From the IMG/VR virus record IMGVR_UViG_3300028417_000015, positions 1-28,121 of that record: a DNA stretch of 28,121 nucleotides; one strand, 5' to 3'. The notes beneath the pieces were generated by a model, which saw only the letters and a program-made list of their open reading frames with translations, made no database searches and had not been told where the DNA came from. Below are positions 1 to 28,121 of this stretch, in pieces (the first letter of the stretch is position 1; each line of letters starts with the position of its first letter). Source of the stretch: a virus. A program made the position numbers and the translations under genes.

Positions 1-171
1 CGTGTGCTGGGCTTGCGGAGATTGGACATCCAGGACGAGCGCTGGCAGCAAGCAATGCAGGCGATCAGCGATAGCTTGCAGGTGGCGGGCAGTAAAGAGT
101 ATTTGCGCATCTATTTGCGCAAGGGTGATGGCAGTTATCGGCAGATCAAGCTTGATGTCGCGAGCTTTTAA
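1..171 (+). CDS. DUF3164 family protein, C-terminal part (5' end outside window)
   Basis: The open frame runs from base 1 to a TAA at 169-171 and gives 56 residues starting RVLGLRRLDIQDERWQ and ending in a strand-rich LRKGDGSYRQIKLDVASF-type tail. The pattern 'RVLGLR-LDI-D-RW--AM-AISDS--V-GSK-Y-R' is what I recognise as the conserved C-terminus of DUF3164 proteins, which sit in the early region of Mu-like phages near the transposase and Gam genes. Their role is unknown. The gene start lies left of the window. A different frame also gives an ORF from base 2, but its Cys/Arg/Ser-rich translation looks like a shadow. The early-region identity supports the Mu-like reading of the whole window. Confidence 0.8.
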   Translation, partial: RVLGLRRLDIQDERWQQAMQAISDSLQVAGSKEYLRIYLRKGDGSYRQIKLDVASF

Positions 172-183
172 CGGAGGTCTCGA

Positions 184-372
184 ATGAATTGCCCAGAATG
201 CAAACACATTATCGAAGAGGAAGATTTCGACCTCTATCCCGGACAGCCGCTGCCCGAAATGGTTGACGTGGAAATTCTGTGCCCTGGTTGTAGTTGGGCA
301 GGCTGCGCTGTTTTGTCAATCAACAGTTTTATGAGCTACGCAGGTATTGATGATCCGGAGACCGCAGCATGA
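184..372 (+). CDS. Small zinc-ribbon-like protein
   Basis: A 62-residue acidic protein with two Cys pairs, C3-P-E-C6 and C33-P-G-C36, spaced as in a zinc ribbon; a fifth Cys is at 41. An ACGGAGG Shine-Dalgarno starts 13 bases before the ATG, just after the stop of the DUF3164 gene, and the stop overlaps the next gene in an ATGA. It is clearly part of the early operon. I do not recognise a named family. Metal binding is inferred only from the Cys spacing. A nucleic-acid- or protein-binding adaptor role is plausible but unproven. Confidence 0.65.
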   Translation: MNCPECKHIIEEEDFDLYPGQPLPEMVDVEILCPGCSWAGCAVLSINSFMSYAGIDDPETAA

Positions 373-566
373 ACTACGGCGACGGCACAGCGGTGGAGCT
401 ATACGACACCGTAGAGGTTTTGGACGCAGAGTTTGAACCAGAAGAGGCGCATGTGATCAAGCTTGGCAAGAAGAAAATCAAGATCGAGTGGGACAACCCA
501 CATATCAAGCCAGCCAAAACCTTTGTGTCGCCTGAAAGCTGCGAGCTGCTCTTCCGAGTCGGCTAA
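369..566 (+). CDS. Small hypothetical phage protein (KOW/SH3-like composition)
   Basis: A 65-residue protein whose ATG overlaps the upstream stop (ATGA), so translation is probably coupled. The sequence has short beta-prone stretches with turns (GDGTAVELYDTVEVLDAEFE, then HVIKLGKKKIKIEWDNP) that resemble small barrel proteins, but no family is certain. It ends 40 bases before a strong intrinsic terminator and so is the last gene of the early operon. Function unknown. Confidence 0.6.
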   Translation: MNYGDGTAVELYDTVEVLDAEFEPEEAHVIKLGKKKIKIEWDNPHIKPAKTFVSPESCELLFRVG

Positions 567-576
567 CTCGAACCAT

Positions 577-600
577 GGGAGCGGTTTGGTGGCCGCTCCC
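577..600 (+). other. Hairpin ahead of terminator
   Basis: GGGAGCGG (577-584) pairs perfectly with CCGCTCCC (593-600) around an 8-base loop. It stands directly upstream of the terminator at 606-642 and may stabilise the 3' end of the early transcript. Confidence 0.5.
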
Positions 601-605
601 CTCTC

Positions 606-642
606 GCCCGGTGGTTACTCTCCTGGCCACCGGGCATTTTTT
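606..642 (+). terminator. Intrinsic terminator of the early operon
   Basis: GCCCGGTGG (606-614) pairs with CCACCGGGC (627-635), a 9-bp perfect stem, followed by A and six T (637-642). This is a standard Rho-independent terminator on the + strand. It separates the early genes from the middle control genes. Confidence 0.85.
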
Positions 643-689
643 AAACTATGGCAAGCAACGTTAAATACGAAACTGGAGCATCACAAGCC

Positions 690-851
690 ATGAGTTATTG
701 GAGGGCAGCCAAAGCGAGCAAATTTGAAGAGGGTTTGCTGGCTTTGCCTGGAGAGCGCAATCCGTATCCCGTAACGTCGTTCGCTGGCCTGCACTGGCGG
801 CGGGGGCAAGCGGCACAAGCTGATGGAGGTAACGATGGGACAGAGTGCTAG
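690..851 (+). CDS. Rmf/CrpP-like small protein
   Basis: Starting at ATG 690, with GGAG at 675-678, this gives a 53-residue protein. An upstream in-frame ATG at 648 has no ribosome-binding site because it lies against the terminator T-run. The core 'F-EGLLALPGERNPYP--SFAGLHWRRGQ' fits the short ribosome modulation factor/CrpP-type pattern (Gly-x-x-Ala, N-P-Y-P, then W-x-x-G). Rmf binds 70S ribosomes and promotes hibernating dimers. CrpP-like genes are common on mobile elements with disputed functions. The gene overlaps the next one by 17 bases. Family assignment is by pattern only; a ribosome-directed role is inference. Confidence 0.6.
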   Translation: MSYWRAAKASKFEEGLLALPGERNPYPVTSFAGLHWRRGQAAQADGGNDGTEC

Positions 852-1080
852 TCATTACGCCAGCATCGAAAGCAGCGCACGGCTGCAGCGTGTCCACAAA
901 TTGCTCAGCGACGGTAAGTGGCATGGCACCCGCGAGATTATGCGCACCGCTGATGTCTGCGCTGTCAACTCGATTATCTCCGAGCTGCGTTCCAACGGCT
1001 ACGATGTGATCACCCGTTGTGTTGGTCGCGGTCGTTATGAGTATCAGTTGGTGATCGATAGCCAAGGTGGGTTGTTTTAA
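835..1080 (+). CDS. Winged-helix/HTH DNA-binding protein
   Basis: 81 residues from ATG 835, which has GGAGGT at 825-830; an in-frame ATG at 823 lies on the Shine-Dalgarno itself and is unlikely to be used. The sequence 'RLQRVHKLLSDGKWHGTREIM' followed by 'CAVNSIISELRSNGYDVITR' and a C-terminal hairpin 'GRYEYQLV' is a typical small winged helix: helix, recognition helix, wing. Such proteins are common in phage control regions. The target is unknown. It lies between the Rmf-like gene and gemA and ends just before a 12-bp perfect hairpin. Confidence 0.7.
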   Translation: MGQSASHYASIESSARLQRVHKLLSDGKWHGTREIMRTADVCAVNSIISELRSNGYDVITRCVGRGRYEYQLVIDSQGGLF

Positions 1081-1085
1081 ATAAA

Positions 1086-1119
1086 AGCCCAGGCACCGGA
1101 GGGGTTTGGTGCCTGGGCT
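1086..1119. other. Perfect 12-bp hairpin between regulator and gemA
   Basis: AGCCCAGGCACC (1086-1097) is exactly complementary to GGTGCCTGGGCT (1108-1119), with a 10-base loop. There is no T-run on the + side. On the minus strand the stem is followed by TTTTATTTAAAA, so it is better shaped as a terminator for leftward transcription. It could also act as an RNA stabiliser on the + transcript. Confidence 0.6.
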
Positions 1120-1168
1120 GGCTTCTCGGAGGGGCGTGAGAAGCGAGAATCAATATAAGGGAGGTTTA

Positions 1169-1615
1169 ATGTCTGGTCAAGCAGAAAAATACCGCAGAGC
1201 TGAACTAGCTAAAATCCATATTGCCAAGAAGGATCTCGGCCTGCCCGAAGATGTCTACCGGGCCATGCTGCTGGAGATTGGTGGCAAGGAGTCCTCCGCA
1301 GATCTCGACCGCGCCGGGCGCGGCCGAGTGCTCGATCACTTGAAGGCTCTCGGCTGGCAACCGAAGCATAAAGGCGGCAAGCGGCCACACAACATCAATG
1401 CCGGGCGTATGAGCCGCCAGCAGCAGCTGAAAAAGATCGAGGCGTTGCTCACGGTTGGCGAGAAAGGCTGGGCCTATGCCGATGCTCTGGCGTTGAGGAT
1501 CTGCAAGGTTACGTGCGTTGCCTGGGTGCCGGATGACCAGCTTTACAAGATCATCACCGCGCTGCGGAAACAGGGGCTGCGGGAGGGTTGGGATTTGAGT
1601 GGGGAAGATCGATGA
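1169..1615 (+). CDS. gemA: GemA / Mu gp16-like regulatory protein (DUF1018)
   Basis: ATG 1169 is preceded by AAGGGAGGTTTA, giving 148 residues; a start at 1106 would cross the hairpin and has no ribosome-binding site. The N-terminal pattern 'R-AELAKIHIAKKDLGLPEDVYRAML--IGGKESSADL' and the later 'MSRQQQLKKIEALL' and 'W-PDDQLYKIITALRKQ' are characteristic of the gp16/GemA family. In Mu, GemA affects host gene expression and DNA supercoiling. The mechanism in this phage is unknown. It overlaps the next gene by an ATGA. Confidence 0.88.
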   Translation: MSGQAEKYRRAELAKIHIAKKDLGLPEDVYRAMLLEIGGKESSADLDRAGRGRVLDHLKALGWQPKHKGGKRPHNINAGRMSRQQQLKKIEALLTVGEKGWAYADALALRICKVTCVAWVPDDQLYKIITALRKQGLREGWDLSGEDR

Positions 1616-2412
1616 AACTCCGTTGCCCCGTCTGCCATAGCGCCAACAGCCTTGAAGCCTACACAGAAGATGCCGCCCAGCGCGAACTGTTGGCGCTGCT
1701 CGGGCAGCACAGCCAGCTGTTCTGGCCGATGGCGTCCTATCTCGGTTGCTTTCGCTCGCCAAGCCGCGATCTGTCCGCCAGTCGGGCTCTTAAACTGGCC
1801 CGAGAGGTGCTGGCCCTGATTGCCGATCAGAGCGCCCTGGCCGTGGCCTTGTCGGAAACTGTCGAAGCCATGCGCGGCAAACGCGAAGCCGGGGACGTGC
1901 GGCCTTTGAAAAACCACAATTATCTCAAGCGCGTCCTGGAAAGCACCCTGGCGATACCGGGCACCAGCCTGCAGATCCCCAGTGGCACCCCGGCCAGGCG
2001 CGGCAGAAAATCCGCCGGGCTGGTAGCCGAAGCTGTGCTGCAAGAGTGGACAGGTAACGACTGGCTACGCATTGAGATCAGCAACGGGTTGCTGGCTTTG
2101 CTGGCCCTGCCGCTCTACAAATCCCCCGATCCGCAAACCATTGATCGTACAGCCAGCCTCTGGGAGATGGAGTTGCGTAAAGGCAGAATCATCCTCGTTG
2201 AAGAGATTGACCGGCTGCGTGTTCAAAAGGGCTTTGCATCCCTTTTAAGTGCTGTTAAAGAGCGCTTTCCTGAACCTTCGGTGTTGCGGGATTTGATGCC
2301 GCGTCGACCAGAGCAACGGAAAATGGAAGCCCCGCCGATTAGTGATGAGGATCGAGAGGTTGGTTTAGGAATATTGCGGAGTTTTACCGATCAACCAGGA
2401 GGAACAAAATGA
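1612..2412 (+). CDS. CxxC-containing phage protein of unknown function
   Basis: 266 residues, with the start chosen at the ATGA overlap with gemA (ATG 1612). The N-terminus has C5-P-V-C8-H9, a half zinc-finger, followed by 'LLALLGQHSQLFWPMASYLGCFR' and 'SASRALKLAREVLAL', a helical segment seen in hypothetical proteins next to gp16 in Mu-like prophages. Residues 95-140 are basic ('RGKREAGDVRPLKNHNYLKR' and 'TPARRGRKS') and could touch nucleic acid. The C-terminal 60 residues are highly charged. It sits between gemA and mor, so a control or replication role is possible, but nothing in the sequence proves it. Confidence 0.75.
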   Translation: MKLRCPVCHSANSLEAYTEDAAQRELLALLGQHSQLFWPMASYLGCFRSPSRDLSASRALKLAREVLALIADQSALAVALSETVEAMRGKREAGDVRPLKNHNYLKRVLESTLAIPGTSLQIPSGTPARRGRKSAGLVAEAVLQEWTGNDWLRIEISNGLLALLALPLYKSPDPQTIDRTASLWEMELRKGRIILVEEIDRLRVQKGFASLLSAVKERFPEPSVLRDLMPRRPEQRKMEAPPISDEDREVGLGILRSFTDQPGGTK

Positions 2413-2759
2413 CAAGTCTTGCGACCGAACAAATCAAACGGCCGGAGGTAATCCAAGACATCGCCACGGCGATTGAATCGGCGATCATAGAGCATGGCAC
2501 CTTGGGTGGTCAGGATGCCGCTGATATCTCTCTGTTGGCGGCCGACATCGTCTGGGAGCGTTTTGCTGGCGAGCAAGTGTATGTGCAACAACAGATCAGC
2601 AAAATCCACCGAGAGATCTACAATAGATTGTGCCGCCCACATGCAACCCTGGAGGGTGTTGCCAAGGATTACGGCTACACAGTGCGCTACATCCGGATCA
2701 TCTACAAGCAAATGGCCGTCGCCGAAAACAACCGATTACAGCCTGGCTTGTTTGAGTAG
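2409..2759 (+). CDS. mor: Mor-family transcription activator
   Basis: 116 residues; GGAGG lies just upstream and the ATG overlaps the previous stop (ATGA). The Mor/C signature is visible: 'GEQVYVQQQISKIHREIYNRL' (beta strand and helix of the dimer domain) followed by a helix-turn-helix 'TLEGVAKDYGYTVRYIRIIYKQM'. In Mu, Mor dimers bind the middle promoter and recruit RNA polymerase through its alpha and sigma subunits. The gene is the last of its operon, and a 280-base non-coding region follows it, as expected if Mor acts on a promoter there to start late transcription. Confidence 0.88.
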   Translation: MTSLATEQIKRPEVIQDIATAIESAIIEHGTLGGQDAADISLLAADIVWERFAGEQVYVQQQISKIHREIYNRLCRPHATLEGVAKDYGYTVRYIRIIYKQMAVAENNRLQPGLFE

Positions 2760-2761
2760 AT

Positions 2762-2791
2762 TTGACATCCTGCCCGGTTTTGTGAGATACG
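2762..2791 (+). promoter_or_regulatory. Promoter-like sequence after mor
   Basis: A perfect -35 hexamer TTGACA (2762-2767) is followed at 17-18 bases by a weak -10 (GAGATAC region, best match GATACG at 2786-2791). A good -35 with a poor -10 fits an activator-dependent promoter. Transcripts from here would run straight into the terminator at 2822-2857, so it may make a short RNA or be controlled by read-through. Confidence 0.45.
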
Positions 2792-2821
2792 GTAAGACTA
2801 CGAAACAATACCCTGTCGCCC

Positions 2822-2857
2822 AAGCCTCTTCCTTGCCGGAAGGGGCTTTCTCTTTTT
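2822..2857 (+). terminator. Intrinsic terminator after mor
   Basis: AAGCCTCTTCC (2822-2832) pairs with GGAAGGGGCTT (2838-2848), 11 bp with one G-T pair, loop TTGCC, then TTTCTCTTTTT. It closes the middle operon, and it also lies about 30 bases after the promoter-like sequence. Confidence 0.8.
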
Positions 2858-3041
2858 GAATAATCTCCCTTAGCTATGTCAGCGCCACCGAATATTCTTA
2901 CCCCTACTTGACCGGCAGGGTCGAACCAATTACCTCCTGAAGCAGTCGGTGGAGAGGCCACTCTCAACCGGCACCCTGCCTGCCGCTTTTGTAAAGCCGA
3001 CCCCATCACATGGTCGGCTAATCGAGTAAACGGGGCAAGCC
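2858..3041 (+). promoter_or_regulatory. Non-coding leader region ahead of lysis genes
   Basis: No convincing gene is present. The region holds a perfect palindrome GAATATTC (2890-2897), a -35-like TTGACC (2908-2913), an anti-Shine-Dalgarno-like ACCTCCT (2932-2938), a hairpin of CGGTGGAGAG (2947-2956) with CTCTCAACCG (2961-2970) interrupted by one G-A mismatch, and a hairpin of AGCCGACC (2995-3002) with GGTCGGCT (3012-3019). CCACCGA (2885-2891) can also pair with TCGGTGG (2946-2952), which would compete with the first hairpin. Being just after mor, this is the best place for the Mor-dependent late promoter and leader. Confidence 0.5.
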
Positions 3042-3629
3042 ATGCCAGAGAATCTATACAGCGGAGACTTTGAGAGGTTTTTTAAGCGGGTGTTTGAATC
3101 TGAGGGCGGGCTCTCTATGGATCCGGCAGACTCCGGCAACTGGAGCGGCGGCAAGGTTAATGTCGGCGAACTGAAGGGCACCCGGTACGGCATCTCTGCA
3201 GCACAGTTCCCGGGGCTGGATATCAAAACCCTCACCGTCGACCAGGCGCGTGAGATTTACTATCAGCAATACTGGCTTTCGCCAGGCTTCTGGCGGCTAC
3301 CTGCACCGCTGTCGATCCGCGTGGCCGATGTCGGTGTTACTGCTGGCCAGGGCACGGCAATTAAAATGCTGCAGCGGGCGGTTAATGTGGTTTGCGCTGG
3401 CGAGGTCGCGCCACAGCGACGGGCTCCATGGCGGCAAGCTGTTGCGGATTTGTTGAGCGGTAGGCCATTACGTGTCGACGGTAAGCTCGGCCCGATCACC
3501 GAAGGCGTTATCAGGACCTGTCCGTATCATCGAGCCCTACTTATTGCGTTCCAAGGCGAAGCTTACATCCACTATCGCCGCTTAAACCCACTCTACATAC
3601 CAGGCTGGCTGGAAAGGCTTGGCTCATGA
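3042..3629 (+). CDS. Endolysin, glycoside hydrolase 108 (N-acetylmuramidase)
   Basis: 195 residues, started at ATG 3042 with a GGGG site 8 bases upstream. The GH108 signature is clear: 'FFKRVFESEGG' with the likely catalytic Glu21, then 'D-ADSGNWSGG', 'KGTRYGISAAQFP', and 'LTVDQAREIYYQQYW'. The C-terminal half carries a peptidoglycan-binding-like 'LRVDGKLGPITEGVIR'. It would cut the glycan strands of the cell wall at lysis. No signal peptide is visible, so it probably needs a holin for export. It is the first gene of the lysis cassette and overlaps the next gene by an ATGA. Confidence 0.88.
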   Translation: MPENLYSGDFERFFKRVFESEGGLSMDPADSGNWSGGKVNVGELKGTRYGISAAQFPGLDIKTLTVDQAREIYYQQYWLSPGFWRLPAPLSIRVADVGVTAGQGTAIKMLQRAVNVVCAGEVAPQRRAPWRQAVADLLSGRPLRVDGKLGPITEGVIRTCPYHRALLIAFQGEAYIHYRRLNPLYIPGWLERLGS

Positions 3630-4009
3630 CCTATCAACTCTACGCTCCAGCCAGTTTTATAGCTGCCTCTGCTGAGGTTCGTGCTGCGGTGGTCAATGGC
3701 TGCGGCGCGGGTGGTTGGAAGATCGACCTGGTTCCGGACTCCATTTATGGCCTCGACGTTTCCGATGTCTGTGACATCCACGATTGGATGTATGAGGCTG
3801 GCGAAACCCTGGCAGACAAGGAAGAGGCTGACCGGGTGATGCTCAACAACCTGTTGCGCAAAATCAACGCTAAAACAAAGTACGCCTGGCTCCGCTGGCT
3901 GCGCCGTAAACGCGCATTGAAATATTACCAGGCCGTTGCCGAATTTGGAGCTCCAGCGTTCTGGGCAGACAAAAACAAACCAGAAAACATCATCAACGTC
4001 CCGGCGTAA
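3626..4009 (+). CDS. Phospholipase A2-signature protein of the lysis cassette
   Basis: 127 residues, coupled to the endolysin by an ATGA overlap. Residues N24-G-C26-G27-A-G29-G30 match the calcium loop of secreted phospholipase A2 (Cys-Gly-x-Gly-Gly), and C49-D-I-H52-D53-W-M-Y56 matches its active-site helix (Cys-x-x-His-Asp-x-x-Tyr). The only two cysteines, 26 and 49, fall where the PLA2 Cys29-Cys45 disulfide would be. A later acidic residue, D69, may complete the site. There is no signal peptide. Related hypothetical proteins occur in other prophages, to my recollection without a proven role. Lipid hydrolysis during lysis is inferred. It may instead be a catalytically dead fold. Confidence 0.7.
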   Translation: MTYQLYAPASFIAASAEVRAAVVNGCGAGGWKIDLVPDSIYGLDVSDVCDIHDWMYEAGETLADKEEADRVMLNNLLRKINAKTKYAWLRWLRRKRALKYYQAVAEFGAPAFWADKNKPENIINVPA

Positions 4010-4028
4010 CCGGGAGAAGGAGGCAAAC

Positions 4029-4658
4029 ATGAAACCCTGGTACAAATCGAAAACACTGTGGACCAACGCCCTGGGCGTAGCGGCAATGCTGTTGCAATCC
4101 GAAGTTGGATATCTACTGCCTCTGGAATACCAGGCGGTCGGTTTGGCGGCAGTCAACATGCTGCTCCGAACAACGACCAATGCCCCGATCGCGTGGAAAC
4201 CGCCAGGCTCAGGCGTTGTTGGTGTCGCATTGATTGTTGGCAGCTTAATGCTGGCTCCGCTCATCACCGGTTGCTCGGCGCTCCCTGATTTTATGCTGCC
4301 CACTGCAAAAATCGCCAACACAATGCTCTCGGCACAGATCGCCACCATGGAAGCCGCCATGATCCTGCCTGACGATGATAGCCGAGCCGATGTCCTTGCT
4401 GCCCTCACTTACGTGGCCTCACAAGCGACCCCGGATGAAGCGTTAAGTCTAGACGAGATAGAAGTCCGCATCTTATCTGACCTGGCTAAAAACCCCGCTT
4501 ACGACACAAGTCTACCGGCAGTCAGGATGTTTATTGATCAGTTCATGATTTCATCCGAGAGCTATATCGAGACTCAAAACTCATTGTTTAAAAAGGACAG
4601 TGTGCAGTTTACCAACTATCTGGCATCGATGATCAACGCCCTGCGACAGGTTGGGTAA
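4029..4658 (+). CDS. Holin-like membrane protein with internal lipobox
   Basis: 209 residues; ATG 4029 follows GAAGGAGG. Residues 1-50 'KPWYKSKTLWTNALGVAAML' and '--LAAVNMLLRTTT' resemble short membrane proteins of phage lysis cassettes. After 'PIAWKPPGSG' a second hydrophobic stretch ends in LITGC, a good lipobox, at about residues 75-85. The remaining 120 residues are acidic and helical with no membrane segment. This could be a fusion of a holin-like segment with an outer-membrane lipoprotein (o-spanin-like), a protein cut by signal peptidase II, or two products from an internal start. It stands where holin and spanins are expected. Confidence 0.65.
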   Translation: MKPWYKSKTLWTNALGVAAMLLQSEVGYLLPLEYQAVGLAAVNMLLRTTTNAPIAWKPPGSGVVGVALIVGSLMLAPLITGCSALPDFMLPTAKIANTMLSAQIATMEAAMILPDDDSRADVLAALTYVASQATPDEALSLDEIEVRILSDLAKNPAYDTSLPAVRMFIDQFMISSESYIETQNSLFKKDSVQFTNYLASMINALRQVG

Positions 4659-4661
4659 CAC

Positions 4662-4871
4662 ATGCCAGACCTGTTTGACCGAGCCCAGGAGGCAAGTGAG
4701 CGGCTGTTGGCCGATGCCCTGGGCGAGCACCAACGGAGCAGGCCGGAGCACAAAACCAGCCGCGTTGATTGCCTCGATTGCGAGGAGCCGATTCCAGAGG
4801 CCCGGCGTAAAGCAGCGCCGGGTTGCCAACGGTGCATTAATTGCCAGCGGATTTTTGAGGGAGGATGTTGA
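4662..4871 (+). CDS. TraR/DksA-type zinc-finger protein
   Basis: 69 residues. A C4 zinc finger is formed by C37-L-D-C40 and C58-I-N-C61 within 'CLDCEEPIPEARRKAAPGC', the signature of TraR/DksA C-terminal fingers. The N-terminal helix (residues 1-30) is short, as in TraR, which binds the RNA polymerase secondary channel without ppGpp. Such genes are regular members of Mu-like late operons, between lysis and packaging genes. RNA polymerase modulation is the family role; it is not proven here. The stop overlaps the next ATG in TGATG. Confidence 0.85.
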   Translation: MPDLFDRAQEASERLLADALGEHQRSRPEHKTSRVDCLDCEEPIPEARRKAAPGCQRCINCQRIFEGGC

Positions 4872-5203
4872 TGGAGGATTATACCGCCTGGAAGTTCTGG
4901 CTCGATGTAGCACAACTTTTAGGGATTATCGGTGTGGGAGCTTACACCTGGTGGACAAACAGGAGCAAAGCAACTCAAAAAAAGTTTAAAGGGCTAGAGG
5001 AGCGGATCAGCGTGGTCGAGTTTGAAGGGTCGAGTTTGAAAAAAGCATTTAAAGCCCGGCCGCCCTGTCTGCACCATGCCGAGTTTGACTTACGGCTGAG
5101 AGGAGTCCAGGAGGGTGTCAGCAACATCGAAGGGCGCATGGTTGGGATTGGTAACAGCCTCGACCTAATCCAGACCCACTTGATTGCCGGAGGCAAGAAA
5201 TGA
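4871..5203 (+). CDS. DUF2730 family membrane-anchored protein (Mu gp25-like)
   Basis: 110 residues from ATG 4871, which follows GAGGGAGG by six bases; an ATG at 4865 is too close to that site. One N-terminal membrane helix (about residues 8-27, 'FWLDVAQLLGIIGVGAYTWW') is followed by a basic stretch and a coiled-coil-like heptad region. This matches the DUF2730 type found before the small terminase in Mu-like phages. Function unknown; it may be lysis-related since an inner-membrane anchor with a periplasmic or cytoplasmic coiled coil resembles i-spanins in layout. Confidence 0.75.
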   Translation: MEDYTAWKFWLDVAQLLGIIGVGAYTWWTNRSKATQKKFKGLEERISVVEFEGSSLKKAFKARPPCLHHAEFDLRLRGVQEGVSNIEGRMVGIGNSLDLIQTHLIAGGKK

Positions 5204-5496
5204 GTTTTAAAACGATCCTCACAGAAGATCAGCGACTGGTCATGCTACGCGCCCTAGAACAAGACGCCGGGTACGACCTCAATGAATCGATCTTGCAGTC
5301 TTTTCTCGGAGCCTATGGTCACTCGGTCAGCCGCGACAAAGTGCGCACCGAGTTGCGCTGGTTGGAGGAACAGGGTCTGGTCACGATCAACGAGGTCGCC
5401 GCGATACTGGTGGCCACCCTTACTGGCCGTGGTGCCGATGTCGCCAAGGGGCTTGCTGTAGTTGATGGCGTTAAACGCCCGAGACCGGGGGCATAA
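5200..5496 (+). CDS. Mu gp26-like phage protein
   Basis: 98 residues, joined to the upstream gene by ATGA. The pattern 'RLVMLRALEQDAGYDLNESILQSFLGAYGHSVSRDKVRTELRWLEEQGLV' is a compact winged-helix-like fold seen in gp26-type (VpaChn25_0724-like) proteins of Mu-like phages, ending with 'ATLTGRGADVAKGL'. It always precedes the gp27-like gene in such phages. Its job is not established; a packaging or regulatory DNA-binding role is possible. Confidence 0.78.
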   Translation: MSFKTILTEDQRLVMLRALEQDAGYDLNESILQSFLGAYGHSVSRDKVRTELRWLEEQGLVTINEVAAILVATLTGRGADVAKGLAVVDGVKRPRPGA

Positions 5497-6069
5497 ATGG
5501 CAAAACAGCCCAAAAAACAGCAGTCGTCGATTGACCGGTTGCCGCCAGAGATCCGGGAGAAGCTCCAGGAGTTGCTCCGAGATCCACGCGTTACACAGAT
5601 GGACGCGACCCGGAAGATCAACAAAATCCTTGAAGCTGAAGGCCATGAGGAAAAGCTCAGCAAGTCGTCGGTTAATCGTTACGACCTGCGCATGCGTTCG
5701 GTCGGTGAGAATCTGCGGCAATCCCGCGAGATGGCCGAGATGTGGATCGACAAACTTGGCTCTGCGCCCCAGGGGCAAGTTGGCAACCTGGTCAACGAGA
5801 TCCTGCGCACCTTGAGCTTCGACATCACGCTGATCCTCCAGGAGGGCGGCATCGATGCCGAGAACGCCCCGGCGGTGGTCGACATGCTTAAAGGGTTGTC
5901 GCTAACCACGCAACGGCTGGAGAAAGCCGCCAACTTGAATCTGGAGCGTGAAAAAGAGATCCGCAAGCAGGCGTTGGAAGAGGCGGCAAGCAAAGTTGAG
6001 AAGACTGCCAAGAAGCAGGGAGTCACCCCGGAAACAATTGAAAAGATTCGCGAGGCGTTTGGTATCTGA
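5497..6069 (+). CDS. Small terminase subunit-like protein (DUF3486, Mu gp27-like)
   Basis: 190 residues. The N-terminus 'SSIDRLPPEIREKLQELLRDPRVTQMDATRKIN' followed by 'LSKSSVNRYDLRM' is the DUF3486 helix-turn-helix motif. The C-terminal half is helical and rich in Glu and Lys (coiled coil, residues 130-180). In Mu, gp27 acts with gp28 in DNA packaging as the DNA-recognition subunit. The stop overlaps the large terminase ATG in TGATG, supporting the pairing. Confidence 0.85.
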   Translation: MAKQPKKQQSSIDRLPPEIREKLQELLRDPRVTQMDATRKINKILEAEGHEEKLSKSSVNRYDLRMRSVGENLRQSREMAEMWIDKLGSAPQGQVGNLVNEILRTLSFDITLILQEGGIDAENAPAVVDMLKGLSLTTQRLEKAANLNLEREKEIRKQALEEAASKVEKTAKKQGVTPETIEKIREAFGI

Positions 6070-7496
6070 TGAATAAGGGCAATGCCAAAATAATCCCAGC
6101 CAATGCAGACGGCGTGTTCTTGCCGTATCAAAGCGCGTGGATCAGGGATAACAGTCGATTAAAGCTTATGGAAAAAGGTCGACAGATCGGCCTCTCCTGG
6201 AGCACGGCCTGGGCATGTGACGAACGCACAGCCATGCAAGACAACAAGCACGACCAGTGGGTCTCGTCTCGAGACGACATCCAGGCGCGACTGTTTATCG
6301 AAGATTGCAAGATGTGGGCAAAGGTGCTGCAGCTTGCCGCCGACGATCTCGGCGAGGTCGTGATCGACAAAGAAAAGAGGCTTTCTGCTTACGTTCTTGA
6401 GTTCGCCAACGGCAAGCGCATCCATTCTATGAGCAGCAACCCCGACGCCCAGGCTGGCAAGCGCGGTGGCCGCGTGCTCGATGAGTTTGCCCTCAATCCA
6501 GATCCGCGCAAGCTCTGGTCAATCGCTTACCCTGGCATCACCTGGGGCGGCAACCTTGAAGTGATCAGCACTCACCGTGGCAGCAAGAACTTCTTTAACG
6601 ACCTGGTCCGCGAAGCCCGCGAGCAAGGCAACCCGAAGAATCTCAGTTTGCACCGCGTCACACTGCAAGACGCTCTCGATCAGGGGTTCTTGTGGAAGCT
6701 GCAGCAAAACCTGCCAGACGATGACGAACGCCAGGTGATGAGTGAGGTTGAGTATTTCGACTTCGTCAAGGCCGGGTGCGCCGATGAAGAATCGTTCCTT
6801 CAAGAGTTCATGTGCCAACCTGCCGACGATGATGTCGCGTTCCTCGAATACGACCTGATCGCCGCGACTGAGTATGGCCGTGGTATCGACTGGCAAACCA
6901 AAGAAGGCGGCAGGCTGTTCGCCGGTGTCGATATCGGCCGCAAGAAAGATTTGACCGTGCTCTGGCTGCTGGAACTGCTCGGAGACGTCCTTTATACCCG
7001 CGAAGTCATCTGCCTGCAGAACATGCGCAAGAGCGCGCAAGAGGCCATTATCTGGCCGATCATGGCGAAATGTGACCGGACATGTATGGACTATACCGGA
7101 CTCGGCATCGGTTGGGGAGATGACGCCCAGGACAAGTTCGGAGAGGATCGTGTGGAGTGTGTCACATTCACGGCCCGCAGCAAGGAGGCTATGGCGTACC
7201 CGGTGCGAACAAGGATGGAAGATCGCTTGTTGCGCATCCCGCACGACAAACATGTCCGTGCCGATCTGCGCAGCGTAACCAAGCAGACCACAGCCGCTGG
7301 CAACATCCGCTTCACCGCCGAGCGCACTCCCGATGGCCACGCCGACCGCTTCTGGGCCTTGGCGCTGGCGGTTGAGGCTGCAAGCTCACCGGCCCACGAA
7401 TACGCCTACCACGCCGTCCCCCGCCGGGGATCTGAAGATGACAACCGACCAATCAAATCCACCGCAGGTCTCGGTAGCGGAAAGGGGCTCTGGTAA
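6069..7496 (+). CDS. Terminase large subunit (Mu gp28-like)
   Basis: 475 residues. An adenine-motif-like 'LPYQSAWIRD' (Q21) precedes the Walker A-like 'KGRQIGLSWSTA' (residues 36-47), where the usual GKT/S is replaced by GLS, as in gp28 relatives. Walker B is 'GGRVLDEFA' with D138-E139. The nuclease half opens with 'FAGVDIGRKKD' (D288) and has 'CMDYTGLGIG' and 'DGHADRFWALALA', the RNase H-like acidic set. The protein pumps DNA into the prohead and cuts it; Mu-like phages package by headful from an integrated copy. Length is normal for the family. Confidence 0.9.
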   Translation: MNKGNAKIIPANADGVFLPYQSAWIRDNSRLKLMEKGRQIGLSWSTAWACDERTAMQDNKHDQWVSSRDDIQARLFIEDCKMWAKVLQLAADDLGEVVIDKEKRLSAYVLEFANGKRIHSMSSNPDAQAGKRGGRVLDEFALNPDPRKLWSIAYPGITWGGNLEVISTHRGSKNFFNDLVREAREQGNPKNLSLHRVTLQDALDQGFLWKLQQNLPDDDERQVMSEVEYFDFVKAGCADEESFLQEFMCQPADDDVAFLEYDLIAATEYGRGIDWQTKEGGRLFAGVDIGRKKDLTVLWLLELLGDVLYTREVICLQNMRKSAQEAIIWPIMAKCDRTCMDYTGLGIGWGDDAQDKFGEDRVECVTFTARSKEAMAYPVRTRMEDRLLRIPHDKHVRADLRSVTKQTTAAGNIRFTAERTPDGHADRFWALALAVEAASSPAHEYAYHAVPRRGSEDDNRPIKSTAGLGSGKGLW

Positions 7497-9089
7497 ATGA
7501 CTCAGCTTGTCGATCAATACGGTCGCCCGATCAAAAAGCAGGAACTCGTTAAGGAGCTAGCAGGGCCAAGCCTCACCGGAATCCGCACGATCTGGACCGA
7601 CACAGTCGCTTCGGGCCTCACGCCATACAGCCTGGCCGAGATCCTGCGCTCTGCGGCCGATGGTGATCATTACGCCTACCTCACCTTGGCCGAAGAAATG
7701 GAAGAGCGCGAACTCCACTACGGTGCCGAGCTTGGTAAGCGCAAACTGGCAGTGAGCCGCCTGCCGATTTCAGTCGAATCGTACAGCGATGAGCAGAAAG
7801 ATAAAGATCTGGCCGATGCCGTACGGGATCTGGTGCGCAGGCCTGGCTTCCGTGGTCTTTTGAAGGATGCCCTTGACGGTCTTGGTAAAGGCTACAGCGT
7901 CACCGAGATCATCTGGGACCGTAGTGGAGAAGTATGGAAGCCGTTGCGCTACGAATGGCGCGACCCGCATTTCTTCCAGTTCGACCAGATCGCCCGCCGC
8001 GAGATCCGGCTGCGCGACGAGCAGGATCTGATGGATGGCCTGCCCCTGGAGCCCTACAAGTACATCTGCCATGTGCCAAAACTTAAAAGCGGCATTCCGA
8101 TCCGTGGCGGCCTGGCTCGCCTGGCGGCATGGGCGTTCATGTGCAAGGGCTACACGGTTAAAGACTGGCTGGCTTTCGCCGAGGTCTTTGGCATGCCGTT
8201 CCGCATGGGCAAATACCACAATGGCGCGACCCCCGAAGATATCAACGTTTTAAAAATGGCCGTAGCCAACCTCGGCAGCGATGCAGCGGCCGTGTTCCCC
8301 GATTCGATGAAGGTGGAGCTGGTCGAAGCCGCCAAGGGTGGCAGCCAGGCTTTCTATAAATCCTTGGCCGAATATCTTGACGACCAGGTCAGCAAAGGCG
8401 TGCTTGGGCAAACCGCATCGAGCAGTGGCACACCCGGCAAGCTTGGGGATGAGCAGTTGCAGTCTGATGTGCGCGACGATATCCGCGATGATGATGCCGA
8501 GCAACTGGAAGAGACTCTCAACCGCGACTTGGTTGTACCGTTTATCGATCTCAACTTCGGCTCCCAGGAGAACTATCCAGAGCTGCAGCTGCGCTCGATC
8601 GAAAAAGAAGACGTTGCCGCTCTGGTTACAGCGCTGAAAGAGCTGGTACCGCTCGGTTTGAAGGTTGAGCAGAGCGTAGTGCGTGACAAGATCGGCCTGC
8701 CTGATCCAGCCAAAGATGCCAAACCTGAAGATCTGCTCAAGCCCCCTGCTGTGGCATCGCCTGAGCCGGGGACCACAGAGACAGCGGCAAACCGCGAGCA
8801 GTGTAGCTGCCCGAGCTGTGCAACTGCGCTCAACAGAGTCCAAGGGTTGTCATCAGATCCAGCCGACCTGGTTGCTGCTCGCCTCGGGGATGAATCGATG
8901 GCCACCATGGACGCCCTGATTGCGCCAATTGCCGAACTGGTCGCCACAGCCGAAAGCCTGGAGGAGATCCGCGACCGTTTGACTGAAACCTTTGATGGGC
9001 TCGACGCGGCAGAGCTTGGGGAACTGATTGGTGAAGCCTTAATGTTGGCAAACGTCTCCGGCAGAGCGGAGGTGCTCGATGAGCATTAA
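7497..9089 (+). CDS. Portal protein (DUF935, Mu gp29-like)
   Basis: 530 residues, starting one base after the terminase stop. Typical DUF935 stretches are 'YGRPI', 'LAEEMEERELHYGAELGKRKLAVSRLP', 'GKGYSVTEIIWDRSGE', 'AFAEVFGMPFRMGKY' and 'LNRDLVVPFIDLNFG'. The portal forms the dodecameric ring at one capsid vertex through which DNA enters and to which the tail joins. The C-terminal part includes 'QCSCPSC', a Cys-rich spot, and an acidic helical tail that overlaps the next gene by 11 bases. Confidence 0.9.
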   Translation: MTQLVDQYGRPIKKQELVKELAGPSLTGIRTIWTDTVASGLTPYSLAEILRSAADGDHYAYLTLAEEMEERELHYGAELGKRKLAVSRLPISVESYSDEQKDKDLADAVRDLVRRPGFRGLLKDALDGLGKGYSVTEIIWDRSGEVWKPLRYEWRDPHFFQFDQIARREIRLRDEQDLMDGLPLEPYKYICHVPKLKSGIPIRGGLARLAAWAFMCKGYTVKDWLAFAEVFGMPFRMGKYHNGATPEDINVLKMAVANLGSDAAAVFPDSMKVELVEAAKGGSQAFYKSLAEYLDDQVSKGVLGQTASSSGTPGKLGDEQLQSDVRDDIRDDDAEQLEETLNRDLVVPFIDLNFGSQENYPELQLRSIEKEDVAALVTALKELVPLGLKVEQSVVRDKIGLPDPAKDAKPEDLLKPPAVASPEPGTTETAANREQCSCPSCATALNRVQGLSSDPADLVAARLGDESMATMDALIAPIAELVATAESLEEIRDRLTETFDGLDAAELGELIGEALMLANVSGRAEVLDEH

Positions 9090-9750
9090 CGCCGCATTTC
9101 GCCTGCCGTTTCTCGAGGCGATCGCATTCTTCCGGGGCAAGACCAATATCCCCACCGAGCGCTGGGATGACCTCTGGCAAGAGCAGCACGCCAAGGGCTT
9201 CATGGTGGCCGGAGCGATCGAAGAGGATCTGCTGACTGATATGCGCTCCCTGGTCGACCGGGCGATCGACGAGGGAATTACTCTCGAAGAGTTTCGCAAA
9301 GGATTTGCCGAAACTGTGACCAAGCATGGCTGGAGCTACAACGGCAGCTTCGGTTGGCGCAGCAAGATCATCTACCAGACCAACGTGCGCACCGCCTACA
9401 TGGCCGGGCGCTGGAAGCAACTCACAGATCCAGAGTTGTTGGAGTTGAAACCGTACCTGCAGTACCGCCATGGCGACAGTCGGGTACCGCGACAGCAACA
9501 CCTGGCGTGGGATGGCCTGATCCTGCCCGCCGATGATCCATGGTGGCAAACGCATTATCCGCCCAACGGCTGGGGATGTAAGTGCAAAGTTTTTGCCGCC
9601 GGGCCGCGTGAGCTGGAACGTGCTGGCAAGAGTGATCCGGACACCGCACCGGCATCGCCTCTCGATCCGAAAACCGGAGCGCCAGTTGGTATCGGCAAAG
9701 GTTGGGCATACAACGTAGGCCAGGCGGCCTGGGACGAAACGGGAGCATAA
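9079..9750 (+). CDS. Minor head protein (Mu gpF-like, SPP1 gp7 family)
   Basis: 223 residues. The C-terminal half has the defining 'YLQYRHGDSRVPRQQHLAWDG' and 'DPWWQTHYPPNGWGCKCKV' motifs of phage Mu F / SPP1 gp7 head-morphogenesis proteins (His, then PPNGWGCxC). The N-terminal helical half has 'FFRGKTNIPTERWDDLW'. A few copies are packaged per head and help prohead formation or DNA ejection. This form is short compared with Mu gpF. It ends just before the GTG of the next gene. Confidence 0.88.
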   Translation: MSINAAFRLPFLEAIAFFRGKTNIPTERWDDLWQEQHAKGFMVAGAIEEDLLTDMRSLVDRAIDEGITLEEFRKGFAETVTKHGWSYNGSFGWRSKIIYQTNVRTAYMAGRWKQLTDPELLELKPYLQYRHGDSRVPRQQHLAWDGLILPADDPWWQTHYPPNGWGCKCKVFAAGPRELERAGKSDPDTAPASPLDPKTGAPVGIGKGWAYNVGQAAWDETGA

Positions 9751-9751
9751 A

Positions 9752-10282
9752 GTGGCACCAGCAATCAAAGCCAGACTCGAAGATCGTGAAGTTCGCGCCA
9801 CTTTAAAGCGTGCAAGAGCTGCCCTGGCGGATCTCAGGCCAGCGATGCGTTCGATTGGCGAGTACCTGCTTGAAGAGACCGAGAATCACTTTCGCGACGA
9901 GCGCGATGCTGACGGTCGGCCCTGGACACCGCTTAAGGTTCGCAGCTACGCCATCGGCTTTGGCAAAAAGAAAAAGGCGACCCATACCCAGAAGGGCATG
10001 CTCACGGCAGCATTCGAGAGTTATCTGGCTGGCAAGAAGATTTTGACTGAGAGCCATGAACTGCGCGGCTCGATTCGCTACATCGCCGGGAAGTCTGTTC
10101 TCTTGATTGGCAGCAACAAGCCGTATGCAGCGATCCATCAGTTCGGAGGCATAGCCGGGCGTGGCCGGAAGGTCGAAATCCCGGCGCGGCCGTTCATCGG
10201 CATTGGTCCAAAAGACCGCCGGGAGATCCTCGGCATCGTTGGTGACTATGTGGCGCAAAAAACCGGTGCTCGGTTGGCGTGA
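9752..10282 (+). CDS. Virion morphogenesis protein (Mu gpG-like)
   Basis: 176 residues starting with GTG, one base after the previous stop; no ATG is better placed. 'LADLRPAMRSIGEYLLEETENHFRDERDADGRPWTPL' followed by 'ESHELRGSIRY' and 'YAAIHQFGGIAGRGRKVEIPARPFIGI' is the typical phage virion morphogenesis (Mu gpG / P2 gpS) pattern. The family acts in tail or head completion. Position between gpF and the protease matches Mu exactly. Confidence 0.88.
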   Translation: MAPAIKARLEDREVRATLKRARAALADLRPAMRSIGEYLLEETENHFRDERDADGRPWTPLKVRSYAIGFGKKKKATHTQKGMLTAAFESYLAGKKILTESHELRGSIRYIAGKSVLLIGSNKPYAAIHQFGGIAGRGRKVEIPARPFIGIGPKDRREILGIVGDYVAQKTGARLA

Positions 10283-10407
10283 AATACGCCCTGTAAGGGC
10301 AAAGCTCAGAGAATAGCTAGGTAGGGGCGCGCACGGCCCCGTTCGTTGAACACGGGAAAATTTAAAAAGGGTTTAAACGGGGTTCTTGGTTGAGCCATGG
10401 AGGTTAA
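10283..10407 (+). other. Short intergenic region before protease gene
   Basis: Contains a small hairpin GCCCT/AGGGC (10288-10300) and a hairpin GGGGC/GCCCC (10324-10340), then TTTAAACGG at 10372-10380. The Shine-Dalgarno for the next gene is GGAGG at 10398-10404 region. No T-run follows the hairpins, so I do not call a terminator. Confidence 0.4.
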
Positions 10408-11457
10408 ATGAGAGTTTTTGTTGAGGAAAGCCATAAAAGCGTTGTCGAGGAGCTGATTGCGGCTCTGAACGCGATAGAGATCCCGGAGGGCTGCGAGGTC
10501 ATCGCGCTCAACTTTGAGTTGCCGTCCGACGGTTCGGTACCGGCGATGATCGAACTGATCCAACCGGGGATGGAAATTGTCGGCCGGGATGGTCGGCAGT
10601 GGATAAACGACAAACCACAGGCGGTGGTTGACGCACTGAATGCCACTGGCGTCGACCTGGTGATCGACTTTGAGCATGCCACCGAGCTGAAGGCTCCAAA
10701 TGGCGAGAAGGCTCCCGCTGCCGGGTGGGTTAATGGCTTTGAAGTTCGTGATGGTGGTGCCGTTTGGGGCGAAGCCTCATGGACACCAGCAGGCCAAGAG
10801 GCGGTTGCCAATCAGGAGTACCGCTATTTAAGCCCTGTGCTGCTGTTTGAAAAAATATCCAAAAGAATTCGTTCGCTCTCCAGCATCGGGCTGGTCAATA
10901 AACCGAACCTTTTTAACACGGCGCTTAACCGCCAACAAACCCCAGCAGAGGAGGTAAAACCCATGCTGAAGAAACTTCTGGCAAAGCTCGGCCTGGCCGA
11001 GTCCGCAACCGAAGAGCAGGCGTTGAACGCTCTCGGTACCCTGCAGACTGACCTGCAGACCGCTCTTAATCGGTCGGAAACCCCAAGCCTCGACAAGTTT
11101 GTGCCGCGCGATGATTACAAACTGATGGAGACCAGGGCTCTCAATGCCGAGCAGAAGCTGGCAGATGGTGTGAAAGCCGAGCTTGAAACTGCGATCAATG
11201 CCGAAATCGACGCGGCACTTAAGGCTGGCAAGATTACCCCTGCCACCAAGGACTACCACATCGCTATGTGTCGACAGGAAGGCGGGCTCGAAAGCTTCAA
11301 AACGTATGTCGCGGCCGCTCCAGTGGTTGGTGATCCATCCGACCTGGGCGGTAAAGACCCAGGCGATGGCGGCAAAGCCATGAACGCTGAAGAGCAGAAC
11401 ATCGCCGATCAGTTCGGCAACTCCGCCGAGGATCTCAAAAAATACGGCCAGGCCTAA
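10408..11457 (+). CDS. Head maturation protease with C-terminal scaffold (Mu gpI-like)
   Basis: 349 residues; ATG follows CATGGAGGTTAA. The N-terminal 180 residues fit Mu protease I: 'LPSDGSVPAMIELIQPGMEIVGRDGR' (where SPAPDWIQLLP-type sequence is usual), 'DLVIDFEHAT' with a conserved His, 'PAAGWVNGFEVRDGGAVWGEASWTPAGQEAV', and 'YRYLSPV'. Residues 186-349 are helical, Ala/Glu/Lys-rich and form a scaffold. The enzyme trims the scaffold during prohead maturation. An internal start for a separate scaffold is listed on its own. Confidence 0.88.
   Translation: MRVFVEESHKSVVEELIAALNAIEIPEGCEVIALNFELPSDGSVPAMIELIQPGMEIVGRDGRQWINDKPQAVVDALNATGVDLVIDFEHATELKAPNGEKAPAAGWVNGFEVRDGGAVWGEASWTPAGQEAVANQEYRYLSPVLLFEKISKRIRSLSSIGLVNKPNLFNTALNRQQTPAEEVKPMLKKLLAKLGLAESATEEQALNALGTLQTDLQTALNRSETPSLDKFVPRDDYKLMETRALNAEQKLADGVKAELETAINAEIDAALKAGKITPATKDYHIAMCRQEGGLESFKTYVAAAPVVGDPSDLGGKDPGDGGKAMNAEEQNIADQFGNSAEDLKKYGQA
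10963..11457 (+). CDS. Nested in-frame capsid scaffold (Mu gpZ-like)
   Basis: Within the protease gene a strong internal Shine-Dalgarno (AGAGGAGG, 10947-10954) stands 8 bases before an in-frame ATG at 10963 and would give a 164-residue protein starting MLKKLLAKLGLAESA. The product equals the helical C-terminal domain of the protease ORF. Mu makes its scaffold gpZ from exactly such an in-frame internal start in gene I. The site is visible; use of the start is inferred. Confidence 0.75.
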   Translation: MLKKLLAKLGLAESATEEQALNALGTLQTDLQTALNRSETPSLDKFVPRDDYKLMETRALNAEQKLADGVKAELETAINAEIDAALKAGKITPATKDYHIAMCRQEGGLESFKTYVAAAPVVGDPSDLGGKDPGDGGKAMNAEEQNIADQFGNSAEDLKKYGQA

Positions 11458-11495
11458 GCCCTGCCCACAAATTCCTTTAGAGGAGGAAAAGCACC

Positions 11496-11915
11496 ATGAC
11501 CTTATTAACAGCTGACCGCAGCACGAATCGTTCGGCAGGCGTCGAGCACATCGACCCCGTCGCCGCTGCCAAGAAGATCTTCGCTGGCAGCATTGTCTGC
11601 CTGGATGCCTCCGGCAACGCTACCCCGGGAGCCGCCGCGACCACTCTGACCGCTCGCGGGGTTGCCCAGGAGCAGGTCGATAACAGCGCTGGCAGCGCTG
11701 GTGATCTCACCGTGAGATCCCGCACGGGCGTTTTCCGCTTTGCCAACAGCGCCTCGACCGACCTGATCAGCCGTGCCGAAATCGGCGACGACTGCTACAT
11801 CGTCGATGATCAGACTGTCGCCAAAACGAATGGCACAAGTTCCCGTTCGGTGGCAGGAAAGATTGTAGACCTCGACAGCTACGGCGTTTGGGTTCAGATC
11901 GGCATCAGCAATTAA
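11496..11915 (+). CDS. Head decoration/cement protein
   Basis: 139 residues with GGAGG before the ATG. The sequence is beta-rich with Ala/Gly/Thr and no Cys-rich motif: 'AGVEHIDPVAAAKKIFAGSIVCLDASGNATPG', 'ARGVAQEQVDNSAGSAGDLTV', 'TGVFRF' and 'GDDCYIVDDQTVAKTNGTSSRSVAGKIVDLDSYGVWVQI'. This is the pattern of DUF2190-like capsid cement proteins located between scaffold and major head genes. It would trim and stabilise the outside of the capsid after expansion. The exact family is assigned by pattern and position. Confidence 0.78.
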   Translation: MTLLTADRSTNRSAGVEHIDPVAAAKKIFAGSIVCLDASGNATPGAAATTLTARGVAQEQVDNSAGSAGDLTVRSRTGVFRFANSASTDLISRAEIGDDCYIVDDQTVAKTNGTSSRSVAGKIVDLDSYGVWVQIGISN

Positions 11916-11952
11916 CCCGCAATTAAACCACTTTTAAACGGAGGATTATATC

Positions 11953-13005
11953 ATGAGAAAACTGTTTACTTTCGGGAGCTGGCTCTTGCTGCTGGTTGCG
12001 GCGATCGCAATGTTCCCCATGGCCGCCATGGCCAACGTGCCGGACTCCGGCATAGCTGTTCTGCCGTTTGCTGGCCTGGCTGGCCTGATTGTCAACAAGT
12101 CCAACCTGACAGCAGTTTTTATTAACCTGAAGACGACTTTCAACAAAGCCTTTGAGGGTGCGCCGTCGACCTGGGAGAAGACCACGATGAAGGTCCCCTC
12201 TGGATCGAGCCAGAACGATTACTCCTGGTTGAGCCGTTTTCCCAAAATGCGCAAATGGTTGGGGAGCAAGGTCCTTAAAGCCCTCTCGGCGTTTAAGTAC
12301 ACAGTTGTCAACGACGATTACGAGGCCACGGTTGTTGTGCATCGTAACGATCTTGAAGACGACAACATCGGCATCTATGGCCCGATGGCTCAGGAAGCCG
12401 GGTTCTCGTCGAAGCAACTCCCGGACGAGATCGACGCCGACCTTAAGAACGGCGCTTTCGCTAACGAGTGCTACGACGGCCAGTACTTTTACGACACCGA
12501 CCACCCGGTTGGTGATGGTGAGGGCGGCTCTAGCAGTTACTCCAACCTGTCGACAGCGGTTCTTTCGGCGGCAACCCAAGCGTTAGTCTTAGCCAGTTAT
12601 GGGGCGGCGCGTACCGCGATCATGAAGGTCACCGACGATGAAGGTCGCCCGCTGGCCCTGGTTCCGAATCTGCTCGAAGTGCCTCCGGCGCTTGAGGCTA
12701 CCGCCAGAATGATCGCCTACAGCGATAAACTGGCCGACGACACGCCGAACCCCTACAAGGGCACCTGTGAGGTGTTGGTGAATCCTCGTCTCACTTCCGA
12801 TGTTAAGTGGTTCCTGCATGTCACCAACCGTCCTCTCAAGCCGTTCGTCTATCAGGAGCGTAAAAAGCCTGTTTTCGTCTCCCAGACCGGTATGGACTCC
12901 GACGACGTGTTTGATCGGGCCGAGTACAAGTTCGGTGCTGAAGCGCGTGCCGCTGGCGGTTATGGCCTCTGGCAGCTTTCCCACGGTTCCACTGGTGCTG
13001 GTTAA
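11953..13005 (+). CDS. Major head protein (Mu gpT-like) with signal-peptide-like N-terminus
   Basis: 350 residues. From about residue 45 the protein follows Mu gpT: 'LIVNKSNLTAVFINLKTTFNKAFEGAP--WEK--MKVPS', 'YSWLSRFPKMRKWLG', 'YEATVVVHRNDLEDD', 'FYDTDHPVG'. Residues 1-27 do not belong to that family: MRK, then a hydrophobic run, then AMA before N28, just like a Sec signal peptide. The ATG 11953 has a strong GGAGG (11940-11944) and the later Met codons (20, 23, 26) have none, so the leader appears to be translated. gpT builds the icosahedral shell. The leader may be cut off by the phage protease or bring assembly to the membrane. Confidence 0.88.
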   Translation: MRKLFTFGSWLLLLVAAIAMFPMAAMANVPDSGIAVLPFAGLAGLIVNKSNLTAVFINLKTTFNKAFEGAPSTWEKTTMKVPSGSSQNDYSWLSRFPKMRKWLGSKVLKALSAFKYTVVNDDYEATVVVHRNDLEDDNIGIYGPMAQEAGFSSKQLPDEIDADLKNGAFANECYDGQYFYDTDHPVGDGEGGSSSYSNLSTAVLSAATQALVLASYGAARTAIMKVTDDEGRPLALVPNLLEVPPALEATARMIAYSDKLADDTPNPYKGTCEVLVNPRLTSDVKWFLHVTNRPLKPFVYQERKKPVFVSQTGMDSDDVFDRAEYKFGAEARAAGGYGLWQLSHGSTGAG

Positions 13006-13022
13006 TTCACCGCTGGTTAATT
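12997..13022 (+). repeat. 15-bp tandem duplication at the major head gene stop
   Basis: GCTGGTTAATT occurs at 12997-13007 and again at 13012-13022, period 15. The first copy contains the TAA stop of the head gene; the second offers a second in-frame TAA just downstream. It looks like a slippage duplication. Confidence 0.7.
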
Positions 13023-13030
13023 TTCCGATA

Positions 13031-13058
13031 TCCCCAGGCGGTGAGAGCCGCCTGGGGA
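13031..13058 (+). other. Strong hairpin after the major head gene
   Basis: TCCCCAGGCGG (13031-13041) pairs perfectly with CCGCCTGGGGA (13048-13058), loop TGAGAG. There is no T-run, so it is more likely an RNA-stabilising or processing hairpin at the 3' end of the capsid message than a terminator. Confidence 0.6.
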
Positions 13059-13078
13059 CAACGCCGTAAGGAGGCGAT

Positions 13079-13240
13079 ATGTCCATTGTAATCAAATCGA
13101 AAAGAGAAGGTTTCCGGCGCTGTGGCGTTGCTTTCAGCAAGGAACCTACCACGTTCAAAGACAACAAGTTCAGCAAAGCAGAGATGAAAGTTCTCGAAGC
13201 TGAACCCATGTTGTCGGTTGAGAAGAGCAAAAAAGACTAG
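13079..13240 (+). CDS. Small HI1506-related head protein (Mu gp35-like)
   Basis: A 53-residue ORF with a GGAGG site (13068-13073) and ATG 13079, stop TAG 13238-13240. The sequence 'IVIKSKREGFRRCGVAFSKEP' and 'FSKAEMKVLEAEPMLSV' matches the short HI1506-related pattern (a 'GFRRCG' core followed by an 'L-aeP-L-V' end) that follows the major head gene in Mu-like phages. Function unknown. It lies between two strong hairpins (13031-13058 and 13276-13298). Confidence 0.8.
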   Translation: MSIVIKSKREGFRRCGVAFSKEPTTFKDNKFSKAEMKVLEAEPMLSVEKSKKD

Positions 13241-13275
13241 GTGGCCAACGCCTGAGTTGCAGGCTAATGCAATCC

Positions 13276-13305
13276 CCAGGGCGGCAAGCCCGCCCTGGTC
13301 TTTTT
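13276..13305 (+). terminator. Intrinsic terminator-like hairpin inside the late operon
   Basis: CCAGGGCGG (13276-13284) pairs with CCGCCCTGG (13290-13298), loop CAAGC, followed by TCTTTTT. It has all parts of a Rho-independent terminator yet lies between head genes and gp36/tail genes. It may reduce tail gene expression relative to capsid genes. Confidence 0.75.
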
Positions 13306-13319
13306 GAAAAGAGGAAGCT

Positions 13320-13745
13320 ATGTACAGCACACAAGACGACATCCTGGAGCGCATCCCTGAAGAGACGGTAATCCAACTCACCGACGATGAGGATACCGGC
13401 GCAATCGTTGCGACCAGAGTGACCGCTGCAATCGGCCGCGCTGACGGTGAGATTGATTTCTGGTGCGGTCGTCGTTACAGCGTGCCATTTACGACAGTGC
13501 CGGACATCATCGCCGAACTCTCGACCGATATGGCAATCTACTTTCTCTATGGCAGAACTCTGGACGAAATGCCTAAAACCCGCGTTGATGCCTACAAGAA
13601 CGCCGTGCGAATGCTGGAGAAGATCTCCGAAGGCAAAGGTGTTGATCTCGGCGTTGCCCTGGCGACAGTCACACCTTCCGGAACCAGCGCTAGCTTTACC
13701 GGCAACGACCGACAATTTACACGCGACAAACTGAGGGACATGTAA
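13320..13745 (+). CDS. gp36-like head-tail connector protein (DUF1320)
   Basis: 141 residues, with AGAGGAAG before the ATG. It opens 'MYSTQDDILERIPEETVIQLTDDE' and continues 'RVTAAIGRADGEIDFWCGRRYSVPF', 'ELSTDMAIYFLYGR'; this helical layout is characteristic of DUF1320/gp36. The fold is related to head-completion adaptors (HK97 gp6 type) that bind under the portal. The stop is immediately followed by the next ATG. Confidence 0.88.
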   Translation: MYSTQDDILERIPEETVIQLTDDEDTGAIVATRVTAAIGRADGEIDFWCGRRYSVPFTTVPDIIAELSTDMAIYFLYGRTLDEMPKTRVDAYKNAVRMLEKISEGKGVDLGVALATVTPSGTSASFTGNDRQFTRDKLRDM

Positions 13746-14156
13746 ATGCTAACCGAAGCAAACGACCTGATCCTTGCTCAACTTGACGCCCTTGGGGTGT
13801 TTAAAAGCGTCGACATCTATGTCGGCGATGCTGAGGACTTATTGAAAAAAGCCGCAAAGCTGCCAGGGGTATTCCTGGTCTATGGCGGCGCTGTCTACAT
13901 TGATGGCCCAGTCACCCTGGGGACAGATATCGCCGCTACGGCCCAGACCTGGACGGTGATCTTACTCTCGAAAAATCTGCGCTCAAAGGGCGATGGTGCT
14001 CTTGAGTGCTACACATATATCGAACAGATCCGCGATGCTTTGACCAAGTTCGCCGTTGGCGACGGTTGGTTGTGGCCAGTGCGGGAAGAATTGCTCCTGG
14101 CCGAGAAAGGCTCTCTCGCCTACGGCCTCGACTTCATCCTTGAAACGGAGGTTTAA
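13746..14156 (+). CDS. gp37-like protein (DUF1834)
   Basis: 136 residues beginning right at the previous stop. The pattern 'LILAQLDALGVFKSVDIYVGDAEDLLKKAAKLPGVFLVYGGA', then 'QTWTVILLSKNLRSKGDGALECYTYIEQIRDALT' and 'LLAEKGSLAYGLDFILETEV' is typical for DUF1834 (Mu gp37), a tail-terminator-like fold. It probably caps the tail tube for joining to the head connector. Confidence 0.85.
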   Translation: MLTEANDLILAQLDALGVFKSVDIYVGDAEDLLKKAAKLPGVFLVYGGAVYIDGPVTLGTDIAATAQTWTVILLSKNLRSKGDGALECYTYIEQIRDALTKFAVGDGWLWPVREELLLAEKGSLAYGLDFILETEV

Positions 14157-14158
14157 CC

Positions 14159-14392
14159 ATGAAGGTGCTCTATACCACAGGCCCGAAGCGGGTCACGATG
14201 GGTGCGGCCGGGGCGTTTGAACGCGGCGTAGCCAAAGATGTCGACGACAAGCTGGCGAAGAAGCTTACGGCCAAGAAGTCGATTGTATTTTATCCAGAAG
14301 GCACGGTGCCGCCAGAGGCTAAGAAAGCGCTGGCCAACCTCGTGGCCGCTGAAAAAGCCGCAGCCGACAAGCCTCAGAAAAAGGAGGGCTAA
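14159..14392 (+). CDS. Small phage protein before tail tube (gp38-position)
   Basis: 77 residues; the Shine-Dalgarno GGAGG overlaps the preceding stop. The sequence has a short beta part ('KVLYTTGPKRVTMGAAGAFERGVAKDVDD') and a basic, Ala/Lys-rich tail. Proteins of this size and composition occupy the position of Mu gp38 between gp37 and the tail tube or sheath genes. No function is established. Confidence 0.65.
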   Translation: MKVLYTTGPKRVTMGAAGAFERGVAKDVDDKLAKKLTAKKSIVFYPEGTVPPEAKKALANLVAAEKAAADKPQKKEG

Positions 14393-14395
14393 CCG

Positions 14396-15361
14396 ATGAC
14401 CCAGGCCAAAGGCTCAAGCCAACAGACAATCATCCAGGAAGAAACTACCTATAAGACCGATCCGGCTGCTCCAGATGCGCAACTGCTTTACGTGAGCAGC
14501 AATACGCTCAAGCTGAACCGTGGTCGGGAGACGTCGGAGATCCTCCAGTCGGGCCGCAACCCGACCAAGTCGGCACGCGGTGATGACGATATCTCCGGCG
14601 CGATCGGTACAGAGCTCCAAGCCTACATGGGCTTAATTTTTAAGGCGATCCTTGGATCGGTGGCCACTACCGGTGTAGGACCTTACGTCCACACCTTCAA
14701 GGTTGGCTCGAGCCTGCCGAGTTACCTGATCGAGCGCGGCTTTACCGGTATCAACCAGTTTTTCAAGTACAACGGCTGCAAGGCCAGCCGGTTCAGCATG
14801 GACGTGACTCGCAAGGGTTTCCAGAAGATGAGCATAGACTTCCTGGGAGCTAAAGAGACCGTTGGCTCGGCCTCTTTTGACGCCACACCAACCGACCTTG
14901 GGAAGGTCTCTTTCGACGGTCTGACTGTGACCACGATCGAGGAAGGTGGAGCAACGATCGCTGATGTCGTTTCTATCGACGGGCTGACCTTCGACAACGA
15001 TCTGGACGGCGATCAATTCGTAATCGGTGGAAATGGTGTGCGGGAAGATATCCCGGAAGGCATGGTCAAGGTCTCCGGGACGCTAAAGGCTCGCTTCAAG
15101 GACTTGGCCCTCTACACCAAAGCGACCAACGATACTGAGTCGAGCCTGAAGATCATATGGTCTCTTGGCGACACCTTGGGCAGTGCTGGCAATGAGAGTA
15201 TCGAATTCAAACTTGCCGAGCTGGTTTACGGCGTGAGTTCTCCGGTGGTCAGTGGCCCGAAGGGTGTCGACGTGGAGTTACCGTTCGAGGCTTTTTACGA
15301 TAATTCGAGTGAAGCCAGCGCTCTGCAGATCATTTTAAAGAACGCCCAGGCGACGATTTAA
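14396..15361 (+). CDS. Major tail tube protein (siphovirus type)
   Basis: 321 residues, GGAGG 8-12 bases before the ATG. The N-terminal 'QQTIIQEETTYKTDPAAPDAQLLYVSSNTLKLNRGRETSEILQSGR' and 'TELQAYMGLIFKAILGS' followed by paired beta segments and an Ig-like C-terminal stretch is the tail tube pattern of non-contractile Mu-like and lambda-like phages. No tail sheath gene precedes it, unlike Mu. It forms the hexameric rings of the tube. Confidence 0.85.
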   Translation: MTQAKGSSQQTIIQEETTYKTDPAAPDAQLLYVSSNTLKLNRGRETSEILQSGRNPTKSARGDDDISGAIGTELQAYMGLIFKAILGSVATTGVGPYVHTFKVGSSLPSYLIERGFTGINQFFKYNGCKASRFSMDVTRKGFQKMSIDFLGAKETVGSASFDATPTDLGKVSFDGLTVTTIEEGGATIADVVSIDGLTFDNDLDGDQFVIGGNGVREDIPEGMVKVSGTLKARFKDLALYTKATNDTESSLKIIWSLGDTLGSAGNESIEFKLAELVYGVSSPVVSGPKGVDVELPFEAFYDNSSEASALQIILKNAQATI

Positions 15362-15388
15362 GGGGCTTTAAACGGGAGTTAAAACGGT

Positions 15389-15862
15389 ATGGAAGCACAG
15401 GTAAAGAGTTACCAATTTGGTGACAAGACCTACGAGCAACGGCCGCTGGTTCTTGCGCAGTGGCGGCAACTGCAAGAGGTTCTGGACGGTCTTGAGGTGC
15501 CAGAGGATATTGATGCGATTAAAGGTTTGGCGACAGCTTTAAGTCAATCTGGCCGCCTGGATGCCGCGTTGGCAATCTTGATCACCGAGCAAGGCGTGCT
15601 GTTGCAGAATAAAAAGCTCAACGCTTTGGCTGAGGAGTTGGCCTACGTTATGGCCCCCGAGGATGTTGCCAAGGTCTTTATCGATTTTTTCGACTACAAC
15701 CCGGCCAACTCGGTTTTGAGCGCCGTGGCCGGGGTGATGATGGCGCTAACCAGGTGCATGGAGAAAATAGCAAAGGAGAAGAGCTCGACTGGATTGAGCA
15801 CATCTGTCTTGTCCTCTCCGGAGGAGACTGGACCAAACGAAATGAAATCCTCTGGGGAATAA
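15389..15862 (+). CDS. Tail assembly chaperone (lambda gpG-like)
   Basis: 157 residues, starting after TTTAAACGGGAG and a second AAAACGG. It is a helical acidic protein ('RPLVLAQWRQLQEVLDGLEVPED', 'LAEELAYVMAPEDVAKVFIDFFDYNP') of the size of chaperones that stand between the tail tube and tape measure genes. The next ORF overlaps it by 109 bases in the -1 frame, the same layout as lambda G/T, where a ribosomal frameshift makes a fusion. Assignment is by position, size and layout. Confidence 0.75.
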   Translation: MEAQVKSYQFGDKTYEQRPLVLAQWRQLQEVLDGLEVPEDIDAIKGLATALSQSGRLDAALAILITEQGVLLQNKKLNALAEELAYVMAPEDVAKVFIDFFDYNPANSVLSAVAGVMMALTRCMEKIAKEKSSTGLSTSVLSSPEETGPNEMKSSGE

Positions 15863-16050
15863 CCCCAGCGGAAGCCTTGCCCTGGCTCAAGTACAAAAAG
15901 CCAGAGCAGTTGATTCGGGAAGCTATCTTAATGTTGTTCGACGCCTTCACAGAAAAAGACCCTACTGAGTCATATTGCGACACCTGTCGCGAGCTTGGCG
16001 AGGATGACTGCGCCAATTGCGATCAAAACATCGAGGAGCTCAATGTCTAA
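15754..16050 (+). CDS. Second tail assembly ORF (gpT-like position; GTG start or -1 frameshift product)
   Basis: 98 residues from GTG 15754; its frame is open upstream to 15634, so it may also be made as a -1 frameshift extension of the chaperone. The sequence 'LDWIEHICLVLSGGDWTKRNEILWGITPAEALPWLKYK' is helical. The C-terminus has C-D-T-C and C-A-N-C, a possible zinc-binding end. No good Shine-Dalgarno precedes the GTG, which favours the frameshift reading. The stop overlaps the tape measure start by 8 bases. Confidence 0.65.
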   Translation: MHGENSKGEELDWIEHICLVLSGGDWTKRNEILWGITPAEALPWLKYKKPEQLIREAILMLFDAFTEKDPTESYCDTCRELGEDDCANCDQNIEELNV

Positions 16051-18004
16051 GATGCGCCTACAACTGATCCTGGACGCGATTGATAAGTCTAAGCCTGGGA
16101 TGAATAGTTTTGATGGGAACGTGCGTCGCTCCAGTGGGGCTGTGTCGAGGCTGCGAGGAACTGTCTCTGCCCTTAGCGTTGCCTTTGGAGGTCTTTCTCT
16201 CGGCGTGCTGGCCAAACAGATATTTAATACCGGCATGGAGTGGGAGGGGTTGAATAGCGCTATGCTCTCTGCTGCCGGTGGTGCTGATGCAGCAAAAGCC
16301 GAGCTTGCCTTCGCCCGTGAAGAGGCTTACCGGCTAGGCCTGGATCTGGAAACGTCAACAAAGGGTCTGATTAAGCTCCATGCCGCCTCGAAGGGTACCG
16401 TACTGCAAGGACAGGCCACCCGCGACATCTTCTCCGCGTTGGCTGAATCGTCCACTGTGTTGAACCTCTCTGCTTACGATACAGCTGGGGCGCTCCGGGC
16501 TGTTGAGCAGATTATGAGTAAAGGAACTGTGCAGGCTGAGGAGTTGCGTGGCCAGCTTGGCGAACGTATCCCTGGGGCGTTTCAGATGGCCGCGAGGGCA
16601 ATGGGAGTAACGACAGCCGGACTGAACAAGATGCTCGAGCAGGGAGAGGTTTTATCAACAGACTTCCTGCCGAAGTTTGCAGCTGAACTCCGCCGAACTT
16701 ATGGCGACGCCTTACCGGCGGCGACTGAGAAAGCACGAGCCAGCACCAATCGCTTGTCGTCTGCGTGGTCCGAGCTAACCAGAACCCTTGCGGAAAGCGG
16801 GTTGATGGAGGCGGCCAAACTCCATATCGATGTGCTAACCGAGGCTGTTGATCGGCTCCGGAGGGCAATCCGCGAAACAGACGAAGAGAGGCTGGAAGGG
16901 CTGCGCCGGGAACTGGCTCACACTTTGGAGACGCTTGCGCAAGGGGAAAAGACAAGCCCTTGGCTACGCTGGACCTATGGCATTGATGGCTTGCGGGAAA
17001 AGGCGGTAGAGCTTCGCAAGGAGATTTCTGCACTCCAAGGGGTCGTGGATAAAACGAAGCCCTTAGCTTCTGGTAAAAAAACACCGTCTGGCGAGGCAAA
17101 AGAGACCCCAGCGGAGAAAAAAGCACGACTCAAACGAACCAGGGGATATGTCAAGTCCGGAAATGATGTGGCCGACGACCCATGGCTTCAACAGATGAAG
17201 GACCGCGACCGAATCATCGACAGCGAATACGCCGTCCTCGCAGAAAAGGAACGAGAGCTACAGGACGAAAGGGATCTGTTGTGGACGGAATCGACCACAA
17301 ACTGGGAGCAACAGCTAAAAGATCGTGAAGCTGTTACCGATCGCCATAACGAAGCAATTTCGGAAAAAACCAATGCGGTCAATCAGGAGATGACCGAATT
17401 CGGCATACAGGCCGCACGCAACATCCAGGACGCCTTTGCCGACTACCTGTTTGATCCGTTTGAATCCAGCCTGGGCGGCATGCTTGAAAGTTTTGGCAAG
17501 ATGCTGCAGAAGATGGCCGCGCAAGCTGCATCACAACAGATTCTCTCCGGGCTGTTTGGTGGCCTGGCCAGCAGCGACAACTCGTTTTTGTCTGGCCTGG
17601 GCGGCATGTTTGTCAATAAAAAGCACAGCGGCGGTCCGATCTCTACCGGTGATCGCCCGATGTTAGTGCCCCGCTACCATCTCGGCGGCTTGATGCCGGA
17701 TGAGATCCCAATCGTCGCTCAGACCGGCGAGAGGATGATGAGCCGAGAGCAGAACAAAACCTTCGAGCGTCTCGCGGCTATCATCGATGGGTCGGGAGGC
17801 TACGCAGGGAACGGTGGGGGTCTTGAGGTGCATGTCCACAATAACGGCGATAACAAAGTGACTGCCAAACAAAGCCAAGGGCCAGGCGGTAAATCGATCC
17901 TCGATATCGTGATCGAAACGGTTGAGAACGGCATGAACCAGGGCCGTTTTGACCGGCCGATGGGGACGAACTTTGGTGTGAGTAGAGCGGGGACGCAACG
18001 ATGA
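16043..18004 (+). CDS. Tail tape measure protein
   Basis: 653 residues from ATG 16043, which follows GAGGAG; an earlier in-frame start at 15995 has no ribosome-binding site. The tape-measure N-terminal domain is clear: '[22 protein letters not shown]' and '[46 protein letters not shown]'. A hydrophobic segment (about residues 35-55) and a long charged coiled-coil region (280-480) follow, then Gly-rich '[20 protein letters not shown]' and '[19 protein letters not shown]'. It sets tail length: at about 0.15 nm per residue, roughly 100 nm. Confidence 0.9.
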   Translation: [653 protein letters not shown]

Positions 18005-18360
18005 ACGCACAATGGCCAGCCACATTGCCACAGAAACCCTTGGCGAACGGCTTTCAGGAGGTTCTGCCTAACCAGGTGATCGGTACGCAGATGGACGCCG
18101 GGCCGAAAAAACTCCGCCGCCGGTTTACCGCTGCCGTGCGGCCATTCGCAATGACGATTAAGGTACGTAGCGCCCTAGTAGAAACGTTCGACAGTTTTTT
18201 TGTAACCGATTGTGCTGCCGGGTCTCTCCCGTTTGATTGGGTCCACCCTCGCACTGGAGCGGCGTCGACCTATCAGTTTGTTGCTGGCCAGGTGCCACAA
18301 TACGCCCCGGCCGGTGGCGACTGGTGGCTTATAACTATGACCTTGGAGCTGTTGCCATGA
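18001..18360 (+). CDS. Minor tail protein (gpM-like position)
   Basis: 119 residues, ATGA overlap with the tape measure gene. Pattern: 'WPATLPQKPLANGFQEVLPNQVIGTQMDAGPKKLRRRFTAAVRPF', then 'LVETFDSFFVTDCAAGSLPFDWVHP' and a C-terminal 'WWLITMTLELLP'. Related short proteins stand after the tape measure in lambda-like tails and probably make part of the tail tip ring. The family name is not certain. Confidence 0.75.
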   Translation: MNAQWPATLPQKPLANGFQEVLPNQVIGTQMDAGPKKLRRRFTAAVRPFAMTIKVRSALVETFDSFFVTDCAAGSLPFDWVHPRTGAASTYQFVAGQVPQYAPAGGDWWLITMTLELLP

Positions 18361-18827
18361 GAAACACCTCGCTAACAGCACGCCAGGCGATCAACGCCCA
18401 GCAGACCGCCGAGGTTTTTCTGTTGATTCTCACCATCGACCATGCGGACTTAACAACTCCGATCCGTGTTGTGAATAACACCGAGAATATCGACTCGCGT
18501 GGGGATACATATATCGCCTTCCCGTTCCAGGTTAATCTGCCCGCCGATCGCGATGATCAGATCTCGCAGGTCAACCTGTCGATCGACAACGTCGACCGGC
18601 AGATTGTCGAGGCGGTACGCTCCTTATACTCACCTGCAGATGTGGCTCTCGAGGTGGTGCTGGCCAGCTCTCCGGACACGCTTGAGGCCGGGCCGTTTGA
18701 TTTCAAGCTCAAGTCAGCCAATTACAACGCCTTGACTGTGGAGGCGTCGCTTGGTTACGAGGATATTTTAAACGAACCTTTTCCGGGCGACAGCTTTAAC
18801 CCGGCCAATTATCCAGGACTCTTCTGA
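18357..18827 (+). CDS. DUF1833 family tail tip protein (gpL-like position)
   Basis: 156 residues from the ATG that overlaps the previous stop (ATGA); a start at 18237 would lie deep inside the previous gene. 'LILTIDHADLTTPIRVVNNTENIDSRGDTYIAFPFQVNLP' followed by 'LSIDNVDRQIVEAVRSL' and 'VVLASSPDTLEAGPFDFKLKSANYN' is the DUF1833 pattern. It ends with 'EPFPGDSFNPANYPGLF', a typical tail-protein end. It is likely a tip-complex component linking tape measure, peptidase and J. Confidence 0.82.
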   Translation: MRNTSLTARQAINAQQTAEVFLLILTIDHADLTTPIRVVNNTENIDSRGDTYIAFPFQVNLPADRDDQISQVNLSIDNVDRQIVEAVRSLYSPADVALEVVLASSPDTLEAGPFDFKLKSANYNALTVEASLGYEDILNEPFPGDSFNPANYPGLF

Positions 18828-19219
18828 TGGTGCCAGCTTGGGTGAGTGAATATATCGGGATCCCCTTTGCCGGCCACGGTCGAGATCGCAACGGCTGCGA
18901 CTGCTGGGGGCTGGTCCGGCTGGTGCTGGCCGAGCAGTTCGGGATCTCGGTGCCGAGTTACGACGCGGCATATTCGGATTGCTGCAGCAGCGAGGTTGGG
19001 CCGCATATTGATCGTGTGGCCAGCGAGTGGCAACAGGTTGATCCTGCTTTGCCCGGTGATGTGGTGGTGATGAGGATCACCGGTCGCCCTTGGCATGTGG
19101 GGTTGGTAATTGCCCCGGGGCGAATGTTGCATGTTGAACGTGGGCTCGATGCCTGCCAGGAACGTTTTGATGGACAACACTGGAGGAACCGCATTGTCGG
19201 CATCTACCGCCACAGATAA
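18827..19219 (+). CDS. NlpC/P60 cell-wall peptidase of the tail tip (gpK-like)
   Basis: 130 residues, TGATG junction. The active-site 'GCDCWGLVRL' gives catalytic Cys26; 'RPWHVGLVIAPGRMLHVE' provides the His motif. Such tip peptidases open the peptide links of the wall during DNA entry. The 3' end overlaps the J-type gene by 26 to 50 bases. There is no JAB/MPN domain here, which many lambda gpK proteins carry. Confidence 0.88.
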   Translation: MVPAWVSEYIGIPFAGHGRDRNGCDCWGLVRLVLAEQFGISVPSYDAAYSDCCSSEVGPHIDRVASEWQQVDPALPGDVVVMRITGRPWHVGLVIAPGRMLHVERGLDACQERFDGQHWRNRIVGIYRHR

Positions 19220-22200
19220 CCAGCTCCAGCTGGTAACCTGCCCGCATCCATTGACCATGGAGCGGCAGCGTATGGCTTTACCCGTGGGCGGAACTTTGCG
19301 CGAGATGCTGGCGGATGGGGGGATCTATACGCCTTACGCGTATGTGTTTGTTAACGATGAGCTGATCCCGTTTGAGCAATGGGAATTAGTCCGACCAGAG
19401 GCGGGTTCGATCGTGACGGCGCGGGTGGTTCCTTCAGGTGGTGGAGGGGGCAAAAACCCGTTGCGGACGGTGTTGCAGATTGCTGTGCTGGTTGTTGCTG
19501 CCTATGTTGCTGGCCCGGCAGGTGTTGCTGTATTAGGTAAGGTTGGAGCCGGGATCGCGGCAGCAGGGGTTGGGATCGTCGGCTCTCTGGCTATCAACGC
19601 CCTGATTCCACCCCCGATGCCGAACATGTCGGGCGGTGGTGGATTGTCTCTCGATCGTGGACATGCCATTACCGGTAGCCGCAATCGGGCAGTACCGTTT
19701 GGTACCGTGCCGTGTGTGTTGGGTACGAATCGGCTCTATCCTCTGATGGCTGCCATGCCGTACACCGAGACCCTGGGTGACAAGCAGTTTTACCGGATGC
19801 TGTTTTGCGCAGGCTATGCGCCGTTAACAACCTCGGCCTTCAAGATCGGCGAAACCGACCTGGCCGAGTTCGATGGCGTTGAGATTGTGGAGGGCGTCTC
19901 AGACGTCAACCCGCCGGAGCTGTTCTCTAGCGACGTTTACGAAGAGAGTGTCGGCGTTAAGCTGCCGACCTATGATTATTCTGGCGGCAGTCCGGATCAT
20001 TCGTCTGTCGCTTGGACGCAGCGCACGACTCAGGCAAACGTTGACGAGATATCTCTCGATCTGGGGACGTTTTCCGGCCTGTTTTACATGTCCGAGAAAG
20101 GCAAGCGCAAGCAAGTTGATATCGACATACACGTCCAGAGTTCACCTGCCGGAACTGGTGTGTGGACTGATGTTGTCCCTGCCGAAATTACCGGGCCGGG
20201 CACTGACCAAGGCGGTGGAGTTATCCGTCTTACTGCCAAAGAGGCTAAAGTCTTTTGGATAGGGTTGCGCTGGGGCGTGGTTGGCGGCCAGTATGACGTT
20301 CGCATGCGACGTGTGGCGATTACTGTTGCTGGCAGCTCGCCGTGGAACGACAAAGATCAAGATTCTCTCTTTGACGATGTTCACTGGGCGAGCCTGAGAT
20401 CGATCACCCAAGTGCAGCCGGTTGCTATGCCTGGTGTGCATCTGATCGCTCTGCGGATACAGGCGACGGATCAGCTCGAAGGGATTGTCGACCGCTTCAA
20501 TCTTGTGGCCCAGGCGCATGTACCGATTTACGACGGCATAAGTTGGAGTACTGCTGCATCGAATAGCCCGGCATGGGCATATGCGGCGGTGTTGACTGGC
20601 CCTGCCAACAAACGCCCGTTGCCGCTGGCTAGGCTCGATGCGGCCGCTCTTAAGACCTGGGCGGATGATTGCACCTCGGCTGGCTTTACTTTTAATGCGG
20701 TGATCGATGGGCGCACCACGGTGCTGGAGATGTTGAACAATATCACGGCGGTGGGTCGCGCTGCGCGGGCTATGAATGACGGCCTCCACTCTATGGTCCA
20801 GGATGTAGCCCAGGCGGTGCCGGTGCAGCTGTTTAGCCCCCGCAACTCGTGGGGTTTCAGTGGCACCAAGGTTTTCGCCGAACAGGCGCATGCGCTGAAA
20901 GTTAAATTTGTTCGAGCGGCAAATGGTTACCAGCAAGACGAGATCACCGTCTATGACGATGGTTATGACGCTGGCAACGCTACCCGCTTTGAGACGATCG
21001 AGCTGTACGGCGTGGATAACGCCGACCAGGCCTGGAAGCTGGCCCGCTACCATATCGCAGTGGCCAGGCTGCGTCCGGAGAGCTACGAGCTGTCGGTTGA
21101 TGTTGAACATATCGTCTGTACTCGAGGAGACCTGGTACGCGTGGCGCACGATGTGCCGAAGTGGGGTAGCAGCTGGGGGCGCATCAAGTCGATTGCCGGT
21201 CTGGATATCACCCTGGATGAGCAGGTGCTGGTTGAGGCTGGAGAAAGCTACGTTGTAAGAATCCGCACGGCTGACGGTACGATCCTTACCGAAGGGGTCT
21301 CCGCTGCCGCTGGTGAAACCAACACGCTCACCCTGGATGGTGCTCTGGCCGGGATCGCTGATGGTGACCTGGTGCTGTTTGGGCTGCTGGGCAGCGAAAG
21401 TGTGGAGCTGATCGTTAAAGCGATCGAGCCGGGTCCGGATCTGACCGCCAGGCTGCGCCTGGTGGATGCTGCTCCGGGCGTACTACTTGCTGATCAAGGG
21501 ACCATCCCTGTCTATAGCTCCAACATGACTGGCCTGGAAGATCCGTCGATCTGGATACCGCCGGTGCCCAACATTGTGTCGATCTCGTCAACATTACGCG
21601 CTCCACAGCCCGGCATAGAGGGTTTAACGGCTGCTTTAAAGGTCTGTTACACGGCTCCGGCTGGGGGCAAGATTGCACCCTCCTGGGTGGAAGCACAGGT
21701 GCGGTTGTCGGGATCAGACTCCTGGTCGACCGTTCCGGCTGTACCGGCAGCAATTGGTGAGATCGAGGTCGATGGAGTGATCCCGGACGAGGCTTACGAT
21801 GTGCGGGTGAGAGCTTTATCGCACTATCGCACGCCATCTGATTGGTCGGCGATATCAATCTATACACCGGACGGCAGCGCTCAGGATGCGTACCTGGAAT
21901 CGGTGGCCAACCTGCGGGTGCTGGAAAGTGCGGGCACATCGTTCGAGGGTTGCGATTGCAATCTGGTGTGGGATGGCTTTTCCGCAATGTTCGCGCCGCC
22001 GGTCTGGTTTAAGCACTTCAAAATCGAGATCCGCGATCTCGACGACACGCTACGACGTACCGAAACAGTTCAGGAGCCACACTACACCTACACGTATGGC
22101 ATGAACTATGACGATGGTGCCGGAATGGTCGAACCATCGTTCAAGGTGCTGTTGCAGGTGGTCGACGTGGAGGATATAGCGACCGTGCCGATAGAGATAA

Positions 22201-23825
22201 CGGCTATCAATTCGTTGCCTACAGGAGCCAGTGCTTTACAGACAGTTGGTGAGCTGTTTGCGATCCGCCTGCAGTGTAGTTATCTCCGGCCAGCAGATTT
22301 CGACTTTTTGGAAATTTGGGCGGCTACGAGTAATGATCGCGCCGGAGCCTCGCTGGTGGGGGCCTGTTTGACCGATGAATTCCTGCACTCAGGGCTGACG
22401 GCAGCGGCCAACTTTTTCTATTGGGTCCGTGTGGTAGACCTGTATGGCCAAGCCGGTCCCTGGTACCCAGCAGCCGAGACCGGAGGGGTTGCTGGTACGG
22501 TGTCTGCCGTTGTCGATGGACTCTTGACCCAGCTTGCGGGGGCGGTCACGGAGGATACTCTCAATCAGGCCCTACAAAATCGGCTTGACAGCTTTGCCAG
22601 CGTAGCCGGTGCGGATTTCGCTAACGGGCAGCAAGGCTGGACCGCTTCGGGGGCAACGCTTGCCGATCAGACCGGCAGTGTGCGGATTACGTCGACTGGA
22701 ACAACACCGTTGTTTATCGGTACAGACCTGTTTCTCTCGGGGCAGGCTGCTCCAACAGTACGTGTCACCATCGAACGCATTAATGGAGCTGGCTGGGCTG
22801 GTGTTATGCAATACCAAACCGCAGCCGATCAAACTTGGGACACTGCCAAGCAGATATCGTTCAACGAACCGGACACGTCTGCGGGCTTTGCTTTTGTCGA
22901 CATCGACACAACCAGTGATGCCACATGGAGCGCTGGAGTTATCACAAAGCTCCGGTTCCAGTTTGGCAACACCTCTAGTGATGTCTTTGATCTACAACGT
23001 GTAGAGATCGGTCGCACGGTGGGCGTCACTATGGGGCAGCCGGTGATTGATGCGTTGCAAGGGCAATACACTGTTAAAATCGATCAGTATGGCCGCGTGG
23101 CCGGATTTGGTCTCGCAAATTATCCGCCAGACCAGGACAGCGGGGACCCATCGTTTAGCGAGTTCCAAGTGCTGGCCGACCGGTTCCAGGTGGTTATCCC
23201 CAGCGTTAATGGTGGTGATCCAAAGATCCCATTCGTAGCTGGGACAGTGGATGGTGTTGCGGCGGTCATCATGCCAGCGGCTTTCCTTGGCGATGCTTCT
23301 GTTTCAACGCTCAAAATAGGGGTTGATGCTGTTACAGTCCCGGAATATGCAGAAAAGACAACTGATTATAGTAACTCATGGACATTTACATCATCCACGG
23401 CTGCGTGGGGCGCTTACGATACCATTTTCACCTCAACTGTGAATACGCTCGGCCAACCATTGACAATTTTTATGGATGGTTTTGATCTTAGCACTTCCAT
23501 CAGCGACGCTCCGGTGGGCACATCAAGTCCTGATCAAAAAGTGGAAACATCCATACTTGTTGATGGGACTGAGGTATGGATGCAGACGTTAACCTATGAG
23601 GCTTATTTTAATGATCCCATGTGGGAGTGGCGACTGGCATCCACCGTTGGCGGTGACCCTCATTTTATACACGCCAACCATGCAATGGGTGATGATGTGG
23701 TTGTGCTGCTCAGAACAAGAGTGTGGGGGGCCAAAGTGACCGGGGTAAATCAAGTGACAACCGTGACATTGGCGGCGTCATCAGCAACCCCGTTTAAGTT
23801 TTTCCACTTAACAACTAAGAGGTAG
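19194..23825 (+). CDS. Tail tip / central fibre protein, lambda gpJ-like, with fused gpI-like N-terminus
   Basis: About 1543 residues. I chose TTG 19194 because GGAGG lies 7 bases before it; ATG 19170 (AGGAA site) is the alternative. Residues about 15-88 form a beta-grasp-like 'LREMLADGG--YAYVFVNDELIPFEQWELVRP' domain, then a hydrophobic Gly/Ala segment (92-145) like gpI. The middle follows J ('NRAVPFGTVPCVLGTNRLYP', 'QDEITVYDDGYDAGNATRF'). FN3-like repeats lie about 790-1010, a beta-sandwich about 1135-1280, and a DUF1983-like part ('QYTVKIDQYGRVAGFGLAN') about 1285-1380. The last 165 residues are of different composition and may bind the receptor. Confidence 0.85.
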   Translation: MSASTATDNQLQLVTCPHPLTMERQRMALPVGGTLREMLADGGIYTPYAYVFVNDELIPFEQWELVRPEAGSIVTARVVPSGGGGGKNPLRTVLQIAVLVVAAYVAGPAGVAVLGKVGAGIAAAGVGIVGSLAINALIPPPMPNMSGGGGLSLDRGHAITGSRNRAVPFGTVPCVLGTNRLYPLMAAMPYTETLGDKQFYRMLFCAGYAPLTTSAFKIGETDLAEFDGVEIVEGVSDVNPPELFSSDVYEESVGVKLPTYDYSGGSPDHSSVAWTQRTTQANVDEISLDLGTFSGLFYMSEKGKRKQVDIDIHVQSSPAGTGVWTDVVPAEITGPGTDQGGGVIRLTAKEAKVFWIGLRWGVVGGQYDVRMRRVAITVAGSSPWNDKDQDSLFDDVHWASLRSITQVQPVAMPGVHLIALRIQATDQLEGIVDRFNLVAQAHVPIYDGISWSTAASNSPAWAYAAVLTGPANKRPLPLARLDAAALKTWADDCTSAGFTFNAVIDGRTTVLEMLNNITAVGRAARAMNDGLHSMVQDVAQAVPVQLFSPRNSWGFSGTKVFAEQAHALKVKFVRAANGYQQDEITVYDDGYDAGNATRFETIELYGVDNADQAWKLARYHIAVARLRPESYELSVDVEHIVCTRGDLVRVAHDVPKWGSSWGRIKSIAGLDITLDEQVLVEAGESYVVRIRTADGTILTEGVSAAAGETNTLTLDGALAGIADGDLVLFGLLGSESVELIVKAIEPGPDLTARLRLVDAAPGVLLADQGTIPVYSSNMTGLEDPSIWIPPVPNIVSISSTLRAPQPGIEGLTAALKVCYTAPAGGKIAPSWVEAQVRLSGSDSWSTVPAVPAAIGEIEVDGVIPDEAYDVRVRALSHYRTPSDWSAISIYTPDGSAQDAYLESVANLRVLESAGTSFEGCDCNLVWDGFSAMFAPPVWFKHFKIEIRDLDDTLRRTETVQEPHYTYTYGMNYDDGAGMVEPSFKVLLQVVDVEDIATVPIEITAINSLPTGASALQTVGELFAIRLQCSYLRPADFDFLEIWAATSNDRAGASLVGACLTDEFLHSGLTAAANFFYWVRVVDLYGQAGPWYPAAETGGVAGTVSAVVDGLLTQLAGAVTEDTLNQALQNRLDSFASVAGADFANGQQGWTASGATLADQTGSVRITSTGTTPLFIGTDLFLSGQAAPTVRVTIERINGAGWAGVMQYQTAADQTWDTAKQISFNEPDTSAGFAFVDIDTTSDATWSAGVITKLRFQFGNTSSDVFDLQRVEIGRTVGVTMGQPVIDALQGQYTVKIDQYGRVAGFGLANYPPDQDSGDPSFSEFQVLADRFQVVIPSVNGGDPKIPFVAGTVDGVAAVIMPAAFLGDASVSTLKIGVDAVTVPEYAEKTTDYSNSWTFTSSTAAWGAYDTIFTSTVNTLGQPLTIFMDGFDLSTSISDAPVGTSSPDQKVETSILVDGTEVWMQTLTYEAYFNDPMWEWRLASTVGGDPHFIHANHAMGDDVVVLLRTRVWGAKVTGVNQVTTVTLAASSATPFKFFHLTTKR

Positions 23826-23827
23826 CA

Positions 23828-24217
23828 ATGCAACTAACAGTATATAGGCAAGCTACTGGCGAAGTGCTGTATACGCAAACGACACGTATTGAACCGACGC
23901 TGTCGGCTGGTAAGGCGTACATTGTAGGCCTTTATCCAGGACATGAATATTTCATCGCTGAAGAGCTCCCTGTCTTACGTCCATCCATGATGTGCTCTAT
24001 CGACAAAACTGATGTTGCTGCTGACGAGAATGACTTTTGTACGATCAACGGTATGCCTAACCCGTGCCGCGTGTCAGTGTTTGGCCCGGGCGTTGAGTTG
24101 TCAGTCCTCGCGACAGGAGGGACCGAAACATTGACGTTTGATCATCCTGGTGAGTACCTGGTAACCATTTCGGAGTTCCCCTTTTTAGAAAAGGAATACC
24201 AGGTAAATGCCAATTAA
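23828..24217 (+). CDS. Tail-tip accessory protein, unknown
   Basis: 129 residues, starting two bases after the J stop with AGAGGT upstream. It is beta-rich: 'LTVYRQATGEVLYTQTTRIEP', 'GHEYFIAEELPVL', and a C-terminal 'GTETLTFDHPGEYLVTISEFPFLEKEYQV' that reads like a small Ig-type sandwich strand pattern. Four Cys residues are present. Placement suggests a fibre-associated part. No family recognised. Confidence 0.65.
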   Translation: MQLTVYRQATGEVLYTQTTRIEPTLSAGKAYIVGLYPGHEYFIAEELPVLRPSMMCSIDKTDVAADENDFCTINGMPNPCRVSVFGPGVELSVLATGGTETLTFDHPGEYLVTISEFPFLEKEYQVNAN

Positions 24218-24452
24218 TGTAAAAGCTTCACGGGCCATTAAAGAGGCTCGGGCGACTAAACATGATGCAGTAATGCGGCAGTTGGCCAGTGCTCGGCCCG
24301 CCCAAATCGATGCCTGGATAGACAAGAACGTGACCGATCTGGCGAGCGCCAAGGATGTCCTGAAGGCATTGGCTAAGGCTGTGGTGATGCGCGAAAGGCA
24401 GTCATCAAAGGGGCAAGAGCGAGAGTACAAATCCAGAGACAACCATTTTTAA
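24207..24452 (+). CDS. Small helical protein, unknown
   Basis: 81 residues, overlapping the previous gene by 11 bases. It is strongly helical and charged: 'ASRAIKEARATKHDAVMRQLASARPAQIDAWIDKNVTDLASAKDVLKALAKAVVMRERQ'. Proteins like this appear between tail-tip and fibre genes in several tailed phages and are of unknown role. Confidence 0.65.
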   Translation: MPINVKASRAIKEARATKHDAVMRQLASARPAQIDAWIDKNVTDLASAKDVLKALAKAVVMRERQSSKGQEREYKSRDNHF

Positions 24453-24461
24453 GGGATTGTT

Positions 24462-24785
24462 ATGTCAAACAAACTCAAAAACATCATCCAAGGCGATACC
24501 AAGCGTTGGCGTCTAACCTGGCCGACCAATATCGCAGGAGCAACTGTGCTGTGGACGATGAAGCGCCGCAAATCACAAACTGACCCAGATCTGCAGATAA
24601 GCGGCACCCTGGATGCTCCCGACGGCGCTGGCGATGTGTTTGGTGTCGCGTTCCACGTTTCTCCTGCAGAGAGCGCCACGCTGGCGGTTGGCAATTACCA
24701 CGCTGAGCATGAGATAACCCTGGCATCCGGGGATGTCGGGACGATATTACAGCAGCGGATAGCTATTGTAGAGGACCTGGACTAA
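24462..24785 (+). CDS. Baseplate/fibre adaptor-like protein (BppU N-terminal-like)
   Basis: 107 residues. The pattern 'IIQGDTKRWRLTWPTNIAGATVLWTMKRRKSQTDPDLQISGTLD' followed by 'ESATLAVGNYHAEHEITLASGDVGTILQQRIAIVEDL' resembles the small beta-sandwich adaptor domain found at the N-terminus of receptor-binding complexes (BppU-like: 'GD--W-LT---GATV---MK'). Here it is a free-standing protein before the fibre genes. Likely connects fibre to tip. The stop overlaps the next ATG (TAATG). Confidence 0.65.
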   Translation: MSNKLKNIIQGDTKRWRLTWPTNIAGATVLWTMKRRKSQTDPDLQISGTLDAPDGAGDVFGVAFHVSPAESATLAVGNYHAEHEITLASGDVGTILQQRIAIVEDLD

Positions 24786-25333
24786 TGGCAGATGACATCG
24801 TTAACGTCGAGTTAATCGAGGAGACCATTGTTGTTGAGCCTGTAGTGACGGTTACCGGCCCGGCTGGTGATAAAGGTACTGATGGCAATGATGGGCTAGG
24901 CGTCCCCGCCGGTGGTGCAGCCGGGCAGTTCCTCAGTAAAAAAACTGCAACAGATAACGACACTGAGTGGACAAAAACCCTGGCTGGGGCAGATGAGGCA
25001 ATCACGACGGTTGCTGTTGTAGATGCTCAGGACATTACTGTTAATTATGATGCAAACGGCCTGGTGTTGGATATTGACGAGACGGTTGTTAGTTTCTCCC
25101 TGACGCAGGGCGTAGGTTGGTCTGACACAACGCTGGCATCGATGCTTATCTATATTCGCGAGGTCGGCACGCTCGGCTCAGCACCGGCGATCATATTTAA
25201 CGCAGGATGGGGCTTTCACGCGGCGCACACACCGGCGTTGGCTGACGGGCGCACTGCTGATACTGGTTATGCGCAGTTGGAGCTGTATCGGATTGCTGGG
25301 GACCAGTTTTGCAAATTAGTGGAGGAGACGTAA
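24785..25333 (+). CDS. Collagen-like tail fibre protein
   Basis: 182 residues. A short Gly-x-y stretch 'GPAGDKGTDGNDG' (residues about 25-37) is followed by 'GGAAGQFLSKKTATDNDTEW', a stretch common in phage fibre proteins. The rest is beta-rich and ends 'AQLELYRIAGDQFCKLVEET', a trimer tip-like layout. It probably makes a thin trimeric stalk. Its stop overlaps the next start (TAATG). Confidence 0.75.
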   Translation: MADDIVNVELIEETIVVEPVVTVTGPAGDKGTDGNDGLGVPAGGAAGQFLSKKTATDNDTEWTKTLAGADEAITTVAVVDAQDITVNYDANGLVLDIDETVVSFSLTQGVGWSDTTLASMLIYIREVGTLGSAPAIIFNAGWGFHAAHTPALADGRTADTGYAQLELYRIAGDQFCKLVEET

Positions 25334-25986
25334 TGCACGGGCATCATGCGAGGCGGGCGATGGGTCAGGGTGGTGCCATTGGTGCAATAAACACTACATT
25401 TTTGATGGGATTTGACAATTTAACCGACTCCGTTAGTGAGCAAGATGGGGTGTTGGTAAATGGTGGGTATCTGTCGGCAGGCGCATTGCGTGGAGTCACA
25501 GAAGGTCTTCCTGCCATGCAGTTTGCTGACACACAGATCATGGTAACTCAAGAGATGTCCGATTTTCATACATTTACAGTTGAGTTTTCTATTTATTACA
25601 CAGCGGGTGCTATAGCAAAAACAATATTAGATAACGCCCACTTTTTTGCTCGTTTATATAATAGCTCTCTGCATTTTGGGTTTTATGACATAAACGGAAG
25701 TCGTACCGATGGCTGGAATCTATATATTTATAATTTACCGTACTATTCAACTAATCATATCGCTATGACGTATTCACCTGACAAAGTACTACGCTTATTT
25801 TTAAATGGAAATCTCTTTGATGCAGTGCTTAGCTCAACTGGTTTAGGAATACGACCAGGTGGTGTTTCATTAATCCAAGACTTTATTGACAGTCCCAGGT
25901 TTACGTTGCACTGGACTAGAGTTAGCAACATCGTGCGATATACGTCTAATTTCACGCCCCCAACTTCTATCCCGGAATTAGACTAG
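25333..25986 (+). CDS. LamG/concanavalin A-like receptor-binding protein candidate
   Basis: 217 residues from ATG 25333 with GGAGGAG upstream. The central 'FHTFTVEFSIYYTAGAIAKTILDN' and 'NHIAMTYSPDKVLRLFLNGNLFDAVL' is the typical strand pattern of LamG/concanavalin A-like lectin domains ('HIA-TY-----RLFLNG'). The DNA is visibly richer in A and T than the head genes, as often seen in exchanged receptor-binding genes. It may recognise a surface glycan. No catalytic motif is visible. Confidence 0.65.
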   Translation: MHGHHARRAMGQGGAIGAINTTFLMGFDNLTDSVSEQDGVLVNGGYLSAGALRGVTEGLPAMQFADTQIMVTQEMSDFHTFTVEFSIYYTAGAIAKTILDNAHFFARLYNSSLHFGFYDINGSRTDGWNLYIYNLPYYSTNHIAMTYSPDKVLRLFLNGNLFDAVLSSTGLGIRPGGVSLIQDFIDSPRFTLHWTRVSNIVRYTSNFTPPTSIPELD

Positions 25987-25995
25987 GAGTTAATA

Positions 25996-26430
25996 ATGCT
26001 ATTCACATATCAAGGCAAGGCACAAGTACTGCCGCGAAGTTTTAAAGCGCCTGACGGTGCTGTACTTCCGCTCCGGCAGCAATACGAGCAAGGGATCATC
26101 ACGATTGAGGATCTCGCAGGTCGCGGCTTTACACTATACACAGTACCGACCCAAGAGCCATTAACCACTGAACAGTTATTGGGTCAGCTTAGAGACGAGT
26201 GTGGCCAACATATCGAGCAAACCCTCGGCTGGTCAGACCGTATCCAACGAAGCGCAATTGCCGGACTCTATAGTCAGCTCAATCGTGATGCAATGTTGGC
26301 CGCGATCAGTCTGTCTCTGGCAGAGTGCAACCGATGTGAGGATTTGATTAACGCCGGGCTTGATTATACCGCCATGTGGCCTGTTGCTGCCGATGGCGCT
26401 CTTAGCTGGGAGGAGGCAAAACAACTATGA
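25996..26430 (+). CDS. Fibre assembly/accessory protein candidate
   Basis: 144 residues with AGGAG before the ATG. The N-terminus is a small beta part ('MLFTYQGKAQVLPRSFKAPDGAVLPLRQQYEQGIITIEDL'), and the C-terminal two-thirds is helical with 'QHIEQTLGWSDRIQRSAIAGLYSQLNRDAMLAAISLSLAECNRCEDLINAG'. The length and position after fibre genes suit a fibre assembly chaperone. No definite family. Confidence 0.6.
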   Translation: MLFTYQGKAQVLPRSFKAPDGAVLPLRQQYEQGIITIEDLAGRGFTLYTVPTQEPLTTEQLLGQLRDECGQHIEQTLGWSDRIQRSAIAGLYSQLNRDAMLAAISLSLAECNRCEDLINAGLDYTAMWPVAADGALSWEEAKQL

Positions 26431-26621
26431 AACCGATAGGGAAACCACCTGGGCAGAGCCACGCACATGACCCCCAGAAACGGTCAGCGAAGCGAATCGC
26501 GTATACACAGCAAAAAACCAGAGTCAGCAAAAAGCCTTTCCAACAATGGTCTGCGGCGGATAAAGATATCGTTTTAGAAGCGCTGGCCATAGAACATGGG
26601 CTGATTGATGTGAAAGGATAA
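26427..26621 (+). CDS. Small basic protein, unknown
   Basis: 64 residues, ATGA overlap with the previous gene. It is Lys/Gln-rich at the N-terminus ('HDPQKRSAKRIAYTQQKTRVSKKPFQQW') with a helical end ('SAADKDIVLEALAIEHGLIDVKG'). It is the last gene before the structured region that leads into the methyltransferase gene. Function unknown. Confidence 0.6.
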   Translation: MKPIGKPPGQSHAHDPQKRSAKRIAYTQQKTRVSKKPFQQWSAADKDIVLEALAIEHGLIDVKG

Positions 26622-26630
26622 CCGTACAAA

Positions 26631-26730
26631 GGGAGCGACCGGGCGGTACTACGAATACCACCCGACCGCCGAGATCACAGAGCAAACCTGTGAGCCCAGC
26701 CAAGGCTCCCCCGCCGCGATCGCAGCGCGG
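26631..26730 (+). other. Multi-hairpin leader upstream of methyltransferase gene
   Basis: Stems visible: outer GGGAGC (26631-26636) with GCTCCC (26705-26710); inside it CGGGCGGTA (26640-26648) with TACCACCCG (26656-26664, one mismatch) and TCACAG (26675-26680) with CTGTGA (26688-26693); after it CCGCG (26714-26718) with CGCGG (26726-26730). GGCGGT (26642-26647) can alternatively pair with ACCGCC (26665-26670). No coding reading is convincing. Confidence 0.5.
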
Positions 26731-26777
26731 AGAGCCTACCATAACTCTACTCGCACAGCAATGGAGGCAGGCTCATT

Positions 26778-27539
26778 ATGTCAAAACCAATTATTCCGTG
26801 GATCGGAGGCAAACGCCGTCTGGCCAAGCATATTCTGCCGTTGTTACCGGCACACACATGTTACGTGGAGCCGTTCTGTGGGGCGGCAGCAATCTTCTTT
26901 TTAAAGGAGCAGTCAAAAGTCGAAGTGATTAACGATATAAATGGCGATTTGGCCTGCTTGTATCGTGTGATCAAAAATCACCTGGAAGAGTTCTGTAGGC
27001 AGTTTAAGTACATTTTAGTGAGCAGGCAATTATATAGCTGGATGGGTGATACCCCACCTCATGTTTTAACAGATATCCAGCGAGCAGCCAGGTTCTACTA
27101 TTTGCAGAAGATGGGTTTCGGTGGACGGGTGGACGGTCGGACATTTGGTGTCGCAACAACAAGTCCGCCTCGCTTGAATTTACTGCGCATGGAGGAGGAT
27201 CTTAGCCAGGCGCACTTACGGTTGACTCGGGTGTATATCGAGAGCCTTGATTGGCTGGCCTGTATCAAGAAATACGATAGGCCCGCGACACTCCATTACC
27301 TCGATCCACCTTACTGGCAAACCGAAGGCTACGGTGTGCCATTTGAATACGATCAGTACGAGGAGATGGCTCGGGTGATGAGAGAGATGAAAGGCAAATC
27401 AGTGCTAAGCATTAACGATCACCCTGATATACGTGAAACGTTCAAGGGCTTCACTATGCAGTCAGTCGCAATAAATTATACTGTTGGCGGGGCTGGCAAG
27501 GGGGCCAATCGGCGGGAGTTGATAATACAGAACTGGTGA
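26778..27539 (+). CDS. DNA adenine N6-methyltransferase, D12 (Dam) class
   Basis: 253 residues with GGAGG (26763-26767) 10 bases before the ATG. 'PWIGGKRRL' (7-15) and 'VEPFCGAAAIFF' (30-41, FxGxG-like cofactor motif) with 'LDPPYWQTEGYG' (catalytic DPPY at 176-179) define a D12-class enzyme. It transfers methyl from S-adenosylmethionine to adenine N6; the target site cannot be read from the sequence. No restriction gene is adjacent, so it is an orphan. It occupies the right-end place of Mu's mom, which also protects phage DNA by modification. Confidence 0.88.
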   Translation: MSKPIIPWIGGKRRLAKHILPLLPAHTCYVEPFCGAAAIFFLKEQSKVEVINDINGDLACLYRVIKNHLEEFCRQFKYILVSRQLYSWMGDTPPHVLTDIQRAARFYYLQKMGFGGRVDGRTFGVATTSPPRLNLLRMEEDLSQAHLRLTRVYIESLDWLACIKKYDRPATLHYLDPPYWQTEGYGVPFEYDQYEEMARVMREMKGKSVLSINDHPDIRETFKGFTMQSVAINYTVGGAGKGANRRELIIQNW

Positions 27540-27718
27540 TTGGAAACTCGATATAAAAGGCGATAACCCTCTAAAAAAGTTCTGGGGGCGCATAGCAGAA
27601 ACAGTCGAGCAGAGAGAAGTCGCAGCACAGAGCAAATATGACAGCGGTCTTTCGGCTCCGGCCTGCTAAAAGTTGAGAAGAGCACGAATACCGTGTTAAG
27701 TATTTAGGGGTCTGAGAT
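27540..27718 (+). promoter_or_regulatory. Intergenic region with weak promoter-like sequence
   Basis: No gene is convincing here. TTGAGA (27673-27678) with TTAAGT (27696-27701) at 17-base spacing is a weak promoter candidate for the HTH gene, and AGGGG (27706-27710) is its likely Shine-Dalgarno. Confidence 0.35.
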
Positions 27719-27928
27719 ATGACGGGACGAGATCTGAAAGCGATCCGGATCAAGCTGGTTGGCGATGCTCGAGGAGCTGTCAAATTGATGGCCAATAAGC
27801 TCGAAACGCCGTACCGAACCTACCAGGATTGGGAAGCCCACTCAGGATCGATTCCAGGGGTCGCATCAGTGGCCATAAAAAGCCTCGAAAAGCTGGCTCA
27901 AATCACCCAGGATGAAGCCTATTTGTGA
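27719..27928 (+). CDS. Small helix-turn-helix regulator
   Basis: 69 residues. 'MTGRDLKAIRIKL' followed by 'GAVKLMANKLETPYRTYQDWEAHSGSIPGVASVAIKSLEKL' is the pattern of small XRE/CopG-unrelated HTH proteins where 'L-TPYRTYQ-WE' is the recognition helix region. It probably binds DNA near the phage right end or controls the methyltransferase gene. It is the last gene before the phage terminus. The N-terminal part of the HTH ('VGDARGAVKLM') is unusual, so the fold may be degenerate. Confidence 0.7.
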   Translation: MTGRDLKAIRIKLVGDARGAVKLMANKLETPYRTYQDWEAHSGSIPGVASVAIKSLEKLAQITQDEAYL

Positions 27929-27985
27929 CGTCTGTTTAAACGGCTATTAAGGTGGTGTTTAAGAGTCGGCAATCTGAGTGGTTTT

Positions 27986-28001
27986 GGTGAAGGATTTCAC
28001 C
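27986..28001. other. Short perfect hairpin near phage right end
   Basis: GGTGAA (27986-27991), loop GGAT, TTCACC (27996-28001). It stands just before the direct repeats of the right end and may be a binding dyad or a weak hairpin. Confidence 0.45.
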
Positions 28002-28009
28002 TGCCAGGT

Positions 28010-28044
28010 GGTGCCATACCGAATGACAAACGGTGCCATACCGA
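28010..28044 (+). repeat. 22-bp-spaced direct repeats, candidate transposase binding sites at right end
   Basis: GGTGCCATACCGA occurs at 28010-28022 and 28032-28044, exactly 22 bases apart (two helical turns). A weaker third copy may be ACACTGAATGGGACAAC (28046-28061 region), like ATACCGAATGACAAAC of the first. Mu-like right ends carry several transposase sites about one site length apart. The position after the last phage gene fits. The exact terminus (a CA dinucleotide is expected) cannot be fixed; 28058-28059 is one option. Confidence 0.55.
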
Positions 28045-28090
28045 TCGGCGCGTTACACTGAATGGGACAACTTATTTGTAGGCTATCAAT

Positions 28091-28119
28091 AAAAAAGGCC
28101 AGCCGCAAAACGGCTAACC
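28091..28119 (-). terminator. Minus-strand intrinsic terminator
   Basis: Read on the minus strand, GGTTAGCCG pairs with CGGCTGGCC (nine pairs, two of them G-U, loop TTTTG) and is followed directly by six T. On the + strand the two wobble pairs become A-C mismatches, so it works leftwards. It implies a leftward gene beyond the window, probably in flanking host DNA. Confidence 0.75.
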
Positions 28120-28121
28120 TA

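Follow-up and report, generated by a model that had tools for sequence, protein, structure and literature searches.

In this study, we propose that a small gene of a Mu-like phage encodes an active, calcium-dependent phospholipase A2 (PLA2) which forms part of the phage lysis programme; we infer both the activity and the role in lysis, and consider them probable, if well short of certain. The proposal builds on an observed protein family, its fold, its invariant catalytic residues, the covariation of its two cysteines and the recurring proximity of its genes to endolysin genes. Lysis by phages of Gram-negative bacteria is taught as the work of holin, endolysin and spanin. If a catalytic phospholipase is conserved beside many endolysins of unrelated families, hydrolysis of lipids would join this set, meaning that phages may attack the membranes of their host chemically, besides its cell wall. 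In the open-licence literature we found no paper describing a phospholipase encoded in the lysis cassette of a phage; an earlier description is possible.

The lysis region and its genes

The window, i.e., the whole stretch of DNA analysed, is a virus record of 28 kb (28,121 nucleotides). Along it come the genes for Mor, for lysis, for a DksA/TraR zinc finger protein and for the small terminase subunit; the open reading frames (ORFs) beyond these look like genes of a large terminase and a portal. The Mor late-transcription activator typical of a Mu-like phage (positions 2409 to 2759, plus strand; PF08765, 33.6 bits with a cut-off of 24.9) lies upstream of the lysis region. The endolysin (3042 to 3629, plus strand) belongs to the GH108 (muramidase) family (PF05838, 57.9 bits, cut-off 21.2) and also matches phrog_315 (endolysin; E-value 2.7e-29); no relatives of it were found in IMG/VR. 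Its stop codon TGA (3627–3629) shares four bases, ATGA, with the start of the PLA2-like gene (3626 to 4009, plus strand), whose ATG stands at 3626, and a ribosome-binding-like GGAAAGG precedes that gene at 3611–3617. The ATGA junction with the endolysin that an earlier, sequence-only reading of this DNA had described is thus borne out. The PLA2-like product, identified by family, fold and profile matches, has 127 amino acids and only two cysteines (C26 and C49). Read directly, it displays neither a signal peptide nor a transmembrane segment, and its N-terminus (MTYQLYAPASFIAASAEVR) is devoid of a hydrophobic core.

The following gene (4029 to 4658, plus strand) encodes a membrane protein with no family match in Pfam or PHROGs. 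Its N-terminal part of ~58 amino acids is holin-like, and a relative of this part adjoins an endolysin-like gene in another phage; a second hydrophobic segment ends in a lipobox-like LITGC, followed by a tail of ~125 amino acids. The product resembles a fusion of a holin-like segment, which is a short stand-alone gene in one relative (L126), with a lipobox-bearing lipoprotein, and in two others (L030, L034) a lipobox ORF near the equivalent place is a separate gene. Relatives of this gene come after the PLA2 gene in several loci. A DksA/TraR-type zinc finger protein (4662 to 4871, plus strand; PF01258, 44 bits, cut-off 24.9) is encoded after the lysis cassette.

Active-site motifs and their conservation

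The PLA2-like protein carries two motifs on the plus strand: C26-G-A-G-G30 (3701 to 3715), the predicted Ca2+-binding loop, and C49-D-I-H52-D53-W-M-Y56 (3770 to 3793), with the predicted catalytic His and Ca2+-binding Asp. C26 and C49 are the predicted partners of a disulfide. Checked against the translation, the motif positions and the count of exactly two cysteines are as the sequence-only reading had them. When the window is translated in six frames, the joint pattern CGxGG..CxxHDxxY appears a single time, against an average of 0 over 200 shuffles, so that we reject a chance event; CxxHDxxY alone reaches a mean of 0.025 per shuffle.

In an alignment of 90 sequences (26 to 68% identity to the query), G27, H52, D53, D69 and N75 are invariant and Y56 (87/90), Y100, R93 and P37 almost so; C26 is present in 83 and C49 in 85 sequences. 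The invariant D69 (3830 to 3832, plus strand), the predicted dyad Asp, is missing from the signature first described. PLA2 of Streptomyces is known to use a His/Asp catalytic dyad, and in the HMM alignment with 1faz its residues His64, Asp65 and Asp85 correspond to H52, D53 and D69. The second Asp, D69, completes the dyad of the Streptomyces enzyme. The glycines of the calcium loop are less constant, G30 being found in 70/90 (78%) and G29 in 22/90 (24%) of the aligned relatives, and calcium binding is for that reason a prediction.

Consequently, the claim of a full PLA2 signature holds for H52-D53 and G27, present in all 90 sequences, while the loop is looser than claimed; homologues in which the His-Asp pair and the glycine loop are not conserved, named beforehand as the refuting outcome, were not found. 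Similarly, the claimed match in spacing stands within each motif but not between them, the distance from Cys to His being 26 residues versus 19 in the Streptomyces enzyme (Cys45-His64).

Whether the protein is catalytic or purely structural had been left undecided. We regard a catalytic role as far more likely, because D69 is also invariant and because TtaP, a relative of the DUF1353 family, has measured PLA2 activity (PMC11525133). The converse reading, a PLA2-fold protein acting as a structural protein or chaperone, derives from phrog_1158 ('tail assembly chaperone'), which matches 21 of 25 members. This label appears to have been carried over between large-phage records, and both the enzymatic nature of TtaP (PMC11525133) and the invariance of all three catalytic residues in 90 relatives speak against the reading, which we rate as very improbable. 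Several DUF1353 proteins of large phages (H11, H15, H20, H27 and others) bear the same label, in a family that keeps the His-Asp and Asp of PLA2. A conserved catalytic PLA2 would give a function to a class of genes that phage records at present annotate as hypothetical or as 'tail assembly chaperone'.

Fold and family relationships

The AlphaFold2 model of the 127-residue protein has a mean pLDDT of 92.7 and a pTM of 0.86. Its top Foldseek match is the PLA2 of Tuber borchii, at a modest E-value of 4e-3, and VIA-align gives Z scores of 10.7 (4aup), 8.6 (1faz), 8.5 (7ygk) and 8.2 (8k1w), whereas the best unrelated chain reaches no more than 5.5. The four best matches among solved structures are thus all bacterial or fungal PLA2, and the comparison with PLA2 structures that had been suggested as a check was passed. 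Helical proteins may score by chance in a fold search, which gives weight to the separate evidence from sequence: a profile of the family retrieves the PLA2 chains 1faz, 4aup, 7ygk and 8k1w by sequence alone (E-values of 5e-7 to 5e-4). Single-sequence PDB matches to unrelated proteins, e.g., an RNase H fusion, were displaced when the profile was used, the PLA2 chains then ranking first.

As a single sequence, the protein scores below the cut-offs of both PF09056 (14.6 bits; cut-off 29.4) and DUF1353 (PF07087; 17.9 bits; cut-off 22.5), and further single-sequence matches in Pfam, PHROGs and NCBIfam, including MqsA, were sub-threshold as well. One relative (L140) exceeds the PF07087 cut-off with 24.4 bits, and the profile-profile match to DUF1353 has a probability of 95% and an E-value of 2.6e-8. 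By these sequence comparisons, the phage family is a sister of DUF1353. The kinship to PLA2 put forward earlier is therefore retained as regards fold and active site, but the nearest kin are the bacterial and fungal group XIII/XIV enzymes and DUF1353 rather than animal secreted PLA2. The latter (PF00068) is not among the Pfam, PDB sequence or fold matches listed, an absence that is not in itself evidence.

Relatives are numerous in IMG/VR (27 in a first scan and 80 loci, many of them new, in a second, alignment-based scan), and a genome collection yielded 16. Among annotated phages, the sole close relative is encoded by Vibrio phage 1.097.O, where it is labelled a phospholipase A2 domain protein. 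Where genome records name a host for a locus, it is in most cases Gram-negative (Geobacteraceae and other Desulfobacterota, Vibrio, Halodesulfovibrio and Bdellovibrionales), and one contig of the genome collection is assigned to Gottesmanbacteria.

The cysteine pair

C26 and C49 are both cysteine in 83 of the 90 aligned proteins and both replaced, by Ala/Ala or Met/Gly, in five, which fall into two separately placed, well-supported clades. Judging from this distribution, the pair was probably lost in two independent paired events. In the remaining two exceptions (L084 and L118) the sequence is RCGxG, which suggests a shift in the alignment. Joint keeping and joint loss are what a disulfide predicts, and the C26-C49 bond suggested by the sequence-only reading gains support from this pattern as a predicted feature. 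The relatives devoid of the pair (L076, L079, L102, L094 and L098) keep the whole catalytic set, as do DUF1353 proteins, and could be adapted to hosts where disulfides do not form.

Genomic neighbourhood

To 50 viral records that carry the gene we applied simple ORF calling and profiles of four wall-hydrolase families, obtaining 21 matches: three of GH108, six of Amidase_2, three of Phage_lysozyme and nine of M15, two of the last lying under the curated cut-off. Eighteen of the 21 are located at most 1.5 kb from the PLA2 gene (in 17 records), where 2.4 would be expected by position, and all three GH108 genes are directly upstream of it. In 33 of the 50 records there is no nearby wall hydrolase of the four families searched. 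Genes sampled at random close to the PLA2 gene include 15 wall hydrolases among the 25 Pfam families listed, and a sample taken 2.5–6 kb away contains none among the 25 families listed. That the endolysins concerned are unrelated favours a functional connection over common descent of one cassette. The lysis-cassette setting first assigned to the gene is thereby confirmed, in the window by the overlap with the GH108 endolysin and elsewhere by its recurrence with unrelated endolysin families.

Some relatives are instead found among head or tail genes, in Vibrio phage 1.097.O and in Halodesulfovibrio loci. The three Halodesulfovibrio genome loci (L119, L120 and L121) encode shorter relatives, at least some of them beside tail-sheath-like genes, and one of these genomes has two copies. 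A catalytic PLA2 that travels in the virion and acts during entry, like the PLA2 domain of parvovirus VP1, rather than at lysis, would suit the position of the Vibrio phage gene between terminase and head-completion genes; in addition, one large-phage DUF1353 gene adjoins a particle-associated lyase, and a search of viral folds also gives PLA2 domains of parvoviruses and densoviruses, weakly. We nevertheless consider use at entry decidedly unlikely, given that the 127-residue protein stands free, with no fusion to a structural protein, and that wall hydrolases cluster beside the PLA2 gene in its relatives.

A catalytic PLA2 may also serve a non-lytic purpose, i.e., a change of host lipids, competition with bacteria or phages after release, or a block of superinfection. 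PLA2 domains act as toxins in bacterial competition (PMC3482391), and a DUF1353 PLA2 is part of a Salmonella virulence islet (PMC11525133). The translational coupling to the endolysin and the repeated pairing with different endolysins point to lysis instead, and we hold a non-lytic job to be unlikely.

DUF1353 genes occupy comparable positions in some phages: one stands beside a lysozyme gene in a Helicobacter prophage, another near an amidase gene in a Fusobacterium phage, and in phage IME207 the DUF1353 gene is the last, after lysin, holin and both annotated spanins. Three further DUF1353 genes inspected have no annotated lysis gene alongside.

Spanin genes often lie just after the endolysin gene, and the PLA2 gene takes this usual place; moreover, inspection by eye of positions 2700 to 6000 of the window revealed no spanin pair. 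The enzyme might accordingly substitute for spanins as breaker of the outer membrane in phages without Rz/Rz1. The case for such a substitution is weakened by IME207, in which both spanins are annotated ahead of the DUF1353 gene, by the small lipoproteins or transmembrane coiled-coil-like proteins encoded immediately before the PLA2 gene in several loci, and by the lipobox-like site in the product of the next gene here (4029 to 4658). We deem it very improbable and, in view of IME207, unlikely as a general rule. At five loci (L094, L098, L045, L061 and L068) the gene directly upstream encodes a small lipoprotein family of about 80–90 amino acids with an IGSVKRRF-like stretch, often overlapping the PLA2 gene by a few bases. 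These lipoproteins are possibly outer-membrane partners in lysis.

Proposed mechanism

We infer the following course for a PLA2 acting in lysis. The enzyme would be made late from the endolysin mRNA, translation-coupled by ATGA, and would build up in the cytoplasm, as it has no signal peptide; low free calcium and the reducing milieu would keep its activity low there. Once the holin opens the inner membrane, it would gain calcium, the C26-C49 disulfide and access to phospholipids. H52 and D69 would then activate water, calcium being bound by D53 together with the C26-G30 loop, and cleavage of the sn-2 acyl chain would release lysophospholipids and free fatty acids. These products may destabilise the inner and outer membrane and thereby help virion release, the enzyme being an accessory to the holin, endolysin and spanin set; its target may be either membrane or membrane debris already released. 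Counting against a lytic PLA2 are the variable G29 and G30, the 33 of 50 records with no nearby hydrolase, the loci among head and tail genes, and two results on TtaP: deletion of ttaP gave no envelope phenotype, and expressed TtaP did not overtly disrupt cells (PMC11525133).

Comparison with known systems

Animal secreted PLA2 (groups I/II) has the CGxGG loop and CxxHDxxY in common with the phage protein, as well as the spacing within each motif, yet has many disulfides where the phage protein has one cysteine pair. The group XIV/XIII enzymes (PF09056; Streptomyces violaceoruber 1faz, Tuber borchii 4aup) share the fold, the His/Asp dyad, the Ca-binding Asp and a cysteine immediately ahead of the motif on the catalytic helix (CxxHD). 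They differ by a processed N-terminus and two disulfides, the phage protein having one cysteine pair, no signal and a longer link between loop and helix. The Vibrio phage 1.097.O protein AUR87155.1 shows 39% identity across 89% of the protein, with a model TM of 0.82; its gene lies between terminase and head genes instead of beside an endolysin, and its PLA2 name stems from annotation only. Mycobacteriophage LysB offers a precedent for a lipolytic lysis-cassette enzyme devoid of an export signal: it is encoded downstream of the endolysin and cleaves lipid, but with a GxSxG active site and mycolyl-arabinogalactan as substrate (PMC8309991).

The typhoid toxin islet encodes TtaP, a DUF1353 protein and a proven PLA2, which cleaves PE/PG and a fluorescent PLA2 substrate; H70, D71 and D85 correspond to the catalytic set, D85A abolishes activity, and the protein has no overt signal and a role that is not known (PMC11525133). 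The islet also encodes a muramidase, TtsA, and according to the authors both resemble prophage proteins (PMC11525133). TtaP and DUF1353 share with the phage protein the PLA2 fold, the HD and Asp dyad, a length of about 125 amino acids and the lack of a signal peptide. On the other hand, the two conserved cysteines are absent from TtaP, and where the phage family has the NGCGxxG loop, DUF1353 shows a TDFAS-type segment. Just as TtaP shares its islet with a muramidase, the PLA2 gene in the window is paired with a GH108 muramidase, and the pair TtsA/TtaP may for this reason descend from a phage lysis pair. A conserved phage PLA2 of this kind would suggest where TtaP comes from and supply a working hypothesis on what it does. 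In its broadest form, which we put forward tentatively and think may well not hold, the proposal is that phages of Gram-negative bacteria widely possess a fourth type of lysis enzyme, a PLA2 switched on by calcium and oxidation when the holin fires, and that TtsA and TtaP are a co-opted phage lysis pair; if true, this co-option would supply the role that is missing for TtaP.

Follow-up and report, generated by a model that had tools for sequence, protein, structure and literature searches.

The window, by which we mean the whole 28,121-base stretch of virus record IMGVR_UViG_3300028417_000015, carries a standard Mu-like head operon in which portal, F-like protein, I-like protease and decoration protein lie upstream of the capsid gene, the single such gene found in a gpT search of the record. 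This gene (ORF 11953-13005, + strand) encodes a 350-residue Mu gpT-like major capsid protein, the core of which matches Pfam PF10124 from residue 53 (E 8.6e-85) and PHROG 371 (phrog_371) from residue 46 (E 8.1e-95), and residue 1 of the solved Mu gpT (9jod) aligns to the start of this core. A sequence-only reading had placed the usual Mu gpT start at about residue 45, and these three alignments confirmed it: the standard N-terminus corresponds to residue 45 of the window protein, a CTG codon (12085-12087). The 44 residues ahead of it, MRKLFTFGSWLLLLVAAIAMFPMAAMANVPDSGIAVLPFAGLAG, form an N-terminal leader. The window protein belongs to the Mu gpT family, which is already known; the leader is a new variant. 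The features of the locus are:

7497-9089: portal
9079-9750: F-like protein
9752-10282: virion morphogenesis protein (tail_S)
10408-11457, + strand: Mu I-like prohead protease (PF10123, E 7.8e-58), candidate for the junction cut
11496-11915, + strand: decoration-type virion structural protein (phrog_1731, E 7.9e-49), directly upstream of the capsid gene
11940-11944, + strand: Shine-Dalgarno GGAGG for the leader ATG, with an 8-nt spacer
11953-12084, + strand: N-terminal leader, residues 1-44 of the major capsid protein
11953-11979, + strand: n-region MRKLFTFGS, net positive
11980-12015, + strand: h-region WLLLLVAAIAMF, mean hydropathy 2.76 over 12 residues
12025-12033, + strand: A25-M26-A27, signal-peptidase-I-like site, predicted cut after A27
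12034-12057, + strand: linker NVPDSGIA, acidic, without K or R
12058-12084, + strand: Gly-rich segment VLPFAGLAG, weakly hydrophobic, with the [GA]-G junction motif at its end (from column counts)
12085-13005, + strand: core of the Mu gpT-like major capsid protein (L45-G350 and stop), HK97 fold (PF10124, phrog_371, Foldseek 8rkx and 9jod)

In order, the leader comprises MRK, a hydrophobic stretch, A25-M26-A27, a linker of acidic character and a junction rich in Gly. The signal-peptide-like character that had been read into residues 1-27, with MRK, a hydrophobic run and an A-M-A end, is indeed present in the sequence (MRKLFTFGSWLLLLVAAIAMFPMAAMA), and the leader shows the positive n-region, the h-region and the small residues at -3 and -1 of a Sec signal peptide. 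In an AlphaFold model of the window protein (68-row alignment, pLDDT 87.6), a helix spanning residues 2-20 is followed by a low-confidence coil at 26-42, which includes the linker, then by the N-arm helix at 49-69 and the HK97 core. Foldseek searches with this model returned the JBD30 procapsid (8rkx) and the Mu capsid (9jod) on top, followed by HK97 proheads and encapsulins.

Two segment orders are seen among gpT capsids, A-B-C in the clade of the window and A-C-B in Mu and JBD30 (PDB 9jod, 8rkc). The A-C-B order, found in 13 of the 274 fetched proteins (L264-L274, L277, L278), has its two C-terminal segments of about 65-70 residues swapped, in what looks like a permutation inside the HK97-fold A domain. 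Near the right end of the record, the start of ORF 26778-27539 resembles that of a Dam-type DNA adenine methylase.

Occurrence and translation of the leader

Five viral-contig scans and one genome-contig scan yielded 340 capsid loci encoding 274 distinct proteins. A leader of 34-57 residues is present in 83 of these homologues, about 187 start directly at the core, and there are almost no intermediates. One remote locus (L265) was first classed as leaderless and found on inspection to carry a leader; it and L272, both members of the remote segment-swapped branch, are also leader-bearing. The signal-like leader is far more general than the reading of a single sequence could reveal.

Leader-bearing prophages also occur in isolates, namely Mariprofundus ferrooxydans PV-1, Geomonas limicola, Methylophaga thiooxydans DMS010, Herbaspirillum, Nitrosovibrio and Propionivibrio dicarboxylicus. 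In M. thiooxydans DMS010 the leader-bearing capsid gene is present in 12 identical copies (L149-L152, L154-L157, L159-L161), which suggests that a Mu-like prophage has recently, perhaps very recently, undergone replicative transposition; the five remaining isolate genomes searched have one gpT gene apiece. No second, leaderless type of capsid gene was found in the window's own record or in the six isolate genomes searched. A prohead protease gene adjoins 93% of leader-bearing and 93% of leaderless capsid genes, and among the neighbours no partner gene tracks exclusively with the leader, the best being a small gene just downstream (61% versus 37%).

Among phage-collection matches listed, every match starts at or behind the core start within a few residues, although a local alignment would not reach into a divergent leader; the capsid protein of Alteromonadaceae phage B23 is leaderless. 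Salinibacter phages with a sig_peptide annotated on gpT (L353 3851-4861) were rejected as further cases: the GenBank feature spans the whole CDS, the proteins have no leader, and the feature appears to be an annotation error. Mu-like gpT genes were also seen on plasmids of Klebsiella, Raoultella, Citrobacter, Serratia, Escherichia albertii and Yersinia ruckeri (hits H111-H125), suggesting plasmid-borne Mu-like prophages.

Several lines of evidence indicate that the leader is translated. All 83 leader-bearing homologues start the leader with an ATG preceded by a Shine-Dalgarno sequence, and none of the 83 has such a sequence at the internal core start, where leaderless relatives do have one. 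In the window, the strong GGAGG belongs to ATG 11953 and the later Met codons (20, 23 and 26) lack a Shine-Dalgarno sequence, just as the sequence-only reading had it; a chance GGAG accompanies only the TTG at codon 12. Of the 83 leader genes, only 36 have ATG at core position 0 and 24 have CTG, and 15 have an unlikely start codon there (ATC, CTC, CTT, CTA or ATA). Within close pairs the leader dN/dS is mostly below 1, with L051/L061, L163/L140 and L185/L193 changing mainly at synonymous sites; this constraint is looser than that on the core, and one pair (L032/L036) is an exception whose leader, with very few changes to count, has a dN/dS above 1. That translation begins near codon 45, the upstream frame being open by chance through a mis-annotated start or a decayed prophage, would fit with most homologues being leaderless. 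The Shine-Dalgarno counts and the identities of core codon 0 rule out a wrong start codon, and the leader frame is kept across unrelated phages, cultured isolates and the 12-copy prophage, which leaves such an artefact hardly credible.

The leader behaves as an optional module. On a tree of 273 cores we counted 41 leader changes, at least 23 of them forced by well-supported branches, and on a careful tree of 71 cores 11 changes, at least 8 forced, which excludes a single clade of leader-bearing phages. The similarity of leaders correlates weakly with that of their cores (r 0.19). Between L188, which has a leader, and L192, which has none, the cores are 97% identical, the DNA is 93% identical upstream and 91% identical from the exact core start on, and the difference is confined to the leader interval; the pair L132/L139 repeats this pattern, with 97% identical cores, 91-93% identical flanking DNA and a difference of exactly the leader. 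The sequence-only reading had held that leaderless homologues with the same, non-coding upstream DNA would count against a leader; in these near-identical pairs we found the leader DNA absent from the leaderless twin rather than present but non-coding, so the leader is not a mis-called start. As judged from trees and pairs, the leader is a module that is frequently gained or lost, cleanly present or absent. Because cores that are 97% identical occur both with the leader and without it, the same core works in either state, which is easiest to understand if the leader is removed.

Signal-peptide character and the junction

For comparisons across the family, we used a non-redundant set of 67 leaders sharing less than 70% similarity. 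Ahead of the hydrophobic segment the ratio of K/R to D/E is 137:4; on its far side it is 8:108. A 19-residue hydropathy of at least 1.6 is reached by 66 of the 67 leaders, compared to a maximum of 1.53 in leaderless proteins. An A-x-A motif occurs in the c-region of 55 leaders, against 42.5 +/- 3.3 in shuffled sequences, and Ala pairs at lag 2 are in excess over shuffles (93 versus 71); in the remaining 12 leaders, a strict A-x-A is missing from the tested window.

A fixed, strict signal-peptide rule, which we tried out on four E. coli K-12 segments of 50 kb each, where gene names defined the exported set, is passed by the window leader and by 59 of the 67 leaders, compared to 4 of 188 leaderless capsid N-termini; in E. 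coli it is passed by 15 of 23 exported proteins and 5 of 143 others. By these measures, leader sequences diverge strongly while signal-peptide physics is kept, and the statistics show selection for signal-peptide physics in the leaders.

The end of the leader is conserved as well. Before core position 0, which is M or L in 64 of the 67 leader-bearing proteins, G occupies position -1 in 62 and G or A position -2 in 59, with hydrophobic residues ahead. This [GA]-G junction coincides with the N-terminus of the leaderless relatives, and its simplest reading is that of a processing site that would restore the standard gpT N-terminus. The junction might also be read as rhomboid-like, with a hydrophobic residue at -5, a small one at -2 and another hydrophobic one at position 0. 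The second hydrophobic segment, which precedes the junction, has a mean 15-residue hydropathy of 1.40, reaching at least 1.6 in only 19 of 67 leaders, and an octanol sum near zero, below 0 in 28 of 67.

Function of the leader

We favour, with about as much belief as doubt, the reading that the leader is a cleavable membrane-targeting pro-segment that docks the capsid protein, and thus prohead assembly, at the inner membrane. Residues 1-44 would then be a genuine, translated and removable N-terminal targeting pro-segment, the signal-like part of which (n-region, helix, A-x-A and acidic linker) would engage host Sec/YidC during capsid synthesis and hold the capsid subunit at the inner membrane, with the head domain most likely remaining on the cytoplasmic side. 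Proheads would form on the membrane as they do in T4, with the tag borne by the shell subunit itself. The leader would be cut at A-x-A by host signal peptidase and/or at [GA]-G by the phage prohead protease, leaving the standard gpT N-terminus, and the same core would therefore work with or without a leader. We infer the membrane docking, the topology, the cleavage with its enzymes and the benefit to the phage from the features of the leader described above. The sequence-only reading had offered either a tether of prohead assembly to the inner membrane or a pro-segment removed by the phage protease; what stands of it is a real, translated, optional leader with Sec-type charge, hydrophobicity and A-x-A bias, together with a conserved [GA]-G junction at the standard N-terminus, as expected for pro-segment removal; docking at the membrane, a particular cutting protease and the final side of the head domain are putative.

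Topology speaks against docking. By the positive-inside rule, under which a positive N-terminus stays in and the following chain leaves the cytoplasm, a lone transmembrane helix that keeps its positive N-terminus inside should carry the head domain out of the cytoplasm. The second segment, which could turn the chain back, is weakly hydrophobic and modelled by AlphaFold as low-confidence coil. The leader would also be dispensable for head assembly as such, because leaderless relatives manage without it. A specific form of the docking reading, to which we assign a minor share of it, is a hairpin like that of M13 procoat, in which leader and second segment would insert together, the acidic linker would cross, signal peptidase would cut at A-x-A, and the capsid protein would remain N-out/C-in in the membrane until cleavage at the junction, the second cut, released it. 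The acidic linker between two hydrophobic segments and the net positive charge at the core start are in line with such a hairpin; however, the second segment is short and, as noted, weak, and the positive core start is seen in leaderless relatives too, hence not specific.

Other readings dispense with the tether. The leader could be a plain assembly pro-peptide inside the prohead, cut at [GA]-G by the phage protease, with its likeness to a signal incidental and no contact with the membrane. The junction motif lies exactly at the standard N-terminus, a prohead protease is encoded next door in 93% of loci, and the removal of an N-terminal pro-region by a prohead protease has familiar examples such as T4 gp23, yet this reading gives no reason for 67 divergent leaders to keep K/R in front, D/E behind and the A-x-A spacing, or to pass the signal-peptide rule at a higher rate than genuine exported proteins of E. 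coli; moreover, sequence-specific contacts should conserve sequence, against the weak correlation of leader with core similarity. We consider it rather unlikely. True secretion, with the capsid protein exported partly or wholly to the periplasm for a role outside the head, for example at the cell surface or in phage exclusion, would account for the physics of a cleavable Sec signal peptide, but appears decidedly improbable. The leader-bearing protein is the only gpT match in its own record and in five of the six isolate genomes, the sixth having the 12 identical copies, and heads must be made from that protein in the cytoplasm; no internal start with a Shine-Dalgarno sequence would supply a second, cytoplasmic form, and cores that are 97% identical with and without a leader show no adaptation to export.

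If docking at the inner membrane does take place, many scattered Mu-like phages may possess a secretory-type HK97-fold capsid precursor, a broader proposal that we hold somewhat more doubtful than even: Sec/YidC and signal peptidase would handle the subunit, the whole head would be built from membrane-tethered subunits, and the tag would be interchangeable and often gained or lost. An optional tag on dozens of related shell proteins hints at heads built on the cell membrane, and a signal-like shell tag that is switched on and off between near-identical relatives makes a membrane role in head assembly directly testable. Material at hand includes two natural near-isogenic pairs and the cultured lysogens M. 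thiooxydans DMS010, M. ferrooxydans PV-1, G. limicola and P. dicarboxylicus. Predictions of secretomes may include capsid proteins.

Comparison with known capsid systems

To our knowledge, tailed-phage capsid proteins have been thought to need no export signal, and in the open-access literature we found no earlier description of any HK97-fold capsid protein, Mu-like or other, that bears a signal peptide. N-terminal extensions of HK97-fold capsid proteins that are removed in maturation are exemplified by the delta domain of HK97 gp5; it comprises about 100 residues and has no signal-peptide character, unlike the leaders described here with their 34-57 residues. The major coat protein of M13, gp8 procoat, has a cleavable signal peptide, an acidic loop and a second hydrophobic segment. 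Its mature form is a tiny membrane protein, whereas the protein considered here is a 306-residue HK97-fold capsid protein that must assemble in the cytoplasm, with a weak second segment. Most of what is known of prohead assembly at the membrane concerns T4-like and some giant phages, in which it proceeds via the portal.

Closest by descent are Mu gpT (9jod) and the JBD30 major capsid protein (8rkc, 8rkx), which share the family and the HK97 fold with the window protein but have no leader and have two C-terminal segments swapped relative to it. The procapsid of JBD30 has a helical N-arm, the hook of which sits over the spine helix (PMC11445458).

The likeness to the T4 head concerns assembly. 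In T4 and SPN3US, the inner membrane is where proheads assemble, and proteolysis during maturation frees them; 65 residues are removed from the N-terminus of T4 gp23 (PMC9958956, PMC9026906). An inner-membrane prohead, an N-terminal pro-region removed from the shell protein and proteolytic release would be common to both systems. The two differ in what binds the membrane: in T4 it is the portal protein (the gp20/YidC initiator), whereas here it would be a secretion-like tag on the shell subunit.
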